From an uncultured Bacilli bacterium (GTDB lineage Bacteria > Bacillota_I > Bacilli_A > RF39 > UBA660), in assembly GCA_944359055.1 (NCBI GenBank), contig CALVSO010000014.1:1-34645 (forward strand): a stretch of 34,645 nt of DNA. The letters run 5' to 3'. The notes below the pieces were generated by a model. It was not told where the DNA came from. It was given only the letters and a program-made list of their open reading frames with translations, and searched no databases. The position numbers and the translations under genes were made by a program. Shown piece after piece: positions 1 to 34,645 of this stretch (position 1 is its first letter; each line of letters starts with the position of its first letter).

Positions 1-26
1 TCTTCTAATTTCATTTTTTTTACCAC

Positions 27-65
27 AAAAAATAACTGCATAAGTTTTCAACTTACACAGTTATT
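27..65 (-). terminator. Rho-independent terminator after the sod-mrdA unit
   Basis: On the minus strand an 8-bp outer stem (58-65 with 31-38) and a 6-bp inner stem (50-55 with 41-46) enclose a 3-nt loop, with a CA/CA internal mismatch between them. A run of six T follows at 32-27. It lies about 110 bp past the mrdA stop. The stretch 66-175 holds no gene; a second hairpin (154-161/167-174) sits just after the mrdA stop but has no T-run. Confidence 0.65.
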
Positions 66-175
66 CTTACACGGTCATTTCTTCTTAAATTATGCCTATA
101 TTTATTCATACTATGCATCCTTTTTCTTGGATAATTTTTTTAAACTTTCAATATGTACATTAAAAAAATGTACAA

Positions 176-2227
176 TTATTCATCGTACATTTCAAAATAT
201 TTAGAAGATACTCTATTTGCTATAATTCTATTAATAGGTGCTCGTGAACTAGATGTTTCTTCATAAAATATATCAGGTGAAACAATAACAAATGATACTT
301 TAGGATTATCATATGGAGCATATGCACCAAAAGTATTACTCATTGTTTCTTTATCAACTACACCATCACCATCAGTATCAATAAAACTTTCACTAGTACC
401 TGTTTTAGCAGCTGGATTATATTTACTATCTACATATCCATTAGCAATTCCACTAACAACACCTTCTCTAAATCCTTCTTTTATTCTATCCATATATTTG
501 CTTTCTAATTCAACTTTATTTAAAACTTTAGTTTCAACTTCATATAATAAATCAGTTAATCCATCTTTAGTAGGATTATAAACTGCTTTTAATAAATGAG
601 GCTCTATTCTATACCCTCCATTAGCGATAGTATTTATATATTGGCTTAATTGAATTGGTGTATAAGTATCAAATTGACCGATTGAAAAATCTAATAAGTG
701 TCCTGCTAAAGTACTATTACTAGTATAACCCAAACTTTCAACTGGCAAATCTATCCCTGTTTTAACTCCTAATCCAAATTGTCTAAACATATTACGATAA
801 GTATCAAAAGCTGATGGATCTATATTTAATTCTTCATTATATTTATATGTTCCTCCACCTACTTTAATAGCAGTATGAAATTGATAAACGTTAGAAGAAT
901 ATTTTAAAGCACCAATATCATCAATTGTGCCTAAGGTTGTCCATGAACATTTTAAAGGAGTTGCAGCTATTTTGATACAACTATCATCTCTTCTTTCTCC
1001 TATTTGCAAAGCTCCTGTACTATAACCAACTGCATGTGATGCACCTTTAACTATTGAACCAGCTGTTACAGGGGTAGTAACAATACCAGGTGTGTAATCA
1101 TATATTTTACCATCGATTAATTGTTTACCTGCCATAGCAAGTATTTCTCCAGTATTAGGATCACTTATAATAGCGAAAGACCTATTATAATATTTAGTAT
1201 TAGGATACTTTTTACCATTTAAAACTTCTTCTTCTAATATTTTTTCTATTTCTTGTTGTAATTTAATATCAATAGTAAGGACAATATCTTTTCCTCGACT
1301 TCCTTCGGAAACAATTTTTCTAGTTCCATCATCTAATATCTGATAAACTGTTTTTTCACCTTTTAAAATTGATTCATATTGATATTCTAAATAACTTATT
1401 CCTACTCTATCATTTAAACTATAACCTAAATCTAAATAATAGTCTTTTAATTCATAAGGAATTCCTGTTTCATTAGTCGAAACACTACCTAAAATTGTTC
1501 TAAAAGTATCGCCATAAGGATATACTCTATTCCAATCTAATCTTACATCAAAACCTTTTAAATTATTAACATTTTCAGCTATTAAAGCATATTCTTTATC
1601 ACTAACATCTTCTTTTTTTATTACTTTTTCATCATAACTATAACCAACATTCATTAAATAATAAATATAAGCTGCTTTTAAATCTATTTCTTCATAATCA
1701 TCTAATTGTTCATCAATTCTTTCTAACTTTAATTTTTCAATATCTAAAGAAGTTAATTTTCTTTCGTCTAATTGTTGCCATTCCAAATCAGTAATTAATT
1801 TATCAGATTCTTCTTTATTATTTAAAATCCAAAATTTTTTTAAATTATCACTACTTAATTGTTTATAATCAATTGAAATCATATCAGCCACTTTATAAGC
1901 AATTTCAATTTCATCACTAGTTGTTACACCGCTTGGTTTTTTATAATAAATTACTTTAACAGCTTCATTATCAACTATTATTTCACCATTTCGATCATAA
2001 ATTCTGCCGCGAGGAGTACTTGTAGAAGTTACAAGATTTTGACTTAATTGAAGAACTTTTTTAACATAAAATTCATGCTTTACAACTTGAATAATAAATA
2101 AATTGACACTTAATACAATCATTATCAAAATTATAACTATAATTAAAATATTATATCTTTTTTCAACTGTTTCTTTGATATCCTTATTTTTAGTACTTAA
2201 ATTATATATCTTTTTGTATTTCTTCAT
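176..2227 (-). CDS. mrdA: Penicillin-binding protein 2 (class B PBP, peptidoglycan D,D-transpeptidase)
   Basis: Class B PBPs cross-link peptidoglycan outside the membrane, and PBP2-type enzymes work with RodA in elongation. The 683-residue protein has one N-terminal membrane segment (about 26-49), the dimerisation-domain motif RGRIYDRNG (73-81), and the three transpeptidase motifs: SIVK (Ser391, Lys394), SSN (444-446) and KTGT (608-611). A DTDGDGVVD loop resembling an EF-hand calcium site (617-625) follows KTGT closely, which is unusual. The start overlaps the 3' end of the upstream sod gene by 26 nt and has only a weak Shine-Dalgarno, suggesting coupled translation. PBP2 rather than a division PBP is an inference, since no mreCD or ftsL lies nearby; a RodA/FtsW gene is 6.5 kb away. 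Confidence 0.9.
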   Translation of the reverse strand: MKKYKKIYNLSTKNKDIKETVEKRYNILIIVIILIMIVLSVNLFIIQVVKHEFYVKKVLQLSQNLVTSTSTPRGRIYDRNGEIIVDNEAVKVIYYKKPSGVTTSDEIEIAYKVADMISIDYKQLSSDNLKKFWILNNKEESDKLITDLEWQQLDERKLTSLDIEKLKLERIDEQLDDYEEIDLKAAYIYYLMNVGYSYDEKVIKKEDVSDKEYALIAENVNNLKGFDVRLDWNRVYPYGDTFRTILGSVSTNETGIPYELKDYYLDLGYSLNDRVGISYLEYQYESILKGEKTVYQILDDGTRKIVSEGSRGKDIVLTIDIKLQQEIEKILEEEVLNGKKYPNTKYYNRSFAIISDPNTGEILAMAGKQLIDGKIYDYTPGIVTTPVTAGSIVKGASHAVGYSTGALQIGERRDDSCIKIAATPLKCSWTTLGTIDDIGALKYSSNVYQFHTAIKVGGGTYKYNEELNIDPSAFDTYRNMFRQFGLGVKTGIDLPVESLGYTSNSTLAGHLLDFSIGQFDTYTPIQLSQYINTIANGGYRIEPHLLKAVYNPTKDGLTDLLYEVETKVLNKVELESKYMDRIKEGFREGVVSGIANGYVDSKYNPAAKTGTSESFIDTDGDGVVDKETMSNTFGAYAPYDNPKVSFVIVSPDIFYEETSSSRAPINRIIANRVSSKYFEMYDE

Positions 2228-2744
2228 ATATTTTACTTACTTTATTAAAATCTACAATTGAAAAAAAATTATTAATATAATCAGTTTTATTATTTTGATA
2301 ATCTAAAAAATAAGCGTGTTCCCATAAATCTAAATTCATAATTGGTTTTAAGCCATATGAATATGGTGTATCTTCATTAGAAGTATTTATAATTTCTAAT
2401 TTATTATCTTTATTTAAAACTAAAAATGTATAACCTGACCCAACAACATAATTAGCGGTTTTAATAAATTCTTCCTTAAAATTAGAAACTGAACCAAAAT
2501 CTTCAATTATTTTATTTTTAAATTGTTCACTCATTTCACCTTGACCTAAAATACTAAAGAATAATTGATGATTTAAAACACCGCCTAAATTAAATAAAAT
2601 ATTGCCTCTTTTGTTAAGTGGATATTCATCAATATTATTAACTGCATAAACATAATCAGATATATCTTTAATTTTATCAAGATAATTATTTAATATTTTA
2701 TTATGAATATTCATAGTAAAATCGGTTATATATGGTTCGTACAT
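2202..2744 (-). CDS. sodA: Divergent Fe/Mn superoxide dismutase
   Basis: Iron/manganese superoxide dismutases convert superoxide to hydrogen peroxide and oxygen. The protein has 180 residues, against about 200 normally. The four metal ligands appear kept: His14, His59 in NHQLFF, Asp139 and His143 in LDLWEHAYF. The second shell is odd. The gateway-histidine region after His14 is one residue shorter and lacks histidine, the tryptophans of the usual GWAW motif are replaced (SGYTF), and the glutamine of the Mn-type PNQDSP motif aligns with Glu124 (SNEDTP). Family assignment is firm, but activity and metal are uncertain. It leads the mrdA transcript: AGGAGG at 2751-2756 and a TAAAAT -10 at 2763-2768. 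Confidence 0.82.
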   Translation of the reverse strand: MYEPYITDFTMNIHNKILNNYLDKIKDISDYVYAVNNIDEYPLNKRGNILFNLGGVLNHQLFFSILGQGEMSEQFKNKIIEDFGSVSNFKEEFIKTANYVVGSGYTFLVLNKDNKLEIINTSNEDTPYSYGLKPIMNLDLWEHAYFLDYQNNKTDYINNFFSIVDFNKVSKIYEEIQKDI

Positions 2745-2820
2745 AATATTCCTCCTTTTAATATTTTATTTAATTTTCATAACATTATTCATTACAACAT
2801 ATAATATAGCGGTGATCAAA

Positions 2821-3075
2821 GTGAAAGAAAGATTAATTAATGAATACGTTAATAGAATGACTTTAGAAGATGTAAACAAGTTTGCTTTAAAAAATGGTAT
2901 TATTTTAAAAGATAAAGAAGTGAAAGTAATTTATGATCATATTAAAAATAATTGGCGAACTATAGTATTTGGCAATCCTAGAGGTATATTAGATGATTTA
3001 AAAGAAAAATTAGATAGTACAAGTTATCAAAAAATAGAATCTTTGTATATTTATTTTAAAAATCGTTACTTATAA
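2821..3075 (+). CDS. DUF2624 (YqfT-like) small protein
   Basis: A small protein of about 84 residues with no known function. It resembles the DUF2624/YqfT family in its opening (a short helix, then MTLEDVNKFALKNGI) and its length. In Bacillus the yqfT gene also adjoins the endonuclease IV gene, as it does here, so the context supports the call. I start it at GTG 2821 because GGTGA at 2811-2815 gives the 5-nt spacing seen for neighbouring genes; the in-frame GTG at 2812 overlaps that Shine-Dalgarno. A TATAAT at 2800-2805 lies 5 nt before it. Its stop overlaps the nfo stop tail to tail by 10 nt. Confidence 0.6.
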   Translation: MKERLINEYVNRMTLEDVNKFALKNGIILKDKEVKVIYDHIKNNWRTIVFGNPRGILDDLKEKLDSTSYQKIESLYIYFKNRYL

Positions 3076-3947
3076 TAATTTCTTATATCATTAATTAAAT
3101 TATCATTAAATTTTTTATTTAAAATCATTTCTATTTCAAATTTGTATGGTGGATACATTCTTTCTTTAGAATTATCATCCATTGATACATAAGGTGTCTC
3201 TAATATTTTAGGGATACTTTTTAGTTTTTCATGATATATTATTTTAATTAAATTATCAAAGCCAATTGTTCCATAACCAATATTTTCATGACGATCTTTA
3301 TGGGCATTGATTACATTTTTACTATCGTTTACATGAATACATTTTAAATATTTTAAACCAATTTTTTTATCAAACAAATCTAAAATTTCATCAAAATTAT
3401 TTAAATCATATCCAGCATCATTAATATGGCAAGTATCTAAACAAACTCCTAATGGGTACTCTACACCATCAATTATTTCTTTTATTTCTTCAAATGTTTT
3501 ACCTAATTCAGTTCCTTTTCCCGCCATTGTTTCTAATAATATTAAAACATTACTTTTTCCTACTTTATTTAAATTATCAATAATATTTTTAATACCTTCT
3601 TCACGACTTAATTTAACACTACTTCCTGGATGTAATACTAATTTAGTCATACCTAATTGTTCAACTCTTTTTAATTCTTCTTTTAAAAATGCAACTGCAA
3701 AATCATTATTAGAAGCTAAATTAATTATGTAAGGAGCATGAACAATTACATTGTTTATATCTATATTGTTTTCTTTCATTAAATTAATAGCTTCTTTAGT
3801 TAAATCATCATTGATTGCTTGTCTATTAGTATTTTGAGGAGCACCTGTATAAAACATAAAAGTTGTACTTCCATAACTTATTGCTTCCTTAACACTACCA
3901 ACTAATTGAGTATCTTTTTTAAACGAAACATGTGAACCTATTATCAT
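3066..3947 (-). CDS. nfo: Endonuclease IV (AP endonuclease)
   Basis: Endonuclease IV cuts DNA 5' to abasic sites in base-excision repair, using three zinc ions in a TIM barrel. The metal-ligand motifs appear in order: HAPYIINLAS, LHPGS, LLETMAG, CLDTCHINDAGYD, IHVNDSKN, HKDRHENIGYG and LETPY. At about 293 residues it has the usual length. I chose ATG 3947 (MIIGSHVSF) because AAAGGAG at 3957-3963 lies 9 nt upstream; the ATG at 3956 abuts that site. A TATAAT at 3968-3973 is placed just before the Shine-Dalgarno. It appears monocistronic, with the terminator of gene 4020-4745 ending upstream of it. Confidence 0.95.
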   Translation of the reverse strand: MIIGSHVSFKKDTQLVGSVKEAISYGSTTFMFYTGAPQNTNRQAINDDLTKEAINLMKENNIDINNVIVHAPYIINLASNNDFAVAFLKEELKRVEQLGMTKLVLHPGSSVKLSREEGIKNIIDNLNKVGKSNVLILLETMAGKGTELGKTFEEIKEIIDGVEYPLGVCLDTCHINDAGYDLNNFDEILDLFDKKIGLKYLKCIHVNDSKNVINAHKDRHENIGYGTIGFDNLIKIIYHEKLKSIPKILETPYVSMDDNSKERMYPPYKFEIEMILNKKFNDNLINDIRNYYK

Positions 3948-3997
3948 ATCAATCATCTCCTTTAATAATTATAATAAATATTTAAAATAAAAACAAG

Positions 3998-4019
3998 AAA
4001 AAAATGGCATTTAGCCATT
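3998..4019 (-). terminator. Terminator of the hypothetical gene at 4020-4745
   Basis: Minus-strand stem AATGGC (4019-4014) and GCCATT (4008-4003), a 5-nt loop, then a run of T at 4004-3998. It begins directly after the stop codon. Confidence 0.75.
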
Positions 4020-4745
4020 TTAAAATTTAATTATTTTTTGAAAATCAACATTTTGTTTTTTATTATAATCATTAATATCAATACCATTTATTAATATTTT
4101 TCCGTCATTACTTGCATTTATTATAAAACTATTTTTTTGAATTTGTTCATTATTTTTAATACCTGATTTATTTAAAGAACGTAAAATTTTATAATCATAT
4201 AATCCTTTTTCATATTTTATGACAATCGTAAATTCATCCATTAAAGCAATTTTAATAAACTCTTGTAAATATCTTTTAAAGTTTTGTAATTTTTTAGCAG
4301 GAACTATAGAATAATTTATATTAAAATTTTTTAAAAAATTTGGATTAGTACAAGGAGTATTTTCTGAATTTAATCCAAGTAAATCACAAGTGATATTAGA
4401 TATATTTTCGGCAATTAAAGATTGTTTTGATAAAGCATGCAAAGATAAATTCTTTTTTCTTAATATAGTTATTAAAATATTATTTATTTCTGTAATATTT
4501 AACTGTTTTTTTTCTTTTCCGTTTTGATCAACAAGTAATATTTTAATATCAAATTCTTCAATAACTTCACTTAATGGTCTTATGTTTGAAAATTTTTGAT
4601 CAAACATTTCATCATATGACTTAGATCTGTTTAAAACTGATATATTAATATACATTTTTTTCATTTCGTCGTAATATGCAGTCATATATTTTCCATTAAA
4701 AGTTCCATAATAAAGTTGTGATAAATCATACTTTCTTAATATCAT
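4020..4745 (-). CDS. Hypothetical protein, no recognised domain
   Basis: I do not recognise this protein of about 241 residues. It has no signal peptide or membrane segment and is rich in Asn, Ile and Lys, so it is probably cytoplasmic. It opens MILRKYDLSQLYYGTF. A middle part around NITEINNILITILRKKNL may be helical, and the C-terminal third is predicted mostly strand-like by eye. I start it at 4745 because GGGGGAGA precedes this ATG by 5 nt; a longer reading to 4781 stays in frame but lacks a ribosome site. It has its own promoter at the gpr stop and its own terminator, so it is a single-gene unit and need not share a role with gpr. Confidence 0.7.
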   Translation of the reverse strand: MILRKYDLSQLYYGTFNGKYMTAYYDEMKKMYINISVLNRSKSYDEMFDQKFSNIRPLSEVIEEFDIKILLVDQNGKEKKQLNITEINNILITILRKKNLSLHALSKQSLIAENISNITCDLLGLNSENTPCTNPNFLKNFNINYSIVPAKKLQNFKRYLQEFIKIALMDEFTIVIKYEKGLYDYKILRSLNKSGIKNNEQIQKNSFIINASNDGKILINGIDINDYNKKQNVDFQKIIKF

Positions 4746-4771
4746 AATATCTCCCCCAAAATATGTATGAT

Positions 4772-4800
4772 ATTTTAGCATATTTAATATATATTGTCAA
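4772..4800 (-). promoter_or_regulatory. SigA-type promoter of the hypothetical gene
   Basis: TTGACA (4800-4795), 17 nt, TAAAAT (4777-4772) on the minus strand. The -35 box contains the TGA stop codon of gpr (4799-4797). Confidence 0.65.
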
Positions 4801-5807
4801 ATATTATGTAATGCTTCATTAAGACCATTTCCTATTAAATTACTTAGCTTTTCAATTAAAAAGTCAACTTCTTTTGGTGTTACCATCATATTGTATCCAA
4901 TAGGTGATAAAACTTCAAATAACAACTGTTTTATTTCTTCCTCTTCTAATGTTCCAACAATTCCTAATAAAGTTTCCTTATCTTTTTTATTTAATTCAAT
5001 TTTTTCTTTCAAATAATTAGGACTATAGGCCATTAATTTATTTAAAGGGTTGTTTATATTTAATTTTGAGTAAGTATAATGTTTATGCATATAATTTATT
5101 GTATCACTTACAATTGTAATTGCATCAACAACAGTAGGAACACCAATAGCTATACAAGGAATATTTAATGTTTCATAACTTATTTCTTTTCTACTATTGC
5201 CTATACCACTTCCAGGATGAATTCCTGTATCAGTCATTTGAATTGTTTTATTTACCCTTTCTATTGACTGACTAGCTAAAGCATCTATTAAAATAATAAA
5301 ATCTGGTTTAAACTTATCTACTATACTAGATATTACATCACTAGTTTCTAAACCAGTTTGACCCATAACACCTGGTACTAAAACTGATACCCTTCTATAT
5401 TCATCAGATAATTCATCTAATTCAAATAAATGATTAGTAACTATTATATTATTTATTGTTAAAGGGCCTAAAGAATCTGGTGTCGATTTAGAATTACCTA
5501 AACCAATTATTAAACAACTAGCTTTTTTATCAATTTTTAATAAATTTAATAAATTATTTAATTCTCTTACAAATACTTTTTTTACTTTCTCATAATTACT
5601 AGAATCTGTCACATCATCAAATTCAATTGTTATATAATTACCCTTTTTCTTGTTAATTAGACTACTTACTTTATCATCAACTACTACATTAGTAATCTTA
5701 ATATTTTCTTCTATTTTCTCTTTACTAATATTTTTGATATCTTTAATCGATTCGATTGCTAAATCGGTTCTTATTTGATATTTTGACAAATCAACACTAT
5801 GTTTCAT
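4797..5807 (-). CDS. gpr: Germination protease GPR (spore endopeptidase, family A25)
   Basis: GPR is made in the forespore and cuts small acid-soluble spore proteins at germination. The protein (about 336 residues) shows the family start VDLSKYQIRTDLA, the motif GLGNSKSTPDSLGP with a catalytic-type Asp, and TDTGIHPGSGIGNSRKEIS. Length matches the family at slightly under 370 residues. I start at ATG 5807 because GGTGA at 5817-5813 lies 5 nt upstream; the ATG at 5819 overlaps it. It lies divergent from rpsT, the same arrangement as in Bacillus. Its presence implies a sporulating ancestor or present spore formation. A SigG-like promoter is suggested upstream. Confidence 0.95.
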   Translation of the reverse strand: MKHSVDLSKYQIRTDLAIESIKDIKNISKEKIEENIKITNVVVDDKVSSLINKKKGNYITIEFDDVTDSSNYEKVKKVFVRELNNLLNLLKIDKKASCLIIGLGNSKSTPDSLGPLTINNIIVTNHLFELDELSDEYRRVSVLVPGVMGQTGLETSDVISSIVDKFKPDFIILIDALASQSIERVNKTIQMTDTGIHPGSGIGNSRKEISYETLNIPCIAIGVPTVVDAITIVSDTINYMHKHYTYSKLNINNPLNKLMAYSPNYLKEKIELNKKDKETLLGIVGTLEEEEIKQLLFEVLSPIGYNMMVTPKEVDFLIEKLSNLIGNGLNEALHNI

Positions 5808-5822
5808 AACATTCACCATTAT

Positions 5823-5851
5823 TATTATTGATTTAAGTTGATGTTTTATAC
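5823..5851 (-). promoter_or_regulatory. Candidate SigG-like (forespore) promoter of gpr
   Basis: On the minus strand GTATA (5851-5847) fits the SigG -35 GHATR. After 17 nt comes AATAATA (5829-5823), matching CATWHTA at six of seven positions. No good SigA pair is seen. In such AT-rich DNA chance matches are common, so this is tentative. Confidence 0.3.
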
Positions 5852-5860
5852 GAAAAAGTG

Positions 5861-5889
5861 TTGCTTTTTTAGTAATAAAATGGTAAAAT
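5861..5889 (+). promoter_or_regulatory. SigA-type promoter of rpsT
   Basis: TTGCTT (5861-5866), 17 nt, TAAAAT (5884-5889), giving a leader of about 28 nt with a strong GGAGGTGA Shine-Dalgarno. Confidence 0.55.
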
Positions 5890-5923
5890 TATAATGTTTT
5901 AAGAGCTTGGAGGTGAATTAACT

Positions 5924-6187
5924 ATGGCAAATATGAAAAATGCAAAGAAAAAAATCAAAGTAATCGCTAAAGAAACAGTAAATAATAATAACTATACAGC
6001 AAGTATGAAAACTGCTTGTAAAAATGTTGAAAGAGCAGTTATTGCTAAAGATAAAGAAAAAGCTACTGATAATTTAAAAGTAGCTATCAAAAGAATCGAT
6101 AAAGCAACACAAACTGGAGCTATTAAGAAAAATACAGCAGCTCGTAACAAATCTCGTTTAACAAAAAAAGTAAATGCAATGGAATAA
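5924..6187 (+). CDS. rpsT: 30S ribosomal protein S20
   Basis: S20 binds 16S rRNA early in small-subunit assembly. This 87-residue, very basic protein has the family signature: an N-terminal stretch MANMKNAKKKIKVIAKE and a C-terminal part around KNTAARNKSRLTKKVN. Length is normal. GGAGGTGA lies 8 nt before ATG. A strong terminator starts within its last codons, so it is transcribed alone, divergent from gpr. Confidence 0.97.
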   Translation: MANMKNAKKKIKVIAKETVNNNNYTASMKTACKNVERAVIAKDKEKATDNLKVAIKRIDKATQTGAIKKNTAARNKSRLTKKVNAME

Positions 6188-6209
6188 CATTTACTTTTTA
6201 TTTTTTTTT
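6165..6209 (+). terminator. Terminator of rpsT
   Basis: A 12-bp stem (6165-6176 with 6188-6199) followed by T-rich 6195-6209. The left arm lies inside the rpsT coding region. Confidence 0.8.
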
Positions 6210-6235
6210 GATATAATTATAATAGGTGATGCTAG

Positions 6236-7138
6236 ATGAAGGGTTGGTTAGCACTTATTCCATTATTAATTTTGTTATGTTTAACTTTTATTTATAAAAA
6301 TGAAATTGCTACTTTTTTAGTCCAAAAAATAGTATATTCAAAAGAAGTGTATTTAAATGAGCCTAATGATTATGCATTAGATTATAAATTTGAATATGTT
6401 CAAACAACAAACGATTTTATAGCTAATGACAAACAAGAACTAATTAATATTTTATATACTTTTTTAAATAATGGTGAAGATAATTTTGCTTTTTATTGTG
6501 ATTATAAAGATTGCATAAATGATGTTAACTATTTAACTGATTCTAATGAAATGGTTAATTTAAATAATTACATTCATCCTTACAATAGTTATCGACAAGC
6601 AACAGTAACATCTAATTCATTTGATAAGATAGAAGTTACTATTGAAAAATCTTATAGTGATGATGTAATTAAAGCTACTAATCAAAAAGTTGATGAAATA
6701 ATGAAAGAAATTTTAAATGATAATATGACAGATAGAGAAAAAATAATTGCAATCCATAATTATATAGTTGAAACAACTATTTATGATACAGAATATATAG
6801 ATGCTAACTTAGAAGATGTTGATAATCCTTCACATAAAGCAATCGGTCCACTTTATTATCATAAAGCTTTATGTGGTGGTTATACTGATGCTATGGCTTT
6901 ATTCTTAAACAAATTAAAAATTCCAAACTATAGAATTTCTAGTGAAAGTCATATTTGGAATTATGTATATTTAGATAACAATTGGTACCACATTGATTTA
7001 ACTTGGGATGATCCAATTACTGATGATGGTAGCAATTTAGTTTTAGATAACTTTTTATTAATTACTACTGAGCAATTAGAAAATTATCACACTGGATATC
7101 ATAATTATGATAAATCAGTCTACATCGAGGCTAAATAA
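6236..7138 (+). CDS. Membrane-anchored transglutaminase-like (cysteine peptidase fold) protein
   Basis: The 300-residue protein has an N-terminal membrane anchor (about residues 4-20) and a C-terminal transglutaminase-like domain. The catalytic triad is visible: Cys in KALCGGYTDAMALFL, His in SESHIWNYVYLDNNWYHID and Asp in IDLTWDDP. Such surface proteins may act as peptidases or cross-linking enzymes on wall or envelope substrates; the substrate cannot be told. AGGTGA lies 6 nt before ATG. The gene follows rpsT but a terminator separates them. Its stop overlaps the end of the convergent kinase gene by 24 nt. Confidence 0.8.
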   Translation: MKGWLALIPLLILLCLTFIYKNEIATFLVQKIVYSKEVYLNEPNDYALDYKFEYVQTTNDFIANDKQELINILYTFLNNGEDNFAFYCDYKDCINDVNYLTDSNEMVNLNNYIHPYNSYRQATVTSNSFDKIEVTIEKSYSDDVIKATNQKVDEIMKEILNDNMTDREKIIAIHNYIVETTIYDTEYIDANLEDVDNPSHKAIGPLYYHKALCGGYTDAMALFLNKLKIPNYRISSESHIWNYVYLDNNWYHIDLTWDDPITDDGSNLVLDNFLLITTEQLENYHTGYHNYDKSVYIEAK

Positions 7139-8269
7139 TTCATAAATAGGAAGTTCAATAATTACTCTTGTTCCTTTTTTTAAAATTTCATACTCTAATT
7201 TACCATTATGAGCATTTACAATTTCAATTGATAATGACACACCTAAACCTGTGCCATTTTTTTTAGTTGTATAAAATGGTTCTTTTATTTTTTCTAATTC
7301 ATCTTTAGGTATTCCCATACCATTATCTTCAATAATAATTTTAAAGTTTTCTTCTATCTTATAATCAATACTTATTACCCCATTTTTTTCTATTGCTTCA
7401 ATGCTATTTTTAATCATATTTATTAGTACTTGATTTAATCGATTATAATCTCCTAAAACAAACACTTCATCTTCACAAATATTATGTTTAAACTTAATAT
7501 TTTTTTCTTTTAAAACAGGTTCAAATTGATTAACAACATCTTCTAATAATAAATTAATATCCAATATTTCTTTTTGAATTTTTATTTTATTCATCGATAA
7601 AAAATCTTGTAATAATAATAATATTTTGTCCATTTCCTCTTTTAATATATCAATATATCTTTCATGATCTTTATTATTAATATCAAACATATCTAAATAA
7701 CTTTTACATACAGCTATTGGATTTTTTATTTCATGAGTAATTTTAAATAAAGATGATCTTAATTGAGTTTCTTTTTCTAATTCTTTTAAATTCATATGCA
7801 ATTTTATTATATCCTCACCTTTTTTATATAAGAATATAACTAAATAAGTAGTTATCACAAAAATAATACTAGTTAATAAATTAAAATTAAAAATAAATTT
7901 AATTATTAAAAATAAATTTAAAATATTTTTTTGATAAAAAATATATATTAAATAATATATTAAATATTCTATTATATAAATTATTATATTAACATCAGCA
8001 TAATTCATTAAAATTATAATAGTAATAATAATACTTACTAGAGTTCTTTTTTTTATAAAAGCAAATATAAGTGGAATATTAAATAAGATTATTAAATCAC
8101 TATTACCATTATTATAAATAATTAATAAGTATAAACTAGATAAAAGAGCTAAATCTAAAAATAATTTGTTTTGCTCTTTATTTATGTTGTTACTATAAGT
8201 ACAATAAAATAAATAAACTATTAAAGGAAATAATAAAATAATAATATTAAATAAAACTTGATATAACAT
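7115..8269 (-). CDS. Orphan membrane sensor histidine kinase, possibly a sporulation (Spo0A phosphorelay) kinase
   Basis: The 384-residue protein has about five to six membrane segments (5-145) with almost no extracellular loops, then a HisKA domain with phospho-acceptor His179 in KITHEIKNPIAV and an HATPase domain: N-box NMIKNSIEAI (284-293), DNGMGIP (315-321), GTGLGVS (339-345). This polytopic, loop-poor design recalls Bacillus KinB. No response regulator is next to it, as for phosphorelay kinases. Two Spo0A-box-like sites sit over its promoter. The phosphorelay role is an inference from those sites plus gpr nearby. AGGTGA lies 5 nt before ATG. Confidence 0.88.
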   Translation of the reverse strand: MLYQVLFNIIILLFPLIVYLFYCTYSNNINKEQNKLFLDLALLSSLYLLIIYNNGNSDLIILFNIPLIFAFIKKRTLVSIIITIIILMNYADVNIIIYIIEYLIYYLIYIFYQKNILNLFLIIKFIFNFNLLTSIIFVITTYLVIFLYKKGEDIIKLHMNLKELEKETQLRSSLFKITHEIKNPIAVCKSYLDMFDINNKDHERYIDILKEEMDKILLLLQDFLSMNKIKIQKEILDINLLLEDVVNQFEPVLKEKNIKFKHNICEDEVFVLGDYNRLNQVLINMIKNSIEAIEKNGVISIDYKIEENFKIIIEDNGMGIPKDELEKIKEPFYTTKKNGTGLGVSLSIEIVNAHNGKLEYEILKKGTRVIIELPIYELFSLDVD

Positions 8270-8285
8270 TTAACTCACCTAACCC

Positions 8286-8329
8286 ATTATATTACATTTT
8301 TTTTAATTATTTTGTCGAATCATGTCGAA
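8286..8329 (-). promoter_or_regulatory. Promoter with tandem Spo0A-box-like sites before the histidine kinase
   Basis: TGTCGAA occurs twice on the plus strand at 8313-8319 and 8323-8329, exactly 10 bp apart, matching the Spo0A core TGNCGAA. On the minus strand, the first site gives a -35-like TCGACA (8318-8313), separated by 21 nt from TATAAT (8291-8286). A 21-22 nt spacing is known for Spo0A-activated SigA promoters such as spoIIG. Spo0A control is an inference. Confidence 0.5.
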
Positions 8330-8357
8330 AAAAAATAAAAAGTAACCAAAGTTACTT
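8329..8357 (-). terminator. Terminator of the EIIB-like gene
   Basis: Minus-strand stem AAGTAAC (8357-8351) and GTTACTT (8346-8340), 4-nt loop, then a T-rich run 8340-8329. It overlaps the end of the coding region and abuts the second Spo0A-like box. Confidence 0.75.
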
Positions 8358-8669
8358 CAAATCATCAATAAATTTTTTTATTTTTTCTGCTTGCTCTCCT
8401 AAAATAATTTTTAATTGATTATCAATTTCAACTATTCCTTGAGCACCTATTTTTTGAATACCTTCTTTATTTACTTTTTTAGTATCCTTAAGTTCAACTA
8501 TAAATCTTGATTTATTAGTTTCATAATTAATAATATTATCTTTACCACCTAAATACTCTACTAATTTATTAGCTTCTAACTTAAAATCTTTTTGTTTTGA
8601 TTTTACAATTGCAACAGCAATAATAATAGCGATAACTAATATTATTATATATTGCCATATATGTCCCAT
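8352..8669 (-). CDS. Membrane-anchored PTS EIIB-like protein without the phosphorylated cysteine
   Basis: The 105-residue protein has an N-terminal membrane segment (about 5-22) followed by a glucose-family EIIB-like domain: LGGKDNIINYE (40-50), IQKIGAQGIVEID (71-83), LKIILGEQAEKIKKFI (86-101). In active EIIB domains a cysteine is phosphorylated (as in the E. coli IIBGlc motif NLDACITRLR); here that position aligns with Asn52, although Arg55 is kept. It cannot take part in normal sugar phosphotransfer. No EIIC or EIIA gene is near. It may be a sensor or scaffold; function unknown. AGGTGA and TATAAT (8691-8686) precede the ATG. Confidence 0.72.
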   Translation of the reverse strand: MGHIWQYIIILVIAIIIAVAIVKSKQKDFKLEANKLVEYLGGKDNIINYETNKSRFIVELKDTKKVNKEGIQKIGAQGIVEIDNQLKIILGEQAEKIKKFIDDLK

Positions 8670-8766
8670 ATAATCACCTATATAAATTATACTATATTTT
8701 TTTTATTTTGCAAATATTTAATTGTATAATTTACAAATTTAGTGTAAGATAATAATAGGTGAAATT

Positions 8767-9891
8767 ATGAAGAAAATTTCTAAATACAAAGTAGATACGA
8801 TTTTGTTAATAGTTTTATTTTTGTTTATAATTATCAGTTTAATAACTATTAATAGTGCTCAAGATTTAATATCAAACAATACTTTAGTTTATAAACAATT
8901 ATTATGGTATGTAGCAGGATTTATTATTGCCTATTTTATTATGTTTATTGGTAATGATTTTATTTATAAAAACATTTGGATATTTTATATTATTGGAATT
9001 ATTTCATTAATAGGATTGTTATTATTTGCCGATCCTATTAACAATGCTAAATGTTGGTTTAGTATACCAGGTCTTGGTACCATTCAACCGAGTGAATTTA
9101 TGAAAATAATTTTAATTATAACAATAGGAACTATGATTCATAATTTTAATGAAGAATTTAATAATCCTACTGTTTTAGAAGAATTTAAGTTTTTAATTAA
9201 AGTTGGAATCGTTGTATTAATTCCAAGTATTTTAACATTTTTACAACCTGATACTGGTGTTGTATTAATATATTTACTTATTACTGTTGTTATGTTATTT
9301 ATATCTGGTATTAGATATCGATGGTTTATTATTTTATTTTCAATTATTATTTTATTTATTGCTTTAGTGTTGGGAATATATTTTATTAATACTGATTTAT
9401 TTATTAAAATATTTGGAACAGATTTTTTCTTAAGAGTTGATAGATTATTAGATTGGTCAAATAGTAGTGGTTATCAATTAGAAAATGGTATGATTAGTAT
9501 CGGTTCTGGAGGCTTAATCGGAATGGGACCTAATAATACACCTATCTACTTTCCAGAACCACAAACTGACTTTATATTTGCTGTGTATGCTAATAATTTT
9601 GGATTTATTGGAGTATTATTTTTATTAAGTTTAATTACTTTATTTGACATAAGATTAATATTATTAGCTTTAAGAAATACTAATCTAACTAATAAATATA
9701 TTATCTCTGGTATTGTTGGTATGTTAATATATCAACAATTACAAAATATTGGTATGACTTTTGGTCTTATGCCTATTACAGGTATTACCTTACCTTTTAT
9801 AAGTTATGGTGGTTCTTCATTATTAAGCTATATGATTATGATAGGAATTATCTTTAATATATCAAATGAAACAATTAGATATACAAATTAA
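8767..9891 (+). CDS. rodA: SEDS-family peptidoglycan polymerase, RodA/FtsW type
   Basis: SEDS proteins are polytopic glycosyltransferases that polymerise lipid II together with a class B PBP. This 374-residue protein has about ten membrane segments and the family motifs IQPSEFMKIILI, FLQPDTGVVLIY, ENGMISIGSGGLIGMG, PEPQTDFIFAVYANNFGF and LPFISYGGSSLLSYM. I favour RodA because a PBP2 gene is in the window and no division genes adjoin it, but FtsW or SpoVE cannot be excluded by sequence alone. AGGTGA lies 4-5 nt before ATG, with a TAAGAT -10 at 8745-8750. It has its own terminator. Confidence 0.88.
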   Translation: MKKISKYKVDTILLIVLFLFIIISLITINSAQDLISNNTLVYKQLLWYVAGFIIAYFIMFIGNDFIYKNIWIFYIIGIISLIGLLLFADPINNAKCWFSIPGLGTIQPSEFMKIILIITIGTMIHNFNEEFNNPTVLEEFKFLIKVGIVVLIPSILTFLQPDTGVVLIYLLITVVMLFISGIRYRWFIILFSIIILFIALVLGIYFINTDLFIKIFGTDFFLRVDRLLDWSNSSGYQLENGMISIGSGGLIGMGPNNTPIYFPEPQTDFIFAVYANNFGFIGVLFLLSLITLFDIRLILLALRNTNLTNKYIISGIVGMLIYQQLQNIGMTFGLMPITGITLPFISYGGSSLLSYMIMIGIIFNISNETIRYTN

Positions 9892-9916
9892 ATCATGGAT
9901 TAATCCATGATTTTTT
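9892..9916 (+). terminator. Terminator of rodA
   Basis: A 9-bp perfect stem (9892-9900 with 9903-9911) followed by T at 9911-9916, directly after the stop codon. Confidence 0.8.
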
Positions 9917-9919
9917 AAC

Positions 9920-9943
9920 AAAAAAAACAACTATTCAGCTGTT
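9920..9943 (-). terminator. Terminator of yceD-rpmF
   Basis: Minus-strand stem AACAGCT (9943-9937) pairs with AGTTGTT (9932-9926), including one G-U pair, and is followed by T at 9927-9920. It contains the rpmF stop codon. Confidence 0.7.
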
Positions 9944-10110
9944 TTAACTACTTCTTTATTTTTGTAAGTTCCACATTTTGGACATACTCTATGTGGTTTA
10001 ATCATTTCACCACATTTTGGACATTTAACAGTTGTATTAGCATTTATAACATAATGAGTTCTTCTTTTACGTCCACGAGTTTTACTAACTTTTCTAAATG
10101 GTACTGCCAT
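9931..10110 (-). CDS. rpmF: 50S ribosomal protein L32
   Basis: A 59-codon gene read directly from the sequence. The product starts [20 protein letters not shown] and carries a zinc ribbon of two Cys pairs, KCPKCGEM and VCPKCGTY, so it is the zinc-binding form of L32. Length is normal. GGAGGTG lies 8-14 nt before ATG. It follows yceD by 13 nt, the standard yceD-rpmF pair. L32 is a structural protein of the large ribosomal subunit. Confidence 0.96.
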
Positions 10111-10123
10111 TTATAACACCTCC

Positions 10124-10591
10124 CTATAATAAATCTTTTAGTTTTTCTAATTCAGGATTAATTCTTTCTTCCTTACCAGTTATAAATTTCCAGCCTTCGC
10201 CTTCTGTTTTTACATCCGATAAATCTTCATTTACAACTTTAAGGGGAATTTCCATTAATATATTTTCCCATATTATTGGAAAAATATCAATAGTATTTTG
10301 ATTATTTTCTAAATTTTCTTCTAAAAATTCACTTAAATCATCATCTATTTCAATAGAAAATGGGTATTTTGTTGGTTTTAAACTAATTGAACAAGGTAAA
10401 ATCATAGTTCCTTCAATATTTAATTTTAAATGATAATCTTCTATTCCATTAGTTATTTCACCTTTTATTTTTACATTATTTAGTTCTAAAATATTAGTAT
10501 TTTCTAATTGTTCTTTTGTAAAAGAATAATTTAAATCAATTAAAACATTAGAATCAATACCACTTTTTAATCTTGTAATATCAACATTCAT
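10124..10591 (-). CDS. yceD: YceD/DUF177 family protein
   Basis: DUF177 proteins are encoded almost always just before rpmF, and in E. coli and plants are linked to 23S rRNA or large-subunit biogenesis. This one has about 155 residues. It shows the family's central cysteine region in weak form (GTMILPCSISLKP), an acidic middle part, and an end with NPELEKLKDLL. I start it at ATG 10591, with AGGTGA at 10602-10597 giving 5-nt spacing; an in-frame GTG lies inside that Shine-Dalgarno. Transcribed with rpmF from the promoter at 10608-10636, divergent from tmcAL (ylbM), near which it also lies in Bacillus. Confidence 0.85.
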   Translation of the reverse strand: MNVDITRLKSGIDSNVLIDLNYSFTKEQLENTNILELNNVKIKGEITNGIEDYHLKLNIEGTMILPCSISLKPTKYPFSIEIDDDLSEFLEENLENNQNTIDIFPIIWENILMEIPLKVVNEDLSDVKTEGEGWKFITGKEERINPELEKLKDLL

Positions 10592-10607
10592 TTGAATCAC
10601 CTACTTA

Positions 10608-10636
10608 ATTATACAAAAAAATTTTTAAAAAGTAAA
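10608..10636 (-). promoter_or_regulatory. Promoter of yceD-rpmF
   Basis: TTTACT (10636-10631), 17 nt, TATAAT (10613-10608) on the minus strand. The Shine-Dalgarno begins 5 nt after the -10. It overlaps the divergent tmcAL promoter region (TATAAT at 10646-10651). Confidence 0.6.
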
Positions 10637-10670
10637 TAAATTTGATATAATCTACTTAGGTGATTTTTAT

Positions 10671-11723
10671 ATGGTTGGTATTATTTGTGAATATAATCCA
10701 TTTCATAATGGACATTTATATCATTTAAATAAAGTTAAAGAATTATTTCCAAATGAAGTTATTACATTAGTTTTAGTAGGCAATTTTTTAAATCGTGGCG
10801 ATGTATCAGTTATAAATAAATGGGATAAAACTAAACTTGCTCTAGACTATGGTATAGATCTAGTAGTTGAATTACCTTTTGCTTTTGCTACCCAATCAGC
10901 CGATATTTATGCATATGGAGCAATTAGTATTTTAGATAATTTAAAATGTGATTATTTAGTTTTTGGTAGTGAATTAAATGATATAGATGTTTTATATAAA
11001 ATAGCAGATACTAATATAGATATAAAAGATTTATTAAAAAAAGGATATAACTATCCAAAAGCCATCGATATTGCTTTAAAAGATAAAATAAACATTTCAA
11101 TTAATACACCTAATGATCTATTAGGTATTAGTTATATAAAAGCTATTAAAAAATTAAATAGTAACATAAAACCAATTACAATTAAAAGGACAAATGATTA
11201 TCATGATACTAAAGTAAATAGTGAAATAAGTAGCGCTACTAGTATTAGAAAGTTAATTTATGATAATAATGATATATCACAATATGTTCCTAATACTAAC
11301 TATATTAAAAATATAAATTTAAATGATTTTTATTTAATTATTAAACATAAAATAATGACCGAAGACTTAACAAAATATCAAGATATTGATATTAGTATAA
11401 ATAGCTTACTTAAAAAAAATATTTTAAAATCAAATAATATAGAAGAATTAATTAGTAATGTTAAACACAAAAATTATACTTACAATAGAATAAAAAGATG
11501 TTTAGTTCATATTTTGTGTTGTTTAGACAAAAAAGATTACAAATTAGAACATATTAGAATTTTAGGATTTAATAATAAAGGTCGACAATATTTAAATAAA
11601 ATTAAAAAAGAAGTAACATTACCTCTTCTTACAAATTATGAAAATTATGAATTATTAGTTGATAATATTTATAATTTAATTAGTAAAGATACAAATAAAA
11701 ATAAGCCTATTTTAAAGAAGTAA
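10671..11723 (+). CDS. tmcAL: tRNA(Met) cytidine acetate ligase (TmcAL/YlbM)
   Basis: TmcAL uses acetate and ATP to make N4-acetylcytidine at the wobble position of elongator tRNA-Met. The 350-residue protein opens with MVGIICEYNPFHNGHLYHL, the family nucleotidyltransferase HxGH motif. Later parts such as VGNFLNRGDVSVINKWDK, ELPFAFATQSADIYAYGA and FGSEL are typical. It is somewhat shorter than the Bacillus protein (about 415), mainly at the C-terminus. AGGTGA lies 7 nt before ATG, and TATAAT (10646-10651) lies 6 nt before the Shine-Dalgarno. Its 3' end overlaps miaA by 17 nt, convergently. Confidence 0.92.
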   Translation: MVGIICEYNPFHNGHLYHLNKVKELFPNEVITLVLVGNFLNRGDVSVINKWDKTKLALDYGIDLVVELPFAFATQSADIYAYGAISILDNLKCDYLVFGSELNDIDVLYKIADTNIDIKDLLKKGYNYPKAIDIALKDKINISINTPNDLLGISYIKAIKKLNSNIKPITIKRTNDYHDTKVNSEISSATSIRKLIYDNNDISQYVPNTNYIKNINLNDFYLIIKHKIMTEDLTKYQDIDISINSLLKKNILKSNNIEELISNVKHKNYTYNRIKRCLVHILCCLDKKDYKLEHIRILGFNNKGRQYLNKIKKEVTLPLLTNYENYELLVDNIYNLISKDTNKNKPILKK

Positions 11724-12585
11724 TATAATTATATACTTCTTTTATTGTGTTACCAAAATTATCAAAATCAACATTAAACCAAACTACATCCATTTGATTA
11801 TTAAACCATGTATATTGTCTTTTTGCGTACTTTCTACTATTTTGTTTAATTAAATCTAAACATTCATCTAAAGATTTTTTATTTTCAAAATATGGGAATA
11901 ATTCTTTATAACCAATTGGCGTCATAACAGCTTTAGTTCTTATATTGGAATCATATATTTTTTTAGATTCTTCTAATAAACCATCTTTAACCATTACATC
12001 TACTCGTTTATTGATTCTATCATATAAAATATTACGATCAGTAGTCAATCCTATAAAGATAGTATCATATAATAATTTGTTTGTTTTTTCTTTTTCACTA
12101 AATTTTAAATTATTATTTAAACAATAATTTAAAGCTCTAACTAATCTTTTCCTATTATTAATATGTATATCAATATTTTCATCTAATTCTTTTAACTTAC
12201 TGTATATTTCTTCATTAGTTAAATCTTCAAATTGATTATTAACTTCATCATTAAATTTATAATCATATAAAGCCGCTTTAATATATAAACCTGTTCCCCC
12301 TACTAAAATAGGAGTTTTATTTTTATTTAATATTTCATCTATTTTATCTCGACAATCTTTTTGATAGTCATAAACAGTATAATCTTCTTTAATATTTTTT
12401 ATATCAAATAAATGATGTGGTATTCCATCTTTTTCTTTTTCTTTTATTTTAGCTGTTGCAATATCTAAATCTTTATATATTTGTGTACTATCAACATTTA
12501 TTATTTCGCCATTTAATAATTTTGCTAGTTCAACACTCATTTTTGTCTTACCTACAGCTGTAGGTCCTAATACAACTATAACCAT
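11707..12585 (-). CDS. miaA: tRNA dimethylallyltransferase
   Basis: MiaA transfers a dimethylallyl group to A37 of tRNAs that read codons starting with U. The 292-residue protein starts with the P-loop VVLGPTAVGKTKMS, then STQIYKDLDIATAKI (binding of the target base), HHLFDI, VGGTGLYIKAALYDY and, near the end, RKYAKRQYTWFNNQ. Length is normal. AGGTGA lies 3 nt before ATG. A good promoter stands right before it. It converges with tmcAL, and the two share a palindromic terminator. Confidence 0.96.
   Translation of the reverse strand: MVIVVLGPTAVGKTKMSVELAKLLNGEIINVDSTQIYKDLDIATAKIKEKEKDGIPHHLFDIKNIKEDYTVYDYQKDCRDKIDEILNKNKTPILVGGTGLYIKAALYDYKFNDEVNNQFEDLTNEEIYSKLKELDENIDIHINNRKRLVRALNYCLNNNLKFSEKEKTNKLLYDTIFIGLTTDRNILYDRINKRVDVMVKDGLLEESKKIYDSNIRTKAVMTPIGYKELFPYFENKKSLDECLDLIKQNSRKYAKRQYTWFNNQMDVVWFNVDFDNFGNTIKEVYNYITSLK
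11711..11745. terminator. Bidirectional terminator between tmcAL and miaA
   Basis: AAAGAAGTA (11714-11722) pairs with TACTTCTTT (11734-11742), with a self-complementary AT-rich centre. T-rich tracts follow on both strands, weakly on the minus. It lies within the overlapping 3' coding ends. Confidence 0.6.
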
Positions 12586-12601
12586 AAGTCACCTCAAAAC
12601 C

Positions 12602-12630
12602 ATTATAAAATAAATACATTTATTAGTCAA
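12602..12630 (-). promoter_or_regulatory. Promoter of miaA
   Basis: TTGACT (12630-12625), 17 nt, TATAAT (12607-12602) on the minus strand; AGGTGA follows the -10 after 7 nt, so the mRNA should begin at or beside the Shine-Dalgarno. Confidence 0.75.
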
Positions 12631-12661
12631 TTAAAGCATATTATTAAATGGGTGATTTTAT

Positions 12662-13738
12662 TTGAAAATATGTGTTTATGCAATTTGTAAAAACGAAGAA
12701 AAATTTGTCGATAGATTTTATGAGTCAGCTAAAGATGCCGATGCAATTTACGTACTTGATACAGGATCTACGGATGATACAGTTAACAAATTAAAAAGTC
12801 ATGGGGTAATAGTTGAACAAAAAAAAATAGATCCATGGCGCTTTGATGTGGCAAGAAATTTATCTTTAGATATGATACCAGAAGATTTTGATGTTTGTGT
12901 TTGCTTAGATTTAGACGAAGTATTAATTGATGGTTGGAAAGAAATTATTTTAAATAATTGGAAAGAAGATACGACAAGATTAAGATATAATTACATTTGG
13001 AGTCACGATGAATATGGAAAACCAGCTGTAAATTTTTTGTGTGATAAAATTCATAGTCGTAAAAATTATAAATGGGTAAATCCTGTTCATGAAGTATTAA
13101 AATGTGATAAAGATGAAAAATTTATAACTTGTGAAGATCTTACTATTGAACATTTTCCAGATTCAACTAAATCTAGATCAAGCTATTTACCTTTATTAGA
13201 ATTAGCTGTTAAAGAAGATCCTAGTAATGATAGAAATACTCATTATTTAGGACGTGAATATATGTTTCATCAAAGATGGAATGAAGCAATTGATATGCTA
13301 ATAAAACATTTATCACTTCCCACTGCATTATGGAAAGATGAAAGATGTGCCTCAGCGAGATTTATTGCTAGATGTTATAAAAATTTAAATAGATTTGAAG
13401 AAGCCAAAATGTGGCTTAATAAAGCTATTATAGAAGCACCATATTTAAGAGATCCTTATATTGAACTAGCTTTACTATATTATCAATTAAACGATTGGAA
13501 TAATGTCATTAAATATTGTAATCAAGCATTAGAAATTAAAACTCATGCTAAAAGCTATATTAATGAACCATTTAGTTGGGATCATACTGTATACGATTTA
13601 TTATCAATTGCATATTATAATTTAAAAGATTATCAAAAATCATTAGATAATATTAATAAAGCTTTAGAAATTAGTCCATTAGATAAAAGATTAATTAATA
13701 ATAAAATTATAATTGAGAAAACTTTGACAGGAAAATAA
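12662..13738 (+). CDS. Family 2 glycosyltransferase with C-terminal TPRs
   Basis: The 358-residue protein starts with a GT-A domain: YAICKNEEKFVDRF, VLDTGSTDDTVNKL and the metal-binding DxD in CVCLDLDEVL. From about residue 190 it has tetratricopeptide repeats, e.g. NLNRFEEAKMWLNKAI, QLNDWNNVIKYCNQAL and NLKDYQKSLDNINKAL. TPR-fused GT2 enzymes commonly glycosylate proteins or peptides, but the substrate here is unknown; the collagen-like protein at 22.7 kb is one speculative target. I start at TTG 12662, with GGGTGA at 12650-12655. The -35 of the next antitoxin-like RNA lies inside its last codons. Confidence 0.85.
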   Translation: MKICVYAICKNEEKFVDRFYESAKDADAIYVLDTGSTDDTVNKLKSHGVIVEQKKIDPWRFDVARNLSLDMIPEDFDVCVCLDLDEVLIDGWKEIILNNWKEDTTRLRYNYIWSHDEYGKPAVNFLCDKIHSRKNYKWVNPVHEVLKCDKDEKFITCEDLTIEHFPDSTKSRSSYLPLLELAVKEDPSNDRNTHYLGREYMFHQRWNEAIDMLIKHLSLPTALWKDERCASARFIARCYKNLNRFEEAKMWLNKAIIEAPYLRDPYIELALLYYQLNDWNNVIKYCNQALEIKTHAKSYINEPFSWDHTVYDLLSIAYYNLKDYQKSLDNINKALEISPLDKRLINNKIIIEKTLTGK

Positions 13739-13752
13739 AAATATGATACAAT
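13724..13752 (+). promoter_or_regulatory. Promoter of antitoxin-like RNA, copy 1
   Basis: Perfect TTGACA (13724-13729), 17 nt, TACAAT (13747-13752) with an extended TG at 13744-13745. The -35 lies inside the 3' end of the glycosyltransferase gene. Confidence 0.8.
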
Positions 13753-13758
13753 ATATTA

Positions 13759-13873
13759 GTCAAGGAAACTTGCATATAATAAAAAAAGGAAATACTTAAC
13801 TTTGCCATGTTGAGTACTCACCTGTTAATTTTGTGATGGGTACTTAATCTGTTAGATTAGGTACTATTTTTTT
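13759..13873 (+). ncRNA. Putative antisense antitoxin RNA, copy 1 (about 115 nt)
   Basis: Starts about 7 nt after the -10 and ends at a terminator with an 11-bp stem (13840-13850 with 13854-13864), GTT loop, and T-run 13867-13873. The terminator overlaps the 3' end of toxin ORF 1 on the other strand, so the two RNAs share full complementarity there. A CAAG-GAAA-CTTG mini-hairpin (13761-13772) lies near the 5' end. No conserved ORF is present: the short ATG frame at 13807 is lost in copy 2. The antitoxin role is inferred from layout. Confidence 0.7.
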
Positions 13874-13953
13874 ATACATAATATCATTAAAGACACTATT
13901 AATAAAATGATAATTAAGATTAGATAGGAGATTAATAAATCTTTTTTCTTCAT
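13864..13953 (-). CDS. Putative type I toxin, 29-residue membrane peptide, copy 1
   Basis: ATG at 13953-13951, stop TAG at 13866-13864. The peptide begins MKKKDLLISYL, has about 22 hydrophobic residues forming one membrane helix, and ends LCIKK. AGGAGGC (13968-13962) is one of the strongest ribosome sites in the window, 8 nt from ATG. Size, a single helix with basic ends, and a facing antisense RNA fit type I toxins (compare Fst, TxpA, BsrG), but I see no match to their sequence motifs. Expected action, by analogy, is membrane damage when the antitoxin RNA is lost. Confidence 0.7.
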   Translation of the reverse strand: MKKKDLLISYLILIIILLIVSLMILCIKK

Positions 13954-14016
13954 AATTATCTGCCTCCTTCTTATAGAACTTGGCAAGTACCCAACAGTTA
14001 TTATTCCCTACATATA

Positions 14017-14045
14017 ATTATACTATAAATTAACTTCATACACAA
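14017..14045 (-). promoter_or_regulatory. Promoter of toxin-like gene, copy 1
   Basis: TTGTGT (14045-14040), 17 nt, TATAAT (14022-14017) on the minus strand, giving a leader of about 55 nt, much longer than for other genes in the window. Confidence 0.6.
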
Positions 14046-14074
14046 TAAAATTGTTAATTTTTAATTAACTTGCT

Positions 14075-14103
14075 TTGACAAACATATTATTTTATGATAC
14101 AAT
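14075..14103 (+). promoter_or_regulatory. Promoter of antitoxin-like RNA, copy 2
   Basis: Perfect TTGACA (14075-14080), 17 nt, TACAAT (14098-14103) with extended TG at 14095-14096. Same box sequences and spacing as copy 1. Confidence 0.82.
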
Positions 14104-14109
14104 GTATTT

Positions 14110-14221
14110 GTCAAGGAAACTTGCATACAATAAAAAGGGAATACTTAACTTTCCTACGTTGAGTACTCACCTGTTAAAACGGTTTTTGTACTTAATCTGT
14201 TAGATTAGGTACTATTTTTTT
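14110..14221 (+). ncRNA. Putative antisense antitoxin RNA, copy 2 (about 112 nt)
   Basis: As copy 1: CAAG-GAAA-CTTG hairpin near the 5' end, a shared GAGTACTCACCTGTTAA segment (14161-14177), and the same 11-bp terminator stem (14188-14198 with 14202-14212) and T-run 14215-14221. The middle part differs (for example CCTACGTT against CCATGTT). The identical terminator stems mean the two RNAs could act on each other's target. Confidence 0.7.
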
Positions 14222-14301
14222 ATGCATAAAATTAATAATGCGATAACTAATAAAATGATAATTAAGATTAGATAGGAGATTAATAAATCTTTTTTCTTCA
14301 T
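14212..14301 (-). CDS. Putative type I toxin, 29-residue membrane peptide, copy 2
   Basis: ATG at 14301-14299, stop TAG at 14214-14212. The first 18 residues are identical to copy 1; residues 19-23 differ (VIALL against IVSLM), and the end LCIKK is shared. All changes keep hydrophobicity, suggesting selection on a membrane helix rather than decay. AGGAGGC lies at 14316-14310. Confidence 0.7.
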   Translation of the reverse strand: MKKKDLLISYLILIIILLVIALLILCIKK

Positions 14302-14364
14302 AATTATCTGCCTCCTTCATTTAGAACTCGACAAGTACCCAACAGTTATTATTCCCTATATATA

Positions 14365-14393
14365 ATTATATTATAAATTAACTTTATATACAA
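14365..14393 (-). promoter_or_regulatory. Promoter of toxin-like gene, copy 2
   Basis: TTGTAT (14393-14388), 17 nt, TATAAT (14370-14365) on the minus strand. The transcript would start near GGGAAT, giving a leader of about 55 nt that is nearly the same as in copy 1. Confidence 0.62.
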
Positions 14394-14472
14394 TAGATTT
14401 ATTAATTTTTAATTAACTTTATGCTTTTTCATATGTTTTTTCCGTTGTATAATATTTCACTAATAAAAATTC

Positions 14473-14525
14473 AAAAAAAATAATCAGACTTTGACTAATA
14501 TTATTAATAATCAAAGTTTGATTAT
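14473..14525 (-). terminator. Terminator of the ruvA-queA operon
   Basis: Minus-strand stem of about 15 bp (14525-14511 with 14494-14480, one G-U pair), followed by T at 14480-14473. Downstream of the broken small ORF after queA. The stretch 14421-14472 holds nothing I recognise. Confidence 0.8.
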
Positions 14526-14547
14526 CATTATAAACGACATTTATGTA

Positions 14548-14763
14548 TTATCTTGTTCTAGGACTTTTTTCTTCTTGCTCAGTATCTTTTAATGTATCAG
14601 AAGTTTGAGAAAAATCATATAATCACATCATTAATTTCCAATCTTCTTTTTTTCGTTTACCTTCTGATATCATATTTTGATACATTAAATCTTTTTCCAT
14701 TTGTTTTATTTGACTTTCTGCTTTAATAGCTTCTAAATTTTCTTTAAAATATTCATGACTCAT
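14548..14763 (-). pseudogene. Small ORF after queA, interrupted by TGA
   Basis: ATG at 14763 begins a 46-codon frame (start MSHEYFKENLEAIKAE, then a charged, helical stretch) that stops at TGA 14625-14623. The same frame continues without a stop for 24 codons to TAA at 14550-14548, with a hydrophilic tail ending KSPRTR. The gene lies 24 nt after queA and before the operon terminator. A TGG to TGA change would explain it. It could instead be a real 46-residue protein. No family is recognised, and the Shine-Dalgarno is weak (AAGAAG). Confidence 0.4.
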
Positions 14764-14787
14764 ATAATAATCTTCTTTTAACTAAAA

Positions 14788-15804
14788 TTAATCTTTCTTT
14801 ATAAACATACTATCGCCAAAACTAAAGAAACGATAGTTATTTTTTATTGCTTCATTATAAGCATTCATAATATATTCTTTAGTGGCAAAAGCACTTACTA
14901 ACATAACTAAAGTTGATTTAGGCAAATGAAAATTAGTAATTAAACAATCAATAGCCTTAAATTTATATCCAGGATAAATAAATATATCAGTCCATCCACT
15001 ACATTCTTTAAATTCTCCATATAAATTCATTATCGTTTCTAAAGTTCTAGTAGAAGTTGTTCCCACTGCAATAATTCTTTTTTTATGGTTATTTAATATT
15101 GCAGCAGTTTCTTTACTCATCATATAAAATTCACTATGCATTTTATGTTTAGTCACATCTTCTACATTGACTGGTTTAAATGTACCTAACCCAACATGTA
15201 AAGTTATTGGAACAATTATAACACCTTTTTCTTTTATTTTAGATAATAATTCATTAGTAAAATGTAATCCTGCTGTAGGTGCGGCTGCACTACCCTCATT
15301 TTTAGCATAAATAGTTTGATATCTATTTTGATCTTTTAATTTTTCATGAATATAAGGTGGTAGTGGCATTGTTCCTAACTCATCTAATATTTCATATAAA
15401 ATACCATCATAAATAAATTCAAATATTCTTATTCCTTCATCTTTTACTTCAACACATTTCACTTTTAATTTATCACTGAATTTAATTACTGTACCAACTT
15501 TTACTCTTTTAGCAGGTTTTACTAAACATTCCCAATTATTGCCAACTTCTTTCAACATTAATATTTCAATAACAGCGTTAGTTTCCTCTTTAACACCTAT
15601 TAATCTAGCTGGAATTACTTTTGTATCATTAATAACTAATATATCATCTTTTTCTAGATAATCAATTATATCAGTAAAATGTTTATGTTCTATTTTACCT
15701 GTTTCTTTATCTAAAACTAATAATTTGGATGCATCTCTTTTTTCTAAAGGAGTTTGCGCTATTAATTTTTCTGGTAAATAATAATCAAAATCATCTGTTT
15801 TCAT
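14788..15804 (-). CDS. queA: S-adenosylmethionine:tRNA ribosyltransferase-isomerase
   Basis: QueA moves the ribosyl part of S-adenosylmethionine onto 7-aminomethyl-7-deazaguanine in tRNA, making epoxyqueuosine. The 338-residue protein has the family start [20 protein letters not shown], then [52 protein letters not shown] and [17 protein letters not shown]. Length is normal. Its ATG overlaps the ruvB stop (ATGA), as in the Bacillus ruvA-ruvB-queA-tgt operon, but no tgt follows here. Confidence 0.97.
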
Positions 15805-16817
15805 AGTTCCTCCATATTTAATCTATTTTGATGGTTTATTTTTAAATGTTCATAAGCTTTATCTGTTACAATTCTTCCCCTAGAAGTTCTTTTTAAAAAT
15901 CCATTTTGTAATAAATATGGTTCATAAACATCTTCAATAGTTGTAACTTCTTCTCCAATACTAGAAGCGATTGCATCTATTCCTACTGGACCACCATTAA
16001 ATTTTTCAATTATTGCTTTAAGTAAATTATAATCGGTTTCATCTAAACCTAATTCATCTACTTTTAATTTATCTAAAGCTAAAGTAGTTATTTTTTTGTC
16101 AATAACACCATTACCCATAACTAAAGCATAATCTCTAACTCTTTTAAATAATCTATTGCAGATACGAGGTGTTCCTCTACTTCTTTTAGCTAACTCAACA
16201 GCTGCATCTTCTTCAATTGGAGTATTAAGTACACGACTAGTTCTTTTAGCTATATCAGTTAATTCTTCAATTGTATAATAATTTAATTTAGAAATAATTC
16301 CAAATCTATCTCTTAAAGGGCTAGTTAAATCACCTGTTCTAGTAGTTGCTCCGACTAATGTAAAAGGAGGTAAATCAATTCTAATACTTCTACTACTAGA
16401 ATCACTTCCAACAATTATATCTAAAGTAAAATCTTCCATAGCTGAATATAACACTTCTTCAATATATCTAGGTATTCTATGAATTTCATCAATAAACAAA
16501 ACATCTCCAGGTTCTAAAGTTGATAAAATTGCAGCTAAATCTCCTGTTTTTTCAATAGCAGGACCACTTGCTGTTTTAATATTAGATCCTAATTCATTAG
16601 CAATTATATTAGCCAAAGTAGTTTTACCTAATCCTGGAGGACCATATAATAAAACATGATCTAATGGTTCTTCTCTTAGTTTAGCTGCTTTAATAAAAAC
16701 ACTTAAATTTTCTTTTATTTCAGATTGTCCTATATATTCATCTAAACTATCTGGTCTAATAGTTTGTTCAAAAGTATCTTCTTTTAATTCTCTATTTGTT
16801 ACTACTCTTTCATCCAT
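15801..16817 (-). CDS. ruvB: Holliday junction branch migration helicase RuvB
   Basis: RuvB is the AAA+ motor that, with RuvA, moves Holliday junctions. Motifs: [11 protein letters not shown], Walker [27 protein letters not shown], Walker [12 protein letters not shown], sensor [19 protein letters not shown], and the C-terminal winged-helix part [15 protein letters not shown] with [16 protein letters not shown] start at ATG 16817 (MDERVV), with GGAGG 6-10 nt upstream; the ATG at 16832 has no ribosome site. It follows the HAD gene by one base. No ruvC is near, as usual in Bacillota, which use RecU. Confidence 0.97.
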
Positions 16818-16818
16818 A

Positions 16819-17319
16819 CTATCCCTCCACATATTTTAATATATCTTGCCAACTATTCACTGTTTTTAAATTATCATATTCATTTTTAAATAATAAAGTA
16901 TCTATTCCTTTTTTACTAACTTCTAAACAATTAGCATAATAATCATCAATAAATAAATCAATATTTAGTTCTTGACATTTTATAGCTTTTCCTACTTCAA
17001 AACATTCAAAATGAATTTCTTTAAAAGGTAATTTATAATCTTTAATAAATTTAATTGTTGAATTTTTTAAGCTATCTGAATAATAATTACTTCTAGCTGT
17101 AATTAAATATAATTCATTATTTATACTTAATTTACTCAATACATCTACTACATCATCAAAAAAATCTAAATTTTTTGTTATATCATCAATATATTTTTTA
17201 TAAAATTCATATTTTTCATCTAAATTATTAAACTCTTTTATATTATACTTATTTAAATACTCTTTTACTTTATCACTAGTTCTTACGATTGTATCATCAA
17301 AATCAATAGCTATTCTCAT
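16819..17319 (-). CDS. HAD-superfamily phosphatase, 5'-nucleotidase-like
   Basis: The 166-residue protein has HAD motif I IDFDDTIV (5-12), motif II in [10 protein letters not shown], and motif IV in [13 protein letters not shown]. It resembles the small nucleotidase-type HAD proteins (NT5C/YqfW group), which dephosphorylate nucleotides, but the substrate is uncertain. It lies between ruvA and ruvB, overlapping the ruvA stop (ATGA) and ending one base before the ruvB start, so it is cotranscribed with recombination genes. That insertion is not part of the standard ruvAB pair. Confidence 0.75.
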
Positions 17320-17867
17320 TTTAAAAATAACTTTAAAGATTCCTTTATTTGATCTTCTAGTGATAAATTAGTATTAACTTGTCTTACAACTTTTAGTATA
17401 TCTTGAGTTTTATAACCTAAACCTTTTAATACTTCAATTAATTCATCATTGTTGTTATTTGCAATAACACCATTAGTATTTAACTTACCTTTTAAATCCA
17501 ATATGATTTGTTTAGCTACTTTATCTCCTATTTTAGGAAATTTTTTTAAATATAAAATATTTTCTCTTTCAATAGCATCTATTATACCATTAATTGAACC
17601 AGTTGCAATAATAGGCAAAGCCATTTTACAACCTAATCCCTTTACTTCAATTAATTTTAAAAATAAATCTTTTTCTTCTTTTAATTTAAAACCATATAAA
17701 GTTAATTCATCTTCTTTAACATTTTGATAAATATAAACAGTATATTCTTCATCAACATTAAACGAATATGGATTAGGTGTGTATATTAAATAACCTATTC
17801 CATTATTATCTAATACAATATAATTACTTTCTATTTCTTTAACAAATCCTTTTATATATGCATACAT
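17316..17867 (-). CDS. ruvA: Holliday junction DNA helicase subunit RuvA
   Basis: RuvA tetramers bind Holliday junctions and load RuvB. The 183-residue protein begins MYAYIKGFVKEIESNYIVLD (domain I), has TLYGFKLKEEKDLFLKLIEV, the helix-hairpin-helix part VKGLGCKMALPIIATG and FPKIGDKVAKQIILDLKGKL, and a short C-terminal domain III (GLGYKTQDILKV) that contacts RuvB. AGGTGG and TATAAT (17890-17885) stand before ATG. First gene of the ruvA-HAD-ruvB-queA operon. Confidence 0.95.
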   Translation of the reverse strand: MYAYIKGFVKEIESNYIVLDNNGIGYLIYTPNPYSFNVDEEYTVYIYQNVKEDELTLYGFKLKEEKDLFLKLIEVKGLGCKMALPIIATGSINGIIDAIERENILYLKKFPKIGDKVAKQIILDLKGKLNTNGVIANNNNDELIEVLKGLGYKTQDILKVVRQVNTNLSLEDQIKESLKLFLK

Positions 17868-17913
17868 AAATAACCACCTATATAATTATACCAAACATTC
17901 GTTTTTAAAACAA

Positions 17914-17936
17914 CAAAAAAATAACCGAAGTTATTT
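17914..17936 (-). terminator. Terminator of the priA-fmt operon
   Basis: Minus-strand AAATAAC (17936-17930), a TTCG tetraloop, GTTATTT (17925-17919), then a T-run to 17914. It contains the stop codon of the small membrane protein gene. Confidence 0.8.
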
Positions 17937-18236
17937 CTTTTTCCAAAATATTTTTATTAAATAAACATCTAAAAATACATATAATACACACAATACCCAC
18001 ATTAATATTGTATTAAATATACCACTTGAATACATATCTATTATACTTGGAACACTACTTGGAAAATAAGTATAAATAAAATTACTTATTTCCTTAATTG
18101 GAATATTTGCTGCTATAAAAGCTAATACTCTTAAAAATATATCAACTATTCCTACATAATAAACAATATTACTAAATCTTTTAAAAATTAAAACTGCTAA
18201 AGCACCAACAACTAAAACGATTATTACTACGTTCAT
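17931..18236 (-). CDS. Small hypothetical membrane protein
   Basis: A 101-residue protein with about three membrane segments: residues 2-18, roughly 26-46, and 73-95, ending in a basic KIFWKKK tail. No family is recognised. It is the last gene of the priA-lemA-fmt group, starting 2 nt after the stop of the preceding small gene. The two may be functionally linked, but this is a guess from spacing. Confidence 0.7.
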   Translation of the reverse strand: MNVVIIVLVVGALAVLIFKRFSNIVYYVGIVDIFLRVLAFIAANIPIKEISNFIYTYFPSSVPSIIDMYSSGIFNTILMWVLCVLYVFLDVYLIKIFWKKK

Positions 18237-18238
18237 AC

Positions 18239-18790
18239 CTAACTCCTCAATTCTATATTAACAACATATCCATAATAATTAGATAAATCAACAACTATTT
18301 TTGATTCATATTTAATTATTTTAATACATTCATCGTTAATTATTTCATTATTATAAATTGTTTTTTCAAAATCACTTATTTTTATTACATACGTATCACT
18401 TTTATCAATATAATTAGTTGATTCTAATATACCTACTTCCAATAATTTAGATAAATTACTAGGACTAAATATATTTAAATCATATTTACTTATAATTTCT
18501 GGAACACTATCTACTTCATAATAAATTCCGTCATAAAATACTTTGTTAGTATTTGAATCATATGTAAAATTATCTTCACCAATTATTTCTAATTTATAAT
18601 TAGTAATATCTTCTAATTTAATTTCTTCATTATCTTGATTTGCTTCTTCGTTATCTTGATAATCGTGACTTCCATTAGAAATTAAAGTAAATACAAATAT
18701 AAAAAATATAACATAAATAATTAAAATAGCTAACGATCTTGTCCTTTTATTAGACCATAACTTTTTTATAAATTCAATAGTTTCTTTCAT
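18239..18790 (-). CDS. Hypothetical single-pass membrane protein
   Basis: A 183-residue protein with a short basic cytoplasmic start, a membrane segment (about 18-40), an acidic linker rich in Asp, Asn and Glu (45-60), and an outside domain of about 120 residues with no motif I know. Its ATG overlaps the fmt stop (ATGA), so translation is probably coupled to fmt. Function unknown. Confidence 0.72.
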   Translation of the reverse strand: MKETIEFIKKLWSNKRTRSLAILIIYVIFFIFVFTLISNGSHDYQDNEEANQDNEEIKLEDITNYKLEIIGEDNFTYDSNTNKVFYDGIYYEVDSVPEIISKYDLNIFSPSNLSKLLEVGILESTNYIDKSDTYVIKISDFEKTIYNNEIINDECIKIIKYESKIVVDLSNYYGYVVNIELRS

Positions 18791-19743
18791 TCTAATACTT
18801 TACCTACTATATTTTTGTCTCTTAATCCATTAACAAAACTAATAGCATCCATTTTATTTTTGCCTTCAGGTTGAACTATTTTAAATACTACTTCACCATT
18901 ACTTACTTTAACACCAATACCTTCTTTATAAATAGCCGTAATTTGACCATTAAAACCAATAGGATAATTATCAGTTATAAAAGAATCCCAAACCTTAAGT
19001 ATTTTACCTTCAAATATACAATAAGCCCCAGGCCAAGAATTTAATCCCCTTATTTGATTATGTATTTGTCGTGCTGTTTTGTTAAAGTTTAATTTTTCAT
19101 CTTCTTTTTTTAATGTAAAAGCATAAGTTGCTTGTGATGAATCCTGTTTAGTTCTACTATTAGTTCCATTTATAATACTTGGTAATGTTTTAAGTAATAA
19201 ATCTCTACCCAAAATACTTAACTTATCATGTAATGAACTAGCTGTATCAGTATCTAATATTGGAATTTCTTCTTGAGTGATAATATCTCCTTCATCCATT
19301 TTAGTATTCATATACATAATAGTAATACCTGTTTTAGAATGACCTTCAATTATGGCCTTATGAATAGGAGCTCCTCCTCTTAATTTAGGAAGTAATGATG
19401 CATGAACATTGATACATCCTAATTTAGGACATTCTAATAATTCTCTTGGTATAATTTGACCATAAGCACAAGTAATTATTATATCTGGTTTTAAATTAAT
19501 TATTTCTTGATAATCTTCCCTTATTTTTTCTGGTTGTAAAACTAATATTGCTTTATCATTAGCTAATTTCTTAATTGGTGAAATATTAATTTGACCATGA
19601 TTACCTTTTCTATCTGGTTGAGTTACTACTGCCCTTACTTTATAATTATCTAATAATCCTTGTAAAACTGGTACAGCAAACTCTGGTGTACCCATAAATA
19701 CAACTTGTAATTCTTTTTCTATTTTTATATTGCTATAATCCAT
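18787..19743 (-). CDS. fmt: Methionyl-tRNA formyltransferase
   Basis: Fmt formylates initiator Met-tRNA using 10-formyltetrahydrofolate. Motifs: VVFMGTPEFAVPVLQGLL, CINVHASLLPKLRGGAPIHK (catalytic region with Asn, His and the SLLP loop), ITIMYMNTKMDEGDII and, later, RGLNSWPGAYCIFEGK. I start it at ATG 19743, with AGGTGA at 19754-19749; the upstream in-frame GTG is inside that site. A TAAAAT -10 (19767-19762) suggests a promoter of its own. No def gene adjoins it, although priA-def-fmt is common in Bacillota. Confidence 0.96.
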   Translation of the reverse strand: MDYSNIKIEKELQVVFMGTPEFAVPVLQGLLDNYKVRAVVTQPDRKGNHGQINISPIKKLANDKAILVLQPEKIREDYQEIINLKPDIIITCAYGQIIPRELLECPKLGCINVHASLLPKLRGGAPIHKAIIEGHSKTGITIMYMNTKMDEGDIITQEEIPILDTDTASSLHDKLSILGRDLLLKTLPSIINGTNSRTKQDSSQATYAFTLKKEDEKLNFNKTARQIHNQIRGLNSWPGAYCIFEGKILKVWDSFITDNYPIGFNGQITAIYKEGIGVKVSNGEVVFKIVQPEGKNKMDAISFVNGLRDKNIVGKVLE

Positions 19744-19790
19744 TTTTATCACCTACTAATAATTTTACCACAAAAAAAGAAAGGTGTAAA

Positions 19791-20381
19791 TTAAAAATAA
19801 TCTTCTTCTTCTTTCTTTTCTTCTAATATCACAGCTTCTCTTTTTGGTAATTCTGTTTTAATAACTTTTCTTGTTTGTTCATCAACATCATATATTTGTT
19901 TTGGATAAAACTTTAATATTTTTGATAACAAATTATTAGGAAAAATATTAACAGCTCTATTATATTTTTTTACTATTTCATTATAGTATTTTTTAGCTAC
20001 TACGATCTCTTCTTCCACTAAATTAAATTGTTTAATAACATTTAAAAATACTGGATTTTGTTTTAATATAATGTTTGAATCTGCTATTTCCCATAATCTA
20101 TCAATTAACTTATTTAATTCAATATTTGTAATTATTTTTTCTTTTGATGTTTGTTTTAAATAATCATCTTTAGTTAAAAATAATATTCTATCAATAGTAT
20201 CTTTTTCTAAATTATATTGTTTAAATATATTAACTAAAGTTGGAAGTAAATTAATTCTTTTTTGAAAATAAGTATCTAATTCAACAAAATGTCTATCTGA
20301 TTTGTTACTTAAATGATTAAATAAATTATACATCCCATAAACATAACAAACTAAAATAATAATTATTATTACTATCCACAT
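19791..20381 (-). CDS. lemA: LemA-family membrane protein
   Basis: LemA proteins have an N-terminal membrane anchor and a four-helix cytoplasmic or outer-leaflet domain; their role is unclear. The 196-residue protein has an anchor (2-19), the early motif DTYFQKRINLLPTLVNIF, and the family signature KKYYNEIVKKYNRAVNIFPNN, here in slightly altered form (residues about 136-156). It ends in an acidic tail EEKKEEEDYF. AGGTGG and TATAAT (20405-20400) precede it. It sits between priA and fmt, where def usually stands. Confidence 0.8.
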   Translation of the reverse strand: MWIVIIIIILVCYVYGMYNLFNHLSNKSDRHFVELDTYFQKRINLLPTLVNIFKQYNLEKDTIDRILFLTKDDYLKQTSKEKIITNIELNKLIDRLWEIADSNIILKQNPVFLNVIKQFNLVEEEIVVAKKYYNEIVKKYNRAVNIFPNNLLSKILKFYPKQIYDVDEQTRKVIKTELPKREAVILEEKKEEEDYF

Positions 20382-20415
20382 TTAAACCACCTATAAATTA
20401 TTATACCATATTTTT

Positions 20416-22557
20416 TTAAATTTTATTTGGGTTAAAATCAATTCCCACATTTACTTTACTATTTAAATATTTATCATTTATAAATTTTAAATAATTATAT
20501 ATTTTTTTAGTATCTTTATATTTTATTATTATTTGGTAATAATAAATATTATTTATTTTAGGTATTACTGAAGGACTAGGGCCTAAAATAATTTCATCTT
20601 TTAAATTATATTTTAAATAACTTATTATTTTATTTGCTTCTTCTTCACACTTAATATTATCAGTTCCCTGTATTTTAACTACACATAAGTTATAAAATGG
20701 TGGATATTTTAATATTTTTCTTATTCTCATTTCTTCATTATAAAAACTCAAATAGTCATGCTTTTTAGCATAAACCAAACTATAATGATCAATATTAAAA
20801 GCTTGAATAATAACTTCGCCTAATAAATCACTTCTACCTGCTCTACCTGCTACTTGATTTAATAATTGAAATGTTCTTTCACAACTTCTAAAATCAGGAA
20901 TGTTTAAAGATGCATCACCATTTAATACTCCTACTAATGTTACTTTAGGAAAATTTAATCCTTTAGCAATCATTTGTGTACCAATTAAAATATTATATTT
21001 TTCATTTTCAAAATCATTTATTATCTTTTGGTGAGCTTGTTTAGTTCTAGTAGTATCAACATCCATTCTAACTACTTTAGCATTACTAAATTCATTAATA
21101 ACTTCTTGTTCTAACTTTTCAGTCCCCATACCTCTTTCTTTAATATCACAACTATTACATTCTGGACACTTATATAATTTATTTGTTTCGTAATTACAAT
21201 AATGACATACCATTTTTTTAGAATTTAAATGATAAGTTAATGGAATATCACATTTAGGACATTTATGAGTGAATCCACAATTATTACATGTTGTAATAGT
21301 AGTATATCCTCTTCTATTTAATAAAATAATAACCTGTTCATTATTATTTAATTTTTCATTAATCTTATCTTTTAAAAGTTTAGAAAATATATTATTTTTA
21401 TTTTTTATTTCTTCTTTCATATCAACTAAAGTTACTTGGGGTAAGTTTTTATTAACCCTATTTTTCATTTCTAATAATTCATATATATTAGTTTTTGCTC
21501 TAGTATAACTTTCAATTGATGGAGTAGCACTACCTAAGATAATTGGAATATTATATTTTTTAGCTCTATATAAACCTACATCAATCGCATTATATCTTGG
21601 ATTGTTTTCTTGTTTGTAAGTATTAGAATGTTCTTCATCAATTATAATAATACCTAAATTAGTTAAAGGTGCGAAAACTGCACTTCTAGCCCCTATTACT
21701 ATATTAACTTCTTTTTTTTCAATCTTTCGCCATTCATCATACTTTTCCCCATTACTTAAATGACTATGTAATATAGCAATATCATTACCAAACCTTTTTT
21801 TAAATGTTTCAACTAATTGTGGCGTTAAACTGATTTCTGGTACTAAAACTAAAGCTTGCTTATTTAAATCAATTACTTTTTGAATTAAATTCATATATAC
21901 TTCAGTTTTACCACTTCCAGTTACTCCATGTAATAAATAAGGTTTAAATTTATTTAAATCTATTTTATTTATAACACTAGTTTGTTCTAAAGTTAATTGT
22001 TTTCCTTCTTCATATTCATATACTTCTTCATTTAGCCTATAAACTTCTTTTTCATATTTTTCTATAATATTATTTTTTATTAATTTATCTACTGCATATT
22101 TAGATATTTGACTTGCTTCCTTTAAAGATATATCCTTATTATTTAACATATTAATTAATATCTCTTCATTTTGATTTTTAGGTTCATAATCTTTTATTTT
22201 TCTTATAAAATAAACATATTTTTTATTTACTTTTGTATTTGTTTTTGCTTTTAAAGCTGTAGGTAACATTGTTTGATAAGCACTAGTTAAAGTACATAAT
22301 GTTTTCTTGCTAATGTAACTACCTAAATCTAATAATTCTTCATTTAAAATAGGATTCTCATCAATTAAACTTATTATTTCTTTTAATTTATAATCACATT
22401 CTATTTTATCTTTTATTTCTACGATAAAACCTTCTAATTTTCTATTACCAAAAGGAACTAAACATCTAATACCTACTTTAACTTCCATATTGTCAGGTAT
22501 CAAATAAGAAAATGTTTTATCTAATTTTTGAATTTCAACTAATACATTAGCAATCAT
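20416..22557 (-). CDS. priA: Primosomal protein N' (replication restart helicase PriA)
   Basis: PriA recognises stalled forks and reloads the replicative helicase. The protein (about 713 residues) has an N-terminal DNA-binding domain, Walker A LLHGVTGSGKTEVYMNLI, Walker B IIIDEEHSNTYK, LGSATPS, and the zinc-binding region with Cys pairs CNNCGF, CPKCDI, CHYCNY and CPECNSC. Helicase motifs GTQMIAKGLNFPKVTLV and LLNQVAGRAGRSDL follow. I start at ATG 22557, with GGGTGA 4 nt upstream; the ATG at 22569 overlaps that site. TAAAAT lies at 22578-22573. Confidence 0.97.
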   Translation of the reverse strand: MIANVLVEIQKLDKTFSYLIPDNMEVKVGIRCLVPFGNRKLEGFIVEIKDKIECDYKLKEIISLIDENPILNEELLDLGSYISKKTLCTLTSAYQTMLPTALKAKTNTKVNKKYVYFIRKIKDYEPKNQNEEILINMLNNKDISLKEASQISKYAVDKLIKNNIIEKYEKEVYRLNEEVYEYEEGKQLTLEQTSVINKIDLNKFKPYLLHGVTGSGKTEVYMNLIQKVIDLNKQALVLVPEISLTPQLVETFKKRFGNDIAILHSHLSNGEKYDEWRKIEKKEVNIVIGARSAVFAPLTNLGIIIIDEEHSNTYKQENNPRYNAIDVGLYRAKKYNIPIILGSATPSIESYTRAKTNIYELLEMKNRVNKNLPQVTLVDMKEEIKNKNNIFSKLLKDKINEKLNNNEQVIILLNRRGYTTITTCNNCGFTHKCPKCDIPLTYHLNSKKMVCHYCNYETNKLYKCPECNSCDIKERGMGTEKLEQEVINEFSNAKVVRMDVDTTRTKQAHQKIINDFENEKYNILIGTQMIAKGLNFPKVTLVGVLNGDASLNIPDFRSCERTFQLLNQVAGRAGRSDLLGEVIIQAFNIDHYSLVYAKKHDYLSFYNEEMRIRKILKYPPFYNLCVVKIQGTDNIKCEEEANKIISYLKYNLKDEIILGPSPSVIPKINNIYYYQIIIKYKDTKKIYNYLKFINDKYLNSKVNVGIDFNPNKI

Positions 22558-22617
22558 CATATCACCCATCTCATTTTAACACTCTACTTATTTTTTTGTC
22601 AATTAAATTATTTACAT

Positions 22618-22645
22618 TCATTTTTTTTGATTATTTACATATTCT
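22618..22645 (+). promoter_or_regulatory. Candidate SigE-like (mother-cell) promoter of the collagen-like gene
   Basis: TCATTTT (22618-22624) matches KMATATT at six of seven positions. After 13 nt comes CATATTCT (22638-22645), matching CATACAHT at six of eight. A weak SigA-type reading (TATTAT, 22645-22650) is also possible. Tentative. Confidence 0.25.
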
Positions 22646-22670
22646 ATTATAGAAGTGTGAGGTGAATATT

Positions 22671-23809
<1,139 letters not shown>

Positions 23810-23853
23810 TTATATTTTTTTACAATTAATTTCATAATAAAAATGGTGATATT

Positions 23854-24534
23854 ATGAAACCTATTATTGGTATTGTTGGAATAGATGATTATTCAATAAA
23901 ACAAAAAAGTACTATTTGTATCTTTGAAAATTATAGAAAAGCTATTATTAAATATGGTGGGATTCCTATTGTAATATTACCTCCTTTATTAATTGATTAT
24001 TATAAAACTAGGCCAAAAGACACTAACAAATTAAATAATGAAGATAAAGAACTATTAATAGAACAAATTAATTTATGTGATGGTATCATAATTCCAGGTG
24101 GTTCAAAAAGATTCGAACATCATGTTTTCATATGTGATTATTGTAATAAAAAAAATATACCATTATTAGGTATTTGTATGGGTATGCAGACTATGTGTAA
24201 TTATAACAACAATAATCAAAATATAGTTATCGAAAACAAATTCCATAACAGTAAAAATAATTACAAACATTTAGTAAATATTAAAAAAAATTCTAAACTA
24301 TTCAATATATTAAAAGAAAATAAAATATTAGTAAATAGTTTCCATGATTATAAAGTATGCAATAGTGGTGATTATGATGTTGTTGGAACTTGTGATAATA
24401 TTATTGAAGCTGTTGAAAAAAAAGAAGACCTTTTTAATATTGGTCTACAATGGCATCCTGAAAAAAATTATGATAAAGATTTAAATAGTAAAAAAATATT
24501 CACTAGTTTTATTCAAGCCTGTAAAATTAAATAA
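23854..24534 (+). CDS. Class I glutamine amidotransferase-like hydrolase (peptidase C26), paralogue 1
   Basis: C26 enzymes hydrolyse gamma-glutamyl bonds, for example of gamma-glutamyl-GABA (PuuD) or folate polyglutamate. This 226-residue protein starts MKPIIGIVGIDDYS and has the nucleophile Cys108 in LLGICMGMQTMCNY and the His-Glu pair in QWHPEKNYD (His201, Glu203). IIIPGGSKRFE is the usual glycine loop. The substrate is unknown; no polyamine or folate gene is near. GGTGA lies 4 nt before ATG. A very similar gene follows at once, so this is a tandem duplication. Confidence 0.85.
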   Translation: MKPIIGIVGIDDYSIKQKSTICIFENYRKAIIKYGGIPIVILPPLLIDYYKTRPKDTNKLNNEDKELLIEQINLCDGIIIPGGSKRFEHHVFICDYCNKKNIPLLGICMGMQTMCNYNNNNQNIVIENKFHNSKNNYKHLVNIKKNSKLFNILKENKILVNSFHDYKVCNSGDYDVVGTCDNIIEAVEKKEDLFNIGLQWHPEKNYDKDLNSKKIFTSFIQACKIK

Positions 24535-24544
24535 CTTTTCATAA

Positions 24545-24569
24545 CTTTTATTTTATGTTAAAATAAAAG
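24545..24569 (+). other. AT-only hairpin between the C26 paralogues
   Basis: An 11-bp perfect stem (24545-24555 with 24559-24569) with a TGT loop. No T-run follows, so it is not a clear terminator. It stands just before the second paralogue's start and includes a TAAAAT -10-like box (24559-24564). Confidence 0.45.
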
Positions 24570-24587
24570 ATGAAAGAAGTTGATATG

Positions 24588-25277
24588 ATGAAACCAATTA
24601 TTGGAATAATAGGAAATGAAGATTATTCATATTTAGAAAAAAATTGTATTAGTGTATTTGAAAATTATAGAAAAGCTATTATTGAATATGGTGGGATTCC
24701 AATTTTAATACTACCACCACAATTAATTAATTATCATGAAACACAACCAAGAGACAATATTAATTTGACTGGAGAACAAAAAGATGATTTAATTAGACAA
24801 ATTGAATTATGTAATGGTATTTTAATTCCAGGAGGTCATAAAATATTTGAATATCATAAATTTATATGCGACTATTGTAATAAAAATAATATGCCATTGT
24901 TAGGTATTTGTATGGGTATGCAGACTATGTGTAATTATAATAATAACAATATTAATATAAAAGTTGAAGATGGTTCTCATAAAAGTGATGATGATTATGT
25001 TCATTATGTTAAAATTAAAAAGGATTCTAAATTATATGATATTTTAAGTAAAGATAAAATATTAGTTAATAGTTTTCACAATTATCAAGTTCCTAATAGT
25101 GGAGATTATAAAACAGTTAGCACTTGTGATAATATTATTGAAGCTGTTGAAAAAAAAGAAGACCTTTTCAACATTGGTCTACAGTGGCATCCTGAAAAAA
25201 ATTATGATAAAGATTTAAATAGTAAAAAAATATTTAAAGCATTCATTGAAGCATCTAAATTATACTATCACGAGTAA
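24588..25277 (+). CDS. Class I glutamine amidotransferase-like hydrolase (peptidase C26), paralogue 2
   Basis: Paralogue of the preceding gene, about 229 residues from ATG 24588 (MKPIIGIIG), chosen to match paralogue 1; ATGs at 24570 and 24585 are alternatives. The same catalytic parts are kept: LLGICMGMQTMCNY and QWHPEKNYD. The DNA is a patchwork: about 110 nt over the catalytic His region (25122-25233) differ from paralogue 1 at only about three positions, while other parts have diverged clearly, which suggests gene conversion. The 3' end overlaps yqeH convergently by 23 nt. Confidence 0.83.
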   Translation: MKPIIGIIGNEDYSYLEKNCISVFENYRKAIIEYGGIPILILPPQLINYHETQPRDNINLTGEQKDDLIRQIELCNGILIPGGHKIFEYHKFICDYCNKNNMPLLGICMGMQTMCNYNNNNINIKVEDGSHKSDDDYVHYVKIKKDSKLYDILSKDKILVNSFHNYQVPNSGDYKTVSTCDNIIEAVEKKEDLFNIGLQWHPEKNYDKDLNSKKIFKAFIEASKLYYHE

Positions 25278-26181
25278 ATACTGAAACATTATCTAAAGTG
25301 TATATATTTAATACACTTTTTTTATTTGTTTTAATAAAACATAAACCTTTTATTACAATATCATTTTTATTAACTTCAATAATATGTTTTTTTAAATTAG
25401 TAGATATATTTTTATAATATCTTTTTATTTCTAAATTATTTGATATATAAAAAGTTAAGTCAATATCACTAGCTTCAATTTGTAAATATGGATCTACAAT
25501 TATAGTTTGTGAACCTTTTACTTGATATGTTATCGGTTTAATTTCTTTTTTAGGTATTATTTTTTTTAATTCATTACCACTTACATAATTTACTATATCA
25601 CCATCATCTAATAATCCTGGAGTATCAATTAAAGTAATATCATTTAATTTTATTTCAATTGTATTTAAAGTTGTGCTAGGAAGTGGACTAGTAGTTATTT
25701 CAGTTTCTAAATCAGAATAATTATATATTAATTTATTAATCATAGTTGATTTACCAGCATTTGTATATCCTACTACATAAACATTATTAGTTTTTTTATA
25801 TTTATTTATTTTTTCTAACAATTCATCAAAATTATAATTTTTATTACTACTAATAATTATTTTATCAATAAAATTTATTTTATAGTCATAATTATATAAT
25901 TTATCTAAAGAGACACTTTTAGGTAATATATCTCTTTTTGTTAATACTAATAAAATATCATTTTTCAAATATTTTCTTATAATTGATAAATCACCAATAT
26001 TAAATAGATCAACTACTAATAAAACTAAATCATTTGTTTTATTAATATTTTCTAAGATAGGAATAAAATCATTATTAGTTTTAGATACAACTTTATAATC
26101 ATTATAATGTTTTATTCTAAAACATCTTTCACATAAATCGTTATTATCTATTAAAATTCCACAACCTTTACATTTATTCAT
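25255..26181 (-). CDS. yqeH: YqeH, circularly permuted ribosome-biogenesis GTPase
   Basis: YqeH is needed for small-subunit assembly. The protein (about 308 residues) has an N-terminal zinc finger (CKGCG, CERCFRIKH) and GTPase motifs in permuted order: G4 LTKRD, then G5 SS, then G1 GYTNAGKSTMINKL, then G3 DTPGLLDDGD. The G1 motif has Ala where Val is usual. I start at ATG 26181 because AAGGA lies 7 nt before it; the longer reading to 26208 has none. It overlaps the yqeG stop by 8 nt, the conserved yqeG-yqeH pair. Confidence 0.93.
   Translation of the reverse strand: MNKCKGCGILIDNNDLCERCFRIKHYNDYKVVSKTNNDFIPILENINKTNDLVLLVVDLFNIGDLSIIRKYLKNDILLVLTKRDILPKSVSLDKLYNYDYKINFIDKIIISSNKNYNFDELLEKINKYKKTNNVYVVGYTNAGKSTMINKLIYNYSDLETEITTSPLPSTTLNTIEIKLNDITLIDTPGLLDDGDIVNYVSGNELKKIIPKKEIKPITYQVKGSQTIIVDPYLQIEASDIDLTFYISNNLEIKRYYKNISTNLKKHIIEVNKNDIVIKGLCFIKTNKKSVLNIYTLDNVSVFTRDSII
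25295..25323 (+). terminator. Terminator of the C26 genes, inside yqeH
   Basis: AAAGTGTAT (25295-25303) pairs with ATACACTTT (25311-25319), followed by T to 25323. It lies wholly within the 3' coding part of the convergent yqeH gene. Confidence 0.7.
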
Positions 26182-26695
26182 AATATTTTCCTTTTGTAAA
26201 TAAGTCATTATCTCTTAATTTTTTTAATATTTTTCTTTCAAAATAACGATTAATTCTAGTCATAAATTTTTCTTTAGTACCTATTGGATTTACTAAAATT
26301 GTTGTTACTCCTATATTATTACCACCTTTTATATCAGTTAATAATTGATCTCCTATACAAGCAACTGTTGCAACGTTTAATTTATACTCTTCTAATATTT
26401 TATTATATTTAAATTTAAATGGTTTTAATGCTCTAGCACAACAATCAACATCTAATTCATCTTTAAATGGTTTCACTCTTGTTTTAGGACTATTAGAAAA
26501 AATAATAACTTTAAATCCTTTAGTTTTTAAATCATCAAATAATTCTTTAACTTTTTTATTAGGTTTTTTCATAGTAATTGGAACTATTGTATTATCTAAA
26601 TCAATTAACAAACATCTAATTCCTCTATTATATAAAGTATCATAATTTATCGTATAAATACTTTTTTGATAAATATCTGGTATATATTTTTCCAT
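26174..26695 (-). CDS. yqeG: YqeG-family HAD phosphatase (IIIA subfamily)
   Basis: The protein (about 173 residues) opens MEKYIPDIYQKSIYTINY and has HAD motif I LLIDLDNTIVP, motif II VIIFSNSPKTRV, the lysine in ALKPFKFKYNK, and motif IV CIGDQLLTDIKGGN. YqeG proteins are probable phosphatases of unknown substrate and are almost always paired with yqeH. I start at ATG 26695: AGGAG (26709-26705) is 9 nt upstream, and a TTG at 26704 abuts it. TATAAT lies at 26722-26717. Confidence 0.92.
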   Translation of the reverse strand: MEKYIPDIYQKSIYTINYDTLYNRGIRCLLIDLDNTIVPITMKKPNKKVKELFDDLKTKGFKVIIFSNSPKTRVKPFKDELDVDCCARALKPFKFKYNKILEEYKLNVATVACIGDQLLTDIKGGNNIGVTTILVNPIGTKEKFMTRINRYFERKILKKLRDNDLFTKGKYYE

Positions 26696-26801
26696 ATCTA
26701 ACAACTCCTAGATACAATTATATCAAATATTTAATTATATTTAAATAAATTTATTGTAAAAATTTGTTATTTTATAGCATACTTTTTTATAGGTGATTAA
26801 T

Positions 26802-27728
26802 TTGAATATAATTGATAAAAATTTTAATGATTTAGTTGTAAAAATTAAAAACATGACTTTAGATGAAATATTTATAAATATTAGAAATAGTTTTAATAAA
26901 ATCCATCCTGATACTCAAAAGTCAATTCAAAAATTTTTAAATGATTTTAAATATTGGGGAACATTAGATATAGAAAAAAATGATTATAATGAAATCTATG
27001 AAAAAGCGAAATCATTTTATGAACATATTGATGATTATATTTGGTTATACAATAATTTAAGAGATTATACTTCTAAAAAATTATTATATGCAATATTAAA
27101 TAATTGGTATCAATATGACTTTATAACTTTAAAAGAATGTATGAATAATACTTTTAAACATTATTTTGATTTAGATATAATACCTAATTGTAATAATCAA
27201 GTATTTGTTGATATTGGTTCATTTATCGGAGATACAACTCTAGATTATATAGAAACTTATAATAATTATAAAAGAATATATTGTTACGAAATAACTAATT
27301 ATACAATGGCTACATTAAAAAATAATTTGAGCAAATATGAAAATATTATATATAAAAATAAAGCTGTTTCAAATGAAAACTCTATCATGTATTTAAAAAA
27401 TAGTTTAGTAAATTCTTCTGCTAATCAAATAGATAATAATGGAGATATTGAAATAGAAACAGTTAGTTTAGATAATGATATTTTAGAAAAAATAGATATG
27501 ATTAAAATGGATATTGAAGGTAGTGAATATAATGCTTTAATAGGATCTAAAAATCATATTATAAACGACAATCCTATTTTATTAATTTCTGTATATCACA
27601 ACAATGAAGATTTATGGAAACTACCTAAATTAATTAATGAATATAATAATAATTATAATTTTTATTTAAGATTTTATGGTAATAATATTTTTCCTACTGA
27701 AATAGTTTTATTTGCTGTTCCAAAATAA
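26802..27728 (+). CDS. FkbM-family methyltransferase
   Basis: FkbM proteins are S-adenosylmethionine-dependent O-methyltransferases that often act on sugars or glycans. The protein (about 308 residues) has the SAM-binding motif VFVDIGSFIGDTTLDYIE, the acidic YCYEIT, KAVSNENSIMYLKNS, and IDMIKMDIEGSEYNALIGS, the family hallmark. The N-terminal 130 residues are a helical part I do not recognise. I start at TTG 26802, since AGGTGA (26791-26796) precedes it by 5 nt; the GTG at 26793 is inside that site. It stands alone, divergent from yqeG and convergent with the yfcC-like gene. Confidence 0.85.
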   Translation: MNIIDKNFNDLVVKIKNMTLDEIFINIRNSFNKIHPDTQKSIQKFLNDFKYWGTLDIEKNDYNEIYEKAKSFYEHIDDYIWLYNNLRDYTSKKLLYAILNNWYQYDFITLKECMNNTFKHYFDLDIIPNCNNQVFVDIGSFIGDTTLDYIETYNNYKRIYCYEITNYTMATLKNNLSKYENIIYKNKAVSNENSIMYLKNSLVNSSANQIDNNGDIEIETVSLDNDILEKIDMIKMDIEGSEYNALIGSKNHIINDNPILLISVYHNNEDLWKLPKLINEYNNNYNFYLRFYGNNIFPTEIVLFAVPK

Positions 27729-27747
27729 AAGAGATGAAATTCATCTC
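27722..27747 (-). terminator. Terminator of the arginine operon
   Basis: Minus-strand stem GAGATGA (27747-27741) with TCATCTC (27737-27731), followed by a T-rich tract 27730-27722. It begins at the stop codon of the yfcC-like gene. Confidence 0.75.
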
Positions 27748-29204
27748 TATACAAACATCATTACTGTTGTTAAAATAACAATATTAACAATAGCAATTGT
27801 AAATACTATTTTTAAAGCAAATTTAACCCAAGTTGCATATTCTACTTTAGCTAATGCTAAGCCACCCATAATAGCACCACAAGTTGGAGTAATTAAATTA
27901 ACTAATCCGTTAGCTGCTACTAATGTCATAACAGTACCTTCTACACTATAACCTAATTGATCTGCAATAGGACCAATGATAGGTGCAGATAAAGTTGCAA
28001 GTCCTGAACTAGATGGAACTAAAACTGATAATAAAATATGAACAACATAATTAAATGGAGCAAATATAATAATTGGAACAGTTTTCAACATATCAGCAGC
28101 ATTATAAATAATATAATTATCTAAATATGTACTTTGCATTAATACAGATGCACCACGAGCAATAGCAATTATCAAAATAACTCCTACCATATCATCTGCT
28201 CCATCAATAAATGTATCAACAAATTTCTTTTCGCCTGTTCTATTAACTAAACCAATAATAACTGACATAATTAAGAACCATAAAGCAGCTTCATAGAAAT
28301 ACCACTCACCTAATGGCATACCTGTTAACCAACCTGTAAATTTAGTAAATATATCAATACCAAATGATTCCCAAGGGATAAATCCTACAATCATAACTAC
28401 AAATGTTAAAGCAAATAACCATAATGTAATTTTTTGTTTTTTAGATAATCTAACATTATCTAATTCTGTATTAGCATGAGCACCATACTCTTCTTCCATA
28501 TTTCTTCTTTCTCTTAAAGATAAGAAAGTAGAACCTTTTTTCTTAATTACTTTTCTAGCATAAGCCATAACAAAGATAATTGAAATTAATAATGTTGTAA
28601 GCCATAAAGCTACACCAATGCCAATTATTAAACCTTGATTTACTACAACACCTTCTGGTAAAGCAGATACTGCAGCTCCTACTGCAAATGGATTTACAGT
28701 AGAACCTAAAACACCAGAACCTGCTCCTAATAAAACTATTGCTGAGGCAACTAATGTATCCATCCCTGCCATAACCATAGTAGCAGATAATAATGCATAA
28801 AAACCAACTGTTTCTTCAAGCATACCATAAGTTGTTCCACCAATTGAGAATATAAACATCAAAATTGGTATTAAAACTAATTCTTTTCCTTTTAATTTTT
28901 TAACTAAAACTTTGATTCCAGTTTCTAAAGCTTCAGTACGAGCTACTATAGCTAAGAAACCACCTAAAATAAGAACGAATATACAAACATCAATTGCATT
29001 TTCAAATCCTAATATTGGTGATAATAATACATCTGGTAATGTTGCACCTACAACACCACTTCCATTTACAATTTCTTCGACTCCTTCAGCGTTAGTTACA
29101 AATTCTGCTTTAGGTAGAAAATGTGAAACAATTCCTAAAGCAAATATTAATATGAAAATAATTGAAAAGGCTGTTAAAAATTCTTTTCTTTTTTTCTTTA
29201 CCAT
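27747..29204 (-). CDS. YfcC/ArcD-like amino acid carrier
   Basis: The 485-residue membrane protein has about 12 segments and family features: an early PKAEF loop after the first helix, FIFSIGGTTYGMLEETVGFY, GAGSGVLGSTVNPFAVGAA, and near the end VPSSSGLATLSAPIIGPIAD with LVNLITPTCGAIMGGLA. YfcC-family carriers in arc operons are thought to exchange arginine for ornithine. GGGAGA precedes its ATG, which lies just after the arcC stop. It is the last gene of the operon. Exact substrates (arginine, ornithine or citrulline) are inferred from context. Confidence 0.88.
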   Translation of the reverse strand: MVKKKRKEFLTAFSIIFILIFALGIVSHFLPKAEFVTNAEGVEEIVNGSGVVGATLPDVLLSPILGFENAIDVCIFVLILGGFLAIVARTEALETGIKVLVKKLKGKELVLIPILMFIFSIGGTTYGMLEETVGFYALLSATMVMAGMDTLVASAIVLLGAGSGVLGSTVNPFAVGAAVSALPEGVVVNQGLIIGIGVALWLTTLLISIIFVMAYARKVIKKKGSTFLSLRERRNMEEEYGAHANTELDNVRLSKKQKITLWLFALTFVVMIVGFIPWESFGIDIFTKFTGWLTGMPLGEWYFYEAALWFLIMSVIIGLVNRTGEKKFVDTFIDGADDMVGVILIIAIARGASVLMQSTYLDNYIIYNAADMLKTVPIIIFAPFNYVVHILLSVLVPSSSGLATLSAPIIGPIADQLGYSVEGTVMTLVAANGLVNLITPTCGAIMGGLALAKVEYATWVKFALKIVFTIAIVNIVILTTVMMFV

Positions 29205-29205
29205 A

Positions 29206-30147
29206 CTACTCTCCCTTTCTTATGATAATTGTGCCTGTTCTTCCTAATAAGGCATCTTTTAATTTACTTAATGATGTAATAATTGCTTGTCCATCTTTCT
29301 TGTGATTTACATAATCAAGACATGCTTCAATTTTAGGAAGCATACTTCCTTTTTTAAACTCATCGTTTTTCATGTACTCTTTTGCTTGCTTTACTGTTAA
29401 TAAATCTAATTTTTGTTCATTTGGTTTACCAAAATTAATACAAACCTTTTCTACAGCAGTTAATATTAAGAATATATCAGCATTTAAATCAATTGCTAAC
29501 TTAGCACTTGTTTTATCCTTATCAATAACAGCATCAACACCTTGATAACCATTTCTTTTTTTAACAATTGGAATTCCTCCACCACCGGCTGCAATAACAA
29601 TATTTCTCTTATTTACTAAATCCCTAATTACTTTGTTTTCAATTATCTTAACTGGATTTGGACTAGCTACTACTCTTCTATATCCACGTCCTGCATCTTC
29701 TTTAAAAACATAACCTTTTTCTTTAGTAATTTGATCTGCTTCTTCTTTTGTGTAAAAACTACCGATTGGTTTAGTTGGATTTTTAAATGCCTCATCCTTA
29801 TCATCTACTAATACTTGAGTTATAACCGTTATACAATTTTTACGCATATTTCTTTTTAATAATTCTTTTTGAATTGATTGTTGTAAATGATAACCTATAT
29901 AACCTTGACTCATAGCGCCACACTCAGCAAATGGCATATCAGGAGTATTTGCTTCTTCATGTGACACTTCCATTGCTAAATTAATCATTCCTACTTGTGG
30001 ACCATTACCATGAGTTATAACTACATCATATCCATCTTCAATAACATCAACAATATTTTTAGCTGTTTTTTTAATTAATTCTAATTGTTCACTAGGGGTA
30101 TTGCCTAAAGCATTACCTCCTAGTGCAATTACTACTTTTCTTCTCAT
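29206..30147 (-). CDS. arcC: Carbamate kinase
   Basis: Carbamate kinase transfers phosphate from carbamoyl phosphate to ADP, yielding ATP, ammonia and CO2: the energy step of the arginine deiminase pathway. The 313-residue protein begins [17 protein letters not shown] and has [56 protein letters not shown] and [12 protein letters not shown], all family motifs. Its ATG overlaps the arcB stop (ATGA). Confidence 0.97.
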
Positions 30148-31133
30148 TTGTATAATGTTGCAAACATGATAGCTTTGATTGTATGTAATCTATTTTCAGC
30201 TTCATCAAAAACTTTAGATTGTTTTGATTCAAAAACTTCGTTAGTTACTTCCATTTCTTTTAATCCAAACTTCTCATGTATCTCTTTTCCTATTGTTGTT
30301 TTTAAATCATGGAATGATGGTAAGCAATGTAAAAATATTGCATCACTATTAGCCAATGACATCAATTCTTTATTTACTTGATAAGGTTTTAATAAATTAA
30401 TTCTTTCTTCCCAAATACTAGCATCTTCTCCCATTGAAACCCAAACATCTGTATATAATACATCCGCATTTTTAACAGCTTCTTTAGGATCTTCAATAAA
30501 TTCAACTGTAGAATTATATTTTTTAGCAAATTCTTTACATTGATTTATTAAATCTTTACTTGGAAATAATTTGTTTGGTGAACAACAAACAAAATTGATT
30601 CCTAACTTCGAACAAACAACCATTAATGAATTAGCCACATTATTACGACCATCACCTAAAAATACTAATTTTTTACCACGAATTTCTCCAAAATGTTCTT
30701 TTACTGTCATTATATCAGCTAACATTTGAGTTGGATGAAATTCATTAGTTAATCCATTCCATACTGGAACTTTAGAGTATTTAGCAAGTTCTTCAACAAT
30801 TTCTTGATCAAACCCACGATATTCTATACCATCATACATTCTAGATAACACTCTAGCTGTATCTTCAATACTTTCTTTTTTACCCATTTGAGAACCAGTT
30901 GGACCTAAATATGTTACTCCCATTCCTAAGTCCATAGCACCTACTTCAAAGGCACATCTTGTTCTAGTTGAGTCTTTCTCAAATAATAAAACTACATTTT
31001 TTCCTCTTAAATAAGCATGATTTTTACCTTCTTTTTTCTTTTGCTTAAAAAGAATTGCTAATTTAATTAAATGTTCAATTTCTTCTGGTGTATAATCAAT
31101 TAACTTTAAAAAGTCTCTTCCATAAAAATTCAT
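30144..31133 (-). CDS. arcB: Ornithine carbamoyltransferase (catabolic type by context)
   Basis: It splits citrulline with phosphate into ornithine and carbamoyl phosphate. The 329-residue protein has the carbamoyl-phosphate loop [11 protein letters not shown] (about 55-65), [27 protein letters not shown], the ornithine-side DVWVSMGE and HCLPSFHD. Sequence alone does not separate catabolic from biosynthetic forms; position between arcA and arcC makes it catabolic. GGGAGA precedes the ATG, 1 nt after the arcA stop. Confidence 0.96.
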
Positions 31134-31134
31134 A

Positions 31135-32376
31135 TTACATCTCCCTTTCTAATGGCATACTCATACATCTTGGACCACCACGTCCACGAGATAATTCCGC
31201 ACTATTCATTTCTAATACTTTTATACCATGTTGTCTTAATACTTCATTTGTTTCATTATTTCTATCATAAACAATAACAACACCAGGTGCAATACATAAA
31301 GTATTAGATCCATCATTCCATTGTTCTCTTTCAGCAGCAATTTTATCTCCACCTGCACAAGGAATTAAAGTTATATGTCTTCCTAAATAATGAGATAAAA
31401 TATTTTCTAATGAATCATTAATTTCTTTAACATTTAAATCTTCATCACTATCAGGAATATCTCCTTCTGTAATTTCAAATACTTGTAAAGTATCCATAAT
31501 ACCTGGATGATATGTAAATTTATCATAATCAATTTGTGTAAATACTGTATCTAAATGCATAAATGCACGACTATTTGGAATATTAAATGCTAAGACAGTA
31601 TCAATTTTACAATCTTTATCTTTAAATAAATTTTTAGCTAGTTGATCGATTGCTTCTGGACAAGTTCTTTGTGAATATCCAACTGCTAAAATATGTTCAT
31701 TTAAATTTAAAACGTCTCCACCTTCAATATGATGAGGTAAATATCTATCATAATATAATGATAATTGACCTTTAAATTCTGGATGATATTCAAATATATA
31801 TTCAGCATAAATAGTTTCTCTATTTCTAGTTACTGAATACATTTTATTTAAAGAAACACCATTACCAATACTTGCAAATGGATCTCTTGTAAAATATAAG
31901 TTAGGCATTGGTTTAGCTAAGAATTTAGATTCTTCACTAACTAAATCAACTAAAGATTTTTCAATTTCTCTTTTTTCGCGATCTAATTCACCAATTTGAA
32001 TACCTTCCATTGTTTTCAACACTAATTCTTTAGTATCTTCAATATTATTTAAATATTCATACACTAAATTTTTATATTTAGGAGTTCTAATACCAGCCTC
32101 ATAAATAAATTGTTTTAAAAATTTTTCTTTAATTCCAGGATTAAACATTAAAACTTCAGTCATTAAATCTTCTAAATATACTACTTCTACTCCATTTTCT
32201 CTTAAAATAGAAGCAAATTGATCATGCTCTTTTTGTGCCACTGGTAAATAAGGAATATCGTCAAATAATAATTCTCCTAATGTATCAGGAGTTAAATTCA
32301 ATAATTCCTTACCAGGACGATGTAATAAAACTTTTTTTAATTTTTTTATTTCACTATTAACTTTTATAGCGTTCAC
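31135..32376 (-). CDS. arcA: Arginine deiminase
   Basis: Arginine deiminase hydrolyses arginine to citrulline and ammonia. The 413-residue protein has [17 protein letters not shown], the substrate region [47 protein letters not shown] and the nucleophile Cys404 in [13 protein letters not shown]. Length is normal. It begins with GTG 32376, preceded by GGGTGA at 4-nt spacing. It lies 4 nt after glnQ, so importer and pathway form one operon. Confidence 0.97.
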
Positions 32377-32380
32377 TTTT

Positions 32381-33082
32381 TCACCCTTTCAAAAATTCTT
32401 TTAATCTTTCTGTTTTTGGATTATTAAATAATTCTTTAGGACTGCCACTTTCTAAGATTTTTCCTTCATCCATAAAAATTATTTTTGTCGCAAAATTAGA
32501 AGCAAAATTTAATTCATGTGTTACAACAATCATAGTTATTCCTTCTTTAGCAACATCTTCCATTAAATTAAGTACTTCTTCAATCATTTCTCTATCCAAC
32601 GCTGAAGTTGGTTCGTCAAATAAAATTACTTTAGGATTAGTCATTAAAGCTCTTATAATGGCTACCCTTTGTTTTTGACCACCTGATAAATCAGCCGGAT
32701 AATTATTTTCTTTATCTTCTAATTTAATTTGTTTTAAATATTCTCTAGCTTTTTTAATAGCCTCTTTTTTATTTAACAATTTAGTTTTTATAGGAGCTAA
32801 AGTAATATTTTCTAAAACTGTTAAATTTTCAAATAAATTAAATGATTGAAATACCATACCAATTTCATGAGTATTATGTATTTTTGTAATATCTTTGTTG
32901 TTAAAATATATCTTACCACTAGTAGGACTTTCTAATCTACCTAAACATCTAAGTAATGTGCTCTTACCACTTCCTGAAGGACCTATAATAACTATTTTTT
33001 CTCCTTCTTTAATATCTAAATCAATTTCTTTTAAAACCTTTACTTTATCAAACTTTTTAACTATTTTTTTAACTTCGTACAT
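32381..33082 (-). CDS. Polar amino-acid ABC transporter ATPase (probable arginine importer)
   Basis: The 233-residue protein has Walker A IIGPSGSGKSTLLRCLG, Q-loop MVFQSFNLFENLTVLENI, signature LSGGQKQRVAIIRAL, Walker B VILFDEPTSALD and the H-loop VVTHEL. It belongs to the GlnQ/ArtM group. Its start overlaps the permease stop by 14 nt. Arginine as substrate is an inference from the downstream arc genes. Confidence 0.93.
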   Translation of the reverse strand: MYEVKKIVKKFDKVKVLKEIDLDIKEGEKIVIIGPSGSGKSTLLRCLGRLESPTSGKIYFNNKDITKIHNTHEIGMVFQSFNLFENLTVLENITLAPIKTKLLNKKEAIKKAREYLKQIKLEDKENNYPADLSGGQKQRVAIIRALMTNPKVILFDEPTSALDREMIEEVLNLMEDVAKEGITMIVVTHELNFASNFATKIIFMDEGKILESGSPKELFNNPKTERLKEFLKG

Positions 33083-33767
33083 GATTTAATTTCCTTTCTA
33101 ACATTCTCATAAATCTAACTAATAAGAATGTGAAGAATAAATAAATTAAAGCTGATACTATTAAAGGAAAAAAGTAATCATATGTCCTACTTGATACTAT
33201 ATCAGAAGCTTTCAATAATTCAACTATTCCAATATATCCAGCTACTGATGTATCTTTTAAAAGTGTTATAAATTCATTACCTAAAGCTGGTAGCATATTT
33301 TGTAATACTTGCGGGAAAATAATATATCGCATTGTTTGAAAATAAGATAAACCTAATGTTTTTGCTGCTTCCTTTTGTCCATTTCCAATTGATAAAATTC
33401 CTGATCTTATAATTTCTGAAACGTAAGCTGCTGAGTTTAAACCAAATGTTAAAACTCCTACTAATACAATTGGAATATCAACAGTTTTGAAAACAACATA
33501 ATACAAAATCATTAATTGTAATAAAACAGGTGTTCCTCTTATGACATAAACATAGAAATCACATATTTTAGTAAGTATCTTTAATTTGTTTTTTTCTTTG
33601 TTATAATCTTTTATTAAAGATATAATCATACCTAAAAATATTCCAATTAAAACTGCAAAAAAAGCAATGATTAAAGTATTTTTAATACCTTCTAAAAAAT
33701 ATAAATATCTATCATCATAAATAAAACTTTTATAAAAAGAATCACCTAAATCATTAAAAAAACTCAT
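33069..33767 (-). CDS. Polar amino-acid ABC transporter permease
   Basis: The 232-residue protein has about five membrane segments. Family parts are VYVIRGTPVLLQLMILYYV, SAAYVSEIIRSGILSIGNGQ and the EAA loop GQKEAAKTLGLSYFQTMRYI that docks the ATPase. GlnP/HisM type. Start overlaps the stop of the binding-protein gene (ATGA). Confidence 0.93.
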   Translation of the reverse strand: MSFFNDLGDSFYKSFIYDDRYLYFLEGIKNTLIIAFFAVLIGIFLGMIISLIKDYNKEKNKLKILTKICDFYVYVIRGTPVLLQLMILYYVVFKTVDIPIVLVGVLTFGLNSAAYVSEIIRSGILSIGNGQKEAAKTLGLSYFQTMRYIIFPQVLQNMLPALGNEFITLLKDTSVAGYIGIVELLKASDIVSSRTYDYFFPLIVSALIYLFFTFLLVRFMRMLERKLNHVRS

Positions 33768-34480
33768 TCTGAATATTTAATAATATATTCTTCTATCTTA
33801 TTTTCATCAATTAATCTTTGTAATACTTTATTAACTACATCTAAAAGTTCTTTATTACCCTTTTTAACTACCATACCATATTTATCAGTAAATAAAATAC
33901 CATCCAATATTTTTAATTCAGGATTTTCTTTTACCAATTCCTTAGCAGGTAATTCGTCCATTACGATACAATCTGATTTACCACTTTTAACATCTTCTGC
34001 TGCTGCTAGATATTTTTTTTGAGTTACTATATTAGCATCTTTATAATTTTCATGTAAGTATAAATCTGCAGTAGTACCTAATTGAACAGATATAGTTTTA
34101 TTTTTAATATCATCAATAGATTTAATATTACTATCATTTTTAACTACAACAACTTGATTTGATACAACATATTCAATAGAAAAATCAACTTGTTCTTTTC
34201 TTTCATCATTAATACTCATTCCTGCTGCTCCAATATCACCTTTACCTGATTTTATTTCGTTAATAATAAAATCAAAAGCAACATCTTTAACAACTAATTC
34301 TTTACCTAATTCTTTAGCTATTTCTTTGCCTATTTCAATATCTACTCCAACAATTTCACCATTTTCATAAAATTCGTATGGAGCGAATCCAGCTTCAGTA
34401 ATTAAGACTAATTCGTTATCGTTTTTACCACAACCAACTAATAAGCAAAGAGTAATTACTACCAATACTTTCTTTAACAT
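33764..34480 (-). CDS. Amino-acid-binding lipoprotein of the ABC importer
   Basis: The 238-residue family 3 solute-binding protein begins with a lipoprotein signal, lipobox LVGC with Cys17, so it would be anchored outside the membrane. Family parts: VLITEAGFAPYEFYENGEIV, GVDIEIGKEIAKELGKE, GDIGAAGMSINDERKEQV and VQLGTTADLYL. Binding of arginine is inferred from the operon. GGGAGGG stands 4 nt before ATG. It is the first gene of the seven-gene arginine unit. Confidence 0.92.
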   Translation of the reverse strand: MLKKVLVVITLCLLVGCGKNDNELVLITEAGFAPYEFYENGEIVGVDIEIGKEIAKELGKELVVKDVAFDFIINEIKSGKGDIGAAGMSINDERKEQVDFSIEYVVSNQVVVVKNDSNIKSIDDIKNKTISVQLGTTADLYLHENYKDANIVTQKKYLAAAEDVKSGKSDCIVMDELPAKELVKENPELKILDGILFTDKYGMVVKKGNKELLDVVNKVLQRLIDENKIEEYIIKYSE

Positions 34481-34509
34481 TATCCCTCCCCTATATTGTA
34501 TCTAATATA

Positions 34510-34538
34510 ATAATACCATTTTTATTTTAAAAAGTAAA
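34510..34538 (-). promoter_or_regulatory. Promoter of the arginine uptake and deiminase operon
   Basis: TTTACT (34538-34533), 17 nt, TATTAT (34515-34510) on the minus strand. A second -10-like TACAAT (34500-34495) lies nearer the gene but lacks a -35. Confidence 0.45.
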
Positions 34539-34544
34539 TGATTT

Positions 34545-34645
34545 TGTCGAAATAGTGTCTTAAATTTATGATAAATTCCTATTATAAGTTTATTTATGAA
34601 TAATTCCTAAAATTCTACAACAAAATGTAGATGAAAGGAATGATA
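34545..34645. promoter_or_regulatory. Intergenic control region right of the arginine operon
   Basis: No gene is complete here. It holds a Spo0A-box-like TGTCGAA (34545-34551), two similar 14-mers, ATGATAAATTCCTA (34568-34581) and ATGAATAATTCCTA (34596-34609), 28 bp apart, that loosely recall half of an arginine-repressor box, a small hairpin TCTACA/TGTAGA (34614-34631), and AAAGGA (34634-34639) that may be the ribosome site of a plus-strand gene beyond the edge. Confidence 0.35.

Follow-up and report, generated by a model that had tools for sequence, protein, structure and literature searches.

Tandem Spo0A-like boxes at the promoter of an orphan histidine kinase gene suggest direct Spo0A feedback in Bacilli of the order RF39

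Results

The orphan kinase and its neighborhood

The window analyzed here, a stretch of 34,645 nucleotides, is contig 14 of a 48-contig, 1.34-Mb genome of an uncultured Bacilli bacterium. Its minus strand carries, at positions 7115-8269, a gene for an orphan membrane histidine kinase of 384 amino acids with Pfam HisKA (ITHEIKNP) and HATPase_c domains. An AlphaFold model and a hydropathy scan place about six predicted transmembrane or hydrophobic helices in the N-terminal part, and no PAS domain was matched in the protein by Pfam. The closest named records among its database relatives are metagenome-assembled genomes of uncultured Bacilli and Candidatus Faecisoma merdavium; NCBI places the genus Candidatus Faecisoma in Mycoplasmatota incertae sedis, and we take it to belong to what GTDB calls the order RF39.

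An earlier sequence-only reading of this DNA had called the kinase KinB-like, and this holds in part. The closest solved sequence is that of Geobacillus KinB (3d36, E 1.6e-25), but it is tied with ThkA (3a0r). The top ranks of a profile search were ThkA, KinB and ZraS, and a fold search returned histidine-kinase cytoplasmic domains throughout, KinB included. The kinase may share with KinB a topology of six or so predicted transmembrane helices and no PAS domain (the N-terminus itself is not comparable), and it is likewise an orphan; unlike KinB, it has no kapB-like partner in an operon. With the KinD model of NCBIfam it scored 94.6 bits against a cut-off of 775, and it fell far below every NCBIfam sporulation-kinase cut-off, so that it is sporulation-kinase-like at most and orthology to any named Kin protein is unsupported. 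The orphan state noted earlier was borne out: among the simple histidine kinases of the genome, this one alone has no adjoining response regulator, each of the others adjoins one, and three further kinases are hybrids with receivers of their own. Spo0A, in turn, is one of the few regulators of the genome without a neighboring kinase.

In most genomes of the genus, the upstream neighbor of the kinase is a gene for a membrane-anchored PTS EIIB-like protein (8352-8669, minus strand) of 105 amino acids, with a single transmembrane helix and a lone EIIB domain (PF00367). The EIIB-like gene lies outside the proposed Spo0A-kinase circuit. Between the two genes a weak terminator-like hairpin (AAGTAAC..GTTACTT) followed by a T-run occupies positions 8340-8357 of the minus strand and is kept in congeners with paired changes; a strict terminator scan, which requires three G-C pairs, did not report it. 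Because this conserved element intervenes, read-through from the EIIB-like gene is unlikely to be the sole source of kinase transcripts, and the promoter is probably dedicated to the kinase. Further along the window, positions 4797-5819 encode the GPR germination protease (TIGR01441, 353 bits), which adds to the evidence for a spore former.

The kinase promoter is built like spoIIG

TGTCGAA occurs twice on the plus strand, at 8313-8319 and 8323-8329, 10 bp apart with the spacer TCA, exactly as the sequence-only reading had described; on the minus strand, which codes for the kinase, the array therefore reads TTCGACA-TGA-TTCGACA. The proximal box (8313-8319, minus strand) contains the -35-like hexamer TCGACA and lies 21 nt from the -10 element TATAAT (8286-8291, minus strand), which is aligned as TATAAT across the genus and the family; the spacing claimed earlier was thus exact. 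The distal box (8323-8329, minus strand) is 31 nt from the -10, matches the consensus exactly and is kept in all 17 readable members of the genus. The TATAAT ends 16 bp ahead of the ATG of the kinase (8267-8269), and a Shine-Dalgarno sequence, AGGTGAG, is found at 8274-8280 of the minus strand. Judging from the position of the -10, transcription is predicted to start at or beside the Shine-Dalgarno sequence, leaving a leader of about 11 nt. A strict promoter scanner proposed TCGACA-18-TAATAT, which is merely a shifted reading of the same promoter element.

The spoIIG promoter is a classic Spo0A-activated SigA promoter, with 0A boxes overlapping the -35 and a spacing of 21-22 nt to the -10. The kinase promoter shares with this class, as known from B. 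subtilis, boxes in the same orientation 10 bp apart, a box over the -35 at 21 nt from the -10, and no normally spaced -35 at about 17 nt. It differs from spoIIG in driving a sensor kinase instead of spoIIGA-sigE, in having near-perfect boxes where those of spoIIG are weak, and in the place of the strong pair, which most of the family has one helical turn further downstream. The parallel with spoIIG drawn in the sequence-only reading was strengthened by the spoIIG promoter of the genus itself, where ATGACA is conserved in 15 genomes at 21 nt from a TATAAT -10 and the box is weak.

The array exceeds chance and belongs to the kinase gene

Three single copies of TGTCGAA are present in the window and 1.05 were expected from shuffling, in line with the few anticipated earlier; single-site statistics are uninformative. 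For the exact pair, a first-order Markov model gave an expectation of 1.4e-5 per window and 5e-4 per 1.34-Mb genome, and four exact pairs were found genome-wide at three loci: the kinase, a gene flanked by dnaN and recF, and an interval between two cold-shock genes. Among the matches listed for 18 congeneric genomes, 46 were exact, whereas a backward (uncomplemented) control pattern gave 0. The suggestion that a phased pair lies beyond chance was thereby upheld.

The sequence-only reading had staked itself on conservation of the boxes upstream of orthologous kinases, and they are conserved. The kinase is present in 18 of 18 genomes of the genus; upstream of it, all 17 readable congeners keep the tandem boxes and the -10, with variable letters in the spacer. 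A sample of 288 genomes from 102 genera, taken across the order, yielded orthologues at E <= 1e-60 in 152 genomes spanning 66 genera. We read 130 upstream regions of these orthologues, 100 of them as short stretches, and every one carried the box pair, oriented as the coding strand, with no more than 4 mismatches in 14 positions (0 mismatches in 44, 1 in 42 and 2 in 31, that is, 117 with at most 2); these orthologues, mostly from metagenome draft assemblies, are non-independent samples, though they come from about 66 genera. With a reversed control the best match had 3 mismatches, in one case, and 0 of 130 regions reached 2 or fewer. The tandem array therefore belongs to the kinase gene and not to this window alone. 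The Markov expectation, the genus counts against their control and the order-wide conservation against the reversed control together rule out a chance repeat. About half of the genomes of the order, most of them with Spo0A, have no kinase orthologue at E <= 1e-60, absence from a draft genome being weak evidence; since so many Spo0A-bearing genomes are without the kinase, the loop proposed below is not essential for Spo0A function.

Promoter geometry falls into two registers

A -10 element was sought 13-37 nt behind the first box across the orthologue promoters, and was found at 21 nt in 90 promoters, at 31 nt in 21 and at other distances in few. When the promoters were anchored on the -10, matches to the 7-mer box peaked at exactly 11, 21 and 31 nt, and weakly at 41 nt, a sharpness that was not imposed by the search beyond a window of +/-1. 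The box 21 nt from the -10 is the most conserved register (mean 6.8 and 6.4 of 7 matches). In the 142 promoters scored, the second strong box stands at 11 nt in 96, at 31 nt in 42 and in neither class in 4, the classes having been assigned with help of the -10 search. All 17 promoters of the genus of our genome fall in the 31-nt register, so that the partner box lies one helical turn upstream in this genus, as in spoIIG, and one turn downstream in most of the family. TTGACA-like hexamers at 16-18 nt from the -10 were at or below background in 138 promoters, which rules out a hidden -35 there, whereas such a hexamer stands at 21 nt in 88-95% of the same promoters.

Spo0A and other loci with 0A boxes

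The search for spo0A that the sequence-only reading had called for found the gene. A Spo0A_C domain is encoded in 18 of 18 genomes of the genus and in 273 of 288 of the order, and Spo0A is present in 149 of the 152 genomes that carry the kinase, the other three being incomplete. The recognition helix, SRVERSIRHAV, differs by conservative changes only from SRVERAIRHAI of the B. subtilis protein (1lq1); the published contacts of Spo0A are with G2, C4 and G5 of TGTCGAA (PMC3485338). At the spo0A promoter itself (L001:2303-2319), TTCGACAAAATTAGCTA, which includes TTCGACA, is invariant in 17 loci of the genus, implying conserved autoregulation.

Boxes were also found elsewhere. A gene for a ComK homologue (PF06338) lies between dnaN and recF. 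In 12 of the 12 congeneric promoters listed, its array (L160:4860-4886; contig C10, 37859-37885) has two or three boxes in phase, and 12 nt separate the end of the last one from an extended -10, TATAAG. In B. subtilis, comK is a direct target of Spo0A (PMC3297582). Two- or three-box arrays also lie between the two cold-shock genes (L161:6025-6051 on contig C17, and congeners); they are oriented the opposite way, an ordinary-looking promoter lies downstream of them, and a LysM gene follows. We know of no Spo0A target that corresponds to this interval. Imperfect pairs on contig C3 at 14993-15009 and 24771-24797 (L006, L008) lie upstream of two paralogous clusters that look, by eye, camelysin/TasA-like, which suggests possible Spo0A control of matrix-like proteins.

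The spoIIAA gene has a single exact TGTCGAA. It is followed directly by sigF at L194:2468-3487, with no spoIIAB between them; this order is consistent with a survey in which RF39 was predicted to sporulate with spoIIAB and spoIIE reduced or absent (PMC10868615). The loci of the best matches to a sigF model showed no tandem pair, the best match in our own genome being a sigG-like gene and not sigF.

Phosphorelay parts

Spo0F and Spo0B, which the sequence-only reading had also asked to be sought, were not recovered as such. No PF14689 match for Spo0B was found in our genome (about 92% complete), whereas the B. subtilis positive control was matched, and there was no clear candidate for Spo0F; a stand-alone receiver was found. 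This protein of 124 amino acids is encoded between rpmA and obg (L178:1489-1863, contig C7), the interval that presumably holds spo0B in B. subtilis. Inspected by eye, it looks more like the receiver of the HPt protein on contig C18 than like Spo0F, and it may represent either a Spo0F-like intermediate or a gene that has been displaced. The genome also encodes HPt/hybrid relay proteins. Without Spo0B and a clear Spo0F, phosphotransfer, if any, is probably direct or via another receiver. One SpoVT/AbrB-domain protein was found in our genome, and some congeners have an additional one of 86 amino acids; the 185-codon frame of our own suggests that it is probably SpoVT rather than AbrB. The absence of Spo0B or AbrB from a draft genome is weak evidence. 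The gene behind rlmB is SigH-like, judging from gene order.

Discussion

The data argue that a SigA-type promoter of the spoIIG kind, under Spo0A control, drives an orphan KinB-like kinase, and that Spo0A~P probably feeds back directly and positively on this kinase. A feedback of Spo0A~P on its own kinase had been proposed in the sequence-only reading, and the boxes, their spacing and conservation, the Spo0A helix and the orphan state of the kinase all support it; that Spo0A binds in vivo, that it activates rather than represses, and that the kinase passes phosphate to it, we infer. A dimer of Spo0A~P would occupy the two boxes of like orientation one helical turn apart, with the proximal box in place of the -35. 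With 21 nt between the -10 and the next -35-like position, RNA polymerase by itself should initiate poorly, and Spo0A~P beside region 4 of sigma would compensate for this. The kinase would then phosphorylate Spo0A, directly or via a receiver other than the Spo0F/Spo0B pair, and so close the loop. The near-perfect boxes of the kinase, set against the weak box of spoIIG in the genus, suggest that the kinase would already respond to little Spo0A~P, ahead of the committed sporulation genes.

The sign of the regulation is the weakest structural point of this model. In B. subtilis, comK is repressed through its R1 box (PMC3297582), which lies over a normally spaced -35, so the position of a box does not by itself set the sign, and comK, spo0A, spo0F and kinA show band-pass responses (PMC3297582; PMC3182994). 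Spo0A~P might likewise bind the array and repress the kinase; the outcome would be negative feedback, or a band-pass that is on at low and off at high Spo0A~P. The strong pair of most family members (96 of the 142 promoters scored) extends over the -35 and the spacer, where a bound dimer could block polymerase; in the spoIIG arrangement it lies over the -35 and upstream, and this difference counts against our model. Yet a bound dimer would find no usable -35 at 16-18 nt to block, the 21-nt spacing is that of the spoIIG promoter of the genus, the homologue of a classic activated promoter, and the distance from the array to the -10 is fixed to the single nucleotide, as expected for a contact with sigma. 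Activation is favored on account of the missing normally spaced -35 and the spacing common to spoIIG, and we regard repression as unlikely.

The kinase could be mainly a phosphatase of Spo0A. It might also be controlled by Spo0A and serve some other receiver, which would make the array a case of ordinary downstream regulation with no feedback. The partners of orphan kinases cannot be read from sequence, the relay proteins and the stand-alone receiver offer other routes, and half of the Spo0A-bearing genomes do without the kinase. Against this, the only simple kinase without a neighboring regulator coexists with Spo0A, itself among the few regulators that have no kinase beside them; its nearest solved relative is KinB; clostridial orphan kinases act directly on Spo0A (PMC11210211); and Spo0A is missing from only 3 of the 152 kinase carriers, all of them incomplete genomes. 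We judge service to another pathway slightly less probable again than repression. That the array is a chance repeat, or the site of another regulator that binds in tandem, we consider highly improbable. The putative attribution to Spo0A is drawn from sequence features, but the consensus, the 10-bp tandem spacing and the helix residues fit Spo0A (PMC3485338), TTCGACA is conserved at the spo0A promoter, spoIIAA has an exact TGTCGAA, and the genus and order-wide controls exclude chance. Direct positive feedback of Spo0A~P on the kinase thus remains our preferred reading.

Positive control of sporulation kinases by Spo0A~P is itself familiar, since in B. subtilis Spo0A~P raises the expression of kinA and kinB (PMC3269414; PMC5733473). 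That loop is indirect: repression of AbrB releases SigH, which acts on kinA, and SinI/SinR or AbrB mediates the effect on kinB (PMC3269414; PMC5733473). Here, unlike kinA and kinB, a 0A array directly overlaps a SigA-type promoter. The clostridial orphan kinases, which act on Spo0A without a phosphorelay (PMC11210211), offer another likeness in that an orphan kinase and Spo0A are present and no Spo0B was detected; a literature search turned up no account of clostridial orphan kinase genes with conserved 0A arrays, which is not proof that there are none.

Much more tentatively, the sporulation decision of the whole order may rest on a direct loop between Spo0A~P and the kinase that replaces the AbrB/SigH detour, with Spo0A activating from over the -35 and the 21-nt spacer, in a MerR-like manner, in most of the family, and from the spoIIG-like register in other lineages, including the genus studied here. 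To our knowledge, such a placement over the -35 and an over-long spacer has not been described for Spo0A. If true, the register of an activator would have switched by one helical turn on orthologous promoters. The two promoter registers are a natural experiment on the contact between Spo0A and RNA polymerase.

Models of B. subtilis sporulation weigh 'instantaneous' feedback against delayed, indirect feedback (PMC3269414). It is a standing question what signals reach Spo0A in bacteria other than Bacillus, and most of all in uncultured gut Bacilli whose genomes measure 1 Mb. A promoter that would link Spo0A directly to a kinase gene, and that is conserved across about 66 genera, points to the likely input kinase and predicts a fast bistable switch.
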